Shown here: in pieces, positions 1 through 64,000 of the stretch
Position numbering within the stretch: the stretch's first letter is position 1
How the letters are laid out: each line of letters opens with the position of its first letter
DNA from: Cinnamomum chago
Taxonomy: Eukaryota > Streptophyta > Magnoliopsida > Laurales > Lauraceae
Length of the DNA stretch: 64,000 bases
Assembly: GCA_038049695.1 (NCBI GenBank)
Contig: CP142457.1
Location: 27,241,001-27,305,000 of the forward strand
Reading direction: 5' to 3'
The notes under the pieces: generated by a model
Seen by the model: only the letters and a program-made list of their open reading frames with translations
Databases searched by the model: none
Told to the model about the DNA's origin: nothing
Made by a program: the position numbers and the translations under genes

Positions 1-1059
1 ATTGATTTGAATATGAAAATATGGCCTCCCGTCAGAACAAATGAATAAAGAAATCCAGCCTGCACACAGCTGGCATCCACAAGTTAAAAAATAAAGATGG
101 ATTTGAAATTAGAGAGAACAGGTGTAACCATCTGTGGGGCCCATTGGTGGTAGATGAAAATGATAAGCAACAAGTGGCTTAGGCCATAACAGATGTCTGG
201 AAGTAAGTATTGAAATGGCAGAGATGAAATGATAATAATAATAATAATATAAGAAAATGCATCAATGAGACCCACATGTAAATCAGAAATCCCCACCCCC
301 CCCCAAAAAAAAAAAAAAATCCAGTTGCTCAAAATTCTAGATATATAATACAAACAGCTCACAGGTGGGGTCCACCAATGAATGGAAAAAAATATGGAAT
401 TGACGGGCAGAAAGAGAGGCTAGGCACTGGGCACGACGGGCTTGGATTGCAGGAGTGGGCCCCACCCATGGATAAAAAATATATAAAAGAGGGTGGGCAG
501 AGAGGAACAGATGAGATGAAAGATGGGAGAACGAGAAAACGGAAAAAAAAAAAAAAGGAAGAAAAAGAAGGCGTACCTGGAATTGACGAACAGAGCTGGA
601 GAAATACCTTCATCTTCATCTTCTTCTCACTAGAAGGTCTGCATCTGCTAATGGAACGTCTGCTTGGTTGCCGTCTTCTCACTGGAAATCCAACATCTTT
701 CTGGAGCTTTTCTTCTGCAAATCTTTACAGCGGGATGCCGGGATTGCAGTCATGCCAGTAGAGAGAGCATAGAGTTTTAATCTTGGATTCTCTTCCATTA
801 ATGGCAATTAATCAGTATCACATAAAGCCCCAAAATATCCCAAACATAGACGACCTCCTATTTCCACCCAAACCGAATCAACTGAATCGTACGATTCGTA
901 TCAAATCGGACAATTCGTTCTTGAATCGAACAATAATATCCCAAATACAATTCAACACCTCGATTCGTATCGTTTTCCTTCCGATACGATTTTGACAACT
1001 ACGTGCCAATGTACTTACTATATTTATGTCCCTAAACCCTATTCAAGAATGTTGATGGA
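1..1059. other. Unassigned low-complexity DNA
   Basis: No gene is recognised. The stretch holds a short ATA repeat near 231-250, a C-run followed by an A-run near 294-319, and several loosely similar blocks built around GTGGGNCCCA followed by ATGG. The short open frames are purine-rich low-complexity sequence with no protein family signature. It could be part of a very long last intron of EXO84C, whose C-terminal coding part was not found in the window, but nothing here proves that. Confidence 0.5.
231..250. repeat. ATA trinucleotide microsatellite
   Basis: About six uninterrupted ATA/TAA units are visible. Confidence 0.8.
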
Positions 1060-1345
1060 GGTGGCTTAAAGATTTGCACACATAAGAAGGAATTTCCCTT
1101 GGGGCGGGAACAGTGATAAAAGAAAGATGCACACCTCTTGAATTGAGCAAAGTAATGAAGCTATAAATTTCGGGAAAACTAAGTTTAGGGAGCTTGGTGG
1201 AAAAAGATGGGCATTGCTAAATAAATGAAGGTGGAAATTTAGAGAAGAAAAGGACACTTTGTGGAGGGGAATAATTGTTACTAAGTATGTTGAGGATGAG
1301 CATGGTCGGGTCCCAAACATGGTTCAAAATCATGGTCGTGATGGG
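1060..1345 (+). mobile_element. Decayed L1-type LINE fragment (region after the reverse transcriptase)
   Basis: One frame reads KFREEKDTLWRGIIVTKY, closely matching the segment that follows the reverse transcriptase in plant L1 elements. The same segment occurs in the larger LINE of this window near 15.7-15.85 kb. Stops and frame changes show it is dead. Neither the 5' part nor a poly-A tail is recognisable here. Confidence 0.6.
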
Positions 1346-1512
1346 CATTCTCAATCAAAATATCTCAATCTTCTAGTTCCTCCAATGGCCAAATAAGCAG
1401 GGTATGACCATTCATTATAGTTTCTCCTATTAAACAATATCTAGTAATTCTAGAATTAGGGTTAACATTCCCTGATCAAGGGGGAGAACTGCCCGAAGTG
1501 GATCCGCTAGAA

Positions 1513-1517
1513 TTATA
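1513..1517. repeat. Target-site duplication TTATA, left copy
   Basis: TTATA directly precedes the left LTR and recurs at 8196-8200 directly after the right LTR. A perfect 5-bp duplication is typical of LTR retrotransposon integration. Confidence 0.93.
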
Positions 1518-1810
1518 TGTAGAAGATAACAGGCCTTAAGAAGGCCCAGCCAATCAAGGCCCACGTATAAATCCCACACATGGGATATGGTCTAGATTTG
1601 TATCTAATTTGTACAGCTTATTTCTCTCTTCTTATTTCCTTATATATTCTAGGATATATTCTTTCTATTCTTTCATTATTCTGATTTGTACTCTTAACAT
1701 ATTTAAAGCCTTGATTAAGGTCTAATATGATTATAAATAGAATTGTCGATCATCTATGGAGGTACGACCTTCTCTCCATTATTCTTCTTCTTCTTCCATA
1801 GATTATAACA
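1518..1810 (+). repeat. Left LTR of the copia element
   Basis: Begins TGTAGAAGATAACAGG and ends TATAACA, so it has TG...CA ends. It aligns over its full 293 bp with 7903-8195 without indels. Confidence 0.94.
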
Positions 1811-1824
1811 TGGTATTAGAGATC
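1811..1824 (+). promoter_or_regulatory. Primer binding site (initiator methionine tRNA type)
   Basis: TGGTATTAGAG lies directly after the left LTR. The usual plant copia primer site is TGGTATCAGAG, complementary to the 3' end of initiator tRNA-Met; this copy differs by one base within that stretch. Confidence 0.85.
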
Positions 1825-3172
1825 TGTGGGATCTCTTCATCTCAATTGTCTCTCAGTTGCAATCCCTTCTCAAGGTCCTTTCTCACAGAAGAATCACTGT
1901 GTCGACATTCTGCAGAGAGGAAATCAAAGGTGGGCCATCATCCGATCGTCCAGATATCACAAACAACCACCACCACAAGGGTCGCCCATATTCTATAGGA
2001 ATTCTGGTTATTTTTTCAGAATTTTTGGCACATCTGAGATTGGTTTGCAACCTGATCTGAAAGATAGTCAGAACTATCACACAGAGGACTGTGTTCACTG
2101 ATAAGAGTTTTGATCTCATTGTGGGCCCCACGTGCCCGCTCCAGCACCCAACATGAGGTTGTCAGCCCTGTTTTAAGCCCTTTTTGGGGTCTGTTTTTGT
2201 CTGGAATTTCTCCTTCTGCTCCAGCAACAGATCTGAACCAGATTTCAGACTCTTTTGGCTGCTTATTTCTGTCCGATTGCTGTTTCGTCCTCCCTCTCTC
2301 TCTCAGCGTGGTTAGTGAAGAACAGCACTACTGATTTGCCGACTTTCTGCTTTATCTCTCTCTGAGATACATTCTCCTGCTTTTGAGAACATGGAAAAAT
2401 ATGATGTTATCCCCGTTAAGTTTAATGGGCATAATTATATGGCCTGGTCCTTCCATTTGAAGAACTTTGTAGAAGGGCAAGGGCTATTTGGTTTATCTTG
2501 ATGGAATAGTAACTAAGCCTCCTACTCCAAGTACCACGGACTCCAAAGCCTTAGCCACCTGGTCCAAGGAAAATGCCAAAGTGATTACTTGGATACTTAA
2601 CTCAATTGATTCCTCACTTGCCGTGGCTCTTCAAGCCTATACTACAGCATCAGACATGTGGACTCACCTCAAGAAAATCTACCATCAAACTAACAAAGCC
2701 CGAATGTTTCACTTGGATAGTGAAATTGCTATACTTACTCAAGGGGATAAATCTGTGCAGGAATATTTTAATGGCTTCCTCACCTTATGGACAGAAAGGG
2801 ATTCCATGTTGATCCAGACAGTCACTCCTGGATTTCTATCCGATGCTCTTAAATTACAAGAAGAAACTCACATTAGCCAGTTTTTTATAAATCTATGACC
2901 AGACTTTGAATCGGTTCGATCTGCCCTCATGAACAAAGAACTTTCTGTTAATCTTGATACTTGCTTTCAAGAAGTCCTTCGCAAAGAACTTCGTCTCACC
3001 TCACAGCGTGCTATTCTGTAAGAACCAAAGGCCTTCCTCGCACCTCTTCCGGCTGACTCCGCTCTTCTAGCAACCCTCAATCTGAAGCTCACTCAATGCT
3101 ATGAATGCAAAGGCTTCAGTCATATTGTCAAAAATTGCCGTAAGAAGTTGGTTTGCAAATACTGCAAACGCT

Positions 3173-3180
3173 CGGGTCAC
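3173..3180. repeat. hAT target-site duplication CGGGTCAC, left copy
   Basis: Identical to 4520-4527. Together they bracket the hAT element exactly. Confidence 0.9.
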
Positions 3181-4519
3181 CAAGGATGAAATAGCGGCTA
3201 CGCTCGCCACCAAAACGCTACGAAGCGAGCGCTACATAGTGGCGTAGCGATGCGTTTTAAAAAAATCGTTAAAAAAATCTGAAAAAATTCCAGAAAATCC
3301 AGAATATTGAAAAATGATAGGATTTTTTTTTCTTTTGCTTTTTTTTTTGCAAAAGTAACTAAGATAAGGGGGCTTAGCGGTCCCCTCATTGTACTAGGTC
3401 TTGTATCGCTGTATGAATAGAAAATAATAGGAATAATCATTTTTTCTTCACATGTATTCATGTTTGTAATCAAACAGTGTCATCAAAATACTATCACCAT
3501 CATTGCATAGAATATCACATTTCTGAGTTATATTTTGAAATGTATATAATAGTTTAAAATTTTCTATTAAAGAAAAATTTGATCAGGTCCCTATTTCCTA
3601 TCAGAGTAAAATTAGGTTGGACCACTATTTCCTATTAGAGTCTAATTTGGTTAGAGTCTTATTTCCTATTAAAATGAAATTTGGTTGAGCCCTATTTCCT
3701 ATTAGAAATTTTTTTACTAGAGCCTATCTTCAATTAGTGTGAAATTTGATTAGAATTTATTTTCAATTAGTGTGAAAGTTGGCCATGACCCTACTTCCAT
3801 ATAGAGTGAAATTTGATTGGTCTTTATTTCTAATTAGAATAAGATTTGGCTAAGCCCCTAATTTTTCTTTATTTGGCTAAGCCATGGGGTTTTTTATTTT
3901 ATTTTATTTTAGGGAACCATTGTGGAGCCCAACAATGGTAATAACATTGGGTGCATCAGCTTTATTTTTCCCGAGGGGCCAATTGATTTTTATTTATAAC
4001 TTGCATAAGGTGAGCCACCATGGGCCCATTTAATCTTTAGTTACACCTTTTATAAGGTGAGCCCAATATGGGCCCATTTTTATTTATCCTACTAGCTAAA
4101 TAAAGGAGGGGACTGAAAGAGGGCTCTTGTTGCCCTATTTCTTCTCCCGAAACAGTAGGATCGAGAAAAGAGAAGAAAGAAAAGAAGAAGAGAGGAGGAG
4201 ACGGTGGCGTGGTGCTACTGCTGCCCTGGCTTGCTGCTGCTGCTGCGGTTCTAGGTACCTTTCTTCATCTATAGTCTTTTTTTTCCCCCTTTTTTTTTTT
4301 CATTTCTTCATCTACCAATCTTTTCTTTTCTTTGTTTTTTTACATTTCATTACATCTCTCTGTGACTGAAACCGCAATGGAGTCGTAGCACCTGCTACGC
4401 TAAAATAGCGGCCGATACGGGTGCGATACCATTTTTTTTGCATTTTGCGTGGTGGTACATGCCTCCACGGCCGATATATCGGCCGCTACACTACGTAGCA
4501 GCCGATATTTTCATCCATG
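3181..4519. mobile_element. Non-autonomous hAT-type DNA transposon inside copia gag
   Basis: The left end is CAAGGATGAAATAGCGGC and the right end, read in reverse complement, is CATGGATGAAAATATCGGC. These are imperfect inverted termini with the CA-R-GG start usual for hAT. The 8-bp sequence CGGGTCAC stands on both sides (3173-3180 and 4520-4527), the hAT target size. No transposase frame is visible. Inside are a degenerate tandem repeat (3570-3870), a stretch resembling a gene leader with a possible splice donor near 4252, and an 18-bp perfect palindrome at 4468-4485. A 362-bp relative lies at 24009-24370. Confidence 0.88.
3570..3870. repeat. Degenerate tandem repeat of about 40-45 bp inside the hAT
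   Basis: The core CCCTATTTCCTATTAGAG followed by TGAAATTTGGTT recurs about seven or eight times with substitutions. Confidence 0.75.
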
Positions 4520-4713
4520 CGGGTCACCTTATTGATGGCTGCTGCAACTTACATCGAAGGAATGAGACACAATTTAAAGAAACCTCCCTCCAATCTGCCA
4601 TGGCTCAATCACCATTATCTAATACAGGAAGCACTTCATCTGGGGTTGTATCCATGACTCCTGCTTAAATTCAAGAACTGATTCAAAACACAGTCACCTC
4701 AGCATATGCATCT

Positions 4714-7700
4714 ATGGGTTTTACTGGTGGTCGGTATCAAACTCATTCTCTTATAGCATTTCCTGTCTTCCATTCTTCAGCCTCTACTTCTTCTATCACC
4801 CCATCCACATGGTTTTTAGATTCAGGAGCCTCAAATCACATATCTGTAGAACATAATTTTATAGATTCCCACCCTTATCTTGAAAAAGAAAAAATAACTA
4901 CGGCTAATGGAGATCAACTACTCATCTCTGGAGTTGGTACCATTACTTTATCCAGTGTCTCTGACCAATCCATCACCCTTCCTAATGCCTATTTTGTTCT
5001 AAAATTATCAGCCAATTTACTTTCTGTAGGACAACTTATTGATGATGGATATCTTGCTCATTTTTCTTCCTCTAGTTGTGTTATACAGGGGCAACAAACT
5101 TGGAAAGTGATCGCGACGAGGAGTAAACATGGGCGTCTGTTTTTGCTGGACATTGGACATCATTCCTTCTTTGCTGCTTCTTCTAATAATTTAATAAATT
5201 GTGGACTGTTTGGCATAAACGTCTTGGTCATGTGAACAATGCTCATTTAATTTCCTTGTTTAAGATTGGTTGCTTGGACTCTACTTTTGATAATAAAATG
5301 ATGTCTTCCTACTCTCAATCAAAGTGTGAAACTTGTTGCTTAAGTAAGAGTCATATTTTGCCTCTTCTTATTCATACTTCTTGTGCATTAGAATCTTTTG
5401 ACATTATTCACACTAATGTTTGGGGAATTGCTCCTACCTTAAGTAGGACGGGATTTAAGTCCTATGTGACCTTTATTGATGATCATTCTCGTTATACTTG
5501 GATTTATTTCATGTGCTTGAAATCTAAAGTGCTGTCTATTTTTCAAAGATTATATAACATGGTCCAAACCCAATTTCAGAGAGCTATAAAGATTCTTAGA
5601 TCAGATTCTGGTGGAGAATACATATCTCATGATTTCTCTGCCTTCCTTTCTGATAAAGGCATTCTTCACCAAAAATCTTGTCCGCACACTCCTCGGCAAA
5701 ATGGAATTGCGGAAAGAAATAACAGACACATTCTTAAAACTGTTCGCACTCTTTTCATTGCATCATTAGTTCCTCCCAAATTTTGGTGTGATGCTGTACA
5801 GACTGTTGTGTATCTTATCAATCGTCTTCCTAGTATTGTTTTAGGAAAGACTACTCCTTACGGAGTTCTCTTTGGTCATACACATTCATACTCTCACTTG
5901 TGTGTTTTTGGCTGCTTGTGCTTTGCTCACCTTCCACCTACTGAGCGCACTAAATTATCACCACAGGCTACCAAATGCATCTTTCTAGGTTACAGTAATG
6001 AACACCAAGAGTTTTTGTGTTATGATCAATTGGAAAAACGCATGCGAATATCTCGTAATGTGATTTTCTTAGAATAGATTCCCTTCTTTTCTTCACGTTT
6101 GGATAGTCATCCCATTGTTGTGTCCTATCTACCACAATTACCGGAATCTGCTTCTCCATCAACTCTTCCCAAAGTCTATGTCCGGCAGAACACAGTCCCT
6201 CCTATGGTGACTCCCTCTCCTGATTATCTCCCAGTGCCGCCTACTGAACCTTCAGGTAATAATGATTCTTCTGATAGCATCATCTCTCTGAGATGCTCTA
6301 GTAGTCCTTTTGTTCCCCCTAACTGCTATGGTTTTCCTGCTCATTTTACTTCTTTGGATAGTGCTCCTATACTCACCTCATATTCACAGGCTTCGAAGAT
6401 CACTTACTGGCAGGATGCTATGAATGAGGAATTGCTTGCTCTTGAAGTAAACCAAACATGGGAATTGGTACCGGCCCCTGAAGGAGCATCTGTGATTGGC
6501 AGTAAATGGATATATTCCGTCAAAGTTCACTCTGATAGGAGTCTTGATTACTACAAAGTCATATTGGTTGCGCAGGGTTATAAGCAGGAATATGGAATTG
6601 ACTGAGGAAACATTTGTCGTAGTGGCTAAAATGACCACCATTCGTACTCTTCTTTGTGTCATGCCAGCCCGCAACTGGCCTCTATGGCAAATGGGTGTAA
6701 AAAATGATTTTCTTCATGGGGACTTACAGGAGACTGTTTACTTAAAACCTCATCCAGAATATGCTTGTCCTCCAAAGCATGTTTGTAAATTGCAGAAAGC
6801 TCTTTATGGACTTAAAACAAGCTCCAAGGGCTTGGTTCGATAAATTCCGGGAAGCAATCCTTCAAGCCGGATTTCGTCAAAGTCACTCTGATAGTTCCCT
6901 ATTTCTGCAATGGGCATCGAAGGGCTACACATTCCTCTTAGTCTATGTTGATGATATGATTATCAGTGGCAATGATACTGCCGGCATTACGGATCTCAAA
7001 CACCACCTTACTCGCTACTTCAAAATGAAGGATCTTCGTCCTCTCACCTACTTTTTGGGGCTTGAGTTTGTGCGAAACAAATCAGACATTAGGGTACGTC
7101 AGCGCAAATATGTTACAGATTTGATTACTTCGGCCAGGCTTGATGAGGCTCACACTTTTGATAAGCCTATGGAATTGAACAGCAAAATCAGTATAGAGGA
7201 TGGGGCCTCCCCAAGATGATCCCTCTGTTTTCCCGCAGATAGTTGGTTGTTTGCTCTATTTAACTATGACTCGGCCAGATATTTCTCATGCAGTTCATAC
7301 GGTTAGCCAGTTTGTTAGCAATCCCCACAAACCTCACATTGCTGCTGCTTTGCGCATACTCCGCTATGTTAAAGGAACTCTTCATCATGGTCTCTTCTAC
7401 CCTTCTGGTACTTTTCTGCACTTATCAGCTTATGCGGATGCTGACTGGGTTGACTGTCCAAACTCTCGGATGTCTACCACTGGCTGGTGTATGTTTCTTG
7501 GGGAATCTCTGATTTCGTGGAAATGCAAGAAGCAAACCATTGTATCAAAGCCTTCTGCGAAGGCAGAATATCGGGCGATGTTGTCCGCCACTGCTGAAAT
7601 CATCTGGCTACGTCGTCTTCTTTGTGAATTAGGTGTTCTTGTTGGTAGTTCTACACCTCTTCATGGGAACAATACCAGTGCTACCCAAATTGCCAATAAT

Positions 7701-7860
7701 CCAGTCTTTCACGAAAGAACAAAGCACATTGAGATTGACTGTCACTTCATCCGTCAATATGTTACTGAGAAGATAACTCTGCCTGATCTCTTCTTTTTAA
7801 CCAGTTGACGGATATATTCACCAAAGCACTTCCCAAAATGCGTGTCATGATCTCACTAGC
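4714..7860 (+). pseudogene. copia pol: protease, integrase, reverse transcriptase, RNase H (inactivated)
   Basis: Domains in order: protease with DSGA in WFLDSGASNHIS (about 4810-4845); the pre-integrase zinc region with WHKRLGHVN (about 5207); integrase core (about 5395-5830) with RSDSGGEY and AERNN; reverse transcriptase (about 6400-7170) with intact YVDD in LLVYVDDMIISGND; RNase H (about 7200-7790) with ADADW and KHIEID. Breaks: frame change near 5205, stop at 6075, TGA at 6603, frame changes near 6820 and 7205, stop at 7806. The first integrase Asp is Asn (HTNVWG) and the first reverse transcriptase Asp is Gly (QMGVKND). The product would process, copy and integrate the element; this copy cannot encode it. 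Confidence 0.92.
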
Positions 7861-7890
7861 AAATTGATATTTTCTACCTTACCACATCAA

Positions 7891-7902
7891 TTTGAGGGGG
7901 AG
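7891..7902 (+). promoter_or_regulatory. Polypurine tract of the copia element
   Basis: TTTGAGGGGGAG lies directly before the right LTR, the classic copia plus-strand priming site. Confidence 0.93.
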
Positions 7903-8195
7903 TGTAGAAGATAACAGGCCTTAAGAAGGCCCAGCCAATCAAGGCCCATGTATAAATCCCACACGTGGGATATGGTCTAGATTTGTATCTAATTTGTACA
8001 GCTTATTTATCTCTTCTTATTCCCTTGTATAGTCTAGGATATATTTTCTCTATTCTTTCATTATTCTGATGTGTACTCTTAACATATTTAGAGCCTTGAT
8101 TAAGGTCTAATATGATTATAAATAGAATTGTCGATCATCTATGGAGGTACAACCTTCTCTCCATTATTCTTCTTCTTCCTCCATAGATTATAACA
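7903..8195 (+). repeat. Right LTR of the copia element
   Basis: TGTAGAAGATAACAGG to TATAACA, 293 bp, about 12 substitutions from the left LTR. Followed by TTATA at 8196-8200. Confidence 0.94.
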
Positions 8196-8200
8196 TTATA

Positions 8201-9013
8201 TCCCTTGCTTGAATTCCATCTCAATTGTAAATCACAATGGCTTCTTATGCCAATATTAGCACTCCAAGAATACAGTACTATAAAAGTTCATTACTCCATC
8301 ACTTGAGAGTTGAGAGAACACTTGAAAAAAGGGGGAAAAAAGGGCAGTGATTCAGATCTGTCAAAACAGAGAGAGGGACTCACGAGATACCTAAACAGCG
8401 CCAAAAAACCCCACTTTATGTACTGTCAATGAAGGAAAACCAAGCTGCTCCCTTGATGAGCTGGTTGAAAAAATCCTTCCAGCACTACATATCCTCCCAA
8501 AACAAATAGTCTAAAAGCCTCAGATCTGTTTTTACGAGGCTCACAGATTCAAACAGGGTCTGGTGAAGAGAGAGTAACACTGCTTTCTCTTGGATTCAGC
8601 AAAAACAGGAAGTCAACACTCTTCCTTGGGTTCAGCAAACCCAAAAACCCTAGAAACATTGTTTTTCTCCCAAATAAAAAACACTAATCTTGATGAACAA
8701 AGAGTCTTCTACTTAGAGGAAGGCTCCGATACCACATAAGCCATTTGAACTTGTGATTTCCAGGGCTTTCTCGAATTATGACAGAAGGATGAAACAGATA
8801 AAGGAGGCTGAATTGATTCAAACGTATCATACAGAGATGTTGCTTAGGGTTGGCAACGCCTCCAATATATAGATTTCTATATTTTTGAGTATCTACCCAA
8901 AAACAAAAACCAATGTTTTAAGTATTTACAAAACAACCCACAATATCTAAATAATTATATATTAGTCCTCACTGGATGTTTGCATTTGAAATACAAAATA
9001 TCAAAGCCCAACA
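8201..9013 (-). mobile_element. 5' part of a second, reverse-strand copia element (LTR plus leader)
   Basis: On the minus strand TGGTATCGGAGCC at 8722-8734 is a tRNA-iMet primer site. The segment 8735-9013 ends on the plus strand in GCCCAACA, that is TGTTGGGC on the minus strand, a common LTR start, giving an LTR of about 279 bp. The plus-strand sequence 8201-8720 would be its leader. No gag follows: the first copia is inserted at 8196-8200 and the sequence left of 1513 is not recognisable as its continuation. Confidence 0.6.
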
Positions 9014-9048
9014 TGACACGCATACACATGCAGACAAAAAAGGAATTT

Positions 9049-9220
9049 CTATTTCATTAATTGAATTATCAAAACCCAAAACCATTGATTTCTTCATTTA
9101 TATTATTATAAAAATATATCTATAGCTAATACTACTGCCAATGTAAAAAACAGTAAGATACCAAAAGATAGATAACAGACTCAATGAAATTTAAGAAGCT
9201 AACTGCATATAATATAAATT
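9049..9220. repeat. Direct repeat of about 172 bp, left copy (flanks the psbD insert)
   Basis: Starts CTATTTCATT and ends TATAAATT. It matches 9597-9770 with roughly a dozen substitutions and two 1-base gaps. Its end coincides exactly with the start of plastid-like sequence. Confidence 0.9.
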
Positions 9221-9596
9221 GTATAAGGTTTTCATGAGGCTGATTCTGAACTGCCATCCAAGCACGAATACCTTTCATTTAAGAGAAGATTTTGGTGTAT
9301 AAAAGAAAATAGTCTGAAAATCAGGATTTTCCACTGCACGGATTTCCAGGGAAACGAAGCCATAGGCACGTAGAGCTAGACCGACTACTCCAAGAGCACT
9401 CATCCATAAACCAGTCACTGGCACAAATAAAAGAGATGTAACCAACGGAAATAGCAAGCCCGAATCTTAGGGACCAGAAGCGGTTAGCAGTGACCAATGA
9501 GGTCTCTTCAGCGGTGAAAGGCAAAAGCACGGAATGCCACCATTTTCGAATTCAGTCTTCCCTACAGTGGCACCATGAATAGTGCATAGCGGGGCG
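9221..9596 (-). pseudogene. psbD: Nuclear plastid DNA: internal part of psbD (photosystem II D2)
   Basis: Read on the minus strand, the sequence matches the second half of plastid psbD: IHGATV, LVTANRFWS, then [25 protein letters not shown] and IRA.EN, and after a frame change FVLGW-type readings of the GIRAW...PHENL part. Two residues are missing after GLAL, and indels break the frame, so it makes no D2 protein. Plastid D2 binds reaction-centre cofactors in the thylakoid; here it is a relic of plastid-to-nucleus DNA transfer. It lies exactly between two copies of a host direct repeat. Confidence 0.9.
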
Positions 9597-9770
9597 CTAT
9601 TTCATTTATTGAATTATCAAAACCCAAAACCATTGATTTCTTCATTTTCATTATTATAAAAATATATCTACAGCTAATACTTACTGCCATTGTAAAAAAA
9701 CAGTAAGATACCAAAAGATAGAGAACAGACTTAATGAAATCTAACTAGCTAACTGCATAAGATATAAATT
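9597..9770. repeat. Direct repeat of about 174 bp, right copy (flanks the psbD insert)
   Basis: Begins at the first base after the psbD-like sequence and ends at TATAAATT 9770. About 93 percent identical by eye to 9049-9220. Confidence 0.9.
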
Positions 9771-10033
9771 TTCATAAATGGTGAGATCTATAATATACAT
9801 GAACTAAAATCATTGCACTAGCATATTGTTGTTATATGTTATGCATAGCAACCATGACTGTTCTAAGAATGGTATGCTAGGAAAAAGTTATGTTTCAAAG
9901 AAAATGCTAGTGCCAGAAGCCCAAAACAGACAGCCCAAATTCAGCACAAGCTTCTGAAAAAAATAAAAATGAAAATGAAAAGCAGTAAACACATTGATTA
10001 ACCATTCAAAAAGAAAATAATAATAATAAACAC
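9771..10033 (-). other. Intron sequence after EXO84C exon 4
   Basis: AT-rich sequence downstream of the exon 4 donor with no coding signal or recognisable repeat. Confidence 0.6.
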
Positions 10034-10552
10034 CTGGAATGGCAATGAAGGTAGTGGGTCAGAGTCCCAAAACAGATCCCCTGCTTTCCCATTTAAATAC
10101 ATCTGCGCATCTAATCGTGTCTTTCCTTCCCTTGAGTAGACAAAGTTCAACACATACTGCCGACAGAAGTGGTCTCGAAGTTTATCCAACGAGTGATGGA
10201 GTTGGCGCCTCCAGTCTTTAAATTCAGGAGTACTATTAGCAATAATATTTTCACTAGGACCACTTCCTGCATCCTTGTTTTCATTCGGTGGATTGCAGAT
10301 TCTGGATTCGGCCATCAATAACAGTTCATCTGCAACACTAAATGCAGTTCCCAAAAGCGCAAGCTGTAGAGCATCAGTTTCAGCTCTAAAATGCATGGCC
10401 TCTTTCTGTTCATGGAGGTTATCATCTTCGGAAGGCCCGGGTAGGGCTTTAATCAAAATGTCTACATATTTATCAAACACCTGAGACAGTCGGTTTAAGA
10501 TCGTTCCTCCAAAGCGAACAATGGCCATGGGTGTAAGCTGATCAACAATATC
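10034..10552 (-). CDS. EXO84C: EXO84C exon 4 (residues 414-586)
   Basis: The acceptor is TTTTGCAG before GATATT; the donor is CCATTCCAG followed by GTGTTT. It encodes [48 protein letters not shown] and the end DPLPSLPFQ. The family continues after this point with the last helical bundle; the exon that should follow was not found to the left. Confidence 0.92.
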
Positions 10553-13500
10553 CTGCAAAAGAAGGTTAAGATGCAATGTTAAGAACCAAAACCATCAAAT
10601 CAAATAGAAGGAGAATGGGATCCAATCAGGAAGTTGTGATATTCAGTAGAAAGCATACAAAGAAAGACCCAAGTCACCTTTTATTTAAACAGTACCAGAA
10701 AGTGATGCAGTCATAAAAGGGGCACACGAGTCCTTTATGAATGAGGCTAAAGACCCCAGACCGTTTTTGGAGAATGTTAATAAATTCCAAAATCCATTTC
10801 TTCATCCAGTAGCTACTACAACAGTTTTTTTTATCGGTACCGCGGCAGCCCTTTGGTTAGGTATTGGGGTAACATTACCTATTGATAAATCTGTAACTTT
10901 AGGCCTCAGATGATGTACTAGCAGTGCATCAAAGATGCAGTGCATCAAAGATGCAGTGCATCAAAGATGCAGTGCATCAAAGATGCAGTCATCGATTCCC
11001 CAGAGAGGCCACAATTACAGCAAGCAAACATATTAATGACGAGGAACACATTTTTGCAATGCTATAATGGATGATGCCATGTGAATCACTAGAAACATGT
11101 GAAGTGTATGGCTAACCCAATCATGAAAGTTTCCTAAGGGGGCTGGAGAAGGCTACCATGAGACAAAAAATCTTCTTTATAAAGAGATTCGATTCGGATA
11201 CTCCAGCTTTCAAATGGAATGAACAGAACATTCATGTCTTGCACAAGGAGTAAAGTAAATGGTAAGTTTACCATTAAAGGCTTTCCATTTCAGGCTAATG
11301 CATCCAGGAGGGTCTTGTGCTTCATTTTTTATATCATTTCTGATGATGCTTTACATATGAGTCCTAACACAACAATGTCCAAATAAAGAAAAAAATTATC
11401 ATGAAGATTTCTCTTACAATAGGAATGTAATGTTGGTGATACAGGCCATAAGTAAATACATGGGATACATTCAGAGGGCAACCATCACTTATGTATTTAC
11501 AAGTTTTAATCTTGGATTTATGGAATTTGGGTTTCAAAGGTAAAACATGTGTTATGTTCCCTTCTACTGACTTCTCTTCTTTGCTTGTTTTTATTTATAT
11601 TTTAGGGTGACAGAAGCATTTGAGGAAGGCTACAGTATATCTGCTATGAAGAGCTCATTTTGGATTGATTGAATCTCAGATCCTAGCTCCGAGCCTTCAG
11701 GTACAAGGTCATGGGATTGGTTTGAGTTGTTTCTGAATCATCACATTGTTGCACAAATCTATTGGAGTTTATTGTCAGTCTGTCTAGAATCACCATATCT
11801 GAACACTTCTGGCAAATTTTTTATTGGTAACATAATTTGAATCTGCAACCTCATAGATGTGACAATAAGCACCTTCCAACTGTGCTACAGGCTTCTCTAT
11901 TTCTCCCAATATTTGGTACTTGGTAGGCATTTTATCTGTATATACATCAAGGAAAATATTTAATTATAGCGGTAAGGTGTTCCACAAGTCCACAATATTT
12001 GAACTCCAGTAGCACCAGAAAGTAAATGCCACTAGTTCATAAAAGGTCAGTTCCAATTGTTCATGATTGAAAAAACTCTAGCTGGAATTTCAGACATACA
12101 AAGGTCAAAAAAAAAAAAAAAAAAAGGGCAACACCACCTAAGTTTTTTTTAATAGTGGAAGGAAAAGTAAATTACCCTGACAATGGACATAAACTTCATC
12201 CCCCTATTGGTAAGCATTGCATTTGATGATGCGACAGCAGAAAGTGGTGACCCAAACTGAGGGGACAGCAGCACCATATCATCATCTTCTACCAAGTCCA
12301 GTACCATCTTTCTTGCTCGTCTGATATTCATTTCCAGCACCTCTTCAACATATGGATGCAATAGCACAATAAGCAACTTAGAAAATTTAAGTCCTTGTGA
12401 TTCCAACATCGAGCAATGACTTAAACTAGCCTGAACACAAATACTTGCAGCACGGAGAGCAGAAACTGTCTCAGGGGATGGTGCATTTTCTTTCACCAGA
12501 TGAACAAAAGACTCTAGCTCCCACTCAGCCCACTGCACAACTCTATTGGTGTACACGGGCAAATCTCCAAATATCAAACTGGATTCCTTAGACACCATTG
12601 AAATTGTAGAGAATACGAGCTGTGATAGAGTTGCAGCATATGTTTCCGAGTAGATCGAACAGGAGGGAAGAAAAGCCTCAATGTCTTTATGAAGATATGC
12701 ACCATAAGCTTTAAGTAATAACTGATGTGCCGATGGACCCCTCCCAAGCTTATGTAAACCTGACAAAGCTTTCTTTAGCTCAGCAAACCTCACGGATGGC
12801 TGCTCAGCAATCTCGATAAGCTGATCAGTAAGCATGACCTTCCTTTTCAGGAATGCAACCTTATATGAGGACACTTCAGAAGATGAATCGTCTCTCAGAT
12901 CATCATTGAGCTCCGAAGAACGTTTCTCTTCCTCGTCTAAAGCCAATAATGCTTCATCCATTTTATGCTCTGCCAAAAGGATATCAATCTTCTCTAAAAA
13001 TGTTATCTTGTGCTCCTCTATTTCATTCGGCAAGAGATCCTGAAATTCAACAACCTGATGCTTGTCAGCTTCATTGGCCTCACTATCAGTAGCTTGGTTC
13101 CACTCTTCCAACTCACGGCAAACCCCACTCATCAGATCCTGTACAAGAATCCGTTGTGCAGATATGTGCTTTTGAAGTTCAGTCAGTTCATGCTCCATTT
13201 CAATAACCTCTTCAGATATCCTGCATAAAAATCAGAGCAAAAATGGTGATTTAGTAGGCAACATTGATTTTTAAAATATAGAGGAGTTTACCAAAAAAAT
13301 CACTTTAGATGCACCCTATACCAAAACGGTCATTTTAGTTTCCCTCTTACCAAAGTCGTCTTCCCGCCCAAAAATTCTTTTTTTTTTTTACCAACTTTTT
13401 TGTATTTTAAGGATCAATATCAACCCTCCGCGTGAAAAATGCAGTTTCCATCATTTTCCTCCTCCTCTGTTTCCCAAACCCATCCCAATGGGGAAGACTC

Positions 13501-16500
13501 AAATGCTCAGTTCCACACCACACTTAAATCAATACAAAACAAGGGTTGGGTTTGGTGTCTGATCTCAGTGTCCGGTGTGGAACTGAGCATTTGGGTCTTC
13601 CCCAATGGGTTGGGTTTGGGGAAGAGAGGAGGAAGATGACGGAAAACTATTTTTTTTCACGTGCAGGTGTGGGGGAAGGGTCAATATCGACCCTCAAAAA
13701 AGTCCGTAAAATTTTTTTTTTTTTTGGGGGGCGTGAAGACCCCACTTTGGTAAGAGGGAAACTAAAATGACCATTTTGGTATGGGTGCATCTAAAATTAT
13801 TTTTTTTGGTAAAATCGTCTAAATTATATATAAGGTTAATAGGTCAGCTTGCATTAACATGTACCCCATAAGAGGGGCTGATCTTCAAGATTAATTTCAA
13901 GAAGGCTTACGATCATGTTGAGTGGGACTTTCTAGATTATATGCTGCTTAGGGTTGTACAAAAAATCCGATATCACCGCAAAACCGAACTGAACCGACCG
14001 AACTGGGCGGTTCGGATTGGTTTATAGTAGATCGGTTCAGTTAACGGTTTGAAAATTATAAAAACCGCATACATCGGTTAGTTATCGGTTTGAGCCCACG
14101 ATTAACCGCTTAAACCGAATCGACTGTATATAGTAACTTAAGTGTTGCTTTTTTTACTATTTTAGCCTTAGGGTTTCATTTTTTACTACTTTCAAAGTTA
14201 CATTCCATAACCCCATTCTCACATGAACTCAACTGTCAACACTGCCTCAATGCATCTCCTCTAATCTCTCAAATGATTTTTGATACTTCATTGCAGATGG
14301 AGGGATTACTGTACAGGGTGTTTTCCTTCCATCATAATTCTTACTTCGTTTTAATGAAGTTTTCATCAGAAGGCTGCACTCTTTTGATGGTTGGTTTTGG
14401 TCTCACCTAACCAATGTGTTAAGAAACCTTCATTTCTGAAAAATACAATGGGTTCTGATACAGATTCCGTTTGTGTGACTTTTCTTGACATGAACTATTA
14501 TTCTATTGTAATTCCAAATGGTATCATGTGGAATGAATATTTCACTGCAAGCTGGTTTTATTTTTTTTTATTTTTTTATTTTTTGCGCTTGCGTTTAGTC
14601 CAAACTCTCTTTTTGGAGTAGAATTACTTTTTATATGCGTTTAGTCCAATTTGGAATGTTGGAATGTTGGATTTTTATGTTTGCAATAAACATTGGAATA
14701 AATGCAAAAGACAGGATATCATCATTTTGAAATTTTCAATGTTTGATTTAAAAAAATAAAAAATAAAAAACAACGGTTTAACCGACCGAACCAAACCGAA
14801 CCGTTTAGTTCGGTTCGGTTTAAGCCCTCTCCATCGGTCAGATCGGATCGGTTAATTAAAAAACCGACAGGTTCGGTTTGATTGTTGGTTTTAGTGTTAA
14901 ACCGATCCGAATTGCCCATGTGCAACCCTAAATTGCTGCTCAGATTTGGTTTCAGAGAGAGGTGGCGTGGTTGGATGAAAGAATGCATCTCTTCTACTTC
15001 CTTCTCAGTCTTGATAAATGGCTCTCCTTGCAGGTTATTTAAAGCTTCCAGAGGTCTTCGACAAGGGGACTCCCTCTCCCCTTTTTTGTTCACAATCGTA
15101 GCAAAAGCTTTGGGTACTTCGTTGTTAAGGGCAAAGGATCTTGGTTTGTTTAGAGGTTTTATGGTGTGCAGAGGTGGAGACTGTTACTCATCTTCAATTT
15201 GCGGATGACATGATTTTGTTTTGTTCAGCTAATCAAGAGGAGGTGGTTAATTTGAAACGGCTTCTTCAATGCTTTCATCTGTGTTCCGGTTTGGAGGTTA
15301 ACTTGTCTAAGAGTTTGTTGGTGGGTGTGGGTTGTCCTGAGGAGACTGTCAAGGACATAGTGAATTTGATTCATTGTAAAGCAGGGAAACTTCCTATTTC
15401 TTATCTTGGCCTTCCTATTGGGGGCGAACCAAGATCTAAAGAAATGTAGGGCCCAGTTGTGGAGAGAGTTGAAAGAAAGTTGTCTATTTGGAAAAGGAAA
15501 TACCTATCCTTTGGAGGCTGGATTACCTTGATCAAGTCTAGCTTTTCGAACATTCCGGGTTTATTATTTGTCTCTCTACAAAATGCCTAAGAAGGTGTGT
15601 GAGACTTTGGATCGTCTAAGGCGTTACTTCCTTTGGGAGGGGAAATGCGACAAAAGAAGATTCACTTGATGAAATGGAGTGAGGTCAAAAGACCTAAGAC
15701 GTATGGTGGTTTGGGCCTTAGGGACCTTGAGAAGAAGAATTGGGCGCTCTTGTCTAAATGGTGGTTGAGATTTGGGGAGGAGAAGGAGGCTTTGTGGAGG
15801 AAGGTTATTGCTCTCAAATATAGGGAGGACAAGTGGGGGTGGACTTCTAAGTTTGTGCCTAGGTATCGTCTATCGTGTGTTTTTGGTGGGGTGGGGGGGG
15901 GGGGGGGGGTGGTGTGTGGTGGTAATGGCTATGCGTCCAATGTAACGGGTGATGTCTTTTTAAAAGAGGTGGTTTTTATTGTTGGGAAGGGGAAAGATGT
16001 CAGTTTTTGGTCTAATGATTGGGTCGAGGTGGGTCCTTTAAGGTATTTGTTTCCTAGTTTCTTTAGAGTCGTTTCCAATAAGGAGTCTTCCATGTGGGAT
16101 TGTAGTACAGGGAGTGGTAATAATGTGTCCTGGGTAGTGTCCCTTAGGAGGTTCCTTCATTAGTCGGAAGAGGTTCAATACAGGGAGTTGTTGAATTTGC
16201 TTTCTAACACTTTTATTTGCAGGGAAGGCAAGGATAGGCGGATTTGGAAGCCATCCACATCCGGGGCTTTTACTTGGCGCTTACGGAAGCTAATCTCCCA
16301 AGAGCATCCTGTTTGCTAGTATGGTTAGGGTTGGTGCCTCCTCGTGTTGAGGCTTTTTGCTGGCTAGCATTGGCTCGGAAGATCTCCACGGCAGATAATC
16401 TTAGGAGGGGCATTTTGTCGAACTATATTAGATACTTATGTACTTTGTGGGAAAGAAAGGGAATATATTGATCACCTTCTTCTTCATTGCGAGGTGACTT

Positions 16501-19500
16501 CCTATCTCTGGTTCTACTTCATCAACTCGTGCGGGTTTTTTTGGTGCTTTCCAGGAACCTAGCAAGTTTGGTGGAGGCATGGGTGTGGGGTCCTTTTCGC
16601 GGTTGTGGTTCACTGCTTTGGCGTCTAATTGCATTCGCCATTCTTTGGGAAGTGTGGAAGGAAAGGAACGAGAGGATTTTTAGAAATCCCACCTCCTCTT
16701 GGGAGGGTTTGGTTTCGAAGGTTATTTTTTCAATTGCTAAGTGGGCTTTGGTCACAAAGGATTTTAGAAATCTCAATCAATCAGATTTGTTTCACAATTG
16801 GCAAGCTTATATAGGGTATGGTGCTCCTAAAGTAAAAAAGTCCATTTTTTGGATTCCTCCTCCTACAAGTATTTTAAATTCAATGTCGATGGTGCGGCGA
16901 GAAGCAAACCAGGGCTGGCGGGTATTGGTGGTGTGCTTCGTAAGGATAAGGGTGAGATGTTGCTTATGTTCTCTAAAAGTATGGGGACTAGAGATTCCAA
17001 TGAAGCGAAGGTGTTGGCTATTTTGGAAGCTCTCCAAATCTTTTCGGCTTCTTTCCATGGCCCATTGGTGGTGGAGAGTGATTCTACTAATGCAGTGGGG
17101 TGGCTCTTGTAGCTTGATTCTAGACCTTGGAAGTTTCAATAATTTCACTTCAACGAATTAAAGAGGATCTCCTCCTCTTTGGTTGTCTTCTTTGGTCATG
17201 TGATGAGGCGTGCCAATAGTATTGCGGAAGCTTTTGCTAAACAAGGGGTGGATAGAGATTCCCCATGGGTGGGTTTTTCTATGTAATCTTTTGTTTTTGG
17301 GGGTGGTTTTGTTTTGGTTTTTTCGCTTTGGTGGGTGGGGTATAATACTTTTATACCCCTTGTATTTCTGATTATCTTTCTTGTGCCTTTTGTCTTTTTT
17401 CTCTTTTAATAAAGGTTCCATTACCGATCAAAAAAAAAAAAACATGTACCCCGTAATGAAAGCCTGATCTTCAATAAAATTGGATTGTTCCTGATTAAAC
17501 TGAGCGTTTTTTAAAAATACAAATGTATCCTTTCGTGTAATCGTATCTTAGTTACATGGGTATTTTTGTCATTCTATTTAAGTATGCTCTGTTAATAAAA
17601 TAATACAGATTAGTCATGCATGACACACGCGACTATCCCTCTTGCATTTCTTCTTTCTTTCTCGTTTCTTTCCACCACTCCCTTCTTTTTCCCTTCTTAA
17701 ATTCTTCCGTTTCTTTCTTGTAATATCCTCTTTCTACTTGGCATCAGAGTATGAGTGGGACCTAGTTAGACTTCAAACAGCTAAAATTAACATGCATATT
17801 CCTGACATAAGGAATCGATTCTCCAGGGTATAAAAAGTTATTATATGGATTGAGAATTTGTGACATACATGTCATTTTGGGTAAGTTTTCAGCTTATTTA
17901 AGGGGTTTTGAAGGTTCCCAAGAGAGACTGACGTAAAATCTGGTTTGCTGATTTGATAAGCTGCTCAACCAAGGGCTTTTTTATCTATATCTGTATCAAT
18001 ATGGTGTGCTTGGGTGGGTTTTCCCAGTTCAATGAAAAAAATTTCATCAAATTGTGTGAAGATCAAGATTGCTTTAGTCCATTCCCCCTCCAGAGTGTTG
18101 ACACCAGATAGTGTGCTCTGGAGTTCCTTTTAGACTGGTATTGAGGTGCTACACTGCTACGTGATATGTCATGGTTGTGAGGCAGTAGACATCTAGGATA
18201 ACAACTAGCCTTGACTGATGGAGCTATTTAGAGTGGGCTCAGTCAGCCAAGATTTATCTTTGGCATGAAGAGACTCAGCTATAATGATAGAACCCAAATT
18301 CCAAAAACATCAAAGGATGATAAAAGGGTATGCTGACTGGGATGCGTAGGATCAGATGATCCTTTCACAACTCCAGCATTCCATGGAGTTAATGGCGATA
18401 TCAATTTCAAGCACATTCATGTTTTCCCAGATTTACATTGTTGAGTGGATTGAATCTCCACTGTGATACCCCCAAGACCTATGATGCACGGATACTTCGA
18501 AATGGACAATGTATCATCTCATATCGTATCCGATACTTCACTTTTTATGTGTAAAATCCGTGTCCTGCCGTGTCTATGACGTCTCCTTGCCGTATCCATG
18601 CCATATCAGTGCATCATATAGCCCAGGACAACTCTCTCCATTCTTCATATAGAAAAAAGTCGTCATTGGGTAATTAAGTTAGTAGCTCCCAACACCTCCG
18701 TGATGTGATTTTATTTTTGCTACTCCAGGTAGCAGTATTCATGGCCCAACAGAATGTGCAGGGTATAAAAAATGAACCACCCCATTGACCCCTGGCATGT
18801 CAATAGGCCAGGCCAGGCCAGGCTAGGGAATGATGCAGCAGCACCAATATGTCATTGGAGATAGACTCGTGGGCCATATGTGGGTCCCAAGGAAAACTAG
18901 AGATTTTTCTTATTTCATTATTTTCCTAATTTTATTTAACAGTTGTAATTAGGATTACGTTTCTAATTTCGGTAGGATTTTTATCTTGTCTCCTAGTTTG
19001 ATTAGGTTGTTTCTTAGCCCCTAAGTATCTGTTATTATTTATATGGCGTGGTAGAGATCATAATCTCAGAGTTTGAGTTGAATAGCATTTTCCCTCCTAG
19101 GATTTATTGTTGGAGAGCATTCTTCATCGTGTGATTGTTTCGGTGGAAACCCTCATTGTGCTGCGGCACCTACGATCCAAATCCTAAACCCTAGGATTTG
19201 CATCCCTAGGGCAGAGGCGAAGCATGCCCAAGCCCAACTTGCTTATAATAGGACCACAAAATTAGGCCTCCATCGACCTTGCTATATGTTAAGCCAAAGC
19301 CCAGCCCTCATAAAAAAATTTCAAGCCGAAGACCAGGCCCCATAGTTTTGATTAGCAAATGATAAATTATTGATATTAAAATGCAAACACTAAGGACACA
19401 TTAGTGCAGCCACGTTTCCACATAAAAAGCGAAGAAAAGTTGGCTGTTTTTCTACGGCAAAATCTTTCCAAATTTGGTGAGGCCACTTTTTGATGAGGAA

Positions 19501-20140
19501 AAGCGCAAAATTGAGCTAAATTTTTTGCAATTCCACATAAAAGCATTTCCCTTTTTTTATATCATTTATGGTGTTAACTATAAAAGATGAACAATCCCAT
19601 TCAAAAGCTAAATCTTTTGTTCATCCTATATTGGAATATTTAGATCATTATATACTATGATTTTTGAAATGGTAGATCATTATATATTATGCTAAATGAT
19701 ATATGCCAGACAAGCAAAACAATAGTAGTTGTTTTAGTTCCTACAGTAGTAACTATTAGGGCTGACAATCTGGCCCTCTAGCGAGGGTACCCGGAGCGTG
19801 GCCTAACAAAGCCTGCAAAAATGACGAATTTTCTGCTTTTCCTAAAGCTGGAGAATAGGGCAGGGCCCGATTTTGAAAGCCCACTACCTTGAGGGCCTGG
19901 CAAGGACAAGACCATGCTCAACCAGGTCCAGCCCTTTGTTGTATTGAGATATATATAGGGGAAGTTTCAAGTGCATCTATCCCTCACCATAGGGTGACGG
20001 ACACTTCCATAATTGGGAATTTTCAAGTACAAAAGTTACTTTTCAAGTACATAGGGTGAGGTACACTTCATTGTCTTCATGTGCAAAAAGGGAAGTATCC
20101 CACACCCTATGGCGAGGGATAGATGCACTTGAAACTTCCC

Positions 20141-20187
<47 letters not shown>

Positions 20188-23100
20188 TGATATACACACA
20201 CACACACTACCCTTATCTAAAAGAGAAGAAAAGTTGTCGTGTTTATTTCTCTACACATCTGTAGGGCCCAGTTAAGATGATAACACTACATACCTTGCTG
20301 ATGGAGCCGACTTAGACACAACAAGTGGCCAAATGCAGGGCCGATTGTGAGACAGCGCATAGTACCCTAAGTTTAGTGGACTAGCGACTTTAGACCAGAA
20401 TTCAAGCCACGAGGAGTTTAAACACTAAACATAGACTTGGACCAGCTTAATTACACATGCCCAGGCTCACCTAAACAAACTCGAATCCTGTCATAATTAA
20501 ATCAGATTCAACTCTGCTGCAACCGTTGATTCGATGCATAAATTTATCAAGCCATATGATCCACAACCCTTCCCTGCAGCCCCCAATTTCATTTTTATTC
20601 ATGAAATCGCTCGATAGCACCATCCAATCCGAATTTGGTTTTTTTACATACTTTATCCATCCAATATCACCATTCCACCTTTTTCAATCAAAATTTTCAA
20701 AATGAAATTTTCCAAACAAAGTTTGCAATATAACTATCCAACCTTATCCAAATCATGAAATTGTTCGATCAAATTTTCCAAATTTCACTTTACCCATCCA
20801 ATCAAAGGCATACAAGAAAACTTTAAATAAGTTGAAGTGGGCAGCTGCCTTCCCCCAGCCCTCTGGCTCTGCCTCTACGTCAGCAGCAAGTTGACAGGCG
20901 GTGATGTTTTGAAGGAGGAAAAAAACAGTTAAGAGATGTCTTGTCCAAGCTGGGCATAGTAAACATGATGCACCAGCTTGAGGAGGGGTGTTAAGAAACA
21001 GCTAAGGGCTTTTTTTTGTAATTTTCTAGTAATTATGGACCAATTTGTAATTATAAAAACTTTGGTGGGAAGGGTTTCTTTCCTAATTCTGACAATAGTG
21101 AATAATATAATTAAATTGGTCGTAATTAAGGTTTGATGACCAGTCCCCATGGTTCTCTTTAAGTTCATTCTCCTTCTATAAAACCTTAACCTATTTCTCT
21201 AGCTATTTCCTCCTCTTTAATCTTTTGGGTTTTAACCTAGTTTTCTTGTGAATAACTTTCAACTAATAATGCATTCCAAAGATAAAAGGAACAGTAAAAT
21301 GGCATGAGTAAAACGGTGTCAGAAGACAGCAAGAAACATTCAGAACATTCCATAAAAAAGAAAAGGCAGTTCAAGTCAAATATTTCACCACTTTCTAAAA
21401 GTACGTTTAGGAATTAGGATATATTTCCTTTTTTTTATTGGTAACATGAATTGAACACACAACCTCAAGGTTGCAAGACTCATTCCATTGTAGTAAGAAC
21501 AAATAATTCAGGCAATTCTGAGGAAAATCAATTATTACTTATCAATAGTGATGATAAACCATGACTTTTAACATATCTGAGAGGTGAGGAGCAAAACTTG
21601 TGTACATTTTATTACCTTAGGAAAGCCAAGAACTTTGACTGCATATTTCCACATAAGCTCTCCACAGCATCCTTCAGATCTATAAGCTCAGTACAGAGTT
21701 TTCTAATTCCCTGCATGCAAAGAGATGGTAAGATAAAAACAACTACTACTTCCCTGAAGATTGGTACTACCATAACTCAGCCAACATTAAACAATAAGAG
21801 CAGATTTAATTCTAAGGATTCCCTGCACCAGTCTTAGTTGTTCACATTTGATATAAAAAAAACTTGATAATGTTGTGGTAAAAGCCTACAAACTCAAGAT
21901 GCATTTAGGTTAAACATCGTTCCATGTTTCAACAAACAAACACCAATCACTATAGACCCGTTTAGATTCCTCGTTGAATTCACAATGCAAAATCTACTAA
22001 ATTGAATTGTTTGGTTAAGACTTTAGTTAAGTCCTGTAGGCTACTTTAATTGTGTGTGTTGGATGTTTTACAAGAGTCTTAGTTTTATTATTGAAAGGTA
22101 TTAAGAATTTTCTTGGAAAATGATTCTAGAGTTCTGTTAGGAGTGGGATAGTCATTTGACATGTGATATGGAAGCCCATATATATTGGCTTGAGCATTCT
22201 GTATTCCATCCTTTTTGGCATAATTATCAAATAGCCCCTGCAGTATTTTTTTAGCCCTTAACTTCTACAGTTTCTAAAACTATAGTCTCTTCGGTCAAAA
22301 TCCATTTTAAAAAATTATATAAATACCCCTCCATGGTAAAAAAGTTGGGTCCTAATTCTGACATTTTTTATTGGTAACTGGTAAATTGGATTAAAGAAAG
22401 AGAGTCTGCAATCAAAACAAAGGAGTCTAAATTAATGAAAAGAATAAAAGCATTATAACCTATGCTATTACTATAACGCTACAAAATGAAAGCAGAATCA
22501 AGGATGAAGAGATTAGAGAACAAAAGCTATAAGTAGAGAAGAAGAAGAAATGGAAGAAGAAAGAAGCAAAAAATACAGAGGTAAAGGATAGAATTCATGT
22601 GCGTTACTTCATGCAAGACTATGCCTACTTTTATTAGCTTAACTTAAAATGCCTAATTACAAATGAACCCATTGTTCTACAAGATTACAAATATAACCCT
22701 GATCACGTGAAAAGAAAAGAAATGATAAAAAAAATTAAAAAATTACCATAAACTTGATCTTGTTTTCTACACTCCCACTCGAGCTGAGCATAGTTATCGA
22801 ACTTGTTCATCTTGCCAAGGCGATCTTGATATCTACTTCTACCAATTGCTTTTGTAAGCGCATTAGGTAAAGATCGCTTTGGCCTCAAAAACAAATGATG
22901 TATCATATTAGCTGCCACTTTTCCCAAATAAAATGGCAGTCAGGATCAATAATTCTATCTTCTCCTGATAATATGAATTCTCCACAAGATTTACTGCTAG
23001 ACTATCTCCATAGAATCATATAGGAACCTCAATTTACATTCCCAAATCAGCCAACAATAAGTTAATCCATAGAGCCATAAATGTCCTAAGTCTCATTGCA

Positions 23101-26100
23101 TAATACTCAGCTTCAGCACTGGAACAAGCAACCATATACTACTTTACTCTTCCATGTAACAAAATTCCCAGCTACAAATGTAACATAGCTTGAAGTAGAT
23201 CTTTTATCATCCTGACAACCTGCTCAATCCACATCATTTGTGTTTCGAAATTTGTAATTTGTAGAAAACAGCAAAGCAAGGTGCATGAGAGGATAGTATA
23301 TGTGGAAATACTCTTGTGAGAGTTAACTCTCACTGCTTACGGTTAGAGACACTATGAAGGGGCCCACCTGGAGCCCCACTGATCACAAGACCAAGGGGAT
23401 GGAAAGAGCCATCTTTGATGGTCCGGTCCATTCGGGTGGTGCAAACCCATAGTTGTCAATTCCGCTTCGGTCTCTATATCTGTCTGGCCTCCAAAATGAA
23501 ATGTTTAGGTATTTCGGACTTTTAGCAAAAGTTTTCAAAAAAAAAAAACTTAAAAAACTAAAATATAAATATAAATAAATTAAATTAAATATAAAAAACT
23601 AAAATAAATTTAAAAAACTAAAAGATAAAAAATATAAATATGTAAAAAAATAAATTAAAAACTAAAATTGGGATCCTTATTGTTGCGTTTAAAAACTTTT
23701 GTAATACACATATATATGAATTAGACTTACAAATATTTATCTAGCTTATTGAATTATATACCCGAATGTATCGAATTTGTCGAACTCGAACTACGAATTA
23801 AATGAATTTGAAAACAAATCAAATGAGTATACTCCATCAAATTTTAAAATTGTGTTAAGCATCAAATTACGAACTATGAACTCAAATGCAAATCCATCGA
23901 ACTGCAAATCAAGTAACTATGAGCCCAACCCACTAAAGGACTACACGAAGAGGGTCGGCATCAGTCCTATTCAAGATCGTATAGCTTGTTTAATCAGATG
24001 GTGGGCCACAAGGAACAAAATAGCGGCCACCATGCAACATAGCGGCCGCATTATCAGCCATAGCGGTTGGGGCCACTATGCTATTTTGCAAATAGCAGTG
24101 CTACAATCTAAAACTTAGTAGAGCTAAGTAGTTTTAATTTAAAACATAATTTTTCCTATTTCTTCTCCTCAATAGTCTTTCCTAAAGTTGTCCTACCCAT
24201 TATGGTTCCAAATCACTAAAAAAGATAAAGCTTGGCTCCTACACAACATTCGATTTTTTTTTACCACTTAAAAATCTCACACCGTTACGCCGCTACATAT
24301 CGCCACAACTACTATGTAGAGTTTTGGCCACTGGCCGCTTCTTCCCATGCACCCGCTATTTTGATCCTTGAGGGGCCATATGGGGCTCACAACCCCAGAC
24401 AAGCAGCAAGGTCAATGCAACCGTTGCCCAGCAGGTTCAAGTTCAACAATCCTTTTTTTTGTGATTTTTTCCTTGTTTTGGTTTATTTAGGTCCCATTTA
24501 GATTAATGTACCTAGTTTACTTGATGAGAAATGGTGGAGATTAAATTAGGGTTTCTAAGAATTTTGAGGGATGTAAGCGAAAGATAAGTCGATAGCACTA
24601 GGCGAAAACACGACAATTGAAGAAAACCTTTCTTTATACATTGTGCTGCTTTCTTCTCCATAGGGAATTTGGGATTGAAGAACTTTGACTATTCATCAAT
24701 ATCAGTGAGCAATCTGGTTTTATCTCCTCATTTTCTTGGATTATTTACTGTTGATTGGGTTCAGGGTTGGAAGTTTGGTTTTCAATGCAATTAGCGATAT
24801 CTTTGGCTCATCATGTCTCTTATGTCAGTTCCCAATGAAAAATAAAAGATATTGAGTTATAAAAATTTTGGCTGGCAAATGAGAGTTCCTGTGAGTAAAC
24901 GGAAGGAAAGACTTCGTTAGAAACTCACAACCTTATCAGAAGGTCAACGGAGTGAGTATTGTTTCAATGGGGAACCAACATGGTACGACCCTGAGTAATT
25001 GAGTAAGGTGATCAATGAGGCCCATCAATCAAGGAATAGTTGGAGGACACATTGGACCATATGCAACTGCAAGGAAGATCATGTTAGTTGGACTATACTA
25101 GGGGACACTTTGAACATACGTTCAAGAGGTCGTTGGAAGTGTTGATGAGGAGTAGAACTGTTGATTACATGCCATTACATACCTCCAAAAATATTTGAGA
25201 AGTGGAGTCTTGACTTCTTTGGACAAATTTCAACTCCAAAAATAAATAAAACAATAATCAATTAGGGATCTCTTTGGCTACATCATGTCTCTTATGCCAG
25301 TTCCAAAGAGAAATTGAGTTTTAAAATTTTTGGGTGCCAGTTCTTGATTGAGCCTTAAGGACTAGATTGATCCACCATATTAGAGGCATCTGGCACTTAT
25401 CTTCAAAATACACCAAGCTGCATGTGATTTTGATGAGTCTAGAAGAACCCATGGTCGAAAATCTCCAAGGCATGCTTGAAGTATGGCAACATAGAGCATG
25501 AGTTTTAGACATTTATTGTTGATCTGTGAAGGTAGTTTTTAGGTGTTTAGTTAATGATACCTCCCTTTTTGTACCTGGTTTGAGTTGTGCAAGTGCAACT
25601 CAAATCTACATTAATTCACGCATTGTGAGTTACTGGGTTGTGTAACCATTTTAATTTTCAGTCGGTACAGTACTTTGGGCTGTTATTATTAGTGTGATTT
25701 TGAGAAATATGTATAATAATAAATCAGGAGGGAGGTTGTGACAATTCTAGCCGCATAAAAACAAATTTGGAGTAAAGTAGTCTTACCAATCAGCCACTCC
25801 GGGATACTAATGTCAGTTTTGATGGTATCAATTATTTGGAATGGGTCCAGTCTTCTACTACGAATGTTCAGGGTGTGAAGAAACTTGGGTGCCACTGATG
25901 GTACATTTTCCAAACCATCAAGAAATGACAAGGGGTGCCATACACTGAGATGCCGAAGACAAAACGGTTTTTTTCCCAAGATCTCCATCCTATGGACAAG
26001 TTAATATCACATAATCTTAACGTTCTCCAGGACATCTCAAGACTTGCTTGATCAAGTATAGGAATCTTAAATCTAGAAGTCAAATATCGCCCAAGCCTGA

Positions 26101-27136
26101 GCTATATTTTGATCAACTATGAGGAGTAACTTTAAGTTAGAACAAGATGCATTTCTTCATCTTGATACAGCATTGGATAACGCAGACTCCTAGTAATAAT
26201 AAAAAGAAAAAATCTTTTTTTTTTTTTTTTGGCTCTGTTTGGTAAACCAGAAGACAAAATACTTAATTGGTTGTAGGAAAGAAGAAAAAGAGCCCCATTT
26301 TGACAAACAGACTCGACTAGAAAACAGGGGCTACTAAAATAAAGTACATATAGATGCTGTGAATGCATAGAAATAGGAAAGGAAGAAAATAAAATAAACC
26401 CAAGACAAACCCAGAAATTAAAAATAACTTCTCGAATAGATTTGAACAGGAAATGGGGCAATTTCATAGCTCGCGGATAGGCATATGAATCTGAAAATGA
26501 ATAGAATAACAGGAGTGAACTGGAAAACATGGGTTATTCCAAAAGGTACATATAGATTATAGAAACCGCAAATGCTGAGAAATGGGAAGAAAGAAACTAA
26601 ACTAAAACCACCCCAGAAATCAAAACAACCTCCCCAAGAATCCCAACAGATTTGAGAAAGGAAGATGAGGTAATTTCATCGATACAAGAAAATAGGGATC
26701 TTTGGAAATAAGAAGAAAGAAACTAAAATAAAACAAACCCAGACACAATAACATCTTCCTCAATAGATTTTCAAAAGAAAAAAGGAAATGGGGCAATTTC
26801 GTTTCAACAAGAAACTAGGGATCACTGAAATAAGCACTTGTAGACACATGAATCCTGGAAAATAAGAAGAAAGAAACTAAAAACAAAACAAACCCATCAA
26901 TCAAAAAAACTTCTCCAATGAATTTGAAGAGAAAACTGGGGTAACTTCGTAGCTAATGCAGAAGTATATGAAGTGGAAAATGGATGGAACAAAAAGAAAG
27001 AAGCTGGAAATGGAGAAATGGGTCAGAAAATGGGCACCTTTTCGGTGTTGGATTGGTAAATGGAGTTGATTTTGGATTGCGGGGTGATCCATTCATGAGA
27101 TGGGAAATCATCATCTTCTTCGCTGCTGCTCTCCAT
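10034..27136 (-). CDS. EXO84C: Exocyst complex component EXO84C (four exons, C-terminal end missing)
   Basis: Exons on the minus strand: 27038-27136 (start codon at 27136), 21616-21710, 12176-13220 and 10034-10552. They total 1,758 bp or 586 codons, in one open frame with GT/AG borders throughout. The acidic start [21 protein letters not shown] and the block [20 protein letters not shown] are characteristic of plant EXO84, and the acidic start favours the EXO84C paralogue. EXO84 is one of eight exocyst subunits, tethering secretory vesicles to the plasma membrane; it is mostly helical, with an N-terminal coiled part and C-terminal helical bundles. Plant members are about 750 residues as I recall, so about 160-190 C-terminal residues are missing; I did not find them between 1 and 10033. 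Either they lie beyond the left edge or the locus is truncated. Introns of about 5.3, 8.4 and 1.6 kb are full of mobile DNA. Confidence 0.9.
10760..10906 (+). pseudogene. petD: Nuclear plastid DNA: 3' part of petD (cytochrome b6f subunit IV)
   Basis: The plus strand reads [32 protein letters not shown] and [12 protein letters not shown], matching the C terminus of plastid petD with one extra codon and a few changes. Similarity starts abruptly at about 10760 and stops just before the petD stop codon. It sits in EXO84C intron 3, antisense to the gene. It is a fragment and cannot act in the b6f complex. Confidence 0.9.
10922..10990. repeat. 16-bp tandem repeat, four copies
   Basis: The unit GCAGTGCATCAAAGAT is repeated four times without change, then GCAGT. 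It lies 15 bp after the petD fragment. Confidence 0.95.
10991..11814 (-). other. EXO84C intron 3 sequence without recognised elements
   Basis: AT-rich intron DNA. I see no coding frame, terminal repeats or RNA gene in it. Confidence 0.5.
11815..11900 (-). mobile_element. tRNA-derived SINE fragment
   Basis: On the minus strand TAGCACAGTTGG fits a polymerase III A box and GATTCAAATT resembles a B box about 40 bp further on, followed by a short tail ending ACCAATAAAAAA. The same head and tail occur at 21428-21495. Confidence 0.5.
12176..13220 (-). CDS. EXO84C: EXO84C exon 3 (residues 65-413)
   Basis: The acceptor is TTTATGCAG before GATATCTG; the donor is ATTGTCAGG followed by GTAATT. It encodes the coiled start ([20 protein letters not shown]), the [17 protein letters not shown] block and the central helical region with [16 protein letters not shown] and [20 protein letters not shown]. 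The 1,045-bp frame has no stop. The acceptor lies only about 55 bp from a long foldback element in intron 2. Confidence 0.93.
13277..13822. mobile_element. Foldback (long inverted-repeat) MITE
   Basis: The two arms of about 220-250 bp are near-perfect inverted copies. Outer motifs are TTTACCAAAAAAAT, TTTAGATGCACC and CATTTTAGTTTCCCTCTTAC, mirrored at the right end. Near the centre GTGTGGAACTGAGCATTTG mirrors CAAATGCTCAGTTCCACAC. The loop is only about 40-50 bp. I could not settle a target duplication. Transcripts through EXO84C intron 2 could fold this into a long hairpin. Confidence 0.85.
13856..13871. repeat. LINE target-site duplication, left copy
   Basis: AACATGTACCCCATAA matches AACATGTACCCCGTAA at 17441-17456 with one mismatch. 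Confidence 0.85.
13948..14931. mobile_element. hAT-type non-autonomous element inserted in the LINE
   Basis: The ends are TTAGGGTTGTACA and, on the other strand, TTAGGGTTGCACA. Subterminal regions are packed with AACCGAACC / GGTTCGGTT motifs in both orientations, as seen in hAT elements. Flanks TATGCTGC (13940-13947) and ATTGCTGC (14932-14939) are an imperfect 8-bp target duplication. Across the insert the LINE frame resumes as ...[15 protein letters not shown]. No transposase is present. Confidence 0.82.
14933..17120 (+). pseudogene. LINE ORF2 remnant: reverse transcriptase, zf-RVT region, RNase H
   Basis: Reverse transcriptase motifs [15 protein letters not shown] (about 15045-15090) and [11 protein letters not shown] (15192-15224), with the catalytic pair intact. 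Next comes the [21 protein letters not shown] segment (about 15735-15800), the cysteine/tryptophan-rich zf-RVT region near 16240-16480, and an RNase H with [23 protein letters not shown] and VESDST (about 16870-17090). Frame changes near 15170, 15450 and 15600, plus stops, make it non-functional. In an active L1 this protein nicks target DNA and copies the RNA in place. Confidence 0.88.
15893..15911 (+). repeat. Long G homopolymer
   Basis: A G-run of about 17, interrupted upstream by a single T, lies inside the LINE ORF2 remnant. It shifts the frame and may be a true slippage tract or an assembly artefact. Confidence 0.7.
17457..18470. other. EXO84C intron 2, unassigned part
   Basis: No element with clear termini or coding frame is seen between the LINE and the MITE at 18479. 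Confidence 0.5.
18479..18621. mobile_element. 143-bp hAT-type MITE
   Basis: Termini CTATGATGCAC and, reversed, CTATATGATGCAC. Flanks CCCAAGAC (18471-18478) and CCCAGGAC (18622-18629) form an 8-bp target duplication with one mismatch. The inside is rich in GTATCCG / CGGATAC motifs. Confidence 0.8.
18630..19947. other. EXO84C intron 2, unassigned part
   Basis: No gene seen. TAGGGCTGACAATCTGG near 19757 looks like one end of a further hAT element, but I could not find a matching other end. Confidence 0.4.
19958..20141. mobile_element. 184-bp Mutator-like MITE
   Basis: About 39 bp of terminal inverted repeat (GGGGAAGTTTCAAGTGCATC at both ends) with one mismatch. GATATATATA stands on both sides (19948-19957, 20142-20151), a 10-bp target duplication as in Mutator-like elements, though the sequence is simple and could match by chance. 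Confidence 0.8.
20142..20208. repeat. TA/CA microsatellite
   Basis: A TA run of about 40 bp passes into a CA run of about 12 bp, directly beside the MITE. Confidence 0.9.
20209..21427. other. EXO84C intron 2, unassigned part
   Basis: AT-rich DNA. No coding signal or paired termini recognised. Confidence 0.5.
21428..21495 (-). mobile_element. tRNA-derived SINE fragment
   Basis: On the minus strand CTACAATGGAATGAG is followed by GGTTGTGTGTTCAATTC, resembling a tRNA-like B box, and the tail ACCAATAAAAAAAAGG. Same family as the copy at 11815-11900. Confidence 0.5.
21616..21710 (-). CDS. EXO84C: EXO84C exon 2 (residues 34-65)
   Basis: The acceptor is TTTGCATGCAG before GGAATTAG; the donor is CTAAG followed by GTAAT. 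The exon encodes [20 protein letters not shown] and [11 protein letters not shown], the most conserved N-terminal helix of plant EXO84. The 95-bp length leaves two bases (AG), completed by the G that opens exon 3 to give Arg, then [12 protein letters not shown]. Confidence 0.92.
22400..23250 (-). mobile_element. copia remnant: RNase H end plus 3' LTR
   Basis: On the minus strand the RNase H region reads [20 protein letters not shown] and SAEAEYYAM (with frame changes), then WEKWQLI-type sequence. The polypurine tract CTCGAGTGGGAG (22772-22783) follows, and an LTR beginning TGTAGAAAACAAGATC at 22771. The LTR runs left to about 22400; its exact end is not clear. It lies in EXO84C intron 1, in the gene's orientation. 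Confidence 0.75.
24009..24370. mobile_element. 362-bp hAT element, relative of the one in copia gag
   Basis: Ends CAAGGAACAAAATAGCGG and, reversed, CAAGGATCAAAATAGCGG; compare CAAGGATGAAATAGCGG at 3181. Flanks GTGGGCCA (24001-24008) and AGGGGCCA (24371-24378) agree in 6 of 8 positions. TAGCGGCC motifs repeat inside. No coding capacity. Confidence 0.75.
24379..25769. other. EXO84C intron 1, unassigned part
   Basis: No gene or element with clear ends. A small hairpin (TTTGAGTTG ... CAACTCAAA) sits at about 25580-25606. Confidence 0.45.
25770..26085 (-). pseudogene. Possible decayed LRR fragment of an NLR-type resistance gene
   Basis: Two overlapping minus-strand frames read [19 protein letters not shown] and [14 protein letters not shown]. 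The spacing of leucines and the IPEWL-x-K-x-x-x-LQ ending resemble the last leucine-rich repeats of NLR proteins. There is at least one frame change, no NB-ARC domain nearby, and no start. It lies within EXO84C intron 1. The match is by pattern only and may be wrong. Confidence 0.28.
26335..26965. repeat. Degenerate tandem repeat beside EXO84C exon 1
   Basis: A block containing AAGAAGAAAGAAACTAAAA, ACAAACCCAGA, CTTC.CAATAGATTTGA and GGGGCAATTTC recurs four times, starting near 26377, 26586, 26711 and 26865, with unequal spacing. It lies in the first intron within 700 bp of the exon 1 donor. Confidence 0.75.
27038..27136 (-). CDS. EXO84C: EXO84C exon 1 (residues 1-33)
   Basis: ATG at 27136 follows a leader without an upstream in-frame ATG nearby. 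The exon ends ACCGAAAAG followed by GTGCCC, a phase-0 donor. It encodes the acidic N terminus with [16 protein letters not shown] 99-bp length joins exon 2 in frame at GIRKLC. Confidence 0.9.
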
Positions 27137-27245
27137 GCTTTGATTCTCGATTTCCTTCTCCCTTCGGAGTTTGGACTGATGAGAAGTGGAGGAGACGAAA
27201 ATACGAGTGACGGAGAGAATTTTTGAGGGGAGAAATATGTGAGTG

Positions 27246-27251
27246 CACGTG
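27246..27251 (-). promoter_or_regulatory. G-box CACGTG upstream of EXO84C
   Basis: CACGTG stands about 110 bp upstream of the start codon, in the expected promoter or leader. A possible TATA-like AT stretch (ATAAATAAAC on the minus strand) lies at about 27264-27276. Function is inferred from position only. Confidence 0.4.
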
Positions 27252-27567
27252 AAGGATACTTCATTTGTTTATTTATCTGAAGAAACTTTTCTGAACAGAC
27301 CCCCAAGATTTACTTTATTTTCAAAAGTACCCCCTAACCAGACCTTGGCCCCGGAGGAAGTCTTCATGGATATAATTGAAAAACCTTGGCCCACAAGGAA
27401 GTCTTCATGGATAAAATAGAAAAATCTTACAACAGAGTGCTGGATATTTAATTTTGGTATTTTTAAATAAAAAATATTCTAAGATGTTATATCGAATTAT
27501 TAAAGATAAGTACAAAGAGCGTAACCATATATATATATATATATTTTATAACGGAGGGTGTCCTCGC

Positions 27568-28913
27568 CAGGGGCGGACCATGTGAATCTAATCTGGGTGG
27601 TTGCCCCACGTCATCAGATTCAAAATTCACCAAAAAGTTGAATCTGATTTAGCCCATTCCCACGTAAGTTAAAATAACCACTCCACCTAGTAGGCCATTT
27701 TCCTCTCTTCATTGGTGGAAGGGAATCCAAAAAAAAAAAAAATCATTTTCCTTCAATGTCTACCGAAGAGTAAGACCACACAGCTCGTCACCATTTTATA
27801 ACTGAAGGAGGAAGATGAATGCTCTCGTTTCCTCTTCTCCACCTTTATGTGATCTCAACCTTGTTATTTTAAATGATGTCTCTTTTTATTAGTTTTATCA
27901 TTTGGGTCATCTCCAGATTTGTCATTGTAGAAGCTATTGCGGTAAGTTATGGTGGAACTTGGAGTCAGCGGCGGCGCTGAAGAAGAGGTTAAAAGAATAA
28001 CTATGCATGGTTTGTCTCTCTTGCATCTTGTTTGAGTGATGTGTATCTTTGTAGAGACGAGTGAGATAACAACGTTGAACCTTAATTTGCTTGAGACAAA
28101 GGCAAGGAAAAAATGTGTCTAGTAAAACTCAACTTCTCTTTCTTTCCAATGAACCATAAATGGAACCCTATATTAGGATCAATGGAATTTGGGAAATTAG
28201 GGCTAAATTCGAGCTCTTAATATCTAAGTCCTAATTCCAAACCTAAATCCCTAAATCCTAATCGAAACCCTAAGCCCTAAACCACCACATCCTAAATGCA
28301 AACCCTAAGCCCTAATTCCCTTTATTCGTAATCTCTAATCCCGCAAACACCCCTAATTCATAATCCCTAATTCCCCAAACTCCCTTTTTTGAAAATTTTC
28401 ACTTGGAATATAATATGATATTTATGATTATTATAATAATGTTCATTTACAAATATATATAGTCTTATATGATAGAGGAACTATTAGAAGCTTAAGGAAA
28501 GGATAAAGATTAGAAAGGTACTATTTTTCACAGTGTAATGATTATTACTCTTTTAGGGTCCTCTAGAGTTTCTTTAGTATTATTGTAGGGCGGTTGCTAA
28601 TTGAAAAGGCTGGTGTTAGTAGTAGAATTCTTTACAAAAAGAAAAACTTGTTGAAAATCTCTTCATTGGCCTATGCTATAAATGGAGATTATTGGTAGTT
28701 GGCAATGATTTTGACTCAATTGACTTTATCATTAAATTAGCTAGATATGGAGAAATATAACAAAAAAATATCAACCGCTAATCTATTTAAATACAATACC
28801 TTTTCTTCTTTTATATTGTTAATGTGAAAAAAAAAATCTAGCAAAATAATGATTGACCTTTTCAATTGACCATGGTCCGCCCCACCCAAACGAATATCCT
28901 GGGTCCGCCACTG
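27568..28913. mobile_element. 1.35-kb non-autonomous hAT element
   Basis: Ends CAGGGGCGGACCATG and, reversed, CAGTGGCGGACCCAGG, the CAGNGGCGGANC terminus common in plant hAT elements. Flanks GTCCTCGC (27560-27567) and GTCCTAAC (28914-28921) agree in 6 of 8 positions. No transposase. It starts about 430 bp upstream of the EXO84C start codon. Confidence 0.82.
28200..28385. repeat. Telomere-like CCCTAA-rich tract
   Basis: Degenerate CCCTAAA / CCCTAAT / AAACCCTAAGCCCTAA units repeat about 12 times inside the hAT element. They are too irregular for a true telomere. Confidence 0.65.
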
Positions 28914-28917
28914 GTCC

Positions 28918-28995
28918 TAACACTTTGAGCCAGAATAATCCCTACAGGCCCTGTGAGAGCCCGGTAAATCCCTTGTGGCCATAGTGTGGTAGTCA
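28918..28995 (-). mobile_element. Decayed SINE fragment
   Basis: TAATCCCT, GCCCGGTAAA, CCCTTGTGGCC and AGTGTGGTAGT follow the same order as in the SINE at 42597-42776, with many changes. It lies immediately after the hAT's right target copy. Confidence 0.5.
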
Positions 28996-29109
28996 GGAGT
29001 GGGACCATATGCTTGAATCATGAGTCAGTCTTAAACTCTTATCTCTTTGCACTGATTATGAATTTAACTATTCATATTCAAAAGAAAGTACTTAGTGGAT
29101 GAATAAAAA

Positions 29110-29895
29110 GATAGTGTAAATGCGAAACTTGAGAGATGACAGGAAGGCTTTAGAATCAAAATACTTTAAAATAAGTCGTACAAAGACTGAATATATAGAT
29201 TGCAACTTCAGTGGGCATATACAAAGAGTTGAAAATACTGTGAGAATTGAAGCAAAGAGATACCACAAAGAAATTCATTTCTTTATTTTGGCTTGAAAAT
29301 TAGTTAGAATGGAGATGTTGAAAAAGATTGAATATGCTGAACATATGATAAAAGTGGGATGGTTGAAATGAAGATTTGCTACTATGAGTACTTTATGATT
29401 AGTGCAAACCAACAAAGTTAAAGGACAAATTTTACAGAAGAGTGATCAGGCCAGTTATGACCTATGGAGCTAAATGTTGGTCCATCAAAAAGTAGTATAT
29501 GCACAAAAATGGATGTAACAAATGTAAGAATGCTGAGGTAGATTTGTGGTAAAACTAACAATGATAACATTAAAAATGAATGCTTTCGAGAGCATTTATG
29601 GCTAGCATTAATAGGGGGAAAAATTAGATAAATCCGTTTGAGTTGATTTGTGTATGTTCAACGCATGTCGGCAACATCACTGATAAGAAAAAGTTTGGTT
29701 ATACAGGTTGATGGCCCACCAAGAAAAATGAGTAAGTCGAAGGGGACATGGATGAAGATAGTAGAAATAGATGTAAAGATGTGCAACTTATATACAGATT
29801 CGTCTTGAGATAGATCAAAATTGAGAAACATAATTCATGAAGTTGATCCAACATAGTTGGGACAAGACTTTGATGATGATGATGATGTATCCACA
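29110..29895 (+). mobile_element. Decayed RTE-type LINE, 3' end
   Basis: One frame reads VIRPVMTYGAKCWSIK (29442-29489), the segment after the reverse transcriptase in plant RTE elements. Further readings of NECFREHLWLA and the RWFGHV-type region follow with frame changes. The end GTTGGGACAAGACTTTG then GATGATGATGATG is the short simple-repeat tail usual for RTE instead of poly-A. The 5' limit is uncertain. Confidence 0.7.
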
Positions 29896-32800
29896 TGCTT
29901 GAAAGACCTGACGAGGCCTAGTCTATTTTGTTGAAAATGTAGAGTTGAGAAGGGCCATAAATATTTGTTGGTTCATGATCGGCCAATGATCCAAAAGGTT
30001 AGCCCAAATCCATCCGATGTGAGTAGGGCTCTAGTTAGCCTGGCCATATGTACCACTATTTGCCCATTAATATGTCTATATAAACAATCTAAACTATGAA
30101 CCATTTTATGGAACAACTCTTTAAAAGCTTTTCGAGTTTTAGGGCTGACTTCACCATTTCATCAAATAAACTATAAAAAATGTATATAGTTGAAACCCCA
30201 TCCAAAATATATTCTTTTAATCTCAAACTTAAACCTACCCATTTGTTGTTTTAGTTTCTCTCCTTGACTTGAGTTTGGAGAGCTTGGACTTGAATGAGCT
30301 GCATGTGTGAGTTGTGACTTAGCTTGTGTTAAACTAGCAACAACACGCCTGGGCCCAAAAAATTAAAATATATTAAAATCTGGAGGCATTATTGGAAAGA
30401 AAGAAAAATCTAAAAGAAAATATATATTATTTATCATTATTAAAATTCTATCTATCAAAATATAAAATATAAACATTCATACATAAAATAAGATCTGCAT
30501 ATGCATATGCAACCTAGATTTGATTGCAATTGTCTACATTAAAATTTGCATATGTAGCCTTAAACGGGACATCTATTTTAATATGAAAATTCATAAATAA
30601 GAGAAAAATGAAAAACAAAAATCAATGCATTTTTATATACTTTCAATAGCAAAATAAAATGCAGAATCAATTCAGGGTTCAGAAAGATAACTTCCTTTAC
30701 ATAATACATTATAACCTACCCACTCCAAAATGTGAAACCTTGAATCCATCATAAATATAATGTTCATGGATAAGTTCTTCATAATAAAAACTCAACTAAC
30801 AACCCAAAACCACTACCAAATTCAATATATAATTAAAAAAGCAATAAATTAGACTATGAGTTGAATATTCCAGCGTGCTAATACAATAGAATTAAGTAAA
30901 GAAATTTGCTTCTCCAACTGTTTGAATGCGAGGTATTAACGAACTCCTCCACTAATCTCAACCAATTAGGAGACCTTTCACTCACCTACATGATAATGAG
31001 CTCAAACAAAAGCAAGGGAAAAAAATGCTGGATTTGGATGTGGAGACTCTGATACGCGGTCGGAGATATATGTGCATTTCGATAATTGGAAAGCTATGGA
31101 AATCTCTTCACCTCTTGTCTTTTTTACAATATGGAATAATCTCAACCTCAGGGCTCCCTTATCTTATATAGACAAGTCCCAAAAAGTAGAGATTTATTCG
31201 CCAAAAAGTCTATATCCAAAAATCTTACTAGGAGTCTTATTGGTGGGACCATATCAAGTCTCACATCAAGTGGAATTGTATTTTATGTTGGCATCGGCCT
31301 TGCTTCATCTGACGTGGGACCCATTGCATACAGGCCACACGATTTCCTACATAAAAAAGTTAAGTTACACAAAAGAAAAGCATGAACTGAATTATAATAA
31401 AGGTGTGTTTGGATGCACCCTAAATAGGAGGTTCAAATAAAAATCATAAAATAGAAAATGAGAAGTGGAATTATTTTTTCTGCCGTCCACACTTCAAAAA
31501 CAATATCAGCAGCATTTCAAGAAATAAAAGCCTTGTGTCTCATAAATAGGCTAGTGATGGCTCTTAGCATTATAACAAATCGACCCCCACAAACGTCCCT
31601 CAAAAACATAAGCCTTCTTCATTCCGGTTTTATTTCTTCAAAGAAATTAATGTCTTTGATCACAAAAATGTAAGCAGTGTAAACGTACACTTAATTAGCT
31701 GAATGTATACATTATTGAGATATTACTTATCGAATTTGCAAAAGGGAACTCATATTTTGCAGAAGACTACCAGACTACATAGTTTGGTCTATACCAGTCT
31801 GATGGCTTATTTTAATGATCTGATTGCAATGCCATTTAAGAGAGATTCAGCACGCAACATAGTCAGTAGTTTTAGATATTTGCATTAGAAAAAAACAAGA
31901 GGGGTAGTAAATAAAATGTGCCCTAAAACAAGATGGAGGGATTTGAAACGAGAAAGAATGACAGTATTTAAGGATAAAGTGATTGGTGAGGAAGAATGAA
32001 ATTTTGAAGGAGACACTGTGATGTGGACTTTTCTTTATGAGAATGCTTGTGGATCTAGTTATTTATGTTCTTGAATGATTGAGTATGCTTATCTTCATAC
32101 CAGTAGATGCCTTTCTTATTGTAGTTCTCAATGCTAGATTAAGCCTTTTATTATCTATGTTTACTATTTTGTGGGGCCATGGCCCCCGCCCCCATTCCGC
32201 GCCTGAAATGGGTTCTATTTTAAGAGAGATGGATGTAGTTTCATAATGGCTAGTGAAGATGGGGTTTTTGAAGATTATGAAGATGACTTCTATTTGGATA
32301 GAGATTTGCAAGTTTTAAATCAAATGCAACTATACTTACAAAATCACAACTAAATGGCATTTTCATTAAAAAAGAAATTAACATCATTTACGAATCACTC
32401 TTCTAATGATTTCTAAAATGTTTTAATCGTTCCTTTTTTTAGATTAAACTTTTTTTTTTTCTTTTTCTAGATTTTTTTTATATCTATGAGGTTACATAAT
32501 TTGGAGTGAGATGAGAAGTTTTTAAATGGTAAAGTTACGTCTTTACATGGATTTTTTGTTTGTTTTTGTTTTGTCTCTAATAAGTAAAGTAAAGTTTTCT
32601 GACGGTTGGAACTTTATTTCCCCTCTTGTCATTACTAATCAAATGTGGGTCAACTCGGTTACCTTTACATAAGCAATTCTAAGAAATTCAAAAGATTCCA
32701 TTTTAAAAAAACTCAACGTTATTGTAACTCTGGTTTAAGCTAATTCAAACCTAGATGTTCAAATTTCACATTCAAAGAAATAGTTTTCATTAGCGTAGGA

Positions 32801-32931
32801 CCTTTCACGCTCATCCCCCCCATGATCACACACCAGGCTCAATTTCACCCTCATCAAGCTTTAATTCACCATTGGATTGAGTCTCGAAGAAATCTAGAGT
32901 AAAAAGACCATTAAACTCTGAGTCCAAATCC
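29896..32931. other. Gene-free AT-rich stretch
   Basis: Several short open frames exist (for example 31072-31440 plus) but none has a recognisable family, splice signals or good codon pattern. GTGTGTTTGGATGCACC near 31403 resembles the end of a mobile element, without a partner found. Confidence 0.45.
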
Positions 32932-33057
32932 TTGTTTCATCCAATACACATTCGCCAACTGTGTAAAATCTTATGCCAACTAATGTCCCTTTGCAGAATG
33001 AAAAAAATCAAGAAAGAAATTTTATACAGTTAGCGAATATGGATTGGATGAAACAAT
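32932..33057. repeat. Inverted repeat, 36-bp arms
   Basis: GTTTCATCCAATACACATTC (32935 onward) mirrors the arm ending GATTGGATGAAAC at 33054 with about four mismatches over 36 bp; loop about 48 bp. It could be a small MITE; no target duplication was found. Confidence 0.75.
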
Positions 33058-33282
33058 ATTTTCATATTTCTACGGTACAGAAGATCCGGTCTCTTAATGA
33101 AGGGCTAAAGACGATCCTCCAAGGTCAGTTTTTTCCGTTGACCCTTATCCATAAAGCCCCACCAACAAAAAACAAAGGCATCAAAGTAGACCCATGAGCT
33201 AAATTGAATATCAACAATATATAGTCCACTCGCACGCTTCCCATTAAATTAGTAACAAACTGAATTTTCCGTTGTGGAAGTC

Positions 33283-35688
33283 TGTCACAACCCGGGCCCG
33301 AAATCTGATTAATCTGGACTAACAACGGGTCGCGAAGACATACTTACTCCTGTAAACCCCGAATTAACTGAAGTTAAGACGAAGTCCACAAGGGATCTTG
33401 CATACGTACATGTCAATGTACAATTGTGCGGAAATATACAGATATATATACATTGACAACCATTTAAAACTAACCAAGTTCTTTACATGAAAAGTAAAGG
33501 TTAATATACAATATTTCTTTCCTAATTAAGACAACCACTGCATATTCAAAATACAATGCAGGAAACATCATTTACAATTTTCAAAATGAATATAAACAAA
33601 ACATTTCTAAAATGTTTCCAAAATACTCAAATATGTTCGCTCTCATATCATGTCCATTCGATTAATCCTCCTGGAGGTATCGGATGGGCCTCTTCCGCTG
33701 GCAGTAAGATCTCTGCGGGACCGGCACGGGCAACTAGGCCCGTAATATCATCAGTAATACCGTGAGCACGACAGTTCAACAATATATATATATACAGATC
33801 TATGACATGTTTACGATTCTTGATAATTATTTGATTTAACGGTTCTAAACAATCAATGTTATAACAGTATCTTGTGCAATAGCAAGCACAAGTAACAACG
33901 ACAACAATATTGGCAACTACAATGGTATTGGTTTTAATTCACTTTGGTCCTTCCCAAAGGAAGCATTTCATATTAGTTCACTTTAGTATTCACATTCACT
34001 ACATTAAACATTTATTAATGGCTTATCAAGAGGACTTGTCAGTCCAATGTATGACTTTTCAGTCTATAACCTTTCGGTTCAATAAGGTGGGATCTCCTAG
34101 TGTCTGGATCAGAGATCACTAGTATCACCACGGAGCTCCGGAACGCCCCAAATCCATCTACTGCAGTAGGATTGTTCGTTACATTGTTATTTTTATAATT
34201 GTCCACTTATTAATTCATTCAATTCAATTCCATACTGAATTAGGAAACCACTATGTAGTGTCCGACTCATCAACGATTCTAATCAATCCTATTCCAATTC
34301 TAAAACAATTGTCTAAACTAAACAATTGAGTGAAACGTTTGTTATCAATGCAAGTATTACTGTAGATGACATTACTTCGTTACATTTGTGCATAAGGATA
34401 ACTTTAGCTAACACTTATAATGGTTTAGATATCACTAATATCAGTCTCAATGATTAAGCTTTTTAACTCATGAAATTCAGAGTTCAATATGAAATTTCTC
34501 ATAAATTCTCAGTTGTCCTGGTCGACCTAGCCAAGGCTCGGTCGACCCCATACACAACAAGCCCGGTCAACCTGATTACCTGAGAAATCAGGTTGACCTC
34601 CTTTCTGTGTACCCGGTCGACCGACCGTTGTAAGTAATAAAGAGGGAACAGTGTTTTGGTCAAGTTCCAGAGAACCTGACCTTGTGTGCTCGGTTGACCG
34701 CGCCATGTGGTCGGTCGACCCCGTGAATTGCGGGAACAGAACTGCAGGTTCTGTTTCTGCAGTGAACGGATCCAAATCTATTCCTTTCTTTCTCGAACCT
34801 ACTATGAACCTGATAGGCAACCAAATCATGGAAATAACAAGTTCATACTAATCTTAATAACCCACCTAATCAAGCCATAAATACCATAATCTACTTCATT
34901 AGGTTAATAACCTAATTACTATGTTTTCAAATCTCTAAAGCATCCATAGAACTATTATCATCTAAATCCTCACTTCTCCACATAAATCAAAGAAGACAAA
35001 CATGTCAAGCATAATGATAGATATATACTTGTCTTAGTTGAAGTTTATTCTTTGTTTAGCTTGGCTTTGAGATGGAAATCCTCAATTCAAACCTTGTAGC
35101 TCTAAGGAGACCTCAAGAAGAAGATGAAGAAGGTGGGAGCTTTTCACTTGGATCACTCCAAGCTCATCACTTGATGTTGATGAAGATGAAATGGAAGAAA
35201 GAGATAGAAAATGATGAAGAAGAAGGTGCCTAGGGTTTACTTGAGATGAATGAACTCAAATGAGTTCATCTTATCCTTTATAAGGATAACTTTTGCATTA
35301 AGCCCCCCCCCCCTCTCACTCTCTCATTTACAATTTGAGTCAAACGAAGGTCCATTTGATTCATCTCTCGTTGAACAATTTCGAGCTTATTATGCAAATT
35401 ATCGTACTCGTCGAGATACGCTTGTTGATATCAAGAGTTTCCGTATTCGATCAAATACGTAAAGATTCGTATTGATGAATAAATCCTTAGTTTGCTTGTT
35501 TGAGCTTCAATTCTACTTAACTCACTTAATAACCTTAATTACCATTTCATTAAGCCTAACTTATTCATTTTAAGCTAATTCAATTCCATTTAACCACAAA
35601 TCACCATTAGTCAAATTAAATATGATTAGTTAGTTTTAATCTCAATCAATTAGAGTTAATCTTGATTAACTGGGGGATGAGACTAACA
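33283..35688 (-). mobile_element. Solo LTR, 2.4 kb
   Basis: The plus-strand ends are TGTCACAACCCGGG and GACTAACA. AAGTC stands on both sides (33278-33282 and 35689-35693), a perfect 5-bp target duplication. No coding region or second LTR copy lies inside. A minus-strand TATAAAGG box at 35275-35282, followed by a leader-like sequence, sets the orientation. The middle holds four GGTCGACC palindromes (34519-34730). Confidence 0.85.
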
Positions 35689-35977
35689 AAGTCCCTCACA
35701 ACGGATCTTCATATTCAATTAGAAGACCCTGGTTTTAGAAAGTCTAGCTAGATTCAGACACTCTGTTTTAGAAAGTCTTATAACTAGATTCGAACGGTCT
35801 TTTGTTTTTAAGTCCTCTCCTTAGAAAATGCCTTCCAACTGAGATTTCATTTCACAACACTTCTTTCATTTCATTTTTCTCTCCTGACTCTTCCTGTTCT
35901 TTTCTCAACCCAGCTCATACCATTCTTTCTTGCACTTTTTCTTCATCTCCCCGTTGTTTAATTCTTCAAGAAAATTT

Positions 35978-36679
35978 ATGGGTTCTACTCACCACTGCAC
36001 TCTCGACCCGACATCTCAGGCAGCAATGAGGATGCTTGCACAAGAGGAAGAATTCAAAGTCACAATAAAATACAAGGTGGAGGAGATGAAAACATGGAAA
36101 TGGACTGACCCATCTGTCAATAGAGGAGCTACTGATTCTGAGGTATTCCGAAGAGAGATTTTCAACTCTCATGTGGATTTCTCCACTTGTACTTGCAATC
36201 TTTTATCCCCACATGGGTCAGAATGGTTTGTTCTCCACACACTCTCTCTACTGCGTGTTATTCCAAGTGAAATGGTCCAACACTTGAGGACGACGTTAGG
36301 ACAAGAAGTGAATTCTGCTGCGCGGATTGCGTTGGAAAGACGCTGCAACTGGAATGTTTACCAAGAGATTAAGATTGCTACAGATGAGTACTGGTTGCGG
36401 GAGGAAGAGTTGGAGAATTTGAATGAGCAGATAGGAGGCTTTGGGGCAGTTCCGGCCACAGATGATCAAATCACAAAGGGATTGAAGACTAAAATATTCA
36501 AGAAAGACATGGAGAACGGATATAACGATTGCGCAATCTGTCTCGAAGAGTTTGTTGATGATAGCCAAGTAAACCAGTTGCCTTGTTGCCATAGTTTTCA
36601 TGGACCATGCATTGTGAAGTGGCTCAAACAGAGCAATTGCTGCCCAATTTGTAGATATAGGCTTCAACCCAAATCTTGA
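35978..36679 (+). CDS. RING-H2 zinc finger protein, probable E3 ubiquitin ligase
   Basis: The gene is intronless and encodes 233 residues from ATG 35978 (MGSTHHCTLDPTSQAAMRML). An in-frame ATG at 35930 would add 16 hydrophobic residues but looks like leader. Near the C terminus (residues 185-225) is a RING-H2 finger: CAICLEEF ... LPCCHSFHGPCIVKWL ... CCPICRYRL, spacing C-X2-C-X14-C-X-H-X2-H-X2-C-X10-C-X2-C, with all eight metal ligands present. Such proteins bind an E2 enzyme and pass ubiquitin to a substrate. The first 180 residues have no family I recognise; there is no membrane segment. The frame is intact and a leader and A/T-rich 3' region fit a real gene. The start lies about 290 bp from the solo LTR. 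Confidence 0.82.
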   Translation: MGSTHHCTLDPTSQAAMRMLAQEEEFKVTIKYKVEEMKTWKWTDPSVNRGATDSEVFRREIFNSHVDFSTCTCNLLSPHGSEWFVLHTLSLLRVIPSEMVQHLRTTLGQEVNSAARIALERRCNWNVYQEIKIATDEYWLREEELENLNEQIGGFGAVPATDDQITKGLKTKIFKKDMENGYNDCAICLEEFVDDSQVNQLPCCHSFHGPCIVKWLKQSNCCPICRYRLQPKS

Positions 36680-37028
36680 TTTTCCTTTCTTTTTCTTTTT
36701 TTTAATTGTTTTATGTATAGGAACAATTGTAAACAACATCACAATCTTGATTTTTGAGTTGGATATAAATATATATTCATATTCATTAAGCCACTGTTAA
36801 ATTGAGTTTTGTGTAACATTAAAAAAAAAAGGTTGAATTTTATGTTCCTTTTCTTCTCCAATTCACTTATACCATGCTTTCTCCCACCCATATTCATTAA
36901 GGCACTGTAGCGCATCCCTCTCTTATCTAACTTGTGTGTATGTTCTCTCTCCTTTGCAATTTATCTTGGGTGTTGCTTTCTTTCTTTCTTTCTTTTTTCT
37001 TCTCAACTTGAATTGTCTCATTCTTTTT

Positions 37029-37380
37029 CTGTAATATGCCTGAATTGACAGTTCTAATTACCCAAAGAAAGATTTGAATTCCATAAAATATCAGAAAGAA
37101 TCGCAATGCCCTTCAAAGATATCCTCTGCTTCCTTTGGTTAAACTTTTATCAGAGGATTTCTCTATTTCTGATGGGTGGATGATAGTTACTGATGAGGAG
37201 ATGCATGGTCAACAATGGATAATGAATCATTCAAAACACTCAGTGTTACAACATTGAATAATCTTTATGTTATGCAGGACTTTTACATTTTGATGAATAT
37301 TGATTTCTCGTTCCAGAACTTAAGATCTTGTGTTACATGGATTAACTTTTCAAACTGGGAAGTGGGTGAAAGCACATCTT
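37029..37380. repeat. Duplicated block A, copy 1
   Basis: Matches 41375-41735 in order: ATATCCTCTGCTTCCTT, GAGGAGATGCAT, AATCATTCAAAACACTCAGT, AGGACTTTTACAT, GGTGAAAGCACAT. Strongly diverged, with indels. Confidence 0.75.
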
Positions 37381-38487
37381 AACCCTTTTTTTTCCAATAA
37401 AAACAGAGTTCCATGTGACAGTATTTTGTTTGGAAATTCAACAAATTTGGTATCAACTTTTTTAGATTTTAATCAATAGTAAGATTAGATGAATTGTCAT
37501 ATTTGGGGTTGTGACAATTCACAAGGGAGATGGCATGAAAGAGGGGCATTTGGGGTTAAATTGATGTTGGGCTAGATGGCTTGAAATATATAGTGTACGT
37601 ACATAAAGCTATCCAGACAGTTTCAATCTGAGAAAATATATATTTATATACAGATATTTTCAGGTGAGCTTGTGCACAAATAGCTAAGATGGGCAAGGCC
37701 CACCTGCAAAAGGCCTCATATGATCAATTTGAATGGGATAACACTACTACCCCCTGAATGTTGTTGATCCCATTTTTTTTACAAATGGGATTTGATCATT
37801 GGGTTAAAAAAAAATATAAAAAAAAGAAAAGAAAGATACATTCTAGAACCTTTGAACTTGAGGACCACATATCAAGGGGTTGGGATGATCTAATGGACAT
37901 GAAATTTTGCATATAGGCTGGTCACATTTAAATCTTTTGATCCCCACATTCCAATGAATTGACATGGCCCCAAGTGGGCCCCACAAGGCTGTGCGCAAAT
38001 TGCTTAGACAAGCATGTCCACACTGGGAAGGGACAACACACACATCTCTGATACAAATGAGAGAATGATATATAGTTGATTATAAGATCTTGTGGAACAT
38101 GATTTGATTCTTCAAGCAGTTCGGTACATTTGGGCGAGGGGTAAAAATTATGCCCCTTGTGAATTGCACTTGGATGCTTTCCAATCACATGAGGATAATG
38201 TGATGGAAAGGTCAAACAAAAGCTTTCATGTCATAGTTAGCAGTGGAAAACAGAGGCATTTTGAACATGCTATCTTTATATTTGGTTTTTTAGATAATTC
38301 TACTTCTGTTTGTGATATGAATTAGATTGTTTTCTTCAAAAAAATTGAATTAGTAGAATCATCTAGACAGAACAATGACAAGACTCTTGAGTTTTCCATC
38401 TTTCTTTCTGCTACTGCTAGAACCATCATTTGCAACAGCCCTCTTTTATATATATAGCTTTTTTTCTGTTCTAAATAATTTTTTTTG

Positions 38488-39190
38488 CTCTATGGATTTC
38501 TGGGCCTAATTAAGCACTATTCCAACAAGGGATGACCGTTTTACTACTATGGTGTTGTGGCAGAGAGGAATGATCCACATGTTAGTATCGCAATGTCTGT
38601 ATCAATCATATTGTTTATATTTACCACATGGTAGTCAAGGAACACTGGGTTAGACCCCATCCATTCATGTTTTGGAGTATTTGATAGTAACAGGGGGAGA
38701 TGTTTTAGTACCTGTCTCTATTAAACTGCACGCATCCTACCTTTGGTTGGAAAATATCAGTGTAGGATGGATTGGTGAGATTTGTGTAGAGGGAGGGCCC
38801 TACCAAGGAATCACCATGGTTCAAAGATCCGTTTGCAGCATTAAAATGGATTGTCAAAAAAGAAGACAGGTTTTTGCTTGTAACTTTACTGTTTCCCTGC
38901 CTTGTGTTTTGATGAACAGATCCTTCTAGAGCTATATAAACCAAGTTTTTTATTGTTTAGTACTTCTGTTTACCTGCCTTTTACTTCGAATTTTAGTAAT
39001 GTTTTAGGTTTCCCTTGATGGTTGTCAATTCACTTCTTTTGCAAGAATCATGTGTGTGCATTTTATCTGTTATTACACAACAAATAGTCTATAATCATAT
39101 GAAATATTGAAATTGTGTTGATGATTTGTTTGCGATATTGAAGAACTGTTTCTAGGAGTTTCTGATCTTTTCTATGGTTTTTAATTAATT
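38488..39190. repeat. Duplicated block B, copy 1
   Basis: About 700 bp matching 39747-40420: GGGCCTAATTAAG, CTATTCCAACAAG, CATATGGCAGTCAAGGAACACT-like sequence, TCCTACCTTTGGTTGGAAA, TACCAAGGAATCA, GTTTAGTACTTCT, TACACAACAAATA. By eye about 80-85 percent identical. Confidence 0.88.
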
Positions 39191-39204
39191 TATTTTTATA
39201 TTTT

Positions 39205-39300
39205 AATGCAACTGTCAGTTTTTGTTATATGAATGTTAAATTTTGTCTTGGTGCAATTCCTATGAGGTAATGCATATGAGAGGGGATAAGTCCTCACATT
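39205..39300. repeat. Duplicated block C, copy 1
   Basis: AATGCAACTGTCAGTT, ATGAATGTTAAAT, GGGGATAAGT match 41793-41885 in the same order. Confidence 0.65.
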
Positions 39301-39386
39301 TAAGTTGTTGGCATTGGATATGGATGTGAGGGCCCCACCATATCACTCATAGTAAGGTGAGAGATGCTCTCATAGGAGCATCTCCC

Positions 39387-39489
39387 ATATATATATATAT
39401 ATGTACATACATATACATACATATGTATGTATATGTATGTGTATGTGTATATATATGTTTGTATGTATGTATATATGTATGTGTATTTA
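39387..39489. repeat. TA/TG/CATA low-complexity tract
   Basis: Alternating purine-pyrimidine sequence of about 100 bp (TATA, TACATA, TGTATG units). Confidence 0.9.
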
Positions 39490-39579
39490 TGAATTCTCAA
39501 AAACTTCCCCTTTTTGCTCCCCTATGTTTTTAGGCCGTGGAGCCCACCTTAAGCCAATCCAACCATTTCATGCATAACA

Positions 39580-39700
39580 ACCCCCCCCCCCCCCCCCCGC
39601 GAATTGTTATAAAGCTCAAATTTGACGCTCATCCCCACCCCCGTGAATTGATATAAAGCTCAAATTTGACGCTCATCCAACTTTTACTCACCGTTGGACT
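39580..39700. repeat. C homopolymer plus short tandem duplication
   Basis: A run of about 19 C is followed by two copies of GAATTG.TATAAAGCTC AAATTTGACGCTCATCC, about 45 bp apart. Similar wording (GCTCATCC, CACCGTTGGA) occurs near 32811-32880. Confidence 0.75.
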
Positions 39701-39746
39701 GAAATAACAAGAAAGTGCTTTTTTCCTATAATAAATCTTTTTTAGC

Positions 39747-40420
39747 GCTATGGATGTTTGGGCCTAATTAAGTACTATTCCAACAAGAGGTCACCAGTTT
39801 ACTATTATGGTGTTGGGAAAAGAATGATCCATGTGTTAGTATCACAATGTCTGAATCAATCATATCATTTACATTTACCATATGGCAGTCAAGGAACACT
39901 GCTACACTAGGTTAGGCCTCATCCATTCATGTTTTGAAGTGTTTGATAGCAACAGTGGGAGATGTTTTAGCAGTTGTTTCTATTGAAGTTAACAAATCCT
40001 ACCTTTGGTTGGAAAGTAGCACTGCATGGGATGGATGGGTGAGAGTTGTAAAGAGGGGCCTACCAAGGAATCATCATGGTTTAAAGACCAGTCTGGGGCA
40101 TTCAAATTGACTGTCAAAAGAGAAGAAACAGGTTTTTTGCTTGGCACCACACTGTTTACCTGCCTTGTGTTTTGATGAATATAAACCACAGTCTATTGTT
40201 TAGTACTTCTTTTTACCTGCCTTTTACTTTGAGTTTTAGTAATGTTTAAATTGTTCATTCTTTTGCAAGAATCATGTGTATATATTGTATCTGTTATTAC
40301 ACAACAAATAACCTTATAATTATATGAAATATTGAATTGTATTGATGATTTGCTCTTGTTATTGAAGACCTGTTTCTAGGAATTTCTTATCTTTTCTATG
40401 GTTTTTAATTAATTCATTTT
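39747..40420. repeat. Duplicated block B, copy 2
   Basis: Direct copy of 38488-39190, offset about 1.26 kb. Confidence 0.88.
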
Positions 40421-41374
40421 CTATTTTTTTAATAAAAAGGATATTTAATTGGTAGGTGAAGAATCCTGCTCCTACACCTTGCTTCGCAGAAGGCTTCAAA
40501 ACCTATCTTTTGCAATTACACCTCTTCTGTTACACCAATTACAGAGTTTCTACTTCCATTAGTTTGGGATTAGGGGAGGCATGTAGTTATCCTTAGCTCG
40601 GAATTGTTACACTATATTTCATGTTATTGTGAGTTTCACTCAATCCGAGCTCGAACTGAATGATGTCCATTGGGCTGTTATGTGCAGCAACTGAACTCAG
40701 TTTAAGTCCTAACAAATAACAATACTGGCATTCATGGAATTTTGTTTGAAACTCTCATAGTTCAAGCATGACTGTGAATTTGGCTTTCATTTGCCATGGT
40801 TGGGAACCATTTTATATGCAAGTTTAATGGGCCTTGTTTTTTATCAATTGATTTAAGGATGGATGGTTTAGTTGCAACTATGATCAGTTCAAGAAAAGTG
40901 TTGGCATATAGACCGCAAGACTTATCATGCCAGTGGATAGTTGAAGTAAAAAGTCAAAAGATAGCTTCTTCCTAGTGAGCCCTTCATTAATCATTGGCAA
41001 AAGCATAACACTGTCAGCTAAAGAGCTTGTTGCCCATATTATAAAGAAAATGTTCATATTAGTTTCCAATCCTTCATTCTGATTTCAAACAAAAGAGAAT
41101 CCAAGGCTCCATTTTGACCCAAAGTCCCAAGAAACAACACTTTTAAGTCAACTGCAACATTTGAAATTGACAAGTCAATTGATGTTTTCAAGTTTGCCTC
41201 AAATCTAACCAAGTAATATTCATTTAATTGAATAATCCTACTAATTTTTGTGCATCGTAACTTTTCTCGATGACCATTAATAAGTTCTTTTATTTGGTTA
41301 TGACCCGATTCTGCCAAGTTACTGCTCTCATTCCACAAGACATATGAGCTGACTTGTAGCTCACACATATTGAA

Positions 41375-41735
41375 GTTGACAGTTACTAATTACTGGAAGA
41401 GATTTAAATTTCTTATAACATCAGCAAGAAACTCAATACCCTTAGAAAGACATCCTCTGCTTCCTTCCATTGGAAGGTCTATCAGTGGTTTTCTGCTGGG
41501 GTGAGCTGATATTAGTTACAGATGAAGAGATGCATCAGTGAACCACTAGTGAATCATTCAAAACACTCAGTATCACCACATTGATCAGGTTTTTTTATAC
41601 GTTATTCAGGACTCCTACATCAGGATGAGTCAAATATTTATGGTGAAAATCTCACTATAGGAGTTGATTTTTGGTTCCAGGATAAGATCCTTGTTTTAGA
41701 AAGAAACTTACAACAGGGTGAAAGCACATTGAAAA
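41375..41735. repeat. Duplicated block A, copy 2
   Basis: See copy 1 at 37029-37380. The same motifs occur in the same order and strand. Confidence 0.75.
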
Positions 41736-41792
41736 AAGAATTTAAGCTGGCCTTTTAAAATTTAACAAATTGTAAATCAATCCTTTTAAATT

Positions 41793-41885
41793 TCAATGCA
41801 ACAGTCGGTTATGGTTAGATGAATGTTAAATCTTGGCTTGTCACAATTCCAAGGAAGTCATGTATGAGTGGGGATAAGTTAATCA
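41793..41885. repeat. Duplicated block C, copy 2
   Basis: See 39205-39300. Confidence 0.65.
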
Positions 41886-42596
41886 TAGGTGAGCTAGGTG
41901 GCTCAGAAAGTAGGGTGGACCGCACCTAATAGGTGTTAAGTTCGAGGTATTTCATAAGATCGGAGTCCATGACATGTCACTTTTGGCTTGTAGAATTCTT
42001 GGATTTCCAGTTTTCTCAAAATACTACATTGTACTTGAACAATTGTAAAACTAAGTGGGGAATGGAATTGGGGAAATTCATATAATCTCCCTACAAGGAA
42101 TCTCCAAACTCCTGCAAATAAACAGGCCAAGATGAGATGGATGATTTTCACTTGAATATCTCAAATGCAGTAAGAAAACTGTCTAATAAATAGCAGAGAG
42201 TAGTGCAGCTAAAGCCGGTTGAGTACTATTGAAGGCAAATAAAGAAAAGCACAATGAAAACTTCTGTGATTTCCTATTTCTCTGCCTGCACGTGCACATT
42301 TTCTTACTTGAATCTGACAGACCAAAAAACTATGAGGGCAGAGCCAAACCCAATTTCACTCATGTTATATGAGTCCTAAAGGTTGCAAAATCTGACCCGA
42401 CCCAAGAATAACCCAATCCACATTCCAACAGGTCGATCACACGTGTAAGGGTTTGATTTAGATTTCCTTTTCCACACTTCTTCCTTCTGGGAAAGAGAGA
42501 TGGGTTTTGAAGAGCGATCAAATGGCTGCGCCAGGTGAGCCACATCTTATCTGACCATTAGAAGGGATGCAAAGTGGGCCACACATCAGCAGCTTC

Positions 42597-42776
42597 TTTT
42601 TTTTTTTTTTTTGCTATCGGAGGGTTCCCAACCCTTTGGGCTGGACTAATCCCTCCGGGCCCAGAGGGAAGCCGGGTAAACTCCCCTGCAGCACTAGTGT
42701 GGTAGTGTAGTTTCGAACCTACAACCTTCGGGTGCAAACCGTAGTCCTAAGTCAATTGAGCTACCCCTTGGGGTTA
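42597..42776 (-). mobile_element. tRNA-derived SINE with target-site duplication
   Basis: On the minus strand: GGGGTAGCTCAATTGA (A box TAGCTCAATTG), B box GGTTCGAAACT, a non-tRNA body, and a poly-A tail (plus-strand T-run 42597-42612). AGCAGCTTC occurs on both sides (42588-42596 and 42777-42785), a perfect 9-bp target duplication. Polymerase III promoters of this kind drive SINE transcription. Confidence 0.88.
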
Positions 42777-45700
42777 AGCAGCTTCGTCATACAGAACGTC
42801 GAAAAGGGGGAGGAAGGGTGCCATTTTGAGCTTTAAGAGGTGAGAAAACCCAAGCTGCCAGATCCTTTTCTTGAATGACAATACTTTTAAGGGTGAAAAA
42901 AAAAACCCACCCACCCACATATCTTTCTATTTCTTTCTTCTCCTCCTCTATTTTCTTTCTTTCTGGGCAGGTATACAAGGATAGGGTTAACCCGACCAAT
43001 TTTCTGGCCCAATCACACCTTGTTTTTTAACAGCTGTACAAAGTCTGTCCACTTTCTAGTTAGTAACCTCTTGAATTTCCCTTGTACACGGTCTCTCATT
43101 GTCCCGTCCCCAATCGTTAAACCGGGGATTATGAGTGAGATTAGGGCCAATTAAGATTTTTCCAATATTAATAAATAACACGTGGCCCCAATCATGTCTC
43201 ATATGGATTGAAGATCGCTGTGAGGTGTATGCATTTCCTCATATACATAAAAAGTATAGCAGAAGCTTCATAAGTATAAATAGTATCTTAAGATGTATAG
43301 TTAAGAGCAAAAACTGAAATATATTACATGAGGTTCAAGTTTGAATAGATTAAACAAAAGTATTAATTACAACAAAAGGCCACACAAAAACTTGGGCCTA
43401 ATTAGAAGAACCAAAAGATGAATCTAAACCAAGTATAAGTGAGAAGGCTCTCGGTACGGGGTCGGTACGGCTATACTGCGTTGTCCGTGCAATAGTCTAA
43501 GAGGTCATCAAACTGATCCGTCTGAATTTCCTCCGTCTCTCCTCCTCGGGATAGAAGGGCTCGAACTAATTCACCAAAATTAACATCATCAGACACGACG
43601 GTCAAAAGCAAATAGATATATAAAGCATCAATAGATACGCAATACTAATAAGGGTAACGATAGACAAGATCATAAGAAATGAATAACATTTGAATCATAA
43701 ACTATCTAACATAAACATCTAACAAAATAGGCGGTCCACATAAGCTAATTACCACTGGATAGTGTTATTGCCCTCCCTACTCTCATTGAGATGTGGTAGA
43801 GATATAACAAGGCATGGGATAAAAACCTGGCAAGCAAGCAAGCAAAAGGATACCCATAACAACCAAGCGAGCATCAAGACCTTATATTAAAGGGGTATCC
43901 GATGGTGTACATCCATCCATCAAAATCCGAACTGCAGATGACAAAGAGTAACGTTCCAATCACAGTGGTGCCCCAGTTGTGTTAGACGTTAACAGTTGAG
44001 TGGTGCCCGACACAAGGAGTCATAATCAAACATTAGTGAGGGGCCAGTCTTTTCTTGCGTGAACAAGATTTTTCAAGCGAGAGGGAGACTACTTTACATC
44101 ATCAAATTAGAACCAATCAAGCAAGCTACTTCAAACCCTTAATACCCATAAGTAGTCCTCATCAAAGCTTTTATAATCAAAGCGACCTAGCCTCAACACC
44201 TCAGTCAAACATCATAACAAGTGGAATATCAAAAAGGGATCCTAAGTTTTGCATCTAAGTTCTCACGTGATCCTAACCAAAGCAAAGTAAAACAGAGCTA
44301 ATGAACATGTCCGTTACATGTAGACAAGTACCGGATGGTACAATTCAAAATCAAAAGTGATAAACAATCCAACTCCTAAGTCAAATATTGTTATTACCGA
44401 AGTCCCATACATCCCTACTCAGTCAACGAAAGGAATTAGGGTTCGCGATACCCAAATAATTAATCTCCGTGCATCGATATAAAGGAGGGTATCCCATTGC
44501 CCCACACTGTCCACGATTGAGATAGGTTGAATCCCGAAACAACCGGAATAACATTGAGAAAACGTTGGCTCAAAATATTTTCATGCATAGTCAAATGAGT
44601 CATAAAAGGGGTAACCAAGGTCCCACCTAAGTCCTCAAACTAGGGGAACAATCCCTTTTCCGAAAAGGAATTCAGTCTAGAATAAACACAACAGTCAGTT
44701 AACCGACCAATTTGGTTAACCGAGAGGTTGATCGACAAGGCGACCGACTACAAAACTTCACCAAAAATGGTGCTTGCTGGAAATGGAACCGACAGGTCAT
44801 CGAGCTGCAGTTCGGTTAACCAACAACCAAGTTCAGCTAACTGACTACTCCTAGAATTCTAAAAAGAATTCTCTATTTGGTTCAGAAATGGGGAGTTCCA
44901 CTCCCCTCCTCTATCCACACCTGCAGACAACGAAAAAATAGGGCCAAGCTCTCTCCAAATGCCTTAGACATTCTCCAATCACGAGTCCATACACAACCCC
45001 GTCCAGTCCAATCCATTCAAACTATTCCATCACACCTAATTATCATGTTTTTAAATCAAAGCATATCAAATGAGCAAGAAGGCATATGAGACATCATACG
45101 TAACTCCCCAATTCCGAATACCAAGAAAACCGTCAAGGTACCCGAAGTTGGTGCGCTACTTCCCAAAAAATCCGAAAACTTCCAAGACCATAAGTCCGTA
45201 GTAAGGTTCAATTTAAAACTTTTGAACAACATAATATCAATGGTTAAATTATGGAAGCATGTAAAACATAGCGAAAGCAAATGTAAGGTATCGTATAAAC
45301 TAAAGCAAATGTAGCAGGGCTGAAGTCTAGCCTAAAATGTTAATATATGAATATAAAGTGTTTAAACATATCAGACTACCTCTTTGTTCACAAAAAAATC
45401 GCTCAAATCCTAAAATAAGGTGTACTCTCAAACCCCTAGAGCTGGCACTCCATCCTCCAACTCGACCTCTTGGTTGGCTGGTCCCCAACCGTAGTCACCA
45501 GCTTCGGGCGCCTCGACGAGCGCGAGCACATCATCCTCGTAGTCGGGGTCAAAACCTAAGCACCAAGAATGGGTCAGGTCCAAAGATCTTGCAAGGCACA
45601 GTATACAAGTAACATAGGATGTATACATAAAAAGAGTAGAGACGATCACATAATAAATGAGAATAACAATGTTACATAATCTAGGCAGTTGAGCATTATG

Positions 45701-48032
45701 ATAGTTTGAATCAGGATAAATAGTAATCTAGTCTAACAGACATCAAGGTGGCACATTCACACAAGCTGGATACTGCAAGATATTATGCTGCAACCCTCCC
45801 ATACTGAACACAGTCGCGATGGGGAAAAGTAACCAATGATGGGGAATGACGAGCCCCGCCGTCTAAAACGTAGCTCATCATGATAGTACACTCATCACTC
45901 AACACTCATAATAGCTCCTATCAGTGATGATCAGTCAAAAGGCTGAGCTTAGAGTAACTGAGTTAATGCCAATGCCGACTCAAGGAAACAATGTAGCTCT
46001 GTGTCTGTCTGGGCTTTGCGTTGTGTGAATAAGGTCTTAATAAAGTCCCTAAGAGGTCCAAGTACTAGTTCAATCCATGGAACACAGTCTAGGTCCAAGT
46101 CCAATCATTGGATCCATACCAAGGCCCATCAAATACATGGCCTGGTCTAAAACAGTCCAAATGAGGCAACAAGTCCATTTCCAATAACAAACAGTTCATT
46201 CTCATCCATAATGAGTTATAAGTCCATAATAATCACCATCTCCATCCTAGGGTATCACACATTCAAACTTAGGCCATAAAAAGGCCCGCCTAGCCACAGA
46301 CACGGGTCAATGTTCACCCAATCACATCACCAAGGTCACCTCTAAGTAATCTTAGGTTTAGGTCATCCATTTTTCATTTAATTAACAGTTATAAGCAATA
46401 ATAAGGACATAATAGTGACAGTAATGTATTAAGTGAAATAAACCTCCAAGTAATAGAATTAATGAGAAATATCAATAGTCCAACCTAAGTATTGGTCCAC
46501 ATTCGGGTCCAGGTCCATCTCAGTTAATTTAATCTCTAAATGAAGTCTCAGATGCCAATGGATATTGTGTCTGGTGCTCCAGAAGTTATGGGCATCTTCG
46601 ACGACGTTTAAGGATCGAATCATTGATGAATCCACAATCTAGACCCTACTTGGTGGTCCCCACGAGCCAAGGTTGAGCCACACCATTGACTCGTGCTTGG
46701 CACATCAATAGAAGTCCATTTGGATGGTCAATGGCCCCCCACAAACGATCACAACCGCTGGAAATTCACCGAGTACAGTCTCTTTGGTCAACCTGGCATA
46801 GGGCTTGGTCGATCGAGTACACTAGACTGTCAGGATGTTAGCTCTCAGGTCGACCCTCTTCGCAAGTACCTGGTCGACCTCCTGGCTTGGTCGGTCGACC
46901 GCGCATACTGAGAAATGGGGGTTAGGCACCTGGCAGGCATGACCTGATCTCAAATCTTTCTATGTGTCAGGTCGACCTCCTGGCCTGGGCAGTCGACTGC
47001 ACACTCTGGAAATCTGGCTGAATTGGATGTCCCAGCTCTCAGCAGTGTCACTGAAATCCCTGTGTTGTTGGTCGACCGAGAACATAGAGTTTCTATGTCT
47101 GAGGAAGAAGCTCAGCTCAGTTAATCTTTGCAAAGCCTGTGTATTCAGTAGACCAGGAACAGGTTCCGGTCGACTGAGTACACTATACCTATAATTCCCA
47201 CAGGTCTGTAACTGAGACCAGAATTTCCTGTAATTCAGTGTGCTCGGTCGACCGAGTACATTGAACCTGCACTTCCAGATTTCTGGATTTCTCCTTCTTC
47301 AACCCAATTTCCAATAAAAAAACATCCAATCTCGTCCATTCATCATGGAAACATCATAAAACATAAAAAACACTTCAATATACATCCAACCATCTACACA
47401 TGGGCCATTGATCTTCCAAATGAGATCTACTCATCCATCAATGGCAAAAAACCATGAAAACAAGCTCAAAAGGTAGATCTAACATTCAAACATCAATTGA
47501 ATTGAAATTACAGAATCAAAATGAAGGAAAACATGCATTATATGTTAAATAGGTATATTGCACTTGCCTTAATCCAATAACAATGAAAATAGAGAGAGAG
47601 AGGGAGATCTAAAGCTGAAAATACAAATCCCAGCTCCTATGGCTTTCCAATCACACAAACCAGCCCAAAACTCAGATCTAGAAAGATCTCTACCACCTAT
47701 ACCCACATCCACAAGAGAATTGCTATAAGGAAGGGAAATCTAGAGAGAGAAAGAGAGATTTCTAGGGAAATTGAAATAGAATAAGGTATATACCTTGATT
47801 AGAAGAGAGAGAAGAGACTAATAAGATAGAGAGATCCTTAAGGAGAGATGGTAGCTAAGGTTGATGTAGATGATCTTCTTTTTCTTCTCTTTGCTAGAGT
47901 TCTAGATCTAGGGTTCTAGAGAGAGAAAGGGAGGGAGATGAGAGAATTGGAGGGAAATGAGGAAATAAGATAGGGAAATGAGGGAAGAAGAGAGAAAAGA
48001 GAGGGAAATGAGAGAGGGAGAGTGTAGCATAT

Positions 48033-50273
48033 GAAAGTCCTGGGATCCGAACCCTAGAGAGGGGGGGGTGAATAGGGTGAGCTTTATTTATGACCAATTA
48101 CAACCAATTTTAACTTCTTTAAAACAAACTAGTCACATGTGATGATTAATCATACAAGATGCGGAAGCTAACAAAAGAATCACCACAAAGCAATCACCAT
48201 CACACAAGGATTTATAGTGGTTCGGCCTCAATGCCTACATCCACTACTGGCTTGTGAACCAACACCCCACCGGATTTCCACGATTTATGCTTTTCAATAG
48301 GCTAAGCAATAACCTTTACAATATGCTTTTCAAGGCTTAGCAATAACATTTACAATGATGTTTTTCAAGGCTCAACATCAACCTATACATTATGCTTTTA
48401 TAGGCTAAGCAATAACCTCTTCAACCATAGGTTGGTTATCTCACTAAATTAGTGTCTAACATACACTTGATGGAGATTCTATTTAGCTCATTACATTTGC
48501 CTCTAAAATAGGCGGATATGAAAATGAAAATCTAATACACACACACACTATGAATGCAAAGATGAAAGTATATGATGTGTGTGTGTGTGATGTCCTCAAT
48601 CATTTTGAAAATGAAAGCTCATAAATGTATGCCTAAGGCTTTTGAAAGTTTTAGCTCATAAAAACATTTATGATTGAGGAAAGAATGCAAGTCACATGTT
48701 AAAAGTAACAACTTGTTAATGATATCAAAGTTTCACAAGTTGTATGAAATTAATTAGCTCTAAACATGTGATGCAAAGGGATGTCAATCAAATCAACAAT
48801 GTAGCTCAAAACATAAAAGTAGATTTGATTGAAATAAAGGGACAAATCATATGTAATTATAAATACAACTTGAATATGATATACCAATCAATGCAAAGCA
48901 AGTTGTGAAACTTTAAAACAAATTTTCATATGATTTGTAAAGATGTTGAATCCACAACATAAGATATATTTTGAAAGAGATTTTCTTATGATGAAAAACA
49001 ACACCCAAAGATTCAACCAAGTATATGGATCATGTTACATCTAATTTCAAAGATGTTTCCATTAACATGATCTACTTAGATTTACCAAGGATAAAGTACT
49101 GCTTGGGTTGAATCAATGGTGATGCATCCAAAACAATAGATCAATTCAAAATATAAAACATGCTAAGGATACAACACATCATAGGTTAACATGCTACTAA
49201 AGATTTATCAAAGATAAAACAAAAACATGAAAACATATGATATGAAAAGATGTTGAATCTAAAACATAAGATAGTTTTGAAAGTGATTTTCTTATGTTGA
49301 AAAACAACAACCATAGATTCAACCAAGTATATGGATCATGTTACATATAATTTCAAAGATATTTTCATTAACATGATCTACTTAGATTTACCAATTCAAG
49401 TACTACTTGGATTGAATCAAATGGTGTTGTATCCAAAACAATAAATCAACTCAAAACATAAAACATGTTAAGGACACAACACTTCATACATAGTTTATCA
49501 TGCTACACAAGATTTACCAAAAATAAAACAAAGCATGAAAACATATGATTAAGGAAAGTAGAGCCTACTTGGTGATTTAACTTCATTAATCCAAGCTTTA
49601 GCTTTCCTAATGATCCCCTTCATCCCTTAGTTCATTTCCCTTGTATTTGCTTCAAAACCCCTCAAGGAGGGCCTTAAAATTCTCAACTTTTGGCAAAGGA
49701 AAGAACTTATATTTATAGCAAAAAGTGCCCAACGGCTAGTCCCCGGTCGACCTGGAAACAGGTCTCGGTCGACCGGGAACACACAACGGTCATATTTCTG
49801 ACCGTTGGTGCACTGTGGCCCTGACGGCCTGCAGTGTTCCCGGTCGACCGGGACCTCTGGGCCGGTCGACCGGCCACACTGCAGGACCACCCCCCTTGGG
49901 ACAAAAATTCCCAATTTTTGCATATTTGAAGGTTTCTCTTGGAGGGGATTTTTGGGCCACTAAACCAAGCTTGAATACATGTTTTAAATCATTCTAAGGG
50001 GTTTAAAAACATGAAACACACAAAGCCTAAAATGATTCAAAACTTTAAAACCAAAGGCTAGCTTGATTTCTAAAACTCTTTTAAAAAACAAATGCATCCA
50101 AGATTTAAAAGCAAATCATGCATAAATTAATACTTTTACAAATCTTAAAAACAATGCATGAATAAAACAAGATTTCAAGATTTCTCAAATCAATGCATAT
50201 GTGTGTAAATCAAATGATGCTAGAATGATAATGCATCCATCAAATTGCAATCTACAAAATCCCTAACAGCATA
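48033..50273 (-). mobile_element. Innermost solo LTR of the nest (LTR3)
   Basis: The plus-strand ends are TGAAAGTCCTGGGATCC and AAAATCCCTAACA; the minus strand thus begins TGTTAGGGATTTTGTAG. GCATA stands on both sides (48028-48032 and 50274-50278), a perfect 5-bp duplication. Length 2,241 bp, no coding region. It holds four GGTCGACC palindromes at 49744-49872 and an internal direct duplication. Confidence 0.85.
48942..49520. repeat. Direct duplication of about 300 bp inside LTR3
   Basis: AGATGTTGAATC, CATAAGATA, GATTCAACCAAGTATATGG, TTAACATGATCTACTTAG and CATCCAAAACAATA recur in order from 48942 and again from about 49248. Confidence 0.85.
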
Positions 50274-51453
50274 CGTATGGGATGGGGGAGTGTAGTTTAT
50301 ATGGGTTGGGGTTTGGCTAGGTACTAAAATACCCTTTTAGTTAACACAGGATTGGGGATAAGGCCATCGTATTTTGGTAGGGTTTCTAGAAGCTTCTCAA
50401 GTGGAAAATCTCTCATATTAATCCTGATTACTAGATAGGGCCTCTAGCTAACTAATTAACTCTAACAATTATAAAAGACACCCTATGAAGCCTATAAATC
50501 ACACAAAAGGCTAATTAGACTAAAACTTAGGAAAAATACTTATCTAACCTTACTAATTCCTATTAATTAGTATAATTACATACTATACGCTATAATATAG
50601 TATTCAAATCCAAAATTGAGGGTCCATAAGGGGTGGGGCCTCACATCATAACATCGCAATTCATGAAGAAACAAACATATCCAAGTCATAATATACATAT
50701 TTACTTGCTTTGATGAAGAGCTTCAAAGAAACATGAATAAAATTGGGGAAAATCCCTTTTTGAGCTCAAGCTCGGAGAAAATGACACAGCCCAAAACCAA
50801 ACCTATAAATGCATGCAAATGGGTTGAATGACTTCCTCTAATCCATTTCTAAGCAAAAGGTAGAAGAAAACCTTAGCTCTAAAAGCTTGAGGGCTTACCT
50901 AGAAGTGGGAGTTGAAGGAGAAGCTTGTAAAATGGTATGCTTAGAGTCTTGGAGCTTTGGTAAGATGAAGTGAAGTTCGGCTGGTGACGAACAAAGCTCT
51001 GGCGCCGGAAATGGTGAGGAGGCAGTGAAGGGAGATGAAATTTTTTAGGAGAGAGTGAAATGAGAGAATAAAAGAGAAGGGAATGGAAATGAGCCCATTG
51101 ATGGCTTTATTGGGTTGGGGAAGATTGAAATTACAATTGGGTCCTCTGGTCCGCTAATGATGATGTTTGGTCCCCTTCGACGCGTCAAATTGAAATACGA
51201 CAGAAGGCTAATGTTCGTGAAATGCAGAGACCTAACCGATGCATCCAAACTCACAAAAGCTCATAAAAACTCTCGAAAACTTCCCGAAATTGCAAACAAG
51301 CCCCCTACTTTGCCCCAACACGCTCAGAATCGAGCGAGACTTTACACGCGTGATCCACACGTCAAACCCAACTCGCTAAAACTCTAAACACACTTAATTG
51401 GCTAACAAACAATTAATTATAAATAATAGTATATTAAGGGTCGGGGTGTCACA

Positions 51454-52199
51454 CTATTCAAAAACATGACGGAGAGGAGCAGATACGTCATTAACATTAA
51501 CAACTTCTTTTCTTTTCTTTTCAGTTCTTTCTTAACGCACTTCTTCTATTTTTTCTTATGCTTCCCCTTTATTTTTTTATGCTTTTTCTTTAAGGGCACA
51601 TTTGGCAATGGTCCACGGTGTGGATTCCTCGCCATTTTTCCACGAATGCGCAGAAAATCCAAGTTTGGAAAAAATATTACTGTATGAAAGTGATGGACGC
51701 GATTTTTTTTTCTCTTTCCCCACCTCTCCCGTCCGTCCCCGGGGTCGCCGAGAGGAAAATTGAATGGAGGGAGGAAAGGGGGAGAAAAAAAGGGCATCTT
51801 ATGTTTTTTGTACGGGTATGCCATATTTTCTATTATACTTGGAATTTAGAAATGGTGATCCGAAGATCCACCTTCGCAAGTAGAAAGGAAATCAACCTTT
51901 TTCTGACTTTCCATTGCACATATATTTAAGAAAAGAGACAGTTTTTTAAAATGCCATGAGAGGCGATTTCATTTTGTTTACCGTAAAAGGCGAGTTTGCC
52001 GTGAAAGGCGATTTTTTTGCCGTAGGATGCGATTTTGTGACGTGAAAGGCGATTTACAAATCTCATCAATGAAGAAAGACAAGAAATGTGATTCTTTTGT
52101 CTCTTAAGGAAAATACAAAGTACAATAGAAAAGTGAGAAAGGGAATCTGACTTCTCAGGAGATCGTGGGGACCAGTTCAGATCGACAGTCACAAGTCAT
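51454..52199. other. Unassigned stretch between LTR nest and gypsy element
   Basis: No gene. A short repeat built on GTGAAAGGCGATTT recurs four or five times at 51945-52055; its wording resembles the minisatellite of the gypsy element at 60430. Confidence 0.45.
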
Positions 52200-52564
52200 T
52201 TATGGACTCCGCCATCGTCCTTCAAATGAGAACACTTGATGCTTTGATTCTTTGGCTTGGCTTGGACTTCAATTTTTTAGAGGATAAAGACCAAGGGAAG
52301 GTCCTATGCCCAATGAAAAACGAAGAGATGGGCTGAAGAGCTGCGTCTTGGCCATGTTGAGTAGAAGAAGAGGAGGCTTTTTCTTAGAGGGGGGGTGTGT
52401 CCCCCCAAGGGACTTTGATCACCTTTTGGTGTTTATTGCAGCAGAGTTTCTTCTAGTTTCTTCAGAGTAGTAGGGCTTCTGGATCTTGAGTTCAGAATTC
52501 TGGGATTCTGTGTGTTGTTTCCGGGCGTCTGTCTTCGGGGATCGTTTCTTCTTGGAATCACCTC

Positions 52565-52572
52565 TTTTTATA
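52565..52572 (-). promoter_or_regulatory. TATA box of the gypsy LTR
   Basis: TATAAAAA on the minus strand within GCCTATAAAAAGAGG, well placed for an LTR promoter. Confidence 0.65.
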
Positions 52573-53489
52573 GGCATTTGGTAGCCTTTAGGTGACTTAA
52601 TGTATTTAAAACCACATAATGGGAGGAGTTGCATGTTTTTATTTCTTTATTTTGTAACTCCTTTTTCTTGGCTTCTGATTGGCCGGTGGAGATAATGGGC
52701 ATTTAATCGCCTTTAATCTCCATAATGAGAGGAGTTTCATAACTTTAATGTCATGATGACTTGGACTTTTAACTCCCATTTCCTTGAATTTGATTGGGCC
52801 GTCCAAAATAATGAGTTAATGACCGCATTTAGTTGGGTAAATTAACAACATTAAGTGGTCGCCGGGAATTTGAAGAGTCGCGGGCCGTGCCGCGTCTTTT
52901 GGAATTCTTCCTGCGATGATCGACGATGGATTTTCATGTTGATCATTGTTAGATGATCATGCAAATTCAGATATTGGTTGATACCAGCGGGCCGGTGACA
53001 TCTGTCTTGTCGATTTCTCGATCGATTGGACAAAAAGTGTACTTTCTTGGTCAGCCGATTGGTGATCCCGGAGCGATCGGTGACGATTTCATGCTCTTAA
53101 TGGCGGATCCGTGATGTTGACGAAGATCAGTCGTTTCCGAGCATCAAAAATCAAATTTTTAGGAAATTACAAGGGCTAGAACCTCCGAAACGCGAAAAAG
53201 GATGGAAACTGGGTCACCCGGCGACAAATCCGGTGACCCGGATTTCCGTGGTCGCCGGCGACCATGGGGATTGGTACCCTTTTGGTCGCTGTTTCTCGGC
53301 CGTTCTTTGGTCTTTTTCGCCGCCGTTTTCTCCTGGATTTTTCGTGACATTTCTCCTCATTTTTTGGGTTGATTCTCCTGAAGAAAACCTGACGAGAAGT
53401 CGTGCAAATCAGGGCGCAAACTTTCCTATCTTTTGGAACAACTGAAGACCTTTGCCGCGCAGAGTTGCCGTTTTTTGTCAAGAGTTGAA

Positions 53490-54150
53490 ACTTGCTCAAA
53501 CGATGTCGGAATGACCTGAAATTTGACGTGAAGCTTCCTGAGCAATAGATAGGACCAACGATGGGCTTTTGTTTGAGTTTTGAAGCCGTTTAGGGCCCCG
53601 TTACTGCTAGGCTTGATTTCGCCGCGAGGAAGATGTCGTGCCTTGATGTATGGTCAACCGATGTCCGGTTGACCTGAAATTTGACATGGAGCCTATTGGA
53701 GTCATTTTGAGGTGATCCATTAGCTCCGATTTGGATGTCATGGTCCCGGGGTGCCCCGCCGCCGGTAGCCTTGATTTTCTTTCGGAGCGTCAAAGTCGGG
53801 TCAAACGTTGTCGGAATGACCTGAAATTTGACGTGCAACCCTTTTGAAGCATATTGAAGCTGCCCATGTGCTCCCTTTGATGAGTAATGGTCCTGATGGT
53901 TCTCGCCGCCGAGAGGCTTGATTTTCTTTCGGAGTGTCAAAGCTGGGTCAAACGTGTACGGAATGACTTGAAATTTGACGTGGAGCCTTTTGGAGGTATT
54001 TTGAGACCATCCGTAGGCTCTGATCAAAGTTTTGAAGTCTTCGATGCCGCCGCCACCGCTAGGAGTGTCTGTTTGGCTGCCGGAGGAGTGAAGTTGGGTC
54101 AAATAATGTCGGAATGGCCCGAAACTTCTTGTAAACCCCTCTTTTGGCTG
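53490..54150 (-). repeat. 150-bp tandem repeat inside the LTR, five copies
   Basis: GGTCAAACG.TGTCGGAATGAC followed by CTGAAATTTGACGTGGAGCC recurs near 53497, 53651, 53803, 53950 and 54098. The period, 147-154 bp, is close to 50 codons, so one minus-strand frame stays open for 192 codons (53590-54168) and repeats LHVKFQVIP.TFDP.LTLRKK. A gene is not claimed. Confidence 0.9.
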
Positions 54151-54288
54151 TCTTGAAGGATTTATCAATTTTCATTTGATTCTTACAAGATATGATGCTT
54201 GAAGCAGCAACGCCCTTTTGTAGTAGGATGTGGCTTCATGCGGCTTCCTTGATGTTGAAAAGACAAAGTGACATTTTTGGTGTCAACA

Positions 54289-54302
54289 AATGCCCCCTCG
54301 AG
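54289..54302 (-). promoter_or_regulatory. Polypurine tract of the gypsy element
   Basis: On the minus strand CTCGAGGGGGCATT lies immediately before the LTR start TGTTGACACC. Confidence 0.8.
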
Positions 54303-54509
54303 GTACAGCGACGAGTATCTTTTGAAGTCGATGTGCCTCGAAGAGAATCTTGAAGGAGAGCTTTCGATTTGACCAAGAGTCTTTGAGTATTTTTTTTAAT
54401 AGCCTTTTGAGTTTCCAAGGGGATTTTATGGTAGTGAGAGGGATCACGTACCATCTCAAGGCAAAGTTTTGAAAATGACATGAGGGAGTTGGATTTGGGT
54501 TTTGGATTT

Positions 54510-54830
54510 TGGGTTTTGCTTTTGATCTTGTGAACCTAAGGGCTTTATGTGGCGCATCAGGTGACCAAGAAGAATTTTTGGTTTTTGACCTTCTGACCTA
54601 ACAAACTGTATGTGGCAGGTTTGGGGGTCGGGGTTTGATTTTTCTAGTTTGACCTTGTGACCCAACAAGCTGTATGTGGCAAGTTGGGGGGTCGGGGTTC
54701 GGATTTTGGTTTTGACATTGTGACCTAACAAGCTGTATGTGGCGAGCCAGGGGGTCAGGGATTTTTTGGTTTTGGCCTTGTGACCTAACAAGCTTTATGT
54801 AGCAAGTTAAGGGACCAGGGTGTGGTTTTT
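54510..54830. repeat. Tandem repeat of about 65 bp, five copies
   Basis: TTTTGACCTTGTGACC, AACAAGCTGTATGTGGC and GGGGGTCGGGGTT recur near 54520, 54588, 54650, 54713 and 54775. Confidence 0.9.
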
Positions 54831-55124
54831 GTGGGTTGTCAATTTCAAGATTTTGGCTTAATTTGGTTCATGAGGTTGGATGGTTTGGTTTTTTGGGAAC
54901 TCATGAGGCTTTCTTTTCTTTTCTTTTTTTTTGAATGCTTCAATCGACTCAAAAGAGGCATGAAACCATTTTGTATGCTCTTGGTAAGAGAATTTTTTTG
55001 AAAGGAAGCTCCTTTACTGCCTAGGTGGTCAAACCTGGCTCATGTGGGCTAACCAATGGGACCTTAAGCTTTTAAAGACGGCTTAGATCTCACATGATGT
55101 CATTTTGTAAAGAATATCTAAAAA

Positions 55125-55290
55125 TATCTCACTTGGATAGAGAATATCTCAAGTTTCCTTTCTTTTGGGAGAGATTTTCTCAAAGTATCTCTTTTTGAGA
55201 GAGAATATTTCTCATTCCCTTTCTTTTTGGAGAAAATTTATCAAAGAATATTCTCTTAGGGAGAGAATATATCAAATCTCCTTTCTTTTG
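55125..55290. repeat. Short repeat, about 60 bp, three copies
   Basis: GAGAGAATAT.TC followed by CCTTTCTTTTGGGAGA recurs three times just upstream of the antisense gene's TATA box. Confidence 0.7.
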
Positions 55291-55361
55291 GGAAGGTTGC
55301 TAAGTTTTAGCACTTACCTCTTTTCTTTTCTCCTTATTTCCTCTTTTGGTTTGCTCTCTTC

Positions 55362-55369
55362 TATAAAAG
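55362..55369 (+). promoter_or_regulatory. TATA box of the antisense PMD gene
   Basis: TATAAAAG within TTCTATAAAAGCAAGG, about 135 bp upstream of the presumed start codon and followed by a pyrimidine-rich leader. It faces opposite to the retrotransposon's pol. Confidence 0.65.
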
Positions 55370-55497
55370 CAAGGGGAGGTTGGATCTTTGTTTCTTTGCT
55401 TTCTTTTTTTGCAAGAATCTTCAAGAGTGCTCCAAGATCAAGAGTTCTTCTTCTTCTTCTTCAAAGATCTTCAATATTTTCTTCTTCTTCCCCATCA

Positions 55498-58400
55498 ATG
55501 GCTTAAAGTAAGTTTTCTTTCTTCACAAGAAATTTCCATTGTAGAAGTAGAATCCTTTCCTTTTCTTCTTTTTCTTTTTCATGTGTTTTCTTTTTTCTTT
55601 TTTTTTCATGTGCTGTTTTTTTTTTTTTGACATTTTTTTTTTGGCTGTACGGACAGGTCCATAAGGACCTGGCCGTATTGCCACGTGGCAGTGGGCCACG
55701 GCCTGCTGCCCATAATTTTTTTTTTTTGAAACTTCTCGCTCTTTTTTTTGCTTCTTTTTTTTTTTTTTTGTGCTCACCATGAGAATGAGATTTATGCACC
55801 ATGATGATGAGGTTTTATACATTTCAAGATGTTCATGCATATTTGTTTGTTTGTTTCTTTTCTTTTTTGGATGCATCAAGATAAGAGGCTAGAATCTCTA
55901 GGTCAAGTCAACATGAATTTTGATTTTAACAAAGTTTGATTGGTTTTGACCAAGTTGGATTGGAATTGGTCAAACTTTGGTTAAAGTTTTCCTAGCATCT
56001 AAGGCATGATGATTTTTTGGATGCATGTTTTTTAGTAAATTGATTGGAAGCATGATGATGCATACCTAGAAATCTTTTGCAAGTTTTGGGATTTGGAGCT
56101 CGCAACAATGTTGAGCCCTTTCTTGATCTTGTTGGATTTTTGAGGAGCTTTGCATGTTTTGGAGTTTGGAGCTCGCAGCGATGTTGAGCCCTTTCTTCAA
56201 GCTTGCTATCTTTTTCGGGATGTTTCCTTTTCTACGGAATTGTCCCGGAATCATGCCAAAATTTCGCTAGAATTTTTCTTAGCAAAATTCTATCACTTTA
56301 ATGATTGATTTTTTTTTCTTTTCCATCCTTTTGCAGGTAGTTCCTCCGTAACGAACGGGGGCAAAGAGCCTGCTACTGATGCACCTCTTCAGTCTACCAG
56401 GTCTCCTAATGTGGCCGTACAGCAGGCCTGGGAGAAGGTCTAGTTTGTGGAGAGAAACCTAGAAGAGTGTGACTCCCTCAACCGCGATGAGATGAGACAG
56501 CGATTGATCGCTCTCAGGGATGAGGAGTTCTATAGAATTATGGTAGGCAATCGTCCTTGTGTCATGGACGATCAGAGCATTGTGCCCAAGCCTACCTTCT
56601 TCTTTGGTGATGCGGTCTCTGACGACTTGACGTACCAAAGAAGGTGTTTTCAGTTCTCTTACACATCTGGTGGTGAGGAGAGAACTATTTCTACGCAGTC
56701 GACTTTTGATCGGATTGTATCGATCATGAGTCTTTCTCCCACGTGTCCCAAAAGGGAGGATCCTCCAAGTTGGGTAAAGAGGACCAATGTGATAAAGACC
56801 GGGGTTTTTGTTGGCGGTCCTTCCGGATATGCGAAGAAGTCGCTTGTCCGTATGGACATGTTGATGCCTTCCAGTGGCTACTAAGGTTCTGACCATCCGG
56901 CGGTCAATTTGAGACCGGTTGGCCTTGGCATTTTTCTGGGTGACGACAGCAGTTGGGTGAAGCCTTTTCGACTTCGTGGCCGTTTCAGTACTGATTCAAG
57001 CTGGGAATCATGGATTGATCACACCCTGCAGGCTAGTGGAGCCATTTTGAGGGAGGCCGGGATCTTCGATGCGGTTCGCGCTTTTCGGAAGACCGTGGTT
57101 TTCTCCGATGAGGCCTTCATGGCCATGCTGGAGTCATTCATTAAACAAACCAACACCTTCATTGTGACGAATGGTGAGATTGGTTTTACCTTTAAGGAAT
57201 TAAGCGTCATCACCGGGCTGCCTATCATTGGCAAACTCTATGAGGAGTTTATGCCTATCGACAACGTTCTTGAGGAGCAGTCTAAGGAGTTCAGGCTCCT
57301 GTACTTTCAGCTCGTCGCCTTCTATGATTTTTTGAAAGAGAAGGAGGCCTCGAAAGTCCGGTGTAGCAGTTGGAAGAATTGTAGCTCCAACTTCTTTGAC
57401 GACGGAAAGTCTTTTGATGGTATGGCCCAAGATGCTAGGGCCAAGAACCCAGGTTCGAAGAAGATCTCCGTTATGCGAGATGACTTGAAGAAGTTCTTCA
57501 GGAGTACAGACGCCATTTATTCTGACATCGCACTGCGGAGAGATCTCACTGTTTACCTCACTTATTGGTTGGGTGAGGCTGTTTTTGCTGGAGGAGATGG
57601 AACACACATCAGGCCGCACTGTATTTTTCCTGCTTGTCAGATGGCGTTCGGAGAGCAGCTTGCTTTGGTGCCAGCTCTTTACTCCTACTTGTGTACCGAA
57701 CTGCAGGATGCTACTTTCTCGGTTCGGCTTGGGTTCCCTATGAACAGGATATTTTCAGCACATATTTTCTATTCGTGGTACGTGTACCACTGTCCCGGCT
57801 TCCACCGATTAGGAGTTGCTCAGGATGATGACCCTTTCATGATTCGGTTGGCTAGAGGGGCGGCCGTTTCCGAATCTCTCTTGTCTGCCCGTTTGAGGAT
57901 CCGCCGATTCAGGGACGTCGCGATCGGGCAATCTTCAATGAAACTTTCTCCAAGTTTGCGGAAGAAGGCTTTCGACTTTGGTGCCTCCCGTGATTCCACC
58001 AGGGCGGGGTCGGGAAGACAATACTCCTTGACCAATGTATAGAAGGGATGACTTTTTAACTTACGTGTTGGTACGATGGTGTACCAGAGACATTTTTTTG
58101 TTGATATCTAGCCGTATGTTCCCTCGCGTTTCGCGCTGCAGTTGGGTTTCTCTCAAGGCGTTGTTGGAGCCCCTTCGAGAATGGTGAAACGCTTTTGAGG
58201 TTTACAGGATGGGAGGAATGCATGGGCCTTTTATAGTGCGGAGGACACTACTACCATGATTTCCTATCCTGAGTTGCCCACTTTCCGGACTGCCGGCTTC
58301 ACGAAATGGTTCGTGGAAAGCTTTTCAATATACCAAGGGCTTTCCAAAAGGAGCTTGATGTCAAGTAATCTCCTGGGAAGGGTCTTGGCAGATCGGATGA

Positions 58401-60235
58401 AGTCCATCGAGAGGAAGTCCTGGCTTTCCTTTCCGGTGAGAAGCACAAGATCGGCTTCCTTAATGAGCAGGACATCATCAGACCTAGAGCTGTGCAAGAG
58501 ATACCTAGTGAGGTCTTGGATCAACTGGAAGAGGAGGAAGCCGAGATCGATGCTTGGATGCAAGCGGAATTAATAAAGGCCTACATGGGGTCTACCGGAA
58601 AGAGCAGACCATCCGGTGAGGAATCAAGCGAAGCTCCTGATTTTGACAGTGGGGCGGGTACTTCAAGTAAACCTTCCCATAGAAGCAAGAGGAAGAGAGA
58701 ACAACGCTGCAATAAGAGACGACACGATGACTCTCCTGATTTGGAAGTCCCCCTCGCCACCACTGAAGAAATGTCAGGGGATGCTGATGAGCCTTCGAAA
58801 AAGAGGAGTCGAGAGGAGGAAACCGTTGATGCAGGTATGATTCCTCTATTTCTCTTTCCATTTCTTTCTTTGAGATTTTCTTGTTTTGATTTGCATTCTC
58901 TCCCTTTTTCAGTGGAAGATGAGGACTTGGTGATGCCTGAGGTTCCAACTGATAAGGCAGTGATGGATCCGGCTGTGGCATCTGAAGAAGAACCGAGGGA
59001 CTCTGGAGTGATTTTCAGAATCTTCACCTGGTATGACTTCTTTGTATTTTCTTTCTTTTTGTGTCTGTGCTGTCATCTGCTAACATGTTGCTTGTTTTCT
59101 TGTCAGCTAACTTGCCACAGGATTCCGACGATTCCGAGCCATCCATGGACACGGCTTTTGACGACGTTTCGGATGAACTCATGGAGGCAGAGAGTATTCC
59201 GCCAATCGTCGAAGAAGGTATTTGTAGCAATAACCCTAATGATATTGATTTTTTCAACAGGATCGTATTCATACCTTTTTTGTTTTATTTTGCTGGCAGC
59301 TGTGAGGCGACAGAAGAAGTTCCTCCGTCTTTCTCAATGCCAGAGTAGGGGATGCCTGCAGTTGAACCAGAAGTAAGGACTTATTCTTCCAATTTTAATG
59401 CGGCAGAGTAGATTCCTTTCCCTAGTGTTTCTTTTTAGAAAGAGTTTAGTGATCACTCCAGCAGGACATGACACGAGCAGTCGACCAATGGAGAGGGGCA
59501 AGCCTTCGTCCGGGTCACCTCTTGAGTATGCAAAGAAAGTGCTGAAGAGCGTTATGAGCTCATGGATCGAAACTCTTTCTTCTGGACATTTAGAAGCCGG
59601 CTTTGGCATGATTAAGCATGTACAAGACATCCTTGCTGATAGCGAAGAGGTCTGCCTAGACATTGGAGATGCAAAGGCTTTCGTTGATGAAGTCATAACT
59701 CTAAGGAACAAGTGGAATGAAACAAAGAGCTTCCTAAGTGGTGACTTCTTCAATGAGATGTTTTTGAAGCCTTCTGGTGAGGTCAAGTTTGAGCTGGATG
59801 AGATCTCGCGGACTCGGAAGCAATTCATTCGGGAGAGGAACGTTACCGAGTTGGCTATCATCGGGCTGACAGAGGATCTGCGCTGCATTGATAGGGAGGT
59901 CGTTGAGACCATGCAGCATCTTGAGTTATTAGAGGAACAAGTTGCCGCAAAATGGGATGCCATTGTGAAAGCTCGTGCCAGAGAAGGGTCTTTGATTCGC
60001 CAAGTCGAGGAGGCTGAGAGCAATCTCTGGAGGAAGACTCAAGAGTACGAGCAATGACAGATTCTTTGGGAAGAGCTTCCCCGTGCTGTAGATGGATCGC
60101 GGCGTTCTGCCGCATTCTATGGGAAGATCTTGAAGAAGCGTGGCCTGGAAGCTTTAGAGGCTAAGGCCAAGAGTTTGTTTGAGGAGTTGAGTCTTTGGTT
60201 GAACACCGTGTGTGCTTCTGATTCTTGTAACAAAC
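55498..60235 (+). pseudogene. Antisense plant-mobile-domain (PMD) gene carried by the gypsy element, decayed
   Basis: Exon 1 is ATGGCTTAAA (55498-55507) before GTAAGTTTTC; exon 2 begins after CATCCTTTTGCAG at 56337. The frame then runs on as SSSVTNGGKEPATDAP, AWEKV, a TAG at 56441, RNLEECDSLNRDEMRQRL, a TAA at 56882 and the long part to 58042. SSWESWIDHTL, SDEAFMAMLESFIKQTNTF and KELSVITGLPIIGKLYEEF mark a PMD (aminotransferase-like plant mobile domain). Frame changes near 58040 and 58440 precede an acidic/basic linker. Further introns are probable at 58835-58912, 59031-59106, 59218-59299 and about 59371-59437. The last exon encodes a coiled coil (about 59500-60054: VLKSVMSSWIETLSSG, ETMQHLELLEEQV), a TGA at 60055, and more reading to about 60230. 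Exon 1 itself has a stop after two codons. A host-derived gene is inferred; it is dead in this copy. Confidence 0.72.
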
Positions 60236-60429
60236 CCCTTTTTTTTTCTTTTTTTTTGGTACCCGTGTATAAACACATTTTTTTGGTACTCTTTCTTTTG
60301 TAGTGCTTGTGGACATTTTTTTTAAAACTTCTCTTTTTTTGTATTCCCTCCTTTCACTCAAATTCTTTTGTTAAATGGGAATATTTGTTTGGAAATTTGA
60401 TCAAAAGTTTGTCATTTTGTGAAAAACCT

Positions 60430-60900
60430 TTTATCAAATGGTTGTTTTGGCGTGAAGGCCGAATTTTGAGATGGCATGGAAGCCAAAATTTGGGTCGGCA
60501 TGGGAGTCGGAGTTTTGAGGCGTAAAAGTCAAAATTTGGGATGGCATGGTAGCCGAATTTTGTTTGTGACATGGGAGCCAAGTTTTTTTGTAATGGCATG
60601 AAAGCTGATTTTTGAAATGGTATGAGAGCCGGGTTTTATGGCTAAGAGCCAGGTTTTTTTTGAAATGGCATGGAAGTCGGTTTTGTTTGTGGCATGGGAG
60701 CCAAAATTTGTTTGTGGCATTGATAGCCGAAATTTGTTTTTGGCATGGAAGCTGGTTTGCTTTTTGGCATGGAAGCCGAATTTTGAAATGACATTTATAG
60801 TCGATTTTAGTGGCATTTATAGCCGAGTTTTTGGCGTTTAAACCGATTTTTGTGGCATTTATAGCCGATTTTTTTGTGACGTTTATAGCCTGTTTTTTAT
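60430..60900. repeat. Degenerate minisatellite of about 25-35 bp
   Basis: GGCATGGAAGCCGAATTTTG and variants (GGCATGGGAGCCAAAATTTG, GGCATTTATAGCCGA) recur about 15 times between the antisense gene and pol. Confidence 0.88.
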
Positions 60901-60924
60901 TTTAAAAAATGCAAGTATCAACTA

Positions 60925-61310
60925 AAAGTCGCCTCCCTGCTGAATGGTCTTGCAAGTATCGATGGAATGTCGCCTCCTCGCGGATTTAGGCGCAGGTATC
61001 GACTAAGCGTCGCTTCCTTGCTTTTTTCTCAAAAATTTTGGTTTTGTGGGTATCGATGGAATGTCGCTTCCCCACGATTTTTGAAATTTGAGGTTTTTGT
61101 TTTTTGAACCTCGATTTTTGTTTGAATTTGGGTTTGTGGATATCAACTGGAATGTTGCGTCTCCATGGTTTTTTTTTGAAATTTTGCAAGTATCGACAAA
61201 GTGTCGCTTCCTTGCGATTTTGAAATTTTGGAAGTATCGAATGGGATTCTCATCCTTCTGGTTTTGGGTTTTGCGAGTATCGACTGATCGTCGCCTTCCC
61301 GCGGTTTCTA
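60925..61310. repeat. Degenerate tandem repeat with a GTATCGA...GTCGC core
   Basis: GCAAGTATCGACTAA..GTCGC.TCC..GCG recurs about seven times with spacers of 15-60 bp. It adjoins the minisatellite at 60430-60900 and lies in the element's 3' untranslated region. Confidence 0.85.
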
Positions 61311-61662
61311 AAAAAACCTTTTTTTTTAAAGACACGAGGGTCGTAAATTTTGACTTAAAACCGTTTTTTGTTGTAAAAGTCAAGGTGGACTAGGGTGGAA
61401 ATTCCTAAGTCCTGATTCTGTTTCAAACCATGAACTTTTGGTCTAAGGATAGAAAATTTGGTCAAGTCCGGGAAGAGGCTCCTAAACTTGGATTTTTGGA
61501 TTTTTTTTTTGGAACAATGAAACTATGACCAAAGCATTGTTTTGAATTTTTAGAGATCTCAACATAAGGATGAAAAATCTAAAAGAGGCGGGTTTGACGA
61601 GCGAGTACTTGAGAATTGGCTTTGGCCGCGCAGGCACTGTTCTGACCCGGTGGCTGAAGTCT

Positions 61663-64000
61663 TCAAGGGTAGTACCGCTTCAAGAACTTGCCGTTGATGG
61701 GCATCATACATCTGTCGCCCTCCACGTTTAGAAGTGCGTATGCGCTGTTAGAGAAGACCTTGTCAATGACGAAGGGTCCCTCCCATTTTGGTTCGAGTTT
61801 GCCTTTAGATTTGTGGGCAAAAACCATTGACTTTTTTAATGCAAGAACCAAGTTGTCGTTTTTGTAGGCGTGTTGCCTGACCCTTTTTGTAGGAAGATCC
61901 TGCCATGCGAGCCTGGTGCAGCTCAATGCTTTGTAAGGCTTCGAGCCGTCTTTCGTCGAGATTGTTCAGTTCTTGGAGTCTCAGTTTGACATTGCTTTTT
62001 TGCGTCATATCATTTTGCAAAGATACCTTTAAGGAAGAAATTTGTACCTCCAAAGGGACAACAGATTCGCATCCATAGACCAAAGAGAATGGTGTGCTAT
62101 GGGTAGGCCCTCGAACGGTGGTTCGATAAGCCCACAAAGCTTCAGGCAATTTGTCGCCCCAGTCTCTTTTGTGACTAGAGACCATTTTCTTGAGGATTTT
62201 GCAGAGTGTCTTGTTGAAGGCTTCTGTTAGTCCGCTTGTTGCCGGATTGTACGGAGTCGAATGACAACTTTGGATTTTGTATTTGTCGCAAAAGCTGTAG
62301 AATCGGTGATTCCGGAATTGTGGTCCGTTATTGTGAACGAATCTTTTAGGTATGCCGAAGCAGCAAATAATGTTGATGCGCAAGAATTGAAGGACTGATG
62401 ATGTCTTCATTTCACTGAGCGCAAATGCTTCTAACTATTTGGAGAAATAATCCGTAGCGGCGAAGATGAAGCGATGGCCTTTGCTTGACGGGGGAGAGAT
62501 GGGACCTATGTTGTCCATACCCCAAGCTTCGAACGGTCATGAGATTGCTGTGGGATGTAGCCATTCTGGAGGCATGTGGACATAGTCTCCATGAACTTGG
62601 CATTGACGGCAACGTTTAACAAAGTGCATAGCGTCAGCTACCATGGTAGGTCAGTAATATCCCAACCTTTTTATCTGATCATAGAGCTTGGGACCAGCCT
62701 GATGAGCTCCACAAAGACCGGCATGAACTTCTTTGAGGGTTTCCTTAGCCTCTTGTTGTGACAAGCAGCGCAGAAGTACTTCGTCGAAGGATTTTCTGTA
62801 AAGCATTTTTTAGGGTATATCCAAATGAAAGTTTGTTGCTCGTCTTTGGACGCTCACCCATTTTTTTGGATCTTCAGGGAGGATTCCGAACATGGTGTAA
62901 TCAATGAACGGATTTCTCTAGTCGCTGATTGGAGGTTTATGGAAGGAGATCCGACTTTCGGCCAATTGGTGGCATTCAGCAACTGCTTGGTGCGTGGTAA
63001 GAGGAGGGAGAATCCTTTTTTGGCACACTGTGATTTGTATGTTTTCCCTTCTTGGATCGCCATGTATGCGGCAAGTCCGGCCAAGGCAACTGCACGAATG
63101 TTCTCACCTCTGAGGATATGGGTGATGTGACAGATGTCAAACCTTTGGCGAAGTGATTGTGCCTTGTTGTAGTAAGGCAACAGATCAGGCTTCCTGACTT
63201 CAAATTTCTGATTCATTTGGTTGACGATTAGTTCGGAGTCCTCAAAGACTTCCAGCATGGTGATGCCAGATTCGAGGGCTAGTTCCAGTCCTACAATCAG
63301 GGATTGGTACTCAGCTGCATTGTTCGAGCATGGTTCCAGTAGCGAGAAGGCGTGTGGAATCATGTGCTTATCGGGGCTAACAAAGAGGATGCCAACTCCC
63401 GAGATCAACTTTTTTTTTTTTTCATTTGTCCTGGTTGCACCATCAAAGTACATGTCCCAGGGGGCATTTGGTGAGAAAGTCTCCACGTTGTAGACAGGTT
63501 CGTCTGGGAGATCATCTCTGAGCGGGGAATCTTTAGGCAATGGATGCTCTGCGAGGAAGTCTGCTAGAGCTTGGCCTTTGATTGTCTTTTATGGTACATG
63601 CTTGATATCAAATTGTGATAGGAGGATGAACCATTTTGCCAGTCGTGCATTGAGAGAACTTTCTTTTGTGACGAGAACCTTTAAGAGGTTGATCCTCGAA
63701 ATCAGGTAGACTGTGTTTGAAAAAAGGTAGTGATGTAACTTTTGTACGACAAACATCACTGCAAGGCATTCTTTCTCGACTGGAGAGTAGCAATGCTCCG
63801 CACCTACCAACATATGGCTGAGATAGTATAGAGCAGCTTCTTTTCCTCCGTCATTCTCTTGTGCAAGCAGCGCACCCAGAGAGTGGTCGAGAGCTCTTGT
63901 GTACAAGATGAATGGTTTTCCAGTGGTAGGGGCAGCCAGCACTGGAGGTTTAGTTATGTATGACTTGATATCTTGAAATGCTGCTTCACATTCAGCATCC
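61663..64000 (-). pseudogene. gypsy pol 3' part: RNase H, second RNase H, integrase (inactivated)
   Basis: From the right edge: RNase H (63942-63592; YTRALDHSLGALLAQ, YSPVEKECLAVMF, ARLAKWFILLSQFDI), a TAA at 63589, then in the same frame QALADFLAEHPLP and the second RNase H (about 63470-63000; MYFDGAT, NNAAEYQSLIVGLELALE, EDSELIVNQ), where the usual RADALA is RAVALA. Next the integrase zinc region (EVHAGLCGAHQAGPKLYDQI ... CRQCQ, about 62720-62595), the core (GMDNIGPI, VHNNGPQF in place of a DNG, TEAFNKT) and the C-terminal domain (KWEGPFVIDKVFS), ending PINGKFLKRYYP at 61663. In-frame stops lie near 62815, 62652, 62539 and 62437; a frame change lies near 61920. No active product is possible. 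Confidence 0.92.

What the first reader, a model, noticed from the sequence alone, without database searches (positions are those of the whole stretch)
55362..60235. Promoter, introns and all: a PMD gene carried antisense inside a Tat-type gypsy element
Between the pol stop (61663, minus) and the 3' LTR (54288) lies a plus-strand gene remnant with TATA box, two-codon first exon, an 830-bp first intron, a PMD domain, an acidic linker, several short introns and a C-terminal coiled coil. Introns on the strand opposite to the genomic RNA would not be removed during retrotransposition, which explains how they persist. Extra open frames, some antisense, are known from Tat-lineage elements, and PMD domains are known in mobile elements; an intact gene architecture with promoter and introns is the notable part. 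It might have served to counter host silencing or to regulate the element.
Basis: partly seen in the sequence, partly recalled or inferred. Interest (0 to 1): 0.82.

Follow-up and report, generated by a model that had tools for sequence, protein, structure and literature searches.

The report
Spliced antisense gene inside a retrotransposon
A plant jumping element carries, on its opposite strand, a whole gene with its own promoter and four introns; such passenger genes were known in this group of elements, but this one keeps an intron-bearing gene structure across many copies and shows signs of past selection.

Summary
Window 55362-60210 (+) is a decayed copy of a gene with a plant mobile domain (PMD, PF10536, E 4e-14), antisense to pol, between pol and the 3' LTR of a Tat-type Ty3/gypsy element at least 23.6 kb long.

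It is not a one-off insertion: 39 further copies, 88-91% identical, were scored in the genome (a lower bound). Of the 30 best copies aligned, each of eight splice dinucleotides is kept in 25-28. All four introns are phase 1 and join a shared 1,222-codon frame. In 16 of 23 other copies examined a pol hit was found, always antisense; seven gave none.

Variants shared by three or more copies are depleted of amino-acid changes (313 nonsynonymous : 288 synonymous) against singletons (1,075 : 435; p = 2e-16). The gene was therefore under purifying selection while the family spread, more weakly than integrase.

PMD genes in Ogre elements and an own promoter for an antisense gene (maize Grande) are published. 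An antisense unit with several introns I did not find in ten searches; the key 2011 paper was not held.

Most likely the element carried a nuclear PMD protein gene, made from its own spliced antisense mRNA; introns survive because the genomic RNA holds them backwards. Expression and function are untested.

The parts
51691..64000 (-). Tat-type Ty3/gypsy element, part inside the window; continues to at least C7:27316261 (23.57 kb from window 51691)
   Evidence: pol domains on minus strand; gag, protease and RT pieces in L042; partner LTR
51691..54288 (-). 3' LTR (2,598 bp, TG at the low end, CA at the high end); the partner LTR matches only 51691-53264
   Evidence: K2P 0.0716 over 1,569 aligned sites
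55113..55293 (+). 61-bp tandem repeat, 3 copies, upstream of the TATA box
55362..55369 (+). TATA box (TATAAAAG); TATAAA in 23 of 30 copies
55498..55507 (+). Exon 1, 10 nt, starting with ATG (ATG in 24 of 30 copies)
55508..56336 (+). Intron 1, 829 bp, phase 1; donor GT 25/30, acceptor AG 28/30
56337..58834 (+). Exon 2, with the whole PMD region
57059..57715 (+). Pfam PMD match (PF10536 positions 1-165 of 347)
58672..58734 (+). Basic cluster, NLS-like (KRKR in 28 of 30 copies)
   Evidence: the NLS role is inference
58835..58912 (+). Intron 2, phase 1; GT 28/30, AG 26/30
58913..59030 (+). Exon 3 (117 bp in 26 of 30 copies; 118 in the window)
59031..59106 (+). Intron 3, phase 1; GT 28/30, AG 26/30
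59107..59217 (+). Exon 4 (111 bp in 25 of 30 copies)
59218..59299 (+). Intron 4, phase 1; GT 26/30, AG 28/30
59300..60213 (+). Exon 5: end of the acidic linker and C-terminal helical part; shared stop at codon 1223 (17 of 30) or 1225 (23 of 30)
60458..60898 (.). Degenerate tandem repeats of about 21-26 bp between the gene and pol
61663..62434 (-). Integrase pieces (core and C-terminal part), broken
62857..63588 (-). Additional RNase H (RVT_3), Tat-clade feature
63592..63999 (-). RT-linked RNase H

Best explanation
This is a resident gene of a Tat-clade (most likely Ogre-lineage) retrotransposon, carried antisense to gag-pol between pol and the 3' LTR.

Shown: the same gene structure (TATA box, 10-nt first exon, four phase-1 introns, a 1,222-codon frame with a PMD, basic cluster, acidic linker and helical C-terminus) recurs in many genomic copies. 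It bears a signature of purifying selection before insertion and neutral decay after it.

Inferred: Pol II reads it from its own promoter, and the mRNA is spliced and translated into a nuclear PMD protein. The genomic RNA comes from the other strand, carries the introns reversed and cannot splice them out, so each new DNA copy regains the intron-bearing gene. By analogy with the host PMD proteins MAIN and MAIL1, which act in silencing and transcription, the protein most likely works at chromatin to help the element's own transcription or to dampen host silencing.
For: Family-wide: 39 further copies scored at 88-91% identity. Splice sites each kept in 25-28 of 30 copies; all eight kept in 14 of 30, and at least five in every copy. 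One continuous frame only if the introns are removed.

Exon 3 is 117 bp in 26/30 and exon 4 is 111 bp in 25/30, while introns 2-4 vary in length with no respect for the frame. Exons are 23-27% T, introns 44-58% T.

Selection: nonsynonymous:synonymous 313:288 for shared variants, 1,075:435 for singletons (p = 2e-16). Third-position share in exons 1-2 with deamination-prone changes removed: 0.66 shared, 0.36 singletons (p = 5e-11). Integrase control, 15 copies: 12:36 shared, 152:77 singletons.

Pol antisense in 16 of 16 copies with a pol hit, of 23 examined. Basic cluster KRKR in 28 of 30.
Against: No RNA or protein data: transcription, splicing and function are not shown.

Several tests were weak or negative. 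Splice dinucleotides are not kept significantly better than other intronic GT/AG pairs (0.936 v 0.892, p = 0.28). Exons 3-5 show no third-position excess (0.33 v 0.35). The indel contrast nearly vanishes once low-complexity tracts are dropped (shared: exons 0, introns 3; singletons 86 and 78). Exon 2 keeps a length divisible by three in only 14 of 30 copies.

Stop changes are as common among shared variants (27 of 628) as among singletons (58 of 1,568); some stops recur in 6-8 copies. None of the 30 copies is free of in-frame stops.
Confidence: 0.72

Rival explanations
1. Passenger: a host PMD gene was captured once, antisense, by an ancestor of this family and has been copied along without doing anything for the element.
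For: Every one of the 30 copies has at least one in-frame stop in the family frame; some stops are shared by 6-8 copies, so broken copies may have spread; exons 3-5 lack a third-position excess.
Against: Shared variants in exons 1-2 are strongly biased to third positions and the whole gene is depleted of nonsynonymous change against singletons. The PMD is only 19-24% identical to five other PMD proteins of the same genome, so no recent host source was seen. PMD is reported in 57% of Ogre elements (PMC6317226 section 13), which suggests long residence.
Confidence: 0.15
2. Non-coding role: what matters is the antisense RNA (dsRNA and siRNA control or interference with genomic RNA), and the PMD frame is a relic.
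For: Antisense RNAs of LTR elements can regulate them; the 2020 review leaves both options open (PMC7264820 passages). PMD genes give 21-nt phased siRNAs in tea (PMC10673657 passages).
Against: An RNA role does not predict selection on codon positions or fixed exon lengths beside free intron lengths.
Confidence: 0.08
3. The 'introns' are T-rich low-complexity insertions in a dead region, and the exon-intron picture is a coincidence.
For: Intron indels lie largely in low-complexity tracts; splice dinucleotides are not significantly better kept than other intronic GT/AG.
Against: All four stretches start with GT and end with AG, all are phase 1, and only their removal gives the 1,222-codon frame (7 stops against 52 and 90 in the other frames). 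Flanking exons keep 117 and 111 bp.
Confidence: 0.03
4. Nested mobile element: a PMD-bearing DNA transposon (MULE) inserted into an ancestral retrotransposon and became fixed in the family.
For: The same genome has a repeated family in which PMD genes sit beside a MULE transposase (L044).
Against: The PMD of L044 is 22% identical to the window's; no transposase domain was found in the six pieces of this gene scanned. Terminal inverted repeats were not searched for.
Confidence: 0.02

Closest known systems
PMD-bearing Ogre-lineage Ty3/gypsy elements (Neumann et al. 2019, PMC6317226; Steinbauerova et al. 2011, not held)
   Same: PMD (pfam10536) in an extra ORF, reported in 57% of Ogre elements; Tat clade with an additional RNase H between RH and INT; large element with long LTRs
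   Different: The passages and section seen describe extra ORFs, not a multi-intron antisense unit; orientation of the PMD ORF is in a supplement not read
PMD-A1/A2 clades, encoded by Gypsy elements (Ikeda et al. 2017, PMC5418596, passages)
   Same: A Gypsy-borne PMD, distinct from host PMD-B/C and MULE PMD-C
   Different: Clade membership not tested here for want of reference sequences; the word intron does not occur in that paper's main text
Grande gene23 of maize (PMC7264820 passages)
   Same: Antisense gene between pol and 3' LTR with its own promoter; nuclear protein
   Different: No PMD or introns mentioned in the passages seen
Retand antisense ORFs with Transposase_28 (Vicient 2025, PMC11963269, parts 1-3 of 5 read)
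   Same: Antisense ORFs between pol and 3' LTR, tandem repeats in that region, regulatory role proposed
   Different: Domain is TRP28, not PMD; 'intron' and 'PMD' occur 0 times in the main text; no TRP28 hit here
Ogre intron between gag-pro and pol (PMC6317226 section 13; PMC12786077 passages)
   Same: Intron in the same lineage of elements
   Different: That intron is in the sense transcript; these are in an antisense gene

Membership tests
Tat clade of Ty3/gypsy | Additional RNase H besides the RT-linked one | tested here: met
   RVT_3 E 1.7e-17 at 62857-63588; RT_RNaseH_2 E 5.6e-27 and RT_RNaseH E 5.4e-25 at 63592-63999
Ogre or Retand lineage | Additional RNase H lies between RH and INT | tested here: met
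   Order on the minus strand RH, aRH, INT; rule from PMC6317226 section 13
Ogre lineage | RT/RH/INT phylogeny | not tested
   No reference sequences of the lineages are held in the tools
Ogre lineage | tRNA-Arg primer binding site | tested here: inconclusive
   Sequence beside the 5' LTR read; no clear site, compared with recalled tRNA ends only
Ogre lineage | PMD extra ORF (57% of members, so typical but not defining) | tested here: met
   PF10536 E 4e-14
Ogre lineage | Intron between gag-pro and RT frames | not tested
   gag, protease and RT pieces located; the interval was not analysed
Retand lineage | Antisense ORF with Transposase_28 | tested here: not met
   No PF04195 at E <= 1 in the six pieces of the gene scanned; 2 of 63 published clusters also lack it
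PMD family PF10536 | Score above the Pfam cut-off | tested here: met
   53 bits against 34.9
PMD-A (Gypsy-borne clade) | Place in the PMD tree | not testable with these tools
   No PMD-A references held; 19-24% identity to five other PMD proteins of this genome
Protein-coding gene with spliceosomal introns | GT..AG introns that join one frame | tested here: met
   Four introns, all phase 1, in 30 aligned copies
Protein-coding gene with spliceosomal introns | Spliced transcript | not testable with these tools
   No RNA data

The most novel reading that the evidence does not exclude
The retrotransposon carries a complete, independent, multi-intron Pol II gene on its antisense strand as a kept part of its genome. 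The spliced antisense mRNA makes a nuclear PMD protein that counters host chromatin silencing, so the element encodes a rival of the host MAIN/MAIL1 pathway. The reversed introns also mark the antisense mRNA off from the genomic RNA (different splicing, export and small-RNA fate).
Probability: 0.3. Interest if true: 0.78.

Novelty: new variant of a known kind. Interest (0 to 1): 0.55.

Why it matters
Antisense ORFs in Tat elements have been known for years without a known role, and a 2020 review asks that antisense and spliced transcripts be looked for (PMC7264820). A gene with four splice junctions makes that directly testable: a read across a junction is strand-specific proof of expression that genomic RNA or read-through cannot mimic. 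Selection before insertion says that the PMD protein mattered to the element. It also bears on the question whether host PMD genes (MAIN, MAIL1) came from Gypsy PMDs or the reverse, which Ikeda et al. call fully open.

Tried and rejected
Relatives in IMG/VR: three scans (PMD piece, integrase piece, aRH piece) gave none. Solved structures: no chain at E <= 0.001 for the PMD piece; best 0.014, unrelated. Structure of the PMD with a six-protein alignment: never accepted, queue full. C-terminal piece folded alone: mean pLDDT 54.8, only residues 181-226 at block means 81-93, helical; no fold search was run on it.

A fifth intron at about 59371-59464 was considered and rejected: most other copies lack the donor and the stretch is in frame. 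Indel bias as evidence for exons: strong at first (shared: exons 2, introns 57), weak after removing low-complexity tracts, so not relied on. Splice-site retention as evidence of selection: not significant (seven copies with altered upstream regions were left out for intron 1 only). Copy L024, part-deleted, was left out of the indel counts.

Primer binding site: no clear one. Other PMD families of the genome: three regions fetched (L044-L046); none looked like the window's family. A positive control by a DNA search with the aRH piece did not complete; integrase pieces of fetched copies were used instead. For the 2011 paper I first asked with a wrong DOI, then with the right DOI and PubMed id: not held.
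Full report
WHAT IS THERE. The window lies at G000:C7:27241001-27305000 of a 1.06-Gb genome in 14 contigs. On the minus strand at the high end are pieces of a gypsy pol: RT-linked RNase H (63592-63999), an additional RNase H (RVT_3, 62857-63588) and integrase (61663-62434). Beyond the window, L042 holds RT, protease and gag pieces on the same strand. The LTR at 51691-54288 has a partner at C7:27314594-27316261, which matches 51691-53264 only; the rest of the partner was not found up to C7:27317700. The element therefore spans at least 23.57 kb. LTR divergence is K2P 0.0716 over 1,569 sites. With recalled rates of 1.3e-8 and 7e-9 per site and year, that is 2.8-5.1 million years.

THE GENE. Between pol and the 3' LTR, on the plus strand, lies a PMD gene. 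Pfam finds PF10536 in the stop-free piece 56885-58039 (E 4e-14, 53 bits, cut-off 34.9). The window copy is broken, with 11 in-frame stops in the family frame and private frame shifts.

FAMILY TEST. A DNA search with exon 2 scored 40 places: the window and 39 others, 88-91% identical. It is a capped list (2,285 candidates, 40 scored), hence a lower bound. The 30 best came as 5.5-kb loci (L009 is the window) and were aligned. TATAAA is kept in 23 of 30, the ATG in 24, donors 1-4 in 25, 28, 28 and 26, acceptors 1-4 in 28, 26, 26 and 28. All eight sites are kept in 14 of 30 copies, and every copy keeps at least five. Five copies do not align over the TATA region. All four introns are phase 1. With them removed, the shared frame runs 1,222 codons to a stop at codon 1223 (17 of 30) or 1225 (23 of 30). 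In that frame copies have a median of 7 stops (1-18); the other frames have 52 and 90. No copy is free of stops.

EXON AND INTRON CONTRAST. Exons are 23-27% T, introns 44-58%. Exon 3 is 117 bp in 26 of 30 copies and exon 4 111 bp in 25 of 30, while introns 2-4 take many lengths and all three remainders modulo 3. Exon 2, 2.5 kb long, has gathered many private indels and is divisible by three in 14 of 30. Retention of splice dinucleotides (0.936) does not significantly exceed that of 83 other intronic GT/AG pairs (0.892, p = 0.28). That is expected if most divergence came after insertion, but it means that retention alone is not evidence of selection.

SELECTION. Variants seen in one copy mostly arose after insertion; those in three or more copies are mostly older (an assumption). 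Singletons are 1,075 nonsynonymous, 435 synonymous, 58 stop; shared ones 313, 288 and 27 (nonsynonymous against synonymous, p = 2e-16). In exons 1-2 the third-position share is 0.36 for singletons and 0.46 for shared variants (p = 0.0004), or 0.36 and 0.66 without deamination-prone changes (p = 5e-11). Exons 3-5 show no such excess (0.35 and 0.33). Introns read in a dummy frame show none. Integrase of 15 copies, as control, gives 152:77 singletons and 12:36 shared. So the gene was constrained while the family spread, less than integrase. Against this, stop changes are no rarer among shared variants (27 of 628) than among singletons (58 of 1,568). Recurrent deamination or the spread of broken copies helped in trans could explain that.

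ORIENTATION. Stretches beside 23 of the 39 other copies were fetched. Pol pieces were found in 16, all antisense to the PMD gene; seven short stretches gave no hit.

PROTEIN. The basic cluster before intron 2 has KRKR in 28 of 30 copies, and the linker is 25% D+E. The C-terminal piece, folded alone, is poor overall (pLDDT 54.8) with a confident helix at residues 181-226. No solved structure matches the PMD piece at E <= 0.001.

MECHANISM. Shown: shared gene structure, antisense place, past constraint. Inferred: separate Pol II transcript, splicing, nuclear protein. Genomic RNA is read from the other strand, so the introns run backwards in it and are copied into the new DNA. For function, host PMD proteins MAIN and MAIL1 act in silencing and transcription (PMC5418596, PMC7156037, passages), and Ikeda et al. 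suggest anti-silencing use for PMDs captured by MULEs. A chromatin role for the element's own expression is therefore my first choice, at low odds.

WHAT IS KNOWN. PMD in 57% of Ogre elements (PMC6317226 section 13). PMD frequent in gypsy consensuses, with the link to gypsy credited to Steinbauerova et al. 2011 (PMC9289625 passages; the 2011 paper itself is not held). PMD-A clades exclusively Gypsy-borne. Antisense gene with own promoter in Grande. A 2025 review says that plant LTR elements generally lack introns, and the exceptions it names, Ogre and EVADE, use introns to make subgenomic RNAs (PMC12786077 passages). In ten full-text searches I saw no listing for a multi-intron antisense gene in such an element. 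The library is open-access only, and the 2011 paper could contain it.

VERDICT. A real, family-wide, formerly constrained gene; a new variant of a known kind. The promoter and the PMD are not new; the four-intron antisense structure with evidence of selection is the notable part.

Noticed in passing
L044:3784-7876: A repeated family carries a PMD gene (PF10536, E 1.2e-58 and 4.9e-12) convergent with a MULE transposase piece (E 4.4e-13) and a FAR1 domain (E 1.3e-7). Many rows look like this family, with 297-residue open frames and often no stops, so it may be young.
   Followed up: partly
L001-L003 (C10:59.77-59.80 Mb): Three PMD matches in open frames of 499-597 residues within about 32 kb, perhaps a host PMD cluster.
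   Followed up: no
window 55113-55293: Three 61-bp tandem repeats directly upstream of the antisense promoter.
   Followed up: no
window 55650-55715: A GC-rich island with a CACGTG G-box inside T-rich intron 1.
   Followed up: no
window about 56090-56205: A repeated stretch in intron 1 whose copy number seems to differ between the window and many other copies (BLAST pieces overlap there).
   Followed up: no
window 60458-60898 and 61174-61283: Degenerate tandem repeats between the PMD gene and pol, as reported for Retand elements.
   Followed up: no
C7:27316261 onward: The partner LTR stops matching about 1 kb short; truncation or a nested insertion.
   Followed up: no
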